A stretch of 32,040 nt of DNA. It comes from Aerophototrophica crusticola (lineage in GTDB: Bacteria > Pseudomonadota > Alphaproteobacteria > Azospirillales > Azospirillaceae). This document shows, piece by piece, positions 1 through 32,040 of this stretch. Location of the stretch: the NCBI GenBank assembly GCA_001939945.1, contig MOEB01000047.1:1-32040 (forward strand), written 5' to 3'. Each line of letters opens with the position of its first letter. Positions within the stretch are counted from its first letter, which is position 1. The notes beneath the pieces are model-generated. The model ran no database searches. It was not told the origin of the DNA and worked only from the letters and a program-made list of their open reading frames with translations. Position numbers and translations under genes: made by a program.

Positions 1-1188
1 CCGGCGGCGGTCAGCGACCTGCTGCTGAAGGTCTGGGGCCCGGCCAAGGAGCGGGCGGCGGAGGAGAAGGGGCTGCTGGCCGAGATGGCCCGGTCCGAGG
101 GCCAGAACATCGACATCGAGCCCTGGGATTGGCGCTATTACGCCGAGAAGGTCCGCAAGGCCAAGTACGAGCTGGATGAGGCGGAGATCAAGCCGTACTT
201 CCAGCTGGACAAGATGATCGAGGCGGCGTTCTACACCGCCAACCGCCTGTTCGGCGTCACCTTCACGGAGGTGAAGGGCCTGCCCCTCTACCACCCCGAC
301 GTCCGGGCGTGGGAGGTGAAGGACAAGGACGGCAAGCACGTCGCCCTGTTCATCGGCGACAACTTCGCCCGGCCCACCAAGCGCAGCGGCGCCTGGATGA
401 GCACGCTCCGCGACCAGGAGAACCTGGACGAATCCATCCGGCCGCTGGTGCTGAACAACAACAACTTCGCCAAGGGCGCGCCGGGCGAGCCGACTCTGCT
501 GTCCTTCGACGACGCCAACACCCTGTTCCACGAGTTCGGGCACGGCCTGCACGGCATGCTGTCCAATGTGAAGTACCCGTACCTGTCGGGCACGTCGGTG
601 CTGCGCGACTTCGTGGAGTTCCCGTCCCAGGTCTATGAGCACTGGCTGGAGCAGCCGGAGATCCTCCAGAAGTTCGCCGTCCACTACAAGACCGGCGAGC
701 CCATCCCCAAGGCACTGCTGGACAAGATCCTGGCGGCCCGCAACTTCAACCAGGGCTTCGCCACGGTGGAATACGTCTCCTCCGCCCTGGTGGACATGGA
801 GTTCCACGCCCTGAAGTCCGCCGAGGGGCTGGACGTCAATGGCTTCGAGGCGGCGTCGCTGAAGAAGATCGGCATGCCGAAGGAGATCGTGATGCGGCAC
901 CGCAGCCCGCACTTCTCCCACATCTTCTCCGGCGACGGCTATTCGGCCGGCTATTACAGCTACATGTGGGCGGAGGTGCTGGACGCCGACGGCTTCAACG
1001 CCTTCAAGGAGGCTGGGAACATCTTCGACCCCGCTATGGCCAAGAAGCTGTACGACAACGTCTATTCCGCCGGCGGCACCTCCGACCCGATGGAAGCCTA
1101 CATCCGCTTCCGCGGCCGCGAGCCCAAGGTGGATGCCCTGCTGAAGAACCGCGGCCTGGTGCCGGCGGGGGAACCGCGGGTGAACTGA
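1..1188 (+). CDS. dcp: M3 family metallopeptidase (peptidyl-dipeptidase Dcp type), 3' part
   Basis: Zinc peptidase of the M3 (thimet oligopeptidase/Dcp) family, which cleaves short peptides and, in Dcp, releases C-terminal dipeptides; expected in the cytoplasm or periplasm. Frame 1 is open from the first base, so the gene starts upstream of the window and only the last 395 residues are visible; Dcp proteins are about 680-700 residues, so roughly 300 are missing. The zinc motif HEFGH lies at bases 529-543, and the third ligand is probably the Glu of DFVEFPSQ at 616-618. The downstream Gly/Tyr-rich segment GDGYSAGYYSYMWAE (about 940-975) is typical of the family's substrate pocket. A strong terminator follows the TGA at 1186-1188. 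Oligopeptidase A (PrlC) is the main alternative name. Confidence 0.93.
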   Translation, partial: PAAVSDLLLKVWGPAKERAAEEKGLLAEMARSEGQNIDIEPWDWRYYAEKVRKAKYELDEAEIKPYFQLDKMIEAAFYTANRLFGVTFTEVKGLPLYHPDVRAWEVKDKDGKHVALFIGDNFARPTKRSGAWMSTLRDQENLDESIRPLVLNNNNFAKGAPGEPTLLSFDDANTLFHEFGHGLHGMLSNVKYPYLSGTSVLRDFVEFPSQVYEHWLEQPEILQKFAVHYKTGEPIPKALLDKILAARNFNQGFATVEYVSSALVDMEFHALKSAEGLDVNGFEAASLKKIGMPKEIVMRHRSPHFSHIFSGDGYSAGYYSYMWAEVLDADGFNAFKEAGNIFDPAMAKKLYDNVYSAGGTSDPMEAYIRFRGREPKVDALLKNRGLVPAGEPRVN

Positions 1189-1212
1189 CCCAGCCCATTT
1201 GCTGGTGAAGGG

Positions 1213-1240
1213 AAGGGGCGGGCCGAAAGGTCCGCCCCTT
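1213..1240 (+). terminator. Intrinsic terminator of the M3 peptidase gene
   Basis: A 12-bp stem (1213-1224 with 1229-1240, one G-T pair) closes a GAAA tetraloop 24 bases after the stop codon. It is followed by TCTGCTTCC, a weak T tract. Confidence 0.75.
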
Positions 1241-1311
1241 TCTGCTTCCCGATCGGGAAGAATTGGTCTTGCCAAGCCGGAAATGGGCGCGCACCTTACC
1301 GATCGGGAAGA

Positions 1312-1420
1312 CCACCGGCATGAGTCAGGGACTCATGCCGGTGGAGGCCGGCGACCGCCGGCCCGCGCCCTCATGGGCGCGTGAGCCAAGCCGCCGGATG
1401 GCGGCGCCCGGCGTCTGAGG
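1312..1420. repeat. Multi-hairpin dispersed repeat, copy 1
   Basis: Four hairpins in series. HP1: perfect 15-bp arms 1312-1326 and 1330-1344 around AGG. HP2: 8-bp arms 1346-1353 and 1356-1363. HP3: CGCGCCC/GGGCGCG (1364-1370, 1375-1381) with loop TCAT. HP4: GCCGCC/GGCGGC (1390-1395, 1400-1405) with loop GGAT. Between HP3 and HP4 lies the motif GAGCCAAG, and the unit ends in CTGAGG. The same order recurs at 8918-9019 and begins again at 31988. It lies between the peptidase terminator and hipB. I do not recognise a named family. Confidence 0.8.
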
Positions 1421-1427
1421 GGGCCGT

Positions 1428-1443
1428 TGATCGGCCAGGATCA
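1428..1443. promoter_or_regulatory. Possible HipB operator
   Basis: TGATC-6 bases-GATCA is a perfect short inverted repeat 28 bases before the hipB start. HipB proteins repress their own operon by binding palindromes of similar layout, so this is a candidate operator. A 5-bp arm is short, and no clear -35/-10 pair stands out around it. Confidence 0.35.
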
Positions 1444-1471
1444 GTAGCCGCGGCATAAAGCGGAGGGCGCC

Positions 1472-1735
1472 ATGGATGCGGCCGAGTTCGGCAGGTTGGT
1501 CCGGCAACACCGGGTGGCCAACCGGCTGACGCAGGAGGAGGTGGCCCTGCTGATCGGCTCCGGGCCGCGCTTCATCGTGGACCTGGAGGCCGGGAAGCCC
1601 ACGGCGCACTTGGGCAAAGCGCTTGCGGCGGCCGAGGCAGTCGGGCTGCGACTGTTGCCAGAGGCAACCGGGCCGGCGCCGGTTCCCCCGGATGATCCCG
1701 GCGGCTACGACCTGCCCAGCACCGGGAACGGCTGA
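1472..1735 (+). CDS. hipB: HipB-type antitoxin, XRE-family HTH protein
   Basis: An 87-residue DNA-binding protein predicted to neutralise the HipA kinase encoded next to it and to repress the operon. Residues about 19-41 (LTQEEVALLIGSGPRFIVDL) form an XRE-type helix-turn-helix of the HipB kind, followed by the usual second half with the G-K-A-L-A-A-A-E-A-VGL helix. The C-terminal tail after residue 65 is proline/glycine rich and probably flexible, as in HipB where the tail contacts HipA. The ATG is preceded by GGAGGG at a spacing of 5. Its TGA overlaps the hipA ATG by one base (TGATG), the classic coupled arrangement. Family assignment is firm; activity as an antitoxin is inferred from the partner. 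Confidence 0.88.
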   Translation: MDAAEFGRLVRQHRVANRLTQEEVALLIGSGPRFIVDLEAGKPTAHLGKALAAAEAVGLRLLPEATGPAPVPPDDPGGYDLPSTGNG

Positions 1736-3051
1736 TGGTCCCGGTCTTCTACGAAACCTTCCTGGTGGGGGAGATCGCGGCGGAAGCCGGGGGGCCGGTG
1801 TTCCGCTATGACCCGCGCTGGCAGCGGACCCGGGGGGCCTTCCCCGTCTCCGTCACCATGCCTTTGGCCGTGGACCGGCATGGGCCGGACAGGCTGGTTC
1901 CCTGGCTGGCCAACCTGCTGCCGGAGGGGGACATCCTGCGTACCGTGGGCCGGGCCATGGGCATCGCGGCGGAGGACGTGCTGGGCTTGGTGGGCCGCAT
2001 CGGCCGGGACACGGCCGGCGCCCTGGCCATCGGCGCGCCCCGGGAGGGGGAGGAGCCCGACTACCTGGGCATCGCCGGCGCCCCCGACCTGGAGCGCATC
2101 ATCAACGACCTGCCCCGGCGGCCCTTCCTGGTGGGCGAGGACGGGGTGTCCATGAGCTTGGCGGGGGCCCAGCACAAGCTGCCCGTGGCCTTGCAAGGGG
2201 ACCGGCTCGCCATCCCGGTGGACGGCGCCCCCTCCACCCACATCCTGAAGCCCGACAACCCCAACCTGTTCGGCAGCGTGCAGAACGAGGCCCTGTGCAT
2301 GGTCCTGGCCCGGCGCGCGGGCCTGGACGTGGCGCCCGTGACCACGGGCCGGGTGGGCGACCGCACCTACCTGCTGGTGCAGCGGTACGACCGGTTCCGC
2401 CACGGGGCGGTATGGCGGCGGCAGCACCAGGAGGATTTCTGCCAGGCCCTGGGCCTGCCGCCCGCCGCCAAATACGAGCATGACGGGTCCGGGACCCGGG
2501 CCACCGGCTTGCCCGCCCTGGCCGGGCTGCTGCGGCGGGAGGCGCGGCCGGGCGCCCTGTTGCCGTTTCTGGACGCGGTCATCCTGAACGTGCTGCTGGC
2601 GAACGTGGATTCCCACGCCAAGAACTACTCCCTGCTGTTCGACCGTGCGGGGGAGCCACCGCGCCTCGCCCCTCTCTATGACCTGATGTGCGCCGCCGCC
2701 TGGGAAAACATCACCCAGAACCATGCCCAGTCCATCGGGGGCGAGCGGCGCGGGCGGCAGGTGCGGGCGAAGCATTGGGCCCGGATGGCGACAGCGTGTG
2801 GCCTGAACGCCAGGGCCGTGCTCCGCCGGGTGGCGGACCTGGGGCATCGGGTGCAGGAAGGGGTGGATGCCGCCGTCGCCGAGGTCAGGGCCATGCCCGC
2901 CGGCGACCATGCCATGCTGCCCGTCTTCGCCGACGCCATCCGGCAGCGCTGCCGGACAGTGGTACTCAACGTCTCACGGGACCCTGGGGCAGGGGAGAAC
3001 GGGCCGGATGACGAGGGGGAAGCGGGCCTGCCCATGGACCGACTGGCCTGA
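1735..3051 (+). CDS. hipA: HipA-family serine/threonine kinase toxin
   Basis: Kinase toxin of a type II toxin-antitoxin pair; E. coli HipA phosphorylates glutamyl-tRNA synthetase and causes growth arrest and persistence. The 438 residues match the usual length. The N-terminal HipA_N domain (about 1-105) is followed by the kinase: the glycine-rich loop SLAGAQHK (141-148) whose Ser corresponds to the autophosphorylated Ser of E. coli HipA, ATP-binding Lys in HILKP (about 169-173), the RYDR motif (217-220), the catalytic loop NVDSHAKN (290-297) with D292 and N297, and the metal-binding D316 in LYDLM. All key residues are present, so the enzyme looks active. Translation is coupled to hipB through TGATG. 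The gene ends only 9 bases before the convergent GH13 gene, with no visible terminator between them. Its true substrate cannot be read from the sequence. Confidence 0.93.
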   Translation: MVPVFYETFLVGEIAAEAGGPVFRYDPRWQRTRGAFPVSVTMPLAVDRHGPDRLVPWLANLLPEGDILRTVGRAMGIAAEDVLGLVGRIGRDTAGALAIGAPREGEEPDYLGIAGAPDLERIINDLPRRPFLVGEDGVSMSLAGAQHKLPVALQGDRLAIPVDGAPSTHILKPDNPNLFGSVQNEALCMVLARRAGLDVAPVTTGRVGDRTYLLVQRYDRFRHGAVWRRQHQEDFCQALGLPPAAKYEHDGSGTRATGLPALAGLLRREARPGALLPFLDAVILNVLLANVDSHAKNYSLLFDRAGEPPRLAPLYDLMCAAAWENITQNHAQSIGGERRGRQVRAKHWARMATACGLNARAVLRRVADLGHRVQEGVDAAVAEVRAMPAGDHAMLPVFADAIRQRCRTVVLNVSRDPGAGENGPDDEGEAGLPMDRLA

Positions 3052-3060
3052 GCGGCCCGG

Positions 3061-4686
3061 TCACTTCCCCTCCACCCGCAGCCAGACATACCCGTACCCC
3101 TCCAGCTCCAGCCGGTCGGTGCGTTGCAGGCGGCCGTAATCCTTGTCCTCGAACAGGTCCACCAGCCGGGTGCCCTCCTCGCACAGGGGCTCCAGGGACA
3201 CGGCCTGCTTGTCCGGGCTGAAGTTGTGCAGGGCGGCGACGCTATTGCCGCGCCAGCGGCAGCGGTGGGCCAGGACCTTGTCGTTGCCCAGGTCCAGCAG
3301 CTCTGTCGGGCCCCAGCCGAATTCGGGGCATTGGCGGCGCATCCTGGCGGCCCGCTCGAACCAGGTCAGCAGGCTGTCGCGGTCGCGGGCCTGGGCCTCC
3401 GCGTTCACCGTCTCGAAACCGTACTCCCCGCCGCTGTTCACCGGGCGGACCAGCTTGTCCTTGCCGACGGGGCTGAAGCCGCCGTTGGGGCCGTCGGACC
3501 ATTGCATCGGCGTGCGCACGGCCGTGCGCTCTTCCAGCTCCAGGTTCTCGCCCATGCCGATCTCCTCCCCGTACCAGATGACGGGGGTGCCCGACAGGGT
3601 GAACATCAGGCTGTAAACCAGCTCCAGCTTGCGCCGGTCATTGCCGAGCATGGGGGCCAGGCGCCGGCGGATGCCGCGGCCATAGGCGCGCATGTGCTCA
3701 TCCGGGGCGAACAGGCGGAAGCATTCCTCCCGCTCCTCCTCGGACAGGCGGCCCAGGTCCAGCTCGTCATGGTTCCGCACGAAGTTGGCCCATTGGGCCA
3801 TCTCCGGCATGTCGGGCAGGGACCTGATGGCCTCGGCCAGCGGCTTGGGGTCCTGCCGGGCCAGGGCCAGGAACAGGCGCTGGTTGGTGATGAAGTTGAA
3901 CATCAGGTGCATGCCGTCGCCGTCGCCGACGTAATCGCCCACCTCCTCCGGCAGCACGTTGGCCTCGGCCAGCAGCACGGCGTCGCCCCGGCGCCATTGC
4001 TGAACGGAGCGCATTTCCTGGATGTACTCGAAATGCATCTTACCCTTGTCGGGGCCAACGGGCGTCTCGATCACGAAGGGGGCGGCGTCGATGCGGAAGC
4101 CGGACACGCCCAACTGCAGCCAGAACCCCATGATCCGCTCGATCTCCTCGCGGACAGCGGGGTTGTCCATGTTCAGGTCCGCCTCATGGTCGTAGAAGCG
4201 GTGGAAATAGTGGGCGCCGGCCTGCTCGTTCCAGGTCCAGGTGGTGTGCTGAACGCCGGGGAAGACCATGCCCTCATGGGCGTCGGCCGGCTTCTCCTCC
4301 GACCACAGGTAGAAATCCCGGAAGGGGGAGTCCTTGTCGGCGCAGGCCGCCTTGAACCAGGGGTGCTCGGTGCTGCTGTGGTTCACCACCAGGTCGACGA
4401 TGACCCGCAGCCCCTTCTCCCGCGCCAGGTGGGTGAACTCCACGAAGTCGCCGAAGGTGCCCAGCCGCGGGTCCACGGCGTAATAGTCGCTGACGTCGTA
4501 GCCATTGTCCCGGTTGGGCGTGGCATAGAAGGGCAGCAGCCAGACACAGGTGGCCCCCAGCCCGGCGATGTGGTCCAGCCGCTGGGACAGGCCGCGGAAA
4601 TCCCCGACCCCGTCCCCGTTGCCGTCCATATAGGTCTCGACGTCCACGCAATAGAGGACGGCGTTCTTGTACCAGAGGTCCAGCAT
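3061..4686 (-). CDS. GH13 alpha-amylase family enzyme, trehalose-synthase-like
   Basis: A 541-residue glycoside hydrolase family 13 protein, closest in pattern to trehalose synthase (maltose to trehalose) or oligo-glucosidases. With the ATG at 4686, the barrel shows DLVVNH (98-103), the nucleophile D200 in GFRIDAAPF, the acid/base E241 in LLAEAN and the third carboxylate D307 in FVRNHDELD, so all catalytic residues are present. The opening LWYKNAVLYCVDVETYMDGNGDG resembles the start of trehalose synthases. A longer frame opens with GTG at 4728, but the ATG at 4686 has AGGGA nine bases upstream, and that motif lies in a hairpin (4692-4716). There is no signal peptide. It is downstream of maoC with a 123-base gap and is convergent with hipA. 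The exact substrate is not certain. Confidence 0.87.
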   Translation of the reverse strand: MLDLWYKNAVLYCVDVETYMDGNGDGVGDFRGLSQRLDHIAGLGATCVWLLPFYATPNRDNGYDVSDYYAVDPRLGTFGDFVEFTHLAREKGLRVIVDLVVNHSSTEHPWFKAACADKDSPFRDFYLWSEEKPADAHEGMVFPGVQHTTWTWNEQAGAHYFHRFYDHEADLNMDNPAVREEIERIMGFWLQLGVSGFRIDAAPFVIETPVGPDKGKMHFEYIQEMRSVQQWRRGDAVLLAEANVLPEEVGDYVGDGDGMHLMFNFITNQRLFLALARQDPKPLAEAIRSLPDMPEMAQWANFVRNHDELDLGRLSEEEREECFRLFAPDEHMRAYGRGIRRRLAPMLGNDRRKLELVYSLMFTLSGTPVIWYGEEIGMGENLELEERTAVRTPMQWSDGPNGGFSPVGKDKLVRPVNSGGEYGFETVNAEAQARDRDSLLTWFERAARMRRQCPEFGWGPTELLDLGNDKVLAHRCRWRGNSVAALHNFSPDKQAVSLEPLCEEGTRLVDLFEDKDYGRLQRTDRLELEGYGYVWLRVEGK

Positions 4687-4691
4687 GTCCA

Positions 4692-4716
4692 GGCATCCCT
4701 TGCTTGTCGGGATGCC
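4692..4716 (-). promoter_or_regulatory. Hairpin over the Shine-Dalgarno of the GH13 gene
   Basis: On the minus strand a perfect 8-bp stem (GGCATCCC with GGGATGCC, 9-base loop) places most of the AGGGA ribosome-binding sequence in its 3' arm, five bases before the ATG at 4686. The pairing would hide the site in the mRNA, a possible translational control. Confidence 0.4.
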
Positions 4717-4809
4717 AACAGGCCACACGCGGAAATGGCACGACCGCTTCGTGAGATTCCAGTACTGCTCTCGGTCTACTGTCCCCCCACCCAGGTTTAC
4801 CTTGGGCCG

Positions 4810-5298
4810 TCAGCCCACCACCGCCACGGTCAGCCATTCCGCCACCAGGGCCGGCTTGCCCAGCCCCTCGATCTCCACCGTCACGTCATAGGTGCTGGTG
4901 TACTGCTTCGGCGCCTTCTCCTCGAAGCCCTTCAGCACGAAGCGGGCCCGCACCCGGCTGCCGGTGCGCACCGGGGTGACGAAGCGCAGCCGGTTGAAGC
5001 CGTAGTTGAAGCCCATGACGCTCCCGGCCACCGGCGGGATCACCTTCGGCCCCAGCCCGCCCAGCAGGGCCAGGGTCAGGAAGCCATGGGCCACGGTGCC
5101 GCCCAGCGGGGTCATGGCGGCCCGGGCGGGGTCCACATGGATGAACTGGTGGTCGCCGGTGGCATCGGCGAAGGCGTCCACCAGGCCCTGGGGGATCTCC
5201 ACCCAGTCGGAAACGCCCAGCTCCGTCCCCACCAGCCCGGCATAGTCCGCGGCGCTCACCGCCGGCTTGGCCATGTAGCCCTGGAACCCGTCCTGCAC
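4810..5298 (-). CDS. MaoC family dehydratase (enoyl-CoA hydratase-like, NodN type)
   Basis: Hot-dog fold hydratase of 162 residues, the type that adds water to trans-2-enoyl-CoA to give R-3-hydroxyacyl-CoA. The catalytic pair is visible as D49 and H54 in GDHQFIHVD, followed by the conserved GGTVAHGFLTL segment (66-76). The length and the sequence from VSDWVEIPQ onward fit the NodN/MaoC single-domain group. The chosen start is GTG at 5298 with GGGAGG seven bases upstream. An ATG at 5274 (MAKPAVS) with a closer CAGGG is almost as good and would shorten the protein by eight residues. The gene is divergent from fusA across about 400 bases. The acyl substrate is unknown; roles in fatty acid oxidation or polyhydroxyalkanoate supply are only possibilities. 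Confidence 0.88.
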   Translation of the reverse strand: MQDGFQGYMAKPAVSAADYAGLVGTELGVSDWVEIPQGLVDAFADATGDHQFIHVDPARAAMTPLGGTVAHGFLTLALLGGLGPKVIPPVAGSVMGFNYGFNRLRFVTPVRTGSRVRARFVLKGFEEKAPKQYTSTYDVTVEIEGLGKPALVAEWLTVAVVG

Positions 5299-5518
5299 CG
5301 CGACCCTCCCGTTTTCGTTGGTGATGAAGGTTTACCGGGTCACCCGCCCGACGGCAACGGCATCCACCCCCGAAAGCGCAGGCCGGCGGTCGCTTCCCCT
5401 TTACCGATTCCTCACCATTTCAGGGCCTGATGCCCACGGCGGCGGTTGCCGCGGGGACTGCTCCTGTTTCCGGACTGCGACACTCACCGCGCGCGTAGCG
5501 GTCATGCTCGCCAGCCCC

Positions 5519-5547
5519 TTGGAATCCGGTGCGCGCCGCGTTAAATA
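5519..5547 (+). promoter_or_regulatory. Predicted sigma70-type promoter of fusA
   Basis: TTGGAA (5519-5524), a 17-base spacer and TAAATA (5542-5547) form a good -35/-10 pair. Transcription would start near 5554, giving a leader of about 150 bases. Confidence 0.55.
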
Positions 5548-5555
5548 GTCCGCCG

Positions 5556-5597
5556 CCGGGAGGTCGGGGCGTTTCGCCACCGCCTCCTGGTTTTTTT
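5556..5597 (+). terminator. Terminator-like hairpin in the fusA leader (possible attenuator)
   Basis: The sequence 5556-5590 folds into a long stem: 8 outer pairs (CCGGGAGG with CCTCCTGG, one G-T), then CGG/CCG and GGCG/CGCC separated by single-base bulges, and a TTT loop. Seven T residues follow (5591-5597). It sits just after the predicted start of transcription and about 106 bases before the fusA ATG. No plus-strand gene upstream needs a terminator, so attenuation or a very short leader RNA is likely. Confidence 0.6.
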
Positions 5598-5703
5598 CAT
5601 GCGGCCCGCTTTCCGGTATCGGGGTGTGGCCCGCCCCCGATCACCGACCTTGCCACGCCGGGTCAACGATCAAGACACGACGCTGGACGACGGAGCCTAG
5701 CTT

Positions 5704-7845
5704 ATGCCCCGCAATACCCCGTTGGCGAACATCCGTAACATCGGCATCATTGCCCACGTCGATGCCGGCAAGACGACGACGACCGAGCGCATCCTGTACT
5801 ACACGGGGCGCAAGCACACGATCATCGACATCCACGACACCAAGGACCTGAAGTCGTCCACGACGACCGACTACCTGGAGCAGGAACAGAAGCGCGGCAT
5901 CACCATCCAGTCCGCCGCGGTGTCCTGCTTCTGGAAGGACAAGAAGATCAACCTGATCGACACCCCAGGCCACGTGGACTTCACCATCGAGGTGAACCGT
6001 TCGCTCCGGGTGCTCGACGGTGCGGTCGTGGTGTTCGACGGCGTGGCGGGCGTGGAGCCGCAGACCGAGACCAACTGGCGCCTCGCGGACAACTACAAGG
6101 TTCCGCGCATGTGCTACGTCAACAAGATGGACCGCTCGGGCGCCAACTTCCGGCGCACCGTGCAGATGGTGAAGGACCGCCTCGGCGCGCGCCCCATCTG
6201 CCTGCAGCTGCCCATCGGCTCCGAAGACAACTTCTTCGGCATGGTCGACCTCGTGGAGATGAAGGCCTACGTCTGGTTCTCCGACGAGAAGGACAGCAAG
6301 TGGGAGGTCTGGGACGTCAACGCCGACCTGGCCGACAAGCTGAAGATCACCAACGCCTATGACCGCGAGATCCTGAGCCAGGTGGAAACCTACCGGCAGG
6401 AGCTGGTGGAAGCCTGCGTCGAGCAGGACGACGAGGCGATGAACCACTACCTGGAGACGCTCGAGGCCCCCGGCGTCGACGTCCTCAAGGAGTGCATCCG
6501 CAAGGCCACCCTGTCCGGCGCCTTCGTGCCCGTGCTGTGCGGCTCGTCCTACAAGAACAAGGGCGTGCAGCAGCTGCTGGACGCGGTCATCTGGTACCTG
6601 CCGGCCCCGACCGACGTCGAGGCCATCAAGACCGTGGACCCGGACGGCAACCCGAACGGCGAGCGCATCTGCTCCGACGACGAGCCCTTCTCCGGCCTGG
6701 CGTTCAAGGTGATCAACGACAAGTACGGCGCGCTGACTTTCGTCCGCGTCTACTCCGGCGTGGTCGCCAAGGGCACCCAGCTGCTGAACACCACCCGCGG
6801 CAAGCGTGAGCGCATCGGCCGCATCGTGGAGATGTTCGCCAAGGACACCAACGACCTTGAGGAAGCCCGCGCGGGCGACATCGTGGCGTTCGTCTCCCTG
6901 GCCGAGACGGACACCGGCGACACGCTGTGCGACGCCACCGCCCCGGTGGTGCTGGAGCGCATGCGCTTCCCCGAGCCCGTCATCAGCGTGTCCGTGGAGC
7001 CGAAGAACCGCGGCGACCAGGACAAGTTCTCCGCCGCCCTGGGCAAGATGGTCCGCGCGGACCCCTCGCTCCGGCTGGAGACCGACAAGGAGACGGGGCA
7101 AACCATCCTGCGCGGCATGGGCGAGCTGCACCTGGAGGTGACGCTGGACCGCATGCGCACGGAGTTCGGCGTGGAGGGCATCATGGGCCGGCCGCAGGTG
7201 GCCTACCGTGAGACCATCACCCGCCCGGTCACGCACATCTACACCCACAAGAAGCAGACCGGCGGTTCCGGCCAGTTCGCCGAAGTGAAGATCATCTTCG
7301 AGCCGAAGGAGCGCGGTGAGGGCTTCGAGTTCGTGGACGAGGTGGTCGGCGGCACCGTGCCGCGCGAGTACATCCCGTCCGTGGACAAGGGCCTGAAGCT
7401 CCAGAAGGAAGACGGCGTCATCGCCGGCTACCCGACCGTGGACTTCAAGGCCACCCTGGTGGACGGCAAGTACCACGAGGTGGACTCCAACGCCCTGACC
7501 TTTGAGATCGCGGCCAAGGCCTGCTTCCGTGAGGCCATGAAGCTGGCCGGCCCGGTCCTGCTGGAGCCGGTGATGAAGGTCGAGGTGGTGATCCCCGAGG
7601 ACTACCTGGGCGACGTCATCGGCGACATCAACCGTCGCCGCGGCACCGTCCTGGGCCAGCTGGAGCGCGGCAACAACATCGCCGTGGAGTCCAACGTCCC
7701 GCTGTCGGAGATGTTCGGCTACATCGGCCAGCTGCGCGGCATGACCTCGGGCCGTGGTTCGTTCACCATGGAGTTCTCGCACTACGACCCGGTGCCGAAG
7801 AACGTGGCGGATGAGATCGTGGCCAAGCAGGGCAAGGCCGCCTGA
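5704..7845 (+). CDS. fusA: Translation elongation factor G, stand-alone copy
   Basis: GTPase that moves tRNA and mRNA through the ribosome after peptide bond formation. The 713 residues contain G1 AHVDAGKT (17-24), G3 DTPGH (86-90), G4 NKMD (140-143) and G5 GSSYKNKG (from 280), then domains II-V with the canonical [14 protein letters not shown] and [20 protein letters not shown] segments. Switch I is unusual: between HD (44-45) and EQE (59-61) there are 13 residues, against 8 in E. coli EF-G as I recall it. The following [16 protein letters not shown] resembles the recycling-type EF-G paralogues. There is no rpsL, rpsG or tuf next to it, so this may be a second EF-G of the genome. Codon use is strongly biased to C/G endings, consistent with high expression. 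GGAG lies 8 bases before the ATG, and a strong terminator follows. Confidence 0.93.
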
Positions 7846-7872
7846 TCTCCAGGCCAGCACTGAGTACGGAAG

Positions 7873-7908
7873 ACGGCCGCCCCTCCCCGGGGCGGCCGTT
7901 TTTCTTTG
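7873..7908 (+). terminator. Intrinsic terminator of fusA
   Basis: An 11-bp perfect stem ACGGCCGCCCC/GGGGCGGCCGT (7873-7883, 7889-7899) is followed by TTTTTCTTT, starting 28 bases after the stop codon. Confidence 0.9.
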
Positions 7909-7914
7909 GGGTCC

Positions 7915-8032
7915 GTAGGTCGGATTAGCGGCCCTGGCCGCGTAATCCGACGGCTCCCCGCCTATGCCTATCCACCCCCTGCCATTGCTTCTGCCGTCGG
8001 ATTACGGTGCTGGCGCACCTAATCCGACCTAC
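7915..8032. repeat. Nested palindromic repeat with GTCGGATTA arms
   Basis: GTAGGTCGGATTAG (7915-7928) is repeated exactly in inverted orientation at 8019-8032. Each end also forms its own hairpin: GTCGGATTA 7919-7927 with TAATCCGAC 7943-7951, and GTCGGATTA 7996-8004 with TAATCCGAC 8020-8028, both with GC-rich inner pairs and a single-base bulge. This is the layout of a REP/BIME-type pair. It fills the space between the fusA terminator and the exporter gene, ending 12 bases before that start codon. Confidence 0.75.
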
Positions 8033-8044
8033 CAAGGAACCCGG

Positions 8045-8917
8045 ATGCCCCCCGACTCCCCCTGGGCCCGCATGGCCCCCGCCTTGTTCGTGCTGCTGTG
8101 GAGCACGGGCTTCATCGGGGGCAAGCTGGGGCTGCCCTATGCCGAGCCGCTGACCTTCCTGCTGGTCCGCATGGTGCTGGTGGCCGCCCTGCTGGGGGGC
8201 GTTGCCTTGGCCGTCAGGGCGCCCTGGCCGAAAAGCCGGGGGGAGGCGGGCCGCATCGCCCTGGCGGGGCTGCTGGTGCACGGGACCTACCTGGGCGGCG
8301 TCTTCACCGCCCTGGAGCATGGGCTGCCCGCGGGCACCGTGGCCCTGGTGGTGGGGCTGCAACCGCTGCTGACCGCCGCGGTGGCCGGGCCGCTGCTGGG
8401 GGAGACGGTGACGGGCCGGCAGTGGCTAGGCTTCGGCCTGGGCCTCTGCGGCGTCGCCCTGGTGGTGTGGGAGAAGCTGTCCCTGGGGCCCGGCATGGTG
8501 GCCGGCCTGGGGTTGGCCACCCTGGCCCTGGTGGGCATCACGGCCGGCACCCTTTACCAGAAGCGCCATTGCGGCGGCATGGACCTGCGCAGCGGCACCG
8601 CCATCCAGTACGCCGCCAGCGCCGTGCTGTTCGGCATCCTGGCGCCGCTGACGGAGGACATGGCCATCGACTGGACGGGGGAGTTCGTCTTCGCCCTGGC
8701 CTGGCTGTGCCTGGTGCTGTCGGTGGGCGCCATCTTCCTGCTGTTCGCCCTGATCCGCCGCGGGGCGGCATCCCGCGTCGCCAGCCTGTTCTACCTGACC
8801 CCGCCGACGACGGCGATCATGGCCTGGCTGCTGTTCGGGGAGACGCTGGGCGCCTTCGCCCTGGCCGGCATGGCCGTGGTGGCGGTGGCCGTGGCGTTGG
8901 TGCTGAGGAAGGGGTAG
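8045..8917 (+). CDS. EamA-type DMT family exporter
   Basis: Inner-membrane transporter of the drug/metabolite (EamA/RhaT) superfamily, 290 residues with about ten hydrophobic helices arranged as two EamA repeats; the second repeat begins near the segment GITAGTLYQKRHC. Typical features are FVLLWSTGFIGGKLGLPYA at the first helix and a closing helix-rich LFGETLGAFALAGMAVV motif. The frame is open further upstream to 7964, but that stretch lies inside the palindromic repeat. The ATG at 8045 has AAGGAA at a good spacing, so I chose it. The transported compound is unknown. The gene is convergent with the soluble chemoreceptor gene; its stop codon is followed at once by copy 2 of the multi-hairpin repeat. 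Confidence 0.88.
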   Translation: MPPDSPWARMAPALFVLLWSTGFIGGKLGLPYAEPLTFLLVRMVLVAALLGGVALAVRAPWPKSRGEAGRIALAGLLVHGTYLGGVFTALEHGLPAGTVALVVGLQPLLTAAVAGPLLGETVTGRQWLGFGLGLCGVALVVWEKLSLGPGMVAGLGLATLALVGITAGTLYQKRHCGGMDLRSGTAIQYAASAVLFGILAPLTEDMAIDWTGEFVFALAWLCLVLSVGAIFLLFALIRRGAASRVASLFYLTPPTTAIMAWLLFGETLGAFALAGMAVVAVAVALVLRKG

Positions 8918-9019
8918 AGCGTGTTTGCGCTGCCCGCAAACACGCTTCGGCGGCGACTGCCGCCGCGCGGGCCCATGCCCGCGTAAGCCAAGCCGCGGAT
9001 GCGGCGCCGGCGACTGAGG
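8918..9019. repeat. Multi-hairpin dispersed repeat, copy 2
   Basis: Begins at the base after the exporter stop codon. HP1: 12-bp arms AGCGTGTTTGCG/CGCAAACACGCT (8918-8929, 8935-8946). HP2: CGGCGGC/GCCGCCG (8948-8954, 8959-8965), loop GACT. HP3: CGCGGGC/GCCCGCG (8966-8972, 8977-8983), loop CCAT. HP4: GCCGC/GCGGC (8992-8996, 9001-9005), loop GGAT. AAGCCAAG precedes HP4 and CTGAGG ends the unit. Order, loops and linkers match copy 1, while stem bases differ in a pair-preserving way. Confidence 0.8.
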
Positions 9020-9025
9020 AACACG

Positions 9026-9073
9026 AAGGGCTAGACCCGTTTCCAGTCTGCGGTAAACGGGTCTAAGGCCCTT
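9026..9073. terminator. Hairpin at the convergent exporter/chemoreceptor junction
   Basis: TAGACCCGTTT (9032-9042) pairs with AAACGGGTCTA (9055-9065), and the flanks AAGGGC (9026-9031) and GCCCTT (9068-9073) extend the stem past a small bulge. It ends two bases from the chemoreceptor stop codon and may terminate transcription from both sides, although there is no real T tract. Confidence 0.55.
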
Positions 9074-9075
9074 CC

Positions 9076-10491
9076 TCACACCTTGTACGCGATGCGCAGC
9101 CCGCCCCAGTGCCGCCCCTGCACGATGATAGGGGCGGAGACGTCCTTCATCAGGGCGTACTGGCCGTTGCCCATGTCGCGGCGGTAGGCCTGCAGCAGGA
9201 AGGGCTTCTGGTTCCGCCCGGCCGCCAGGCCCACCCGGTCGTTGAACATGCGGCGGTTGCGACAGTTGGCGGCGTTCCAGGCCGTGTCGCCGGGCCGCTG
9301 CGGCTGGCTGAACTTGCGGTTATGGGTGGGCAGGTAGCCGTTGCGGTCCACGGCGGCGCAGAACACCACCCGGTCCGACAGGGCCAGCACCGGCTCCTGG
9401 ATCTCCGGCAACAGGGCGTCGGTCAGCTCGGTGAAGCGGGTCAGCACCTGCTGCGGGCTGGTGCCCTCGATGGCGCGGTAATCGCCGTCGAACAGATCAT
9501 CCAGCCGCGCGCGGCCCTGGGCCAGGGCCCGTTCGAAAGCGGCACCGATGCGGGCGGCGGCCTCCTGGGCGGCGTGGATGAAGGGGCTGTCCACCGTCTC
9601 CACGCCCAGGTCGGCAGTCAGGCCGATCAGCTTCTCGCTGGCGCCCAGCAACCCGTTCAGCCGGTCGCGGGCCGAGCCCAGGCTGCCCGCCGACTGGGTC
9701 ACGCCCGCGGCCAGGTCCATGATCCGCGTCTCCACCGCCTGAATGCGGTCGCCGATGGCGCGGGTGGCCTCGTCGATGCGGTCCTGCTCCGTCCCAACCT
9801 GGGCCATGGAGGTGTCCACGGCGCGCATCACCTCGCCGATGCGGTTTGTGTCGCCGCGCACGCTGTCCGCCTTGGCCACGCCGGCGGCGCCCTGGGCGGC
9901 CAGGGTCTTCACCTGGGTGGTCAGGTCGCGCAGGGTGGAGTCGATCTCCTGCGTCGCCTCCGCCGTCTTGTTGGCCAGGGCCTTGACCTCCTGTGCCACC
10001 ACGGCGAAGCCGCGGCCCGCCTGACCGGCCCGCGCCGCCTCGATGGTGGCGTTCAGGGCCAGCAGGTTGGTCTGCTTGGCAATGGCGTTGATGCCGCCGG
10101 CGACCTTGCCCACCCGGTCCAGGGCGGCGGTCAGCCCGCCCAACTGGCGCTCGATCCCGGCCACCGTGTCGGCCAAGGCGCGGATGTCGGCCAGGGCCCG
10201 TTCCACCTGTTCCCGGCTGCCGGCCACCTCACCCCGCGCCCGGCCCGTCACCTCCCGGGCGGCGGCGGCGGCCGAGGCGACGGCGGCGTTGCCCTTGGTC
10301 ATCCCGGCCGCATCCCGGCGCAGGGCGTCGAACACGCCGGCCTGGGTGCTGATGCGTCCCGAAACGTCGTCGACATGGCCGGCCACGTCAGCAATGGCGA
10401 CGCCAAGGCTGCCCACCTCTTCCGCCAGATCAGCAATGGCGGTGGTGCTACGGGACAAGCCCTTAATCGCCGTGTGGGATCCGTCCGCCAT
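9076..10491 (-). CDS. Soluble methyl-accepting chemotaxis protein
   Basis: Cytoplasmic chemoreceptor of 471 residues with no hydrophobic membrane segment. The coiled-coil signalling domain comes first; its conserved hairpin tip (about residues 133-173) contains [20 protein letters not shown] and [13 protein letters not shown], which bind CheA and CheW. The C-terminal third is a separate module with [15 protein letters not shown] and [15 protein letters not shown], a pattern I know from the C-termini of other receptors and which probably senses a cytoplasmic signal. The longer frame opens with GTG at 10527, but the ATG at 10491 has GGAGGGAGG upstream and is preferred. The ligand is unknown. 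No che genes are nearby. The sensor-at-the-C-terminus order is the reverse of classical transmembrane receptors. Confidence 0.9.
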
Positions 10492-10857
10492 CCTCTTGCC
10501 TCCCTCCGGAGAAAGCCTTGCGGGCACAAGGTCTTTTCGTACTGGTCACTTTGGAGATTGGTCCGTTCTCTATGGTGCGGACCTGATCAAAGCCAGCATA
10601 TACGCAATTTCGGGTAAATCCGATTAGACGAAAGGCGAGCCTAAGCCCCAAATGTTTAATAGTTCGTTCGCAGACGGTTGTATGTCCCTGCCGCCGACCG
10701 TCCCGGCCCCCCTTCCAAGCCGGCTAGCCATGCCGCCATGCCGCAGCAGGCAAGGGTTCCCGCGGGTGGACAGGGGCCCTTGCCATTGCCATAAACTTCG
10801 GCGCGAAACCCTCCCCAGGCCGGTCCCGGCCCCCACGAAGAAAAGCGGTTCACCCCC
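10492..10857. other. Divergent intergenic region chemoreceptor/lpdA
   Basis: 366 bases between two divergent genes, AT-richer in the middle (10540-10690) where both promoters probably lie; I cannot assign -35/-10 boxes with confidence. Nearer lpdA, GGCAAGGG (10749-10756) and CCCTTGCC (10777-10784) form an 8-bp hairpin that would be in the lpdA leader. A small plus-strand frame from 10652 is not convincing as a gene. Confidence 0.5.
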
Positions 10858-12267
10858 ATGGCGGACACCCAATTCGACCTCGTCGTCATCGGCAGCGGCC
10901 CCGGCGGCTATGTGGCGGCCATCCGCGCGGCCCAGCTCGGCATGCGCACGGCCTGCGTCGAGATGCGGAAGACCCTGGGGGGCACCTGCCTGAACATCGG
11001 CTGCATCCCGTCCAAGGCCCTGCTGACCGCCAGCGAGAAGTACCAGGAGGCCAAGCACCACCTGGCCGGCTTCGGCGTGAAGGTGTCGGGGGTGGAGCTG
11101 GACCTGGGCACGCTGCTGAAGCACAAGGACGGCGTGGTGAACGCCAACGTCACGGGCGTGGAGTTCCTGTTCAAGAAGAACAAGGTCACCCGCTTCACCG
11201 GCAAGGGCAGCATCCCCGCCCCGGGCCAGGTGCTGGTGACGAAGGAGGATGGCTCGACGGAGACCATCACCACCAAGAACATCCTGATCGCCACCGGCTC
11301 CGACGTCATGCCGCTGCCCGGCGTGGCCATCGACGAGGACAAGGTGGTCAGCTCCACCGGCGCCCTCTCCATGGACGCGGTGCCGGAAAAGTTCGTCGTG
11401 ATCGGCGGCGGCTATATCGGGCTGGAGATGGGCACCGTCTATGCCCGCCTGGGCGCCCAGGTGACGGTGGTGGAGTACCTAGACCGCATCCTGCCCGGCA
11501 TGGATGGCGAAGTGTCCAAGCAGATGCAGCGCATCCTGTCCAAGCAGGGCCTGACCTTCAAGCTGGGCACCAAGGTCACCGGCGCCCAGGTGGACGGCGC
11601 CACCGTGAAGCTGGCCGTGGAGCCCGCCAAGGGCGGGGCGGCGGAGACGCTGGAGGCCGACCGCGTGCTGGTGGCCATCGGCCGCCGCCCCTATACCGAG
11701 GGGCTGGGGCTGGAGCAGGCGGGCGTGGAGCTGGACGACCGCAAGCGCGTCAAGGTCGACCACCATTTCCGTACCAACGTGCCCGGCATCTGGGCAATCG
11801 GCGACGTGATCGCCGGCCCCATGCTCGCCCACAAGGCGGAGGAGGAGGGCGTGGTGGCCGCCGAGGTGATGGCGGGCCAGTCCGGCCACATCAACTATGA
11901 CGCCATCCCGGGCGTGGTCTACACCTGGCCGGAGGTTGCCAGCGTGGGCAAGACGGAGGAGCAGCTGAAGGAGGCGGGCGTTGCCTACAAGGTCGGCAAG
12001 TTCCCCTTCACCGCCAATGGCCGCGCCCGCGCCATGCAGGCCACCGAGGGCTTCGTGAAGGTGCTGGCCGACGCCAAGACCGACAAGATCCTGGGCGCCC
12101 ACATCATCGGCGCCAACGCCGGCGACATGATCGAGGAACTGGGCCTGGCCATGGAGTTCGGCGCCTCGGCCGAGGACGTGGCCCGCACCAGCCACGCCCA
12201 CCCCACCCTGACCGAGGCCATCAAGGAAGCCTGCCTCGCCGTGGATGGCCGGCCGATCCATATCTGA
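10858..12267 (+). CDS. lpdA: Dihydrolipoyl dehydrogenase (E3)
   Basis: FAD-dependent disulfide reductase that reoxidises dihydrolipoamide with NAD+ in the pyruvate and 2-oxoglutarate dehydrogenase complexes and the glycine cleavage system. The 469-residue protein has the FAD-binding GSGPGGY motif (12-18), the redox pair C44 and C49 in GGTCLNIGC, the NAD-binding [10 protein letters not shown] segment, the second FAD motif AIGDV, and the catalytic H448-E453 in SHAHPTLTE. It is complete and looks fully active. The ATG lacks a good Shine-Dalgarno (only GAAGAAAAG is near), but the protein start matches the family. It stands alone here, without the E1/E2 genes with which it often forms an operon, and ends in a strong terminator. 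Confidence 0.96.
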
Positions 12268-12296
12268 GCGGCGGCGCCCGGTTCCGTCATGACAGA

Positions 12297-12332
12297 AGAA
12301 ACCCCGCGGCATCCCGATGCCGCGGGGTTTCT
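12297..12332. terminator. Bidirectional intrinsic terminator lpdA/DUF4282
   Basis: A perfect 16-bp stem (12297-12312 with 12317-12332) and CCCG loop, carrying AGAAA and TTTCT at its ends, lies between the convergent lpdA and DUF4282 genes and can serve both strands. Confidence 0.85.
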
Positions 12333-12349
12333 CGCATGGAAGGCCAGAT

Positions 12350-12658
12350 TCAGGCTTGGCTACCCCGTGCAAGGTCGCGCTTAATCTCGCCAAGTCGATC
12401 ATAAATGCCGAACATGATGATCATGCCTTCGCAAAGGACGCGCCAGAACAGGACGCCAATCACAGTCCCCACGATGGCAGCGAGCAAATAGCTGATCCCG
12501 CCCCCGAAGCTGTAGCGCATGACCCCAAAGGCGGCGAACACTTGCGATATGGCGGCCAGTCCGCCCAGGATGATGCCGATCCAATAAACCAGCTTCACCA
12601 AGGATGAGGCAACCATTCGTTCAAATCCAAGAAAATCTTTCAACGTGAAGCCGAACAT
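12350..12658 (-). CDS. DUF4282 domain-containing small membrane protein
   Basis: A 102-residue inner-membrane protein of the DUF4282 family; function unknown. Two long hydrophobic segments are visible, about residues 21-45 (LVKLVYWIGIILGGLAAI...) and 55-75 (ISYLLAAIVGTVIGVLFW), followed by the family's end motif R-V-L-C-E-G-M-I-I-M-F-x-I-x-D-x-L-x-E-I and a charged tail. The ATG at 12658 has GGGGAG at a spacing of 8. The gene and its upstream region use more A and T than the neighbours. A promoter-like pair lies upstream (12711-12739), so it is probably transcribed alone rather than with corA, which ends 153 bases upstream. The assignment rests on the hydrophobicity pattern and the C-terminal motif. 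Confidence 0.8.
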   Translation of the reverse strand: MFGFTLKDFLGFERMVASSLVKLVYWIGIILGGLAAISQVFAAFGVMRYSFGGGISYLLAAIVGTVIGVLFWRVLCEGMIIMFGIYDRLGEIKRDLARGSQA

Positions 12659-12710
12659 TCCAAAGCTCCCCTCTTTGCAATCCGGGTGCGATCAATCGAC
12701 ACCGAACGGT

Positions 12711-12739
12711 TATTCTTACACGAAAGGGGTAAATTGCAA
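12711..12739 (-). promoter_or_regulatory. Predicted promoter of the DUF4282 gene
   Basis: On the minus strand TTGCAA (12739-12734), 17 bases, then AGAATA (12716-12711) precede the DUF4282 start by about 50 bases. The surrounding stretch 12660-12830 is clearly AT-richer than the rest of the window. Confidence 0.4.
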
Positions 12740-12811
12740 GGGTGGGTCTGCTATGGTCGACACGCAACTAATTGTCTAGCACAGCGGCGCTTCCGCATTT
12801 TAATAGTCGCT

Positions 12812-13813
12812 TCAAAGCCACCGCCGCCACTTGAAATACAGGTACGGCAGCACCGCCGCGCCCAGCATCAGCGCCAGGGCGAAGGGGTAGCCGTAGGGCC
12901 AGTTCAGTTCCGGCATCCAGTCGAAGTTCATGCCATAGATGCTGGCCACCAGGGTGGGCGGCATGAAGATCACGGAGACGACGGAGAAGATCTTGATGAT
13001 CCCGTTCTGCTCCACGTTGATCAGGCCCAGGGTGGCGTCCAGCATGAAGTCCACCTTGGCGGACAGCACGTTGTCATGCTCCGACAAGGACCCCAGGTCG
13101 ACCCGGAAGGCTTCCAGCCGCGCCAGCGCCTCCGGCGGCAGCTTCAGGTGCGCCTCCCGCCGCTGCGCCACATAGGCGGCCATGCGGCCCAGCCCCAGCA
13201 GGCTGGTGCGTACCTTGGACACCACGTCATGGTGCTGTCCGATCCGCTCCAACACGACGCTGAGGTCCGCCCGGGGGGCGGAGGCGGTGGCCAACTGCCG
13301 GCGGTTGCCGCGGCGGAAGATGCGGCGGGTCAGGTCGTCCAGATCCTCGCCCACCTTTTCCAGCGTCTCCGCCAGCCGCTCGATCACCGTCTCCAGGATG
13401 CCCAGGAAGACGGTCCAGGGATCGCCCGACTCCAGCGGCTCCCGGTTGCAGCCCTGGACGAACAGGGCGAAGGAGCGCAGCTCGCAATATCGCAGCGTTA
13501 CCAGGCAGCCGCCGCCCTGGCCGTCGGGCCGCAGCAAGAAGGTCACCGGTTCCACCCGCGGGTCCGGCCCGGTGGCGTTGGACACCAGGTCCACGGTCAG
13601 CACCAGGGCGCCCTTGTCCACATAAAGGCGGGACGACGCCTCGATGTCCCGCATCTCCGCCTTGGTGGGGATGTCCAGCCCCAGGCATTCCTCCACCTCC
13701 CGCTCCTCGGCCTCCGTCGGCGAGTGCAGGTCGACCCAGGCCACATGAGGGCAGCCGTCGGGCTTGTCGGTGGGGACCAGGCAGCCCTGGTCAAGGGTGT
13801 AATAGGTGAGCAT
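12812..13813 (-). CDS. corA: CorA family divalent metal transporter
   Basis: Magnesium/divalent cation channel of the inner membrane, 333 residues. The large N-terminal cytoplasmic domain and long helix (to about 270) are followed by two membrane segments (about 272-292 and 306-326). The signature GMN sits at 294-296 in SIYGMNFDW, and MPEL follows it in the periplasmic loop, as in CorA proteins; this loop is the selectivity site. The last residues KWRRWL are basic and cytoplasmic. A ZntB-type zinc exporter shares the fold, but the MPEL loop favours CorA. The ATG at 13813 lies 17 bases after the xerC stop codon, so the two genes are probably co-transcribed. No Mg2+ riboswitch or leader is visible before it. 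Confidence 0.9.
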   Translation of the reverse strand: MLTYYTLDQGCLVPTDKPDGCPHVAWVDLHSPTEAEEREVEECLGLDIPTKAEMRDIEASSRLYVDKGALVLTVDLVSNATGPDPRVEPVTFLLRPDGQGGGCLVTLRYCELRSFALFVQGCNREPLESGDPWTVFLGILETVIERLAETLEKVGEDLDDLTRRIFRRGNRRQLATASAPRADLSVVLERIGQHHDVVSKVRTSLLGLGRMAAYVAQRREAHLKLPPEALARLEAFRVDLGSLSEHDNVLSAKVDFMLDATLGLINVEQNGIIKIFSVVSVIFMPPTLVASIYGMNFDWMPELNWPYGYPFALALMLGAAVLPYLYFKWRRWL

Positions 13814-13830
13814 CGGAAGTCGGCCAGTCC

Positions 13831-14775
13831 CTAACGCCGCGCCCGCGGATGGGCGTTCTCATAAACGGCCAGGAGCTGTTCCGTGTCCACGTCGGTGTAG
13901 CGCTGGGTGGTGCTCAGGCTGGCATGGCCGAGCAGGTCCTGGATGGCGCGCAAATCGGCCCCGCCGCCCAGCAGGTGGGTGGCGAAGCTGTGGCGCAGGG
14001 CGTGGGGCGTGGCACTGTCCGGCAGGCCCAGCAGGCCGCGCAGGCTCTGCATCTGCTTGCGCGCGACCGAGTCGCTCAACCGGTCGCCCCGCACGCCCAG
14101 GAAGATCGGCCCGCCCGGCCCCGGGTTGAAGGGGCAGGCCGCCAGGTAGGCGCGCAGGGCCTCATGCACCGCCGGCAGCACCGGCACCTGCCGCTGCTTC
14201 GACCCCTTGCCCAGCACCCGCACCGTCTCCGCGCCGTCGGGCAGGTCGTTCCGGTTCAGGGCCAGCCCCTCGCTGATGCGCAGGCCGCAGCCATAGAGCA
14301 GGGTGAACAGCGCCCGGTCGCGCAGGCCGACCCAGGGCGCGTCGGGCAGGCCGGCCGCCTCCTCCAGCAGGGTGCCCGCGTCGGCCACGGTCAGGGGGCG
14401 GGGCAGGGGGCGCTTGGTCCTTGGCCCCTCCACCACGCCGATATAGGGGTTGTGCATGCGGCCCGTGCGGTCCAGCCAACGGAAGAAGTTGCGCACCGCC
14501 GCCAGGCCCCGGTTGCGGGTGGCCGCGATGGCCCCGCCTTCCGCCCGCCAGGAAAGCCAAGCGCGGAAATCGGCCACGGACACCTTGGCCAACCGCTCCA
14601 GCGATGGCTTCGCCCCCTGGTACTCCGTCAGGAAGACCAGGAACTGGCTGAGGTCGCGGGTATAGGCCACCAGCGTCAGGTCGGAAAACCGCTTCTCACT
14701 GGACAGGTACGCCCGCCACGCCCCGACGGCGTCCGCCACGTCCGCCTGGCAGGAAAAGCCGAGGGTAGGGGTCAT
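13831..14775 (-). CDS. xerC: Tyrosine recombinase XerC
   Basis: Site-specific recombinase that, with XerD, resolves chromosome dimers at dif. The 314 residues contain a SAM-like N-terminal core-binding domain (about 15-105) and the catalytic domain with all expected residues: R166 in GCGLRISE, K190 in LGKGSKQR, H258 and R261 in HALRHSFATHLL, H284 in LLGHASLSTTQ, and the nucleophile Y293 in RYTDV. The neighbouring DUF484 gene upstream on the same strand, an order also seen around E. coli xerC, supports a housekeeping XerC rather than a phage or integron integrase. The space before the gene (14776-15016) contains an inverted pair of 10-bp iteron arrays. corA follows 17 bases downstream. The Shine-Dalgarno is weak (GGAAAG). 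Confidence 0.95.
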   Translation of the reverse strand: MTPTLGFSCQADVADAVGAWRAYLSSEKRFSDLTLVAYTRDLSQFLVFLTEYQGAKPSLERLAKVSVADFRAWLSWRAEGGAIAATRNRGLAAVRNFFRWLDRTGRMHNPYIGVVEGPRTKRPLPRPLTVADAGTLLEEAAGLPDAPWVGLRDRALFTLLYGCGLRISEGLALNRNDLPDGAETVRVLGKGSKQRQVPVLPAVHEALRAYLAACPFNPGPGGPIFLGVRGDRLSDSVARKQMQSLRGLLGLPDSATPHALRHSFATHLLGGGADLRAIQDLLGHASLSTTQRYTDVDTEQLLAVYENAHPRARR

Positions 14776-14825
14776 GTCCGGGTGACTTTCCGGCCAACAC
14801 CGGTCGCCCGTCGGCCTGTGTCGGG

Positions 14826-14973
14826 AAAACGGATGAAAACGGATCGAAACGGATTGGAACGGTAAAGAAACGAATGCGGCGAAGCCGCCTGGAATCTCAA
14901 TCCGCTATCAGAACGAAGCCGCGATGCCAGACCCATCCGTTTTCATCCGTTCTGATCCGTTCAAATCCGTTTT
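14826..14973. repeat. Two inverted arrays of 10-bp iterons upstream of xerC
   Basis: AACGGAT occurs at 14828, 14838 and 14848, with a partial copy (AACGG) at 14858. The complement ATCCGTT occurs at 14935, 14945, 14955 and 14965. Spacing is exactly 10 bases in both arrays, one helical turn, and the arrays face each other around a 72-base core. The core contains the hairpin GCGGC-GAA-GCCGC. The ends GGGAAAACGGAT and ATCCGTTTTCCC make the whole block one large imperfect palindrome. Confidence 0.85.
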
Positions 14974-15016
14974 CCCCACACACGGCGCCGCCTTGGCGAC
15001 GCCTGAAGGCCCCCCC

Positions 15017-15748
15017 TCACCCCGGCAGGTCCAGCCACCGACGGATGCTCCGTTCCACCACATGGGCCAGGAAGGCCAGCAACTCGGTCGCCTGGCCGGG
15101 GTGGAACATGTCCGGTTCCCGGCTGCCGAAGGCCAACAGGCCCACCGGCGCCTCCGGGCCCAAATCCAGCCGCACCAGCGCCTCCGACCGGACCAGGCCG
15201 GCGCCCTGGCCATAAATCTCAGGCAGCCCCTGGATGTTGGCCCGCAGGCCCACGTCGCGGCGGCCCAGCAGGCCGTTGACGAAGCCCGGCTCCAGCACCC
15301 GCACGCCGGACGGGTTGACGTGGGTGACCTCCCCCGTCACGCCTTCCACGCCCAGGGCTGCCACGTCCAGGTCCAGCAGCACCGCAAGGTCGGTGGTGAT
15401 GGTCTGCACCAGGTGGGTGAAGCTGGTGGCGTCCAGCAGGAACAGGGCCGCGGCGTGGACCCGGTTCTGGTTGTTCAGGTTGGCGCGGGACGTGGCCACC
15501 AGCTCCCGCTGCTGGTCGGCCATGCGGGCCAGCTCCCCCCGCAGGCGCTGCACCATGAAGTACTGCATGTCGGCCACGCCATCCCCGAGGTCCGCCGAGG
15601 GCGGGACCAGATAGGGGATGACGTCCGGCCGCTGCACCAGGAAATCCGGGTTGTCCCGCAGGTAGGCCGCCACGTCCTCCGCCGTCAGCGCGTCCTCCGG
15701 GGCGGGGGAGGCCAGGATGTTGGCGGGCGGTCCGGGGTCGCGGAACAT
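15017..15748 (-). CDS. DUF484 family protein
   Basis: A 243-residue cytoplasmic protein of the DUF484 family, whose C-terminal part (about 100-235) has a GAF-like fold; its molecular role is unknown. The N-terminus shows the family pattern VAAYLRDNPDFLVQRPDV (about 25-42), followed by a helical region LRGELARMADQQRELVATSRANL that is probably coiled-coil. The C-terminal GAF-like region includes GPEAPVGLLAFGSREPDMFHPGQATELL. Proteins of this family are encoded beside xerC in many Proteobacteria, and here too xerC is next on the same strand, though 241 bases away. The ATG at 15748 has AGGAAGG at a spacing of 8. It follows the aldolase gene by 25 bases, so the two are probably one operon. Confidence 0.9.
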   Translation of the reverse strand: MFRDPGPPANILASPAPEDALTAEDVAAYLRDNPDFLVQRPDVIPYLVPPSADLGDGVADMQYFMVQRLRGELARMADQQRELVATSRANLNNQNRVHAAALFLLDATSFTHLVQTITTDLAVLLDLDVAALGVEGVTGEVTHVNPSGVRVLEPGFVNGLLGRRDVGLRANIQGLPEIYGQGAGLVRSEALVRLDLGPEAPVGLLAFGSREPDMFHPGQATELLAFLAHVVERSIRRWLDLPG

Positions 15749-15773
15749 GCTGTGGCCTTCCTGCTGTGGACGC

Positions 15774-16457
15774 TCAGGCGGATTTGGTGGGGATCTTCTG
15801 GTCCAGGATGTTCTGGCCGGTCTTGGCCCAGTCGGCGACGAACTGCGACAGGCCCTTGTCGGTCAGCGGGTGGTTGAACAGCTGCCGGATGACGGACGGC
15901 GGCATGGTCGCCACGTGGGCGCCCATCTTGGCCGACTCCACCACATGGGTGGGGTTCCGGACAGAGGCCACCAGCACCTCGGTGGTGAAGTGCGGGTAGG
16001 CGGCATAGATGGTGCAGATCTCCTCGATCAGGGCCAGGCCGTTCTGGCCGATGTCGTCCAGCCGGCCGACGAAGGGGGAGACGAAGGCGGCGCCGGCCTT
16101 GGCGGCCAGGATGGCCTGGGCGGCGCTGAAGCACAGGGTCACGTTCACCATTGTGCCCTCGTTCGCCAGGATGCGGCAGGTCTTCAGGCCGGCCGGCGTC
16201 AGCGGCACCTTCACCGCCACGTTCGGCGCGATGGTGGCCAGGTACCGGCCCTCCTTCAGCATGGGCTCGAACTCGGTGGAGGCGACCTCCGCGCTCACCG
16301 GGCCGGAGACCACGTCGCAGATCTCCGCCACCAGCTCCACGAAGTTGCGGCCCGCCTTGGCCACCAGGGAGGGGTTGGTGGTGACGCCGTCCAGCAGGCC
16401 GGTGGCGGCCAGGTCGCGGATCTCGGCGATATCGGCGGTGTCGACGAAGAACTTCAT
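15774..16457 (-). CDS. fsa: Fructose-6-phosphate aldolase / small transaldolase
   Basis: Class I aldolase of the FSA/TalC group, 227 residues, cytoplasmic. It either splits fructose 6-phosphate to dihydroxyacetone and glyceraldehyde 3-phosphate or acts as a small transaldolase in the pentose phosphate pathway; sequence alone does not decide this. The start [16 protein letters not shown] and [14 protein letters not shown] are family hallmarks. The Schiff-base lysine is K83 in VAVKVPLT, and [19 protein letters not shown] and [11 protein letters not shown] follow as expected. GAGGA precedes the ATG at 16457. It is the first gene of a probable unit with DUF484, 25 bases downstream. The gene divergent from it encodes an efflux pump and is probably unrelated. 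Confidence 0.92.
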
Positions 16458-16724
16458 GGCTCGGGTCCTCGGGGCGAAGGGGGATTGGCCGGTGCTTTAC
16501 TCCCGTCCCCCGCCCCTGTCGAGCGCTGACCTTAGCCGAGCGGGGATGCGGGCGGAAGACGGGTGCCGCAGAAGCCACGCCCCCTGTGGCGCGCGGACGA
16601 CAGGGGGGTGCCCCGGAAGGGGGTTCCCGGCCTGCCCCGGCATGGCAGCCCCTCCCTGCGGACAGGTTACCCGCGGGGTCGCCGATGGCTAAATGCTGCT
16701 GCCACCGAAGCAACAGGATTTCCC

Positions 16725-17951
16725 ATGCCGGGACCGGACTTGTCTCAGGGCCAGACGGCCGATTCTTCCTTGGTGAAGGCCGGGATGGTTCCCTGGCTGA
16801 TCCCCGTGCTGGGACTGCTGACCATGTTCGGCCCCATGGCCATCGACATGTACCTTCCGGGCCTGCCCGCCATCGGCCGGGACTTCGGCGCCGACCAGGC
16901 GACGGTGCAGCTCACCCTGTCCTGGTTCCTGGTGGCCTTCGGCTTCGGCCAGCTCGCCTGGGGTCCCCTGGGCGACCGTTATGGCCGCAAGGCCCCGGCG
17001 GCGGCGGGCATCCTGCTGTTCGTGGGCGGAAGCGTGGGCTGCGCCCTGGCGGGCAGCGTGGTCGGGCTGGCCGGCTGGCGCTTCGTGCAGGGGCTGGGGG
17101 CGGGGGCGGCCCCGGTGCTGGCCCGCGCCATGGTGCGTGACAGCTTTGACAAGGACCGGGCCGCCAGCACCATGAGCCTGATGATGCTGGTCATGGGCAT
17201 CGCCCCCATGCTGGCCCCCCTGGCCGGCGGGCAGGTGCTGGCCCACAGCGGCTGGCGGACGATCTTCTGGGTGCTGGCCGGCTTCGGCCTGGTGGCGCTG
17301 GCCGGGCTGGCGACCCTGCGGGAGACGCTGCACCCCTCCCGGCGGGTGATGGGCGGCGGCGTGCAGGCTTTGCGCAGCTACCTGGCGCTGGCGCGGGACC
17401 GGCGGTTCCTGGGCTATGTGCTGTCCAGCGGCTTCGTCTTCGCCGGCATGTTCGCATACATCGCCGGCACGCCCTATGTGTATATCGAGTATTTCGGCGT
17501 GCCGCCGCAGCAATATGGCTTCCTGTTCGGGCTGAACGTGGTCGGCATGATGCTGGTGAACACGGTGAACAGCCGGCTTGTCCTGCGCCTGGGCACCGAC
17601 CCGTTGATGCGCGCCGGGACGGCGGTGGCGGCCAGCATGGGCTGCGTGCTGCTGGCGGCGGGCGCCAGCGGCGTCGGCGGCCTGTGGGGCATCGTGGTGC
17701 CCCTGGTCGGCTACCTGGGCATGACCGGGCTGGTGGGGGCCAACGGCATGGCCGGCGCCCTGGCCAGGGTGCCGGAGCGGGCAGGGGCGGCCTCTGCCCT
17801 GGCGGGCACGCTGCAACTGGGGCTGGGGGCGGGCACCGGCTGGCTGGTGGGCCACTTCGCCGACGGCACGCCCGTGCCCATGTGCGCCATCATCGCCGCC
17901 TGCGGCCTGCTGGCCCTGTGCATCAACCTGACCCTGGTGCGGCGGGCCTGA
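16725..17951 (+). CDS. Bcr/CflA family multidrug efflux MFS transporter
   Basis: Proton-driven exporter of the major facilitator superfamily, 408 residues with about twelve membrane helices, in the inner membrane. The start of the first helix with TMFGPMAIDMYLPGLPAI is typical of the Bcr/CflA group (DHA1 family), and the cytoplasmic motif A appears as GPLGDRYGRK after helix 2. A motif-C-like glycine/proline-rich helix, MGIAPMLAPLAGG, follows in helix 5. The frame is open from 16563, but the ATG at 16725 has AGGA at a spacing of 7 and the earlier part has no homology-like content. Bicyclomycin and chloramphenicol are substrates of well-known members; the substrate here is unknown. It is divergent from fsa and convergent with the lysE gene, with only 3 bases between the stop codons. 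Confidence 0.9.
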   Translation: MPGPDLSQGQTADSSLVKAGMVPWLIPVLGLLTMFGPMAIDMYLPGLPAIGRDFGADQATVQLTLSWFLVAFGFGQLAWGPLGDRYGRKAPAAAGILLFVGGSVGCALAGSVVGLAGWRFVQGLGAGAAPVLARAMVRDSFDKDRAASTMSLMMLVMGIAPMLAPLAGGQVLAHSGWRTIFWVLAGFGLVALAGLATLRETLHPSRRVMGGGVQALRSYLALARDRRFLGYVLSSGFVFAGMFAYIAGTPYVYIEYFGVPPQQYGFLFGLNVVGMMLVNTVNSRLVLRLGTDPLMRAGTAVAASMGCVLLAAGASGVGGLWGIVVPLVGYLGMTGLVGANGMAGALARVPERAGAASALAGTLQLGLGAGTGWLVGHFADGTPVPMCAIIAACGLLALCINLTLVRRA

Positions 17952-17954
17952 CCC

Positions 17955-18596
17955 TTACCCCGCCATCGGCCTCAGCCACAGCCCCGCCAGGGCCCACAGG
18001 CCCAGCGCCCCCAGCAGCACGCCGGTGCTCATGTTGATCCAGTGCACGGTCTTGGCCGTGACCCGGTGGCGCAGCAGGCTGATGCCGCCGCACAGGATGG
18101 ACCACCAGGCCAGCGACCCCAGCAGGATGCCCGCCACCAGGGTGGTGGCGTGCAGGGTGCTGTCCGTGGTGCCGAAGCCCACCACCACGGCGACGATGCC
18201 CAGGATGGTCACCGGGTTGGTGAAGGTCAGGGCGAAGCCGCTGGCCGTGGCGGCCACCAGGTTTCCGGGCTCCGGCACGGCGGCCAGGGGCTTGGGGTCG
18301 CGCAGGAAGCTGTGGATGGCCACGCCGATCAGGAACACGCCCCCCACCAGCCGCAGGGCGCCGATGTGGCCGGTGATCAGGTCCAGGATGGCGGTCACAC
18401 CAAAGGCGGCGATGGCGCTGAAGAAGGCGTCGGCCATGGCCGCCCCGATGCCCGTGGCGAAGCCGGCGGCCAGGCCCCGCTCCAGCGTCCGGCGGATGCA
18501 CAGCAGGCCGATGGGCCCCACCGGCGCGGCGATGACCACGCCCAGGATGATGCCCCGCCACAGCAGTCCCAGCTCTTCCAGCAAGCCCCACCCCAC
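17955..18596 (-). CDS. LysE family amino-acid exporter
   Basis: Inner-membrane translocator of the LysE/RhtB family, about 213 residues with six hydrophobic segments, exporting amino acids or similar metabolites. The first helix carries IILGVVIAAPVGPIGLLC, matching the family's conserved proline/glycine region, followed by the basic loop IRRTLERGLAAG. The start is uncertain: the frame stays open to 18710, which would overlap the divergent regulator gene, so a start inside is needed. I used GTG at 18596; TTG at 18584 is an alternative and no ATG fits. The adjacent divergent Lrp/AsnC regulator is the usual controller of LysE-type exporters. The gene ends 3 bases from the end of the MFS gene on the other strand. 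Confidence 0.86.
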   Translation of the reverse strand: MGWGLLEELGLLWRGIILGVVIAAPVGPIGLLCIRRTLERGLAAGFATGIGAAMADAFFSAIAAFGVTAILDLITGHIGALRLVGGVFLIGVAIHSFLRDPKPLAAVPEPGNLVAATASGFALTFTNPVTILGIVAVVVGFGTTDSTLHATTLVAGILLGSLAWWSILCGGISLLRHRVTAKTVHWINMSTGVLLGALGLWALAGLWLRPMAG

Positions 18597-18688
18597 CTTC
18601 CCGCACCGGTGCCGCGGCGCGAACCACCCCAACCGCACAGCCCTGACGGAATGGCGGAAATCCTTCGGCGCGGTTAGGATGCGCCGCC

Positions 18689-19168
18689 ATGACCGCACGC
18701 CCCACCCCACCGACCGACCTGCTGGACGAGATCGGCCGCAGGCTTCTGGCCGAGCTGCAGCGCGACGCCCGCCGCCCCTTCACCGACCTGGCCAGGCTGG
18801 TGGGGCTGACGCCGCCCGCCGTGGCCGAGCGCGTGCGCCGCATGGAGGTCGCGGGCCTGATACAGGGCTACCACGCCCAGGTCAACCGGGCGGCGCTGGG
18901 CTGGGGCCTGACCGCCTTCGTCGGCATCCGCGCCTTCCCCGGCCAGGACGCCGCCATCGAGTCCTTCGCCGCGGAGGTGCCTGAGGTGCTGGAGTGCCAT
19001 GAGGTGACGGGGGAGGACAGCTACCTGCTGAAGCTGGCCGCCGGCGACGTCCGCCACCTGGACCGGATCATCACCGCCCTGGCCCCCTTGGGCTCCACCC
19101 GCTCAGTCCTGGTGCTGAGCACGAAGGTGGCGGGGAAGGTTGTAGAGGGAAACCCGGTCCTGTCGTAA
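18689..19168 (+). CDS. Lrp/AsnC family transcriptional regulator
   Basis: Feast/famine regulator of 159 residues that binds DNA and senses an amino acid. The N-terminal helix-turn-helix (about 31-53) reads FTDLARLVGLTPPAVAERVRR and is followed by the recognition-linker GLIQGYHAQVN. The RAM ligand-binding domain (about 75-150) contains VLECHEVTGEDSYLLKL, its usual central motif. AGGA lies about 9 bases before the ATG. The lysE gene is divergent across 92 bases, so the regulator most likely controls that exporter and itself from the shared region. A small unknown gene and a YddG-like exporter follow on the same strand and may belong to its regulon. The effector amino acid cannot be deduced. Confidence 0.9.
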   Translation: MTARPTPPTDLLDEIGRRLLAELQRDARRPFTDLARLVGLTPPAVAERVRRMEVAGLIQGYHAQVNRAALGWGLTAFVGIRAFPGQDAAIESFAAEVPEVLECHEVTGEDSYLLKLAAGDVRHLDRIITALAPLGSTRSVLVLSTKVAGKVVEGNPVLS

Positions 19169-19196
19169 GATGCGGCCTCGAAACTTGGGGGCCATG

Positions 19197-19400
19197 ATGG
19201 ACCGCGAGAGACTGCCAGAAGAAGGCGAGACGGAAGCAGGACGGTATCTCGCCGCTCGGGCCATGATCCAGATCCAGGCCGAGGCCGAAGCATATCTTGC
19301 GGCTCGTGCCGCCCGGGTGCCTCGCGGCCGCGCCCTGGAAATCCTGGCCCGGGCCGGTACCCAGGAACCCATTCCCGAAGATCGGTTCGACGGGAATTGA
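19197..19400 (+). CDS. Small hypothetical protein
   Basis: A 67-residue, mostly helical and charged protein that I do not recognise. It is rich in alanine, glutamate and arginine, with AGRYLAARAMIQIQAEAEAYLA in the middle and GRALEILARAGTQEPIPEDR near the end. The ATG at 19197 has GGGGG five bases before it; an ATG one codon earlier (19194) is too close to that site. It starts 28 bases after the regulator gene, and its TGA overlaps the TTG start of the exporter gene (TTGA), so the three genes are probably one transcript. Real coding is supported mainly by this packing and by normal codon use; function is unknown. Confidence 0.6.
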   Translation: MDRERLPEEGETEAGRYLAARAMIQIQAEAEAYLAARAARVPRGRALEILARAGTQEPIPEDRFDGN

Positions 19401-20290
19401 CCGCCGCCACCCTTGACCACCCCGCCGTCCGCCGGGCCACGCTGGTGGGGGCGTCGGCCATCCTGATGTGGGCGACGCTGGCGCTGCTGGCGGACCTGGC
19501 CGGGCCGGTGCCGCCCTTCCTGCTGGTGGCCCTGTCCTTCGGGGTGGGGGGTGTCACGGGGCTGGCCGTGCTGCTGGCCCGCGGCGGCGCGCCCTTCGCC
19601 GCGATGCGCCAGCCGCCCAAGGTCTGGCTGCTGGGGGTGGGTGGGCTGTTCGGCTACCATTTCCTCTATTTCCTGGCGCTCCAGACCGCCCCGGCGGTGG
19701 AAGCCAACCTGGTGAACTACCTGTGGCCGCTGCTGATCGTCGTCTTCGCCGGCTTCCTGCCGGGGGAGCGGCTGGGCAAGGCGCAGTTGCTGGGTGCGGC
19801 CGCCGGGCTGGCGGGCACGGCGCTGCTGGTCACGGGCGGGCAGGGGCTCCAGGTCCGGGCCGAGTACCTGACCGGCTACCTTGCGGCGTTGGCCTGCGCC
19901 ATCACCTGGGCCGGCTATTCCGTCCTGTCCCGCCGGGTGGGTCATGTGCCGACGGAGGCGGTGGCTTTCTTCATCCTGGCCACCGCGGCCCTGGCCTTCC
20001 TCTGCCACCTGGCGCTGGAGCCGTGGGGGAGCTGGCCGCGGGGCACGGCCTGGCTGGCGATCGTCGCCATGGGGCTGGGGCCCGTGGGGGCCGCCTTTTT
20101 CGTCTGGGACCATGGGGTGAAGCGGGGCGACATCCAGACCCTGGGCGCCATCAGCTATGCCACGCCCCTGATGTCCACCGCCCTGCTGCTGCTGGCCGGC
20201 CGCGGGGCGTTGAGCTGGACCCTGGCCGCCGCCGCGGCCTTGATCGTCGGCGGGGCGGTGATCGCGGGGCGGGGGTTGGGCAAGCGATAA
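19397..20290 (+). CDS. DMT family transporter, YddG-like
   Basis: EamA-domain exporter of 297 residues with about ten hydrophobic helices. The first helix RRATLVGASAILMWATLALLADL and the later GYHFLYFLALQTAPAVEANLVNYLWPLL segment are close in pattern to the aromatic amino acid exporter YddG, so amino-acid export is a reasonable inference. The start is TTG at 19397, whose last two bases overlap the TGA of the small gene upstream; there is no good Shine-Dalgarno, which suggests translational coupling. A GTG further in would cut the first helix, so it was rejected. The gene is convergent with the methyltransferase gene with only two bases between stop codons. Its position in a unit with a Lrp/AsnC regulator fits an amino-acid substrate. 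Confidence 0.87.
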   Translation: MTAATLDHPAVRRATLVGASAILMWATLALLADLAGPVPPFLLVALSFGVGGVTGLAVLLARGGAPFAAMRQPPKVWLLGVGGLFGYHFLYFLALQTAPAVEANLVNYLWPLLIVVFAGFLPGERLGKAQLLGAAAGLAGTALLVTGGQGLQVRAEYLTGYLAALACAITWAGYSVLSRRVGHVPTEAVAFFILATAALAFLCHLALEPWGSWPRGTAWLAIVAMGLGPVGAAFFVWDHGVKRGDIQTLGAISYATPLMSTALLLLAGRGALSWTLAAAAALIVGGAVIAGRGLGKR

Positions 20291-20292
20291 GC

Positions 20293-21054
20293 CTAACCCT
20301 CTTTCCCCTCGCCCCGCTCCGCCGCCAGGCGGCCGAAGGCGGGTTGGGCGGAGGGGGACAGCAGGCCGGAGCGCTTGCGCGCCTTGGCCTTCCCGGCGTT
20401 GGCGTAGATCTGCTTCGACGCCTCGATCATGTTCACGCCGGCGATGGCCTTGAACCAGCGCTCCCCCACCTCCTCGATCGGCCCCGCGCTGGCCAGGAAG
20501 AAGCGGGAGCTGGTGGGCGGGATGAACAGGGCGCAGGCCTCCCGCTCCGGCACGAACAGGTTGGCCCGCAGCGTGCGCTTGAGCTGGGACGGGGAGAAGG
20601 GGCTGCCATGGCCGAAGGGGGTCCGGTCCGACCGGGCCCAGATGCCGCGCCGGTTGGGCGCCACCACGATCAGCCGCCCGCCGCCGGCCAGCACGCGCCA
20701 GACCTCCCGCATCATCGGGCGCAGCTCCTCCGTGCATTCCAGCCCGTGGACCAGCAGCACCCGGTCGATGGACATGTCGGGGAAGGGCAGTTCCGATTCC
20801 TCCCCCAGCGCCACCAGCCCCGGCCCTTCCGGCGGCCAGAAGGTGACGCCCTGGCTGGCCGGCATGACCGCCACCACCCGCTCCGCCTCCTCCCGAAAGG
20901 GGCGCAGATAGGGCGTCGCGTACCCAAGCCCCAGCACCCGCATGCCCGTGACATCAGGCCAGAGCTGCCGGATGCGCCGCCGGATCAGGCGGCGCACCAC
21001 CTGTCCCAGGCTGCCCTGGTAGAACTCCCTGAGGTCGAGGACATCGCTGTACAT
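20293..21054 (-). CDS. Class I SAM-dependent methyltransferase
   Basis: A 253-residue methyltransferase-domain protein. The SAM-binding region begins with TGMRVLGLGYATPYLRPF (about 36-53), where the usual glycine-rich loop is GLGY, and continues with SELPFPDMSIDRVLLVHGLE (about 87-106), a motif II-like acidic segment, then EVWRVLAGGGRLIVVAPNRRG. This pattern (WRVLAGGGRL, NRRGIWAR) belongs to the Methyltransf_11-type proteins of Alphaproteobacteria often found near glyoxalase genes; none is seen here. The C-terminal tail is basic (KQIYANAGKAKARKRSG). The frame is open to 21387, but the ATG at 21054 begins the conserved YSDVLDLREFYQGSLGQ segment. Substrate unknown. It is divergent from the radical SAM gene. 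Confidence 0.85.
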   Translation of the reverse strand: MYSDVLDLREFYQGSLGQVVRRLIRRRIRQLWPDVTGMRVLGLGYATPYLRPFREEAERVVAVMPASQGVTFWPPEGPGLVALGEESELPFPDMSIDRVLLVHGLECTEELRPMMREVWRVLAGGGRLIVVAPNRRGIWARSDRTPFGHGSPFSPSQLKRTLRANLFVPEREACALFIPPTSSRFFLASAGPIEEVGERWFKAIAGVNMIEASKQIYANAGKAKARKRSGLLSPSAQPAFGRLAAERGEGKEG

Positions 21055-21220
21055 GGCACCCAAGCTAGCATGTTTCCGGCGTGGGCCAAGCCGTGGCTGA
21101 GGGGTGGTTCCAGGACCCGGGGTGAAGGCACCCCCTTCACGACCCGGTGAGGGCGCACGGGAGGGGGATGCTTTACGCTCCGGGCCGTTTATGTTGCTGT
21201 TGAGGTTCCCCGATGGACGT

Positions 21221-22195
21221 ATGCCCGCGCTGATGACCCTGGCCGCCCCCGCCCCCCTCGCGCTGAAGCCCCTGGACCCCGCCAAGTTCCGCGACGCGGA
21301 CCGCACCGCCAAGGGGGAACCCCGCGCCAGGGTGGCCCTGAAACGGCTGGAGACGCTGTGGGTCAACACGGGCACCCTGTGCAACATTACCTGCCTGAAC
21401 TGCTATATCGAATCGAGCCCGAAGAACGACCGTCTCGCCTATATCAGCCGGGCGGAGGTGAAGGCCTACCTGGATGAGATCGCGGCCCAGGGCCTGGGCA
21501 CGCGGGAGATCGGCCTGACAGGCGGCGAGCCCTTCATGAACCCGGATGTCCTGGGGATCCTCGAGGACTGCCTGTCCGGCGGCTTCCGCACCCTGGTGCT
21601 GACCAACGCCATGCGCCCCATGCAGCGCCATGCCAAGGCGTTGCTGGCGTTGAGGGAGCGGTATGGCGACCAGCTCGCGCTGCGCGTCTCCATCGATCAT
21701 TACGGCCCCGCCGTGCATGAGGCGGAGCGTGGCCCCCGCACCTGGGAACCGCTGATGAAGGGGCTGCGCTGGCTGGGCCAGCACGGCTTCAACCTGGCCG
21801 TGGCCGGCCGCAAGCTGTCGGGGGAGGCGGAAGGCGCCATGCGCGCCGGCTATGCCCGCCTGTTCGCCGAGCTGGGCATCCCCCTGGACACCCAGGACCC
21901 CAGCCGCCTCGTCCTGTTCCCGGAGATGGATGAGCGGGTGGACGTGCCGGAGGTCAGCACCGGCTGCTGGGCCATCCTGGACAAGCACCCGGACCAGATG
22001 ATGTGCGCCAGCAGCCGCATGGTGGTGAAGCGCAAGGGGGCGGACGGGCCCGCCGTCGTCGCCTGCACCCTGCTGCCCTATGACCCGCGGTTCGAGCTGG
22101 GCGGCACCCTGGCCGACAGCCGGAAGGTCGTGCCCCTGAACCACCCCCACTGCGCCAAGTTCTGCGTGCTGGGCGGGGCGAGCTGTTCGGCGTGA
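21221..22195 (+). CDS. Radical SAM protein with C-terminal cysteine cluster
   Basis: Radical SAM enzyme of about 324 residues, substrate unknown. The [4Fe-4S] motif CNITCLNC (C54, C58, C61) binds the cluster that cleaves S-adenosylmethionine, and GLTGGEPFMNPD is the family's SAM-binding GGE motif. The C-terminal third has further cysteines (TGCW, MMCASS, VACTLL, HCAKFCVLGGASCSA), a pattern that could hold an auxiliary Fe-S cluster as in SPASM-type proteins. The start is uncertain: in-frame ATGs occur at 21191, 21221 and 21233, none with a strong Shine-Dalgarno; 21221 is a compromise. The gene stands alone, divergent from a methyltransferase gene, without a visible precursor peptide. MoaA/PqqE-like naming would be too specific. 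Confidence 0.82.
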   Translation: MPALMTLAAPAPLALKPLDPAKFRDADRTAKGEPRARVALKRLETLWVNTGTLCNITCLNCYIESSPKNDRLAYISRAEVKAYLDEIAAQGLGTREIGLTGGEPFMNPDVLGILEDCLSGGFRTLVLTNAMRPMQRHAKALLALRERYGDQLALRVSIDHYGPAVHEAERGPRTWEPLMKGLRWLGQHGFNLAVAGRKLSGEAEGAMRAGYARLFAELGIPLDTQDPSRLVLFPEMDERVDVPEVSTGCWAILDKHPDQMMCASSRMVVKRKGADGPAVVACTLLPYDPRFELGGTLADSRKVVPLNHPHCAKFCVLGGASCSA

Positions 22196-22203
22196 CCCCT
22201 GTT

Positions 22204-22391
22204 CCTTCTCCCTGGGGAGAAGGCGGCGTGTAAGCGCCGGATGAGGGGGACGGGTTCTTCGAAACCTCCCCCTCTCCCCACCGGGGAGAGGGTTGGGGTG
22301 AGGGGGGCCGGGAGCAGAGCCAGGGTCAGTCCTTACGCCCACCTCCCTCACCCGCCTCGCTGCGCGAGGCACCCTCTCCCCAGGGAGAGGG
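22204..22391. repeat. Cluster of GAGAGGG-type hairpins between convergent genes
   Basis: Three related palindromes: CCTTCTCCC/GGGAGAAGG (22204-22212, 22215-22223), CCCTCTCCCC/GGGGAGAGGG (22270-22279, 22283-22292) and CCCTCTCCC/GGGAGAGGG (22372-22380, 22383-22391). A fourth hairpin, GCCTCG/CGAGGC (22354-22359, 22365-22370), lies before the last. Repeats of this CCCTCTCCCC type are common between genes of GC-rich Proteobacteria. Here they fill the gap between the radical SAM and chemoreceptor stop codons and could end transcription from both sides. Confidence 0.75.
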
Positions 22392-22401
22392 AACCCTGGC
22401 A

Positions 22402-24090
22402 TCACCCCGCCCGCACCCGCGCCACGAAGCCCTCGACCTGGTTCCGCAGCACGCCCGATTCCTCCACCAGTTCGTTGGCGGCGGCCAGCACGTCGCCGGC
22501 CATGGTGCCGGTTTCGGCCGCGGCGCGGGTGACGTCGCCGATGGTGCCGCTGACGTCGTTGGTGCCCGCGGCGGCCTGGGCCACGCTCTGGGCGATCTCG
22601 CTGGTGGCGGCGCCCTGCTGTTCGACCGCGGCGGCGATGGTGGTCACGATCTCGTTGATCCGGCCGATGGTGCCGCCCACGCCGCGGATGGCCTCGGCGG
22701 CGCTGCCGGCGGCGGCTTGCATCTCCCCGATCTGGCCGCCGATCTCCTCCGTGGCCTTGGCGGTCTGGGTGGCCAGGGCCTTGACCTCTTGCGCCACCAC
22801 GGCGAAGCCGCGCCCCGCCTCGCCGGCCCGGGCCGCCTCGATGGTGGCGTTCAGGGCCAGCAGGTTGGTCTGGCTGGCGATGTCGTTGATCAGGCGGACG
22901 ATTTCCCCGATCCGGCTGGCGGCCTCCACAAGGCCCGTGACGGTCTGGTTGGATCGGGCGGCCTCGTTCACCGCCTCCGTGGCGATGCGGCTGCTCTCCG
23001 CTACCCGGCGGGCGATCTCATGGATGCTGGCTGACAGCTCCTCCGCCGCCGCGGCCACGGTGTTGACGTTCTGGGCCGCCTGCTCGGCAGAGCTGGCCAC
23101 GGCGGCGGACTGGCGGTTGGTGTGCTCCGCCACCCCGGTCAGCCCCTGGGCCGTGCCACGCATCCGTTCCGCCGCCTGGGCCACGGACCGCACCACCTCG
23201 TCCATGCTGGCCTCGAACTCGTCCGCCAGCCGGCGCAGGGCGGCGCGCTTGTCGGCCTCCGCCTGGGCCTTCATGGCCTCCTGCTCCGACCGCATGCGGT
23301 CGGCGTCGCGCATGTTCTGCTGGAACACCGCCAGGGCACGGGCGTTGGCGCCGATCTCATCCTTGCGCTCGCCGCCGGTGACGGCCACGTCCAGATTGCC
23401 GTCGGCCAGGGCGGTCATGGAGCGCACCAGCCGCTTCAGCGGCCGGGACACGCCCACATGGGTCAGCCACAGGGCCAGCGCCAGGAACAGGGCCGTGCCG
23501 GTCAGCCCCACCGTCAGGGTCACCCGCAGGGCGTCGTCATAGAGCGAGGCGGCGGCCGCGTTCTCCTCCGCCGTCCGCTTCTCCAGCTCCCGGGTCAGGC
23601 CGGCCAGCTTGTCCAGCCCGTCGGTCATCTTCGGGTCGGCCACATCCACCAGCTCGCGGCCGGCCTCCTGGCCCTTTCCGGCCATGGCCAGCTGGCGGGC
23701 CTTCTCGATGATGGCCAGAAGCTCGGTAAAGTCGCCGCGCGCGCTGTCCAGGTCGTTCTTGAACTCAGGGACCAGCTGCTCCACCGTCGCCAGCTGCTTG
23801 GTCAGCCCCTCTGCCGTGACGCCGATCTCATCCTTCAGCCCCTCCAGGATGAAACTGTCCGATTCGGCGAGCATCAGGTAGGCGGTGCGGCCGATGGTGG
23901 ACACGGCCTCGTTGGCGCGCAGGATGGCCTGGGTGGCGGTGACCTCCTCGGCGATCAGTCCCTGATACTCGTCGCCGACGGTCCGCATCTGCGACAGCGC
24001 ATACAGGGAGGTGCCGACTGTCAGGCCCCCCATCAGCACGAGGGGGATCAGAAGCTTCTGCACGATCGGCAGATTCTTGAACGCCTGCAT
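22402..24090 (-). CDS. Transmembrane methyl-accepting chemotaxis protein
   Basis: Membrane chemoreceptor of 562 residues. A first membrane helix (about 12-33) leads to a periplasmic helical sensor domain (34-188) of the four-helix-bundle type, then a second membrane helix (190-210), a HAMP domain (211-263) starting [18 protein letters not shown], and the long cytoplasmic signalling coiled coil. The conserved tip (about 402-440) includes [20 protein letters not shown] and [13 protein letters not shown]. The C-terminus FVARVRAG lacks a CheR-docking NWETF pentapeptide. GGGGAGG lies five bases before the ATG at 24090. No che genes are near, so it would feed an array encoded elsewhere. The ligand is unknown. 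The gene lies downstream of the pheT terminator and appears to be transcribed on its own. Confidence 0.93.
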
Positions 24091-24196
24091 GTCGCCTCCC
24101 CGGTGGACCTTCCACTGGCCCGCACGGTAGCCAGCTATCCTTTATGGTTTCCTACAATGTGGTGGAACTCCCTGCACCGTCGCAAGGGGCGAAGCA

Positions 24197-24231
24197 AATC
24201 GGCGCCACCGAATTATCCGGTGGCGCCGATT
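24197..24231 (-). terminator. Intrinsic terminator of the pheST unit
   Basis: Perfect 14-bp arms AATCGGCGCCACCG and CGGTGGCGCCGATT (24197-24210, 24218-24231) with a 7-base AT-rich loop, about 50 bases after the pheT stop codon. On the minus strand the stem is followed by TGCTT, a weak T tract. Confidence 0.75.
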
Positions 24232-24283
24232 CTTGTGCCCGACGGGACACACGCAATAATGGATAGGCCGTAACGTGCATCGG

Positions 24284-26674
24284 TCAGGTGCGCAAGGAAG
24301 CCCCCGTGGCCTTGGCCACCGCCGCCACAACCTTGCCGGCCACGGCCTCGATCTCCGCGTCGGTCAGGGTCTTGTCCACGGGCTGCAGGGTGACCGACAG
24401 GGCGACGGACTTCTTGCCCGGCTCCACGCCAGAGCCCTGGTAGACGTCGAAGACGAAGACGTCGGAGATCAAGGCCTTGTCCGCCCCCTTGGCGGCCTTC
24501 ACCAGCTTGTCCGCCTCGATCCCGGCATCCACCAGGAAGGCGAAATCCCTGTCCACGGGCTGGAAGGGCGACAGGACCAGCAGCGGCTTGGCGGTGCCAC
24601 CCTTCTTCTTCGGGGCGGGCACGGCCTCCAGGAACACCTCGAACGCCACCACGGGGCCGGCCACGTCCAGCGCCTCCAGGATGCTGGGGTGCACCTCACC
24701 GAATCGGGCAAGCACGGTGGGGCCCAGGCGCAGCACGCCCGACCGGCCCGGGTGGTACCAGTCCGGCGCGTCGCGGGTCACCTGCAGGTTGGCCGTCGGC
24801 GCGCCTGCCGCCTCCAGCACCGCCACGGCGTCCGCCTTGGCGTCGAACACGTCCACGGCCCGCGTCGGGCCTGCCCAGTTGCGCGACACCGCCGCCCCGG
24901 CGCGCACGCCCGCGGCCACCGTGTCCTGGCCCTTGTCCGTGGGGTCGCGGAAGGCGGGGCCCACCTCGAACAATCCCACATCGGGGAAACCGCGCGCGGC
25001 GTTGCGGCCCGCGGCACCGATCAGGGTCGCCAGGATGCTGGGCCGCATCACCGCCAAGTCGGTGCTGATGGGGTTCAGCAGCTTCAGGTCCGGGTTCACC
25101 TGCCCGAACAGGCCGGCCACCTCATGGGGCACGAAGGACCAGGTCACCGCTTCCAGCAGGCCGCGGGCGGCCAGGGCGCGCTTGGCCAGGGACACCCGGC
25201 GCTGGGTGCCGGACAGGGCGGGCTTCGGCGTGGTCACGTCACGGGGCAGGGGGGTGGCGGGGATCTGGTCGAAGCCGTGGACCCGCAGCACCTCCTCCAC
25301 CAGGTCCGCCTCACCATGGATGTCGGCGCGCCAGGACGGGGGCACGCAGGCAAGTCGCCCGTCGTCCTGCCGGACCTCCACGCCCAGCGCCTCCAGGATG
25401 CGCACCTGCTCCGCCTCCGGCACGTCCACGCCGCCAAGGTGGGCAACGCGGGACGGGCGCAGGGGCAGGGTGCGGCGCCACTCGGGCTCGGCGCCGGCGA
25501 TGAAGGTCTCCCCCGCCTCGCCGCCGCAGAGGTCCAGGATCAGGCGGGTGGCCTGCTCCACCGCCGCCACCACCCCAGCCGGGTCCACCCCGCGCTCGAA
25601 GCGGTAGCGGGCGTCGCTGTCGATGGCGAGCGCGCGGCCCGCCTTGGCGATCATCACGGGGTCGAACAGCGCCACTTCCAGCACCACGTCAGTGGTGGCC
25701 TCGGTCACGCCCGTCGTCTCCCCGCCCATGACGCCGGCCAGGGAGACCATCCCGCTGTCGTCATAGATGCCCACCAGCCCAGCGGGGCAGGCATATTCCT
25801 TGCCGTTCAGGGCCAGGAAGCTGTCGCCCTCCGCCGTCGGCTTCAGCAGCAGGTCGCCCCGCAGCTTGGCAGCGTCGAACACGTGCAGCGGCCGGGCCTG
25901 GTCCAGGCTGAACAGGTTGGTGATGTCCACCAGGGCGCTGATGGGGCGAAGCCCCACCGCCAGCAGCCGGTCCTGCAGCCAGCGCGGGCTGGGGCCGTTC
26001 TTGACGCCGCGGATCACCCGGGCGGCGAACTGGTAGCAGCCCGGCGTCTCCAGCCGCACCGTCACCGGGGCGGGGAAGCTGCCAGGGACGGGGCTGGTGT
26101 CCTGGGGCTTCAACGTGCCCAGCCCGGCGGCGGCCAGGTCGCGGGCGATGCCGCGCACGCCGGCGCAGTCGGCCCGGTCGGGGGTCAGGGCGATCTCGAT
26201 CACCGGGTCGTTCAGGCCCCGCCACTCGGCGAAGCTGGCGCCCACGGGCGCGTCCTCCGGCAGCTCGATGATGCCGTTATGCTCATCCGACAGCTTCAGC
26301 TCGCGCTCGGAGCAGAGCATGCCCCGGCTCTCCACCCCGCGGATGGCGCCGACCTTCAGCACCGACCCGTCCACCGGGATGACGGCACCCGGCAGGGCGA
26401 ACACGCCCTTGATCCCGGCCCGGGCGTTGGGCGCGCCGCAGACCACCTGCACCAGCTCCCCCGTGCCGGCATCCACCATGCACAGCTTCAGCTTGTCGGC
26501 GTTGGGGTGCTTTTCCGCGCTGACCACATGGGCGATGCGGAACGCCGCCAGCTCCCGCCCGCGGTCCTCCACCCCCTCGACCTCCAGGCCCAGGGCGGTG
26601 AGCTTGTCCGTGATGGTGTCCAGCGACGCATCCGTGTCCAGGTGCGCCTTGAGCCAGGAGAGGGAGAACTTCAT
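24284..26674 (-). CDS. pheT: Phenylalanine-tRNA ligase beta subunit
   Basis: Large subunit of the alpha2-beta2 phenylalanyl-tRNA synthetase, 796 residues, the normal length. The start MKFSLSWLKAHLDTD is the family standard. It is followed by the tRNA-binding OB domain (about 39-148, with HPNADKLKLCMVDAG and VCGAPNARAG), the B3/B4 editing domain (about 200-390), the B5 domain (about 400-475), the catalytic-like core, and the FDX-ACB anticodon-binding domain (about 702-795, from FQPVDRDFAFLVDAG). All domains appear complete. The ATG at 26674 has no strong Shine-Dalgarno. The unusual point is its neighbour: instead of following pheS directly, it follows a DUF2442 gene after 31 bases, so the operon order is pheS, DUF4160, DUF2442, pheT. 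Confidence 0.97.
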   Translation of the reverse strand: MKFSLSWLKAHLDTDASLDTITDKLTALGLEVEGVEDRGRELAAFRIAHVVSAEKHPNADKLKLCMVDAGTGELVQVVCGAPNARAGIKGVFALPGAVIPVDGSVLKVGAIRGVESRGMLCSERELKLSDEHNGIIELPEDAPVGASFAEWRGLNDPVIEIALTPDRADCAGVRGIARDLAAAGLGTLKPQDTSPVPGSFPAPVTVRLETPGCYQFAARVIRGVKNGPSPRWLQDRLLAVGLRPISALVDITNLFSLDQARPLHVFDAAKLRGDLLLKPTAEGDSFLALNGKEYACPAGLVGIYDDSGMVSLAGVMGGETTGVTEATTDVVLEVALFDPVMIAKAGRALAIDSDARYRFERGVDPAGVVAAVEQATRLILDLCGGEAGETFIAGAEPEWRRTLPLRPSRVAHLGGVDVPEAEQVRILEALGVEVRQDDGRLACVPPSWRADIHGEADLVEEVLRVHGFDQIPATPLPRDVTTPKPALSGTQRRVSLAKRALAARGLLEAVTWSFVPHEVAGLFGQVNPDLKLLNPISTDLAVMRPSILATLIGAAGRNAARGFPDVGLFEVGPAFRDPTDKGQDTVAAGVRAGAAVSRNWAGPTRAVDVFDAKADAVAVLEAAGAPTANLQVTRDAPDWYHPGRSGVLRLGPTVLARFGEVHPSILEALDVAGPVVAFEVFLEAVPAPKKKGGTAKPLLVLSPFQPVDRDFAFLVDAGIEADKLVKAAKGADKALISDVFVFDVYQGSGVEPGKKSVALSVTLQPVDKTLTDAEIEAVAGKVVAAVAKATGASLRT

Positions 26675-26705
26675 GGGATGTGTCCGTCAGGCGGGAATGT
26701 CGGGA

Positions 26706-26999
26706 TCACTCGGCCGCGGCGGGCTTGGTGAATGGGTTGTCCTGGGGGTGGGCGTCAAACCAGATCGCATCGGCGTCGATGTCGACATCCCCCGGCCACC
26801 GCAGCGACCGGCCGCGGGGGCCGATGGCCAGGGCCGAGAATATGGCGGGGTCATGCAATGCCGCAAACACGCCCCCCTGGGCGATGGCGGCGGAAAGGTC
26901 ATAGGCCGTCTCCGACCCATCCTCCCAGGTCAGCGCGATGGTCCGGGTCGACGGGTCGGGCTTGGCCGTGACGATCCTGTTCTTCAGCAAGCCGGGCAT
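26706..26999 (-). CDS. DUF2442 domain-containing protein
   Basis: A 97-residue protein of the DUF2442 family, function unproven. The sequence shows the family pattern: a strand-rich middle TIALTWEDGSETAYDLS, an alanine/glycine helix (GGVFAALHDPAIFSAL) and the signature GRSLRWPGDVDIDADAIW (about 67-84). The ATG at 26999 has AGGA at a spacing of 6; the longer frame to 27086 would run through the DUF4160 gene. It starts 8 bases after the DUF4160 stop codon and ends 31 bases before pheT. DUF2442 genes are often paired with DUF4160 genes, and the pair has a toxin-antitoxin-like genetic layout; that function is an inference. Being inside the pheST operon, it must be co-transcribed with an essential gene. 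Confidence 0.85.
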   Translation of the reverse strand: MPGLLKNRIVTAKPDPSTRTIALTWEDGSETAYDLSAAIAQGGVFAALHDPAIFSALAIGPRGRSLRWPGDVDIDADAIWFDAHPQDNPFTKPAAAE

Positions 27000-27007
27000 C
27001 ACGATCC

Positions 27008-27256
27008 TCACAATCGGTCCGGCGCCACGTGGCCGCGGCACTTCAACCAGTTCAGGGCCAGCGCGGCCTGCCGCGGCCGCGCCCAATCCAGGACCCGCCG
27101 CATGATACGGCTGGGCACCTCGCCATCAATCAGGCCCAAATCCGCGATGCGCACCAGGGCCTCCGCCTCCCCGTACTCCACATGGAAGTGGGCAGGTTCG
27201 TGGTCCCGATAATACATCAGCACCTTAATCCCGTCGAATTCGGCGATGGTCGGCAC
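27008..27256 (-). CDS. DUF4160 domain-containing protein
   Basis: An 82-residue protein of the DUF4160 family, partner of DUF2442 in many genomes. It begins PTIAEFDGIKVLMYYRDHEPAHFHVEYGE, where the D-H-E-P-A-H-F-H motif (about 17-24) is the family signature and could bind a metal, and ends with RVLDWARPRQAALALNWLKC. The start is GTG at 27256, five bases after the pheS TAG, without a clear Shine-Dalgarno; translation is probably coupled to pheS. No ATG fits. It lies only 8 bases from the DUF2442 gene downstream. A role as toxin or antitoxin has been suggested for such pairs only by layout, as far as I know. Codon use and GC content look like those of its neighbours, so the insertion is not obviously recent. 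Confidence 0.85.
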   Translation of the reverse strand: MPTIAEFDGIKVLMYYRDHEPAHFHVEYGEAEALVRIADLGLIDGEVPSRIMRRVLDWARPRQAALALNWLKCRGHVAPDRL

Positions 27257-27261
27257 CGTAA

Positions 27262-28338
27262 CTACCGCCCCAGCCCCTGGGCCAGGTTGGGCATGTCCAG
27301 CGGCACGAAGCCGTAATGCTTCAGCCAGCGCAGGTCCGCCTCGAAGAAGGTGCGCAGGTCGGGGATGCCGTACTTCAGCATGGCCATCCGCTCGATCCCC
27401 ATGCCGAAGGCGAAGCCTTGCCAGCGGCTGGGATCCAGGCCGCAATTCTCCAGCACCTTGGGGTGCACCATGCCGCTGCCGCCGATCTCCAGCCAGTCGC
27501 CGAAGTTGCCCAGCTTCAGCTCCCCGCCCTTGCGGGAACAGCCGATGTCGATCTCGGCGCTCGGCTCGGTGAAGGGGAAGAAGCTGGGGCGGAAGCGCAC
27601 CGGCAGGTCGTCGATCCCGAAGAAGGCGCGGGCGAACTCCAGCAGGGTGCCCTTCAGGTGGCCCATGTGGATGTCCTCCCCGATGACCAGCGCCTCCACC
27701 TGGTGGAACATGGGCGTGTGGGTCTGGTCATAGTCGGAGCGGTAGGTGCGCCCCGGCGCGATGATCCGGATCGGCGGCTTCTCCGCCAGCATGGTGCGGA
27801 TCTGCACCGGGCTGGTGTGGGTGCGCAGCACCCGGTCCGTCCCGTCCGGCGCGGCGGGCAGGTAGAAGGTGTCGTGCATCTGCCGGGCGGGGTGGTTGGC
27901 CGGCATGTTCAGGGCGGTGAAGTTGTTGAACTCCCCCTCGATCTCCGGCCCCTCCGCCACGGTGAAGCCCATGGCGGCGAAGATCGCCACGATCTCGTCG
28001 ATGGTCTGGGTGATGGGGTGGATGCGGCCCTGGGCCTCGGGCCGCGCGGGCAGGGTCACGTCCACCCGCTCCGCCTCCAGCCGCCTCGCCAGCGCCTCCT
28101 TGGCCAGCACGCCGCGCCGCGCCTCGATGGCGGCGGCCACCTCGTCCTTCAGGGCGTTCAGCTGCTGGCCCCGTTCCTTCCGTTCCTCCGGCGACAGGGC
28201 GCGCATGTCGCCCATCAGCCCGGTGATGCGTCCCTTCTTGCCCAGGGCCGCCACGCGGGCCTCTTCCAGCGCGGGCAGGTCGGAAGCACCGCTCACCAGG
28301 GACAGCAGGTCGGACTTCAGGGCGTCGAGGCTCGTCAT
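27262..28338 (-). CDS. pheS: Phenylalanine-tRNA ligase alpha subunit
   Basis: Catalytic subunit of phenylalanyl-tRNA synthetase, 358 residues. The N-terminal coiled-coil (about 1-90) contains the [15 protein letters not shown] motif. The class II core follows with [23 protein letters not shown] (130-152), motif 2 as PGRTYRSD and HTPMFHQVE (195-215), and motif 3 as [10 protein letters not shown] (308-317). The alanine at 310 corresponds to the residue that sets amino-acid pocket size in E. coli PheS. The ATG at 28338 begins MTSLDAL; the frame stays open to 29460, through rplT on the same strand, which is a chance extension. Normally rplT is directly upstream; here a Uma2 gene on the opposite strand lies between. 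The next gene, DUF4160, begins five bases after the stop. Confidence 0.97.
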
Positions 28339-28563
28339 CACAGCGGGTCCAGCAAAAGGAAGGCCGTAGGTTCTACCCAGCGCGGCGGGCGAAGGCCAGA
28401 CGATTCCAAGCCCCGCGCCGGGGCGGAGACTGTGCCATCGCCGGCCCGCCGTTGGAATGCGGGGTGCCCGCGAGTCTGCCAGGACGGGACAGCATGGGAT
28501 GGGGGTGGCTTGAAACACGCCCGCGGGACGCGCATCCTCAAGCGGATCGAGACGGAGGCACCC

Positions 28564-29112
28564 ATGCCCGGCCACCCCGGTGAAAAGCTCATCACCGTGG
28601 AAGAGTTCCTGGAGTACGAGGGAGAGCCGGACGTGCGGTATGAGTTGGTCAATGGCCGGATCGTAGCCATGGCCCCACCAACTGCCGGGCATGGTGCCTT
28701 GGCCGTGAACTTGGCCAGCCTGCTGAGGGCCAAGCTCAGTCTGCCCTGCCGTCCCTATGCCCAAGCGGGGCTGCGCCTGCCCAACCGGGATGATGCCTTC
28801 TATGAGGCGGACATCGCCGTGTCCTGTCGCCCCCATGCCCGCGACGGCAAGTGGATCACGGGCCCGGCCCTGGTGGTCGAAATCCTGTCCCCCACCACCA
28901 TGGCCCATGACCGGGGGCGCAAGGGCCAGGACTACCGGCTGATCCCCACCGTGCAGGAAATCCTGTTCGTGGACAGCCAGTCCCGGTGGGTCCAGCTCTG
29001 GTCCCGACAGGCGGAAGGCTGGTTCGTGCGGGACTACATCGGCGACGCGCTGGTCCCGCTGGAGACGGTGCCCGGCGGCCTCAGCCTGGATGACATCTAC
29101 GACGGCGTCTGA
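28564..29112 (+). CDS. Uma2 family endonuclease-like protein (DUF820)
   Basis: A 182-residue protein with the PD-(D/E)XK nuclease-like fold of the Uma2/DUF820 family, widespread and largely uncharacterised. Family features are [28 protein letters not shown] (about 9-36), the acidic position in AFYEADIAV (about 78-86) and [19 protein letters not shown] (about 101-119), which together resemble the D, E-x-x and K of the nuclease core. GGAGG lies six bases before the ATG at 28564. It is the only plus-strand gene within the rpmI-rplT-pheS-pheT block, between rplT and pheS, so it interrupts a conserved operon. It shares a bidirectional terminator with rplT. Actual nuclease activity is not shown by the sequence. 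Confidence 0.88.
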
Positions 29113-29129
29113 CCCGCCCCAAAAGCAGA

Positions 29130-29157
29130 AAGGGCGCGACCCGCAGGCCGCGCCCTT
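29130..29157. terminator. Terminator between Uma2 and rplT
   Basis: Arms AAGGGCGCG and CGCGCCCTT (29130-29138, 29149-29157). On the minus strand the stem is followed by TCTGCTTTT, so it mainly ends rpmI-rplT transcription. That would separate rplT from pheS transcriptionally. Confidence 0.7.
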
Positions 29158-29186
29158 CCCGTACTTCCAACGACCTGTCAGCCGGA

Positions 29187-29549
29187 TCAGGCGGCCTTCA
29201 GGGCGGCCTGGGCCTGCTGGCACAGGGCGCCGAAGCTCTCCGGCTCGCGGGCGGCGATGTCGGACAGGACCTTGCGGTCCAGCTCGATGCCGGCGCGCTT
29301 CAGCCCGTGCACCAGGGTGCTGTACTTCAGGCCGTGCAGGCGGGCACCGGCGTTGATGCGCTGGATCCACAGCTTGCGGAAGTCGCGCTTCTTGTTGCGC
29401 CGGTCGCGATAGGCGTAACGAAGGGCCTTCTCGACCTTCTCCAGCGCCACGCGGTAGCACTTGGAGCCGCGGCCGCGGTAGCCCTTGGCCAGCTTCAGGA
29501 TCTTCTTGTGACGGGCGTGAGTGGTGACGCCCCGCTTGACGCGTGCCAT
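29187..29549 (-). CDS. rplT: 50S ribosomal protein L20
   Basis: Large-subunit protein that binds 23S rRNA early in assembly; in several bacteria it also represses its own operon. The 120 residues are typical: [24 protein letters not shown] at the start, the basic [11 protein letters not shown] and [20 protein letters not shown] in the middle, and the conserved [15 protein letters not shown]-like segment (here [15 protein letters not shown]) near the end. It starts 11 bases after rpmI, with GAGGAG as ribosome-binding site overlapping the rpmI stop codon. A terminator lies downstream (29130-29157), and the next gene is on the other strand, so pheS must have its own promoter. Confidence 0.98.
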
Positions 29550-29560
29550 GGGTCAGCTCC

Positions 29561-29761
29561 TCACTTTACCCGCAGGAAGTTCTCGGCGATCTTCTCGCCG
29601 TCGGCCTTGAACATGACGAAGGTGCCGCGCGCGTTGCGCTTCATCTTCTGGGGCCGCTTGCTCATGCCGTGGCGCTTGCCCTGGGCCTGCGCCTTGACCA
29701 GCCCGGAAGCGGTGAACTTGAACCGCTTCTTGGAGCCCGAATGGTTCTTCAACTTGGGCAT
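29561..29761 (-). CDS. rpmI: 50S ribosomal protein L35
   Basis: Small basic ribosomal protein of 66 residues. The sequence [20 protein letters not shown] and the later [18 protein letters not shown] are diagnostic for L35. It is the first gene of the rpmI-rplT unit, and a good promoter lies upstream at 29842-29870, giving a leader of roughly 75 bases. In many bacteria infC, for initiation factor IF-3, precedes rpmI; it is not present here, since the upstream genes belong to the HEPN/MNT pair. No L20-binding pseudoknot could be identified by eye in the leader, though GC-rich inverted repeats occur there. Confidence 0.98.
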
Positions 29762-29841
29762 TTTGGGTCCTTCTTCCTAATTGGGCGGTTGGGCATGCCC
29801 CGGGCACACCGGCCCGGCCTCGCCGCCCGATAGAGCGGCGG

Positions 29842-29870
29842 GTTATAGTGGGATGACCGGATGATTGCAA
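29842..29870 (-). promoter_or_regulatory. Predicted sigma70-type promoter of rpmI-rplT
   Basis: On the minus strand TTGCAA (29870-29865), a 17-base spacer and TATAAC (29847-29842) form a near-consensus pair about 80 bases before the rpmI start. It is the best promoter match seen in the window and fits a highly expressed ribosomal operon. Confidence 0.7.
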
Positions 29871-29921
29871 GCGCGGTTTGGCGGCTAGCGTTTCAGCTTG
29901 TGCGGCCCTGGGCAGCGGCCG

Positions 29922-30394
29922 TCACGCCCCGCGGGACTCCAGGAAAGCGATGATGGCCGCCTTGGCCCGGGGAACCACGGACACCGCGACCGGGACGTTC
30001 TCGGACGCTTTCTGGTAATGATAGCTCGTGTAGGCATGCCGGAACGCGTGGCGGAAGGCTCGAAGCCGATCAAGGTCGCGGGCAACCGACATGTCGTAGA
30101 CGGTGGCCGATAGGGGCGGGGGAGGCTCAGGGCCCGGACAAGCTCGGCGTGGTAACGTGCCCCGGACGGCAACCCGCCATCCACCGCAAGCACCAACTGC
30201 TCGAGGGCGCGTTCAACGGCACAATAAGCATTGTGCAGCAAGTAGCCGACATAGACTTCCCGCTGCACCCTATGCGCCGAGTCCGACGACGGGTCGTCAA
30301 GCCCTTCCGCTTGGGCTGAGGCTTCTGCCACAAGCGCCTCGGCTTGCGCGAAGCTTTCCGCGAGGTCAGGCCAGATCACCGGGAAGCCTGCCAT
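29922..30394 (-). pseudogene. HEPN-domain toxin (HepT-like), frameshifted
   Basis: Partner gene of the MNT nucleotidyltransferase, normally a HEPN-fold RNase. The frame from the ATG at 30394 begins like the family (FAQAEALVAEASAQAEG, then VYVGYLLHNAYCAVERALEQLVLAVDG), but after YHAELVRALSLPRP it turns into an arginine/serine/proline-rich tail ending at 29885. Reading one frame over from about 30117 restores the expected C-terminus: DLDRLRAFRHAFRHAYTS, which holds the HEPN R-x(4-6)-H motif, then KASENVPVAVSV and a stop at 29922-29924. Adding one C in the C-run (plus-strand GGGGG at 30118-30122) would rejoin the two parts. It is therefore a broken gene, a sequencing error, or less likely a frameshifted product. 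Its start overlaps the end of the MNT gene by 29 bases. Confidence 0.75.
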
Positions 30395-30722
30395 CGCGCT
30401 CGATCCTTGCCTTCAGGGACGGGGACAGGAACCTCTCTTCCAGGACGTCGGCCTCAAAGCCGGCCAAGTTCAGGTGGCTCATCACCTCGGCCGCGACGGC
30501 GAGGTCCTGCCCAGGTGGGACCCCGTACAAGGCCACGTCAATGTCGGACCGCTCATGCAGGCGTCCGGTGGCAAGCGACCCGAACACCACGAGGTGCCCG
30601 CCACGGGCACGGGCCAAGCGCTCCGCGCCCCGTACGGCCTCGATCGCGGTAGCCCGCAGCTCCGCGAGCCGCCGGGCACGCAGCTCCTGGTAGGTCGGGT
30701 ATTTGCGCTCAGCCATGGCCAT
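30366..30722 (-). CDS. MNT-type nucleotidyltransferase (MntA-like antitoxin)
   Basis: Minimal nucleotidyltransferase of 118 residues. The active-site motif GSLATGRLHERSDID fits G-S-x10-D-x-D exactly, preceded by GGHLVVF and followed by VALYGV. In HEPN/MNT pairs such proteins neutralise the HEPN RNase, in MntA/HepT by adding AMP to it. The start ATG at 30722 has GGAGG at a spacing of 8; a second ATG two codons later (30716) and a longer frame to 30758 are less likely. The HEPN gene overlaps its 3' end by 29 bases, so the two were co-translated. The partner is frameshifted here, whereas this protein is intact. It is divergent from the DUF488 gene. Confidence 0.88.
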   Translation of the reverse strand: MAMAERKYPTYQELRARRLAELRATAIEAVRGAERLARARGGHLVVFGSLATGRLHERSDIDVALYGVPPGQDLAVAAEVMSHLNLAGFEADVLEERFLSPSLKARIERDGRLPGDLA

Positions 30723-30836
30723 GGGCGGACCTCCGCCTGCGCATCCTAGTTTATCCAAGGGATCGGGCCAAGGGCCGTCCCTTCACCCATTCCCGCCGCC
30801 ACGCTACCCTTGCGGCCAACAACCGGGGAGGGGACC

Positions 30837-31286
30837 ATGGACCTGTTCACCATCGGCTATGAGGGGGCGTCGCAGCCCGCGGTGATCGCCGCGCTGAAGG
30901 GTGCGGGGGTGCGCACGCTGGTGGACGTGCGGGACCTGCCCTTGTCCCGCCGCGCCGGCTTCTCCAAGAAACCTTTGTCCGCCAGCCTGGCGGAGGCCGG
31001 CATCGCCTATGTCCACCTGAAGGGCCTGGGCACGCCGAAGGAAGGGCGCGTCGCCAACCACAAGGGCGACATGGCCCTGTTCTGGCACATCGTGGAGGAC
31101 AAGCTGGCCACGCCGGAGGCCGCCCACGATCTGGCCCGGGCCGGCGGCATCGCGGGGGAGGGGCCCGCCTGCCTGCTCTGCTTCGAGGCGAGCCATGAGC
31201 ACTGCCACAGGAAACGGGTGGCGGAGCTGCTGGCCGGGCAGCATGGTTTCGGCATCCGCCACCTCAGCCCGGACCCCGCCTTTTGA
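30837..31286 (+). CDS. DUF488 family protein
   Basis: A 149-residue protein of the DUF488 family, whose biochemical role is not established. The hallmark start MDLFTIGYEGAS is followed by TLVDVRDLPLSRRAGFSKKPL (about 33-53) and GIAYVHLKGLGTPKE, and the C-terminal cysteine/histidine segment CLLCFEASHEHCHRKRVAE (about 112-130) is the family signature and may bind a metal. The ATG at 30837 has a very good GGGGAGGGG upstream, and the nine residues before it in the open frame are not used. Its TGA overlaps the TTG start of the 2-oxoglutarate oxygenase gene, so the two are probably made together from one transcript. Confidence 0.9.
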   Translation: MDLFTIGYEGASQPAVIAALKGAGVRTLVDVRDLPLSRRAGFSKKPLSASLAEAGIAYVHLKGLGTPKEGRVANHKGDMALFWHIVEDKLATPEAAHDLARAGGIAGEGPACLLCFEASHEHCHRKRVAELLAGQHGFGIRHLSPDPAF

Positions 31287-31996
31287 CCCCCGACGTTCCC
31301 ACCCGCCTCACCGCCCTGGACTGGCCCGCCCTGCTGGCGGAGCTGGATGCCCGTGGCGCCGCCCTGACCCCGGCGATACTGACAGCGGAAGAGTGTGCCG
31401 CCCTGACCGCCCTGTTCGACCGGGACGCGCTGTTCCGCAGCACGGTGGACATGGCCCGGCATGGCTATGGCGAGGGCCGTTACCGCTACTTTGCCGACCC
31501 GCTGCCGCCGCTGGTGGCCGGGTTGCGGGAAGCCGCCTACCGCCACCTCGCCCCCTTGGCCCGGGATTGGGCGCCCAAGGTCGGGATCGGCCACCCCATC
31601 CCCGACACGTTGCCTGAGTTCCGGCAAGTCTGCGCCGCCGCCGGCCAGACGCGGCCCACGCCCCTGCTGCTGCGCTATGGGGCGGGCGGGTGGAACGCCC
31701 TGCACCAGGACATCTATGGCGGCGTGGTCTTCCCCATCCAGATAGCGATCCTGCTGTCCCGCCCGGGCGAGGATTTCACGGGGGGCGAGTTCCTGTTGAC
31801 CGAGCAGCGCCCCCGGATGCAGAGCCGGGGGGAGGCCTTCGCCCCCACCCAGGGCCAAGCCATCCTGTTCGCCACCCGCCACCGCCCGGCCCGGGGCGCC
31901 CGAGGCACCTACCGCACCAACCTGCGCCACGGGGTGGCGACGGTGCGGTCAGGCACCCGCCACACGCTGGGCATCATCTTCCACGATGCGGAATGA
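31283..31996 (+). CDS. 2-oxoglutarate/Fe(II)-dependent oxygenase
   Basis: Non-haem iron oxygenase of 237 residues with the prolyl-hydroxylase-like double-stranded beta-helix. The iron ligands are visible as H141 and D143 in NALHQDIYG and H216 in NLRHGV; R226, ten residues after H216, probably holds 2-oxoglutarate. GGEFLLTEQRP and GQAILFATRHRP are further family segments. The N-terminal helical part has ILTAEECAALTALFD, the usual opening of this domain. The start is TTG at 31283, overlapping the DUF488 stop codon as TTGA, with no separate ribosome-binding site; coupling is likely. The substrate is unknown. The stop codon lies inside the first stem of repeat copy 3. Confidence 0.9.
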   Translation: MTPDVPTRLTALDWPALLAELDARGAALTPAILTAEECAALTALFDRDALFRSTVDMARHGYGEGRYRYFADPLPPLVAGLREAAYRHLAPLARDWAPKVGIGHPIPDTLPEFRQVCAAAGQTRPTPLLLRYGAGGWNALHQDIYGGVVFPIQIAILLSRPGEDFTGGEFLLTEQRPRMQSRGEAFAPTQGQAILFATRHRPARGARGTYRTNLRHGVATVRSGTRHTLGIIFHDAE

Positions 31997-32040
31997 GCCG
32001 CAGGCTCATTCCGCAAGGCCGGCGACCGCCGGCCCGCGCC
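31988..32040. repeat. Multi-hairpin dispersed repeat, copy 3 (cut by window end)
   Basis: HP1: 11-bp arms GCGGAATGAGC and GCTCATTCCGC (31988-31998, 32004-32014); the left arm contains the last codons and the TGA of the oxygenase gene. From 32016 to the end, 25 bases are identical to 1345-1369 of copy 1, covering HP2 and the beginning of HP3. The rest of the element lies outside the window. Confidence 0.8.

Follow-up and report, generated by a model that had tools for sequence, protein, structure and literature searches.

The hairpin arrays at this locus raise the question of what kind of element they represent, how they came to be where they are, and whether selection keeps their stems paired. 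The stretch analyzed here (the window) is the entire contig C271, 32,040 bases long, of a genome of 6.06 Mb in 328 contigs (G000), and contains two full copies of the repeat and a third that is truncated at the contig end. Our proposal, which we consider probable, is that the arrays belong to a non-autonomous, MITE-like family of Niveispirillum and relatives, with a core that acts through its fold. Each unit, approximately 100-170 bp long, has terminal hairpins, which bear the inverted repeats, and between them a core made up of HP2, HP3, and HP4, in which loops, linker, and tail are conserved. Whether the folding of short intergenic repeats is under selection can seldom be tested, common as such repeats are; here, compensated and broken changes can be counted directly, in the presence or absence of a donor copy, thanks to the very many copies in close relatives, the empty sites and orthologues, the freely combining stems, and the two kinds of ends.

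A dispersed family of multi-hairpin units

Folding confirmed the four-hairpin layout that a first-pass annotation had described at 1312-1420 and 8918-9019 and had seen to start again at 31988 (Table 1). The native fold was more stable than all 200 dinucleotide shuffles in copy 1 (z −5.71), copy 2 (z −4.55), and the truncated copy 3 (z −5.28). Copies 1 and 2 extend past HP4 through a fifth hairpin to the approximate unit bounds in Table 1. The ends of copy 1 are decayed (left GACCA versus TACCA, right CGGCA versus TGGTA), and its flanking triplets, GAA at 1307-1309 and TAA at 1456-1458, are identical at two of three bases. Copy 2 is bounded by TA at 8915-8916 and at 9064-9065, the left of which is part of the TAG stop codon of the EamA gene; among the matches listed, 11 places in G000 align to copy 2 across exactly 8915/8916-9065. 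As originally reported, copy 1 has the HP3 arms CGCGCCC/GGGCGCG and copy 2 has CGCGGGC/GCCCGCG; both arms changed and pairing was kept. The repeat may account for breaks in the assembly, and the window itself stops inside a copy.

Table 1. Repeat copies and neighboring genes in the window
Feature	Position	Strand	Description	Basis
Copy 1, whole unit	1310..1455	+	Long type A form, 146 bases	Comparison with 146-bp units
Copy 1, HP1	1312..1344	+	15 pairs	Fold
Copy 1, core	1345..1420	+	HP2 1346-1363, HP3 1364-1381, linker 1382-1389, HP4 1390-1405, terminal tail CTGAGG	Fold; covariance model E 4.8e-15
Copy 1, HP5	1422..1449	+	Imperfect palindrome at GTTGATC..GATCAG	Sequence; intact in other copies
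Copy 2, whole unit	8917..9063	+	Type B form, 147 bases	
Copy 2, HP1	8917..8947	+	13 pairs	Fold
Copy 2, core	8947..9019	+	HP2 8949-8964, HP3 8965-8984, HP4 8992-9005, tail to CTGAGG	Fold; covariance model E 8.0e-13
Copy 2, HP5	9034..9063	+	GACCCGTTT..AAACGGGTC	
Copy 3	31987..32040	+	Incomplete at contig end: HP1 31987-32015, HP2 32017-32034, HP3 start	
Peptidase M3 gene	ends 1188		Upstream neighbor of copy 1	
HipB/HipA-like pair	1472-3051		Immediate downstream neighbor of copy 1	Pfam HTH_31, HipA_C, Couple_hipA
EamA transporter gene	stop TAG 8915-8917		Left neighbor of copy 2	
Chemotaxis-receptor gene			Convergent; other neighbor of copy 2	
Oxygenase gene	31283-31996		Stop codon within 5' arm of copy 3 HP1	

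The annotation had supposed a dispersed family, and this is what the genome-wide searches found. A covariance model (R1) built from 18 copies of HP2-HP4 matched at least 150 places in G000 (E of 1e-15 to 9e-5) and 93 places in the congeneric genome G005; the weakest matches, with E near 1e-4, may include chance ones. R1 matches were present in 21 of 39 other genomes, i.e., 10/10 of the same genus (14 to at least 120 matches each), 8/13 of the same family, and 3/16 of the same class. Several assemblies are present both under a G number and as a named record, so that the two sets do not represent independent lineages; only identical contexts were dropped. An exact pattern with free stem bases had 22 matches in G000, while the reversed pattern, used as a control, had none. 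Among 183 copies found by an anchor search, 150 had HP3 and 135 had HP3 and HP2 under a perfect-stem rule. A strong adjoining HP1 was found in 90 of these 135 copies, compared with three when the upstream sequence was shuffled; HP1 is not universal among copies.

More distant records share less of the structure. In Telmatospirillum, Roseomonas-like, Nitrospirillum, and two Sphingomonas-like records, the 3' module is shared and the upstream hairpins are different; four of the 54 stretches retrieved (L026, L027, L040, and L041) were judged by eye to be chance or degraded matches. In its strict form, the 3' module occurred in only 4 of 151 other genomes sampled across the class and is, thus, not general there. 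In Neoroseomonas marina (L024, 3699-3940), two tandem 3' modules and a further hairpin immediately follow the 6S RNA gene (minus strand, 3949-4103) at its 3' end. With 0 matches in 50,697 phage records and 3 in 72,556 plasmid records (two Niveispirillum, one Azospirillum), carriage by phages or widely by plasmids was rejected. The element positions on the Niveispirillum cyanobacteriorum plasmid NZ_CP025614 are those on contig C4 of G005.

The annotation named no family with this structure, and neither did Rfam 15, which had no match in the window at gathering score; the best sub-threshold match, at copy 1, reached 21.1 bits versus the 50 needed. Over 17 related loci, Rfam matched only 5S RNA, 6S RNA, and two tRNAs, and a known RNA family was rejected on these grounds. 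In a literature search covering few subscription papers, we found no title or abstract opening describing the repeat, and the family may already have been published.

Unit ends, target duplications, and empty sites

The units fall into two types by their ends. Type A units start with TACCA and end with TGGTA and are 146-159 bp long in clear cases. Their flanking triplets are equal in 14 of 26 candidates, with 4.5 expected; among the 17 with TNA on both sides, the triplets are equal in 14, with 5.3 expected, a count reached in none of 10,000 shuffles. These 14 units are from G000 (nine), an uncultured Rhodospirillales bin (L046 and L049), a Telmatospirillum MAG (L068), and g2, a genus of the same family (L117 in G011 and L118 in G023). 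Type B units have the ends GAGC and GGTC and are 146-171 bp long. Our rule for full units, a regular expression, was passed by 17 of 30 loci and visibly missed some full units; of the 17 that passed, 14 are flanked by TA at each end, although so short and invariant a motif cannot alone demonstrate duplication. The same HP2-HP3-HP4 core lies inside both types of unit.

Relatives provided clean empty sites for one supported insertion of each type, i.e., L197 (empty in G010) and L195 (empty in G003 and G008). At L197, the G005 unit lies between TTA and TCA, which differ by one base; G010 has a single TCA and no unit, with sides 95 and 92% identical to those in G005. G003 also lacks the unit, but its left side differs. 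At the same site in G004 (C280, L254), TTGGTATCA is retained without the unit and may be a right-end footprint, i.e., a remnant of a deleted unit; for this reason, loss is an alternative to insertion at L197. At L195, a short type B unit in G005 lies between two TA, where G003 and G008 have a single TA; in G010 and G004, the spacing of 198 and 182 bases resembles that of an occupied site. Absences were also seen at L176 (in G003, G004, G008, and G010) and at L179, L196, and L199 (in G004 and G010), with junctions that are not clean. The annotation had not noted the inverted repeats at the unit ends, the duplicated targets, or the sites that are empty in relatives; based on these, we interpret the units as MITE-like insertions. 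Their mobility is well supported, although some absences may be losses. At 100-170 bp, the units are too short for a transposase gene, and we suggest that transposases would have moved them in trans. A search for core-free ends in G000 and five relatives showed no transposase, Y1 being the one family searched for, in G000 only, and none was recognized among the ORFs of at least 150 aa read by eye in a 6.5-kb interval between paired ends in G009.

Type B loci vary in length and content. L324, L325, L331, L339, and L350 are 170-171 bp long versus 146-147 bp and have a common extra stretch of ~24 bases. A solitary type B terminal hairpin, GCGTGTTTACG..CGTAAACACGC, lies without a core at L343 (~1501-1535; G000:C152:2280). 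At L344 (~1501-1590; G000:C183:42542), the tail of a type B unit directly follows the 5' portion of HP2, as would result from a deletion between short GGCGACTG repeats.

The repeat is of the known MITE or intergenic-repeat kind. The ERIC, RUP, and Correia elements are likewise intergenic, non-autonomous repeats of 100-160 bp, some of which have a TA target as type B does; they come from other bacteria and have other sequences, and we liken them by general description only. To our knowledge, stem turnover at the present scale is not known for these elements. The RIME and ABC repeats of rhizobia, also likened by description only, are alphaproteobacterial intergenic palindromes of ~100 bp. Compared with prokaryotic MITEs as described in a review (PMC10969869), the present repeat is similar in its small unit, inverted ends (TACCA/TGGTA in type A, GAGC/GGTC in type B), target duplication, many intergenic copies, and predicted stem-loop transcripts. 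It differs in that MITEs, according to the same text, are typically AT-rich, whereas the present core has a GC content of 0.74-0.86 in most alignment rows, and in having one structured core with exchangeable stems in two end types and no parent insertion sequence found.

The extragenic, palindromic, and very numerous copies also resemble REP/BIME-type elements mobilized by a RAYT (Y1) transposase. The GTAG and CGTC families of REP, as described in PMC3733652, are palindromic, extragenic, and alphaproteobacterial, like the present repeat; however, they are single hairpins of 20-40 bp with a tag, whereas the present units are 100-170 bp long, have inverted ends, and occur in a genome without a Y1 transposase. 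The Y1 domain PF01797 had no match in G000, which is 99.99% complete, and was present in 5 of 14 control genomes, E. coli and Caulobacter included. Given this absence and the unit anatomy (long unit, inverted ends, and target duplications), we rejected a REP/RAYT origin, which we consider hardly credible.

Pairing of the stems and its possible causes

The annotation had described stems that covary between conserved loops and linkers; the larger sample agrees with it. None of the outcomes that would have spoken against the annotation was encountered, neither a scarcity of further copies nor a lack of covariation nor a match to a described family. In an alignment of 109 matches, of which 97 are distinct, 99.4% of the 1,896 stem cells are paired and two-sided changes occur at 15 of 20 pairs (97 distinct copies); because the 98 alignment sources were mostly high-scoring matches, 99.4% is an upper estimate. 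The covariation score was 0.445 versus 0.095 for shuffled alignments and 0.03-0.08 for slid partners, and none of 500 shuffles attained any of the five observed values. Because the covariance model favors paired copies, we also ran an anchor test with free arms. For HP4, with the anchors GCCAAG, GGAT, CGCC, and TGAGG fixed and the arms unconstrained, 139 copies gave 18 distinct arm pairs, of which 15 are perfect; pairing was 96.7% versus 62.7% in shuffles, with a maximum of 76.7% in 2,000 shuffles. For HP3, pairing was 94.4% over nine distinct six-base pairs (58.8% shuffled) and 81.7% over 25 seven-base pairs (58.4% shuffled), some of which are probably unrelated matches. Two-sided, pair-keeping changes, thus, exceed the controls in dispersed copies in both the alignment and the free-arm tests. 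Selection for folding is the simplest reading of the free-arm pairing together with the conserved loops.

The orthologous sites provide the second line of evidence. They were found by blastn, for which one query batch fully covered five of eight loci. L181 of G005 is also present in G004 and G010; G008 has a decayed copy, and G002 and G009 have none. L186 is common to G010 and G003 and absent in G008, while L201 is common to G008 and absent in G004. L202 is common to G003, G008, and G010; G001 has it without HP3, G004 has only the 3' part, and in G002 and G009 it was not found. At L194, the copy is decayed in G008 and G003 has none, and at L192, G004, G010, and G008 have the 3' module alone. 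Nine orthologous comparisons with G005 gave 8 two-sided kept pairs (three at L181 in G010, two at L186 in G010, and one each at L202 in G008, G003, and G001) versus 10 broken pairs (two at L186 in G003, one at L201 in G008, and two, three, and two at L202 in G008, G003, and G001, respectively); both counts are inflated at L202 because the predicted fold has pairs outside the consensus. Orthologous copies also show lost hairpins. At L181, G004 differs from G005 at one of 93 bases, and G010 differs at two HP3 pairs and one HP4 pair, a change that looks like block replacement of hairpins.

Such block replacement could produce part of the covariation. In a rather unlikely account, the units are MITEs and the covariation is mutational, i.e., gene conversion and arm-to-arm template switching swap whole short hairpins, and the fold is functionless. 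The block-like HP3 change at L181 of G010 fits this account, as do the occurrence of that very stem (CGCGCC/GGCGCG) elsewhere in the genus (L187 of G005), the many combinations of HP3 types with HP4 types across copies, and the decay of copies at some loci. G-T pairs, too, are scarce, at 11 of 1,896 stem cells. As to an RNA versus a DNA fold, G-T occurs in 11 and A-C in 5 of these cells, in an alignment whose model favors G-T. What this account does not readily explain is that the stems turn over while loops, linker, and tail remain conserved, and that pairing is 96.7% even with free arms. That the covariation reflects selection on folded RNA or cruciform DNA, as the annotation suggested, is one possible reading: pairing beats the controls, but hairpins seem to be replaced as blocks, and among orthologues 8 pairs were kept versus 10 broken. 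In the proposal that we favor, the core would act through its folded shape, stems would for this reason change mostly in ways that preserve pairing, and exchange between copies probably provides some of them ready-paired.

We tentatively extend this proposal with a reading that we hold to be possible yet doubtful, namely that a single structured core, whose identity lies in its shape, loops, and linker and not in the sequence of its stems, was taken up by two transposition systems (TNA/TACCA and TA/GAGC) because the fold benefits carrier or host, and spreads as MITE cargo among Alphaproteobacteria. Should the core prove functional, separate transposon types would share it as a structural module, and many genes would have it as a candidate RNA 3'-end element.

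Position at gene ends and the putative role of the core

Gene context was determined for 104 non-redundant copies, 74 from G000 and 30 from G005, after three extra L096 matches and repeated contexts were dropped; genes were called by a codon-usage script trained on the window, which missed some short genes. None of the 104 copies lies inside a predicted gene; 35 are in convergent, 59 in tandem, and 8 in divergent gaps, and 2 are unassigned. In a separate count, divergent gaps are rarer with the element (6/96 element-bearing versus 54/178 other gaps; P 1.3e-6) and convergent gaps commoner (34/96 versus 23/178; P 2.1e-5). Exactly 35 bases 5' of the core, at the type A end, eight G000 copies have the end of a sense stop codon; in six, an antisense stop codon lies exactly 35 bases 3' of the core. 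Of the 20 G005 copies that face the end of an antisense gene, 16 have its stop codon at most 20 bases from the tail. Because TNA covers TAA and TGA and, on the opposite strand, TTA and TCA, a target duplication can restore a stop codon, and we infer that TNA duplication did so. Insertion would then be tolerated chiefly at the 3' ends of genes, where a stop codon can supply the TNA or TA target and is restored by the duplication. GTAG repeats, according to PMC3733652, often provide stop codons. A strand bias along the G005 chromosome, whose origin was not located, was set aside (runs test on 66 copies, z −1.9).

The bias to gene 3' ends would also be expected of a mainly vertically kept cis-regulatory RNA, i.e., a terminator or 3'-end stabilizer, to which the transposon-like ends are secondary. 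This explanation, which we regard as distinctly improbable, is in line with the orthologous copies with conserved cores at L181, L186, and L202, the retention of the 3' module alone at the L192 site in three relatives, and the two modules past the 6S RNA gene of Neoroseomonas. It is at odds with the near-identical long copies with equal TNA triplets and with the empty sites in relatives. Moreover, the EamA and chemotaxis genes that flank copy 2 are at separate places in all 10 same-genus relatives, and no core was found in the 260 bases after either gene in any of the 10 (one of these stretches is cut by a contig end), arguing that copy 2 is not shared with them. Nor are the stems followed by a T run.

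We nevertheless prefer, as the function of the core within a mobile unit, an RNA role at gene 3' ends, which is suggested by the position, the conservation of loops and linker on one strand, and the persistence of the 3' module in the L192 relatives and L024. The core would most likely act in transcripts leaving the flanking genes, where the hairpin array would shield or end the RNA. A search for intrinsic terminators (hairpin plus T run) had no match within copies 1 and 2 and one match before copy 1, at 1245-1260. This terminator-like palindrome, CTTCCCGATCGGGAAG, lies 3' of the peptidase gene; CGATCGGGAAGA is seen again at 1300-1311, immediately 5' of copy 1, and GCCAAGCCG and ATGGGCGCG are also present between the two.
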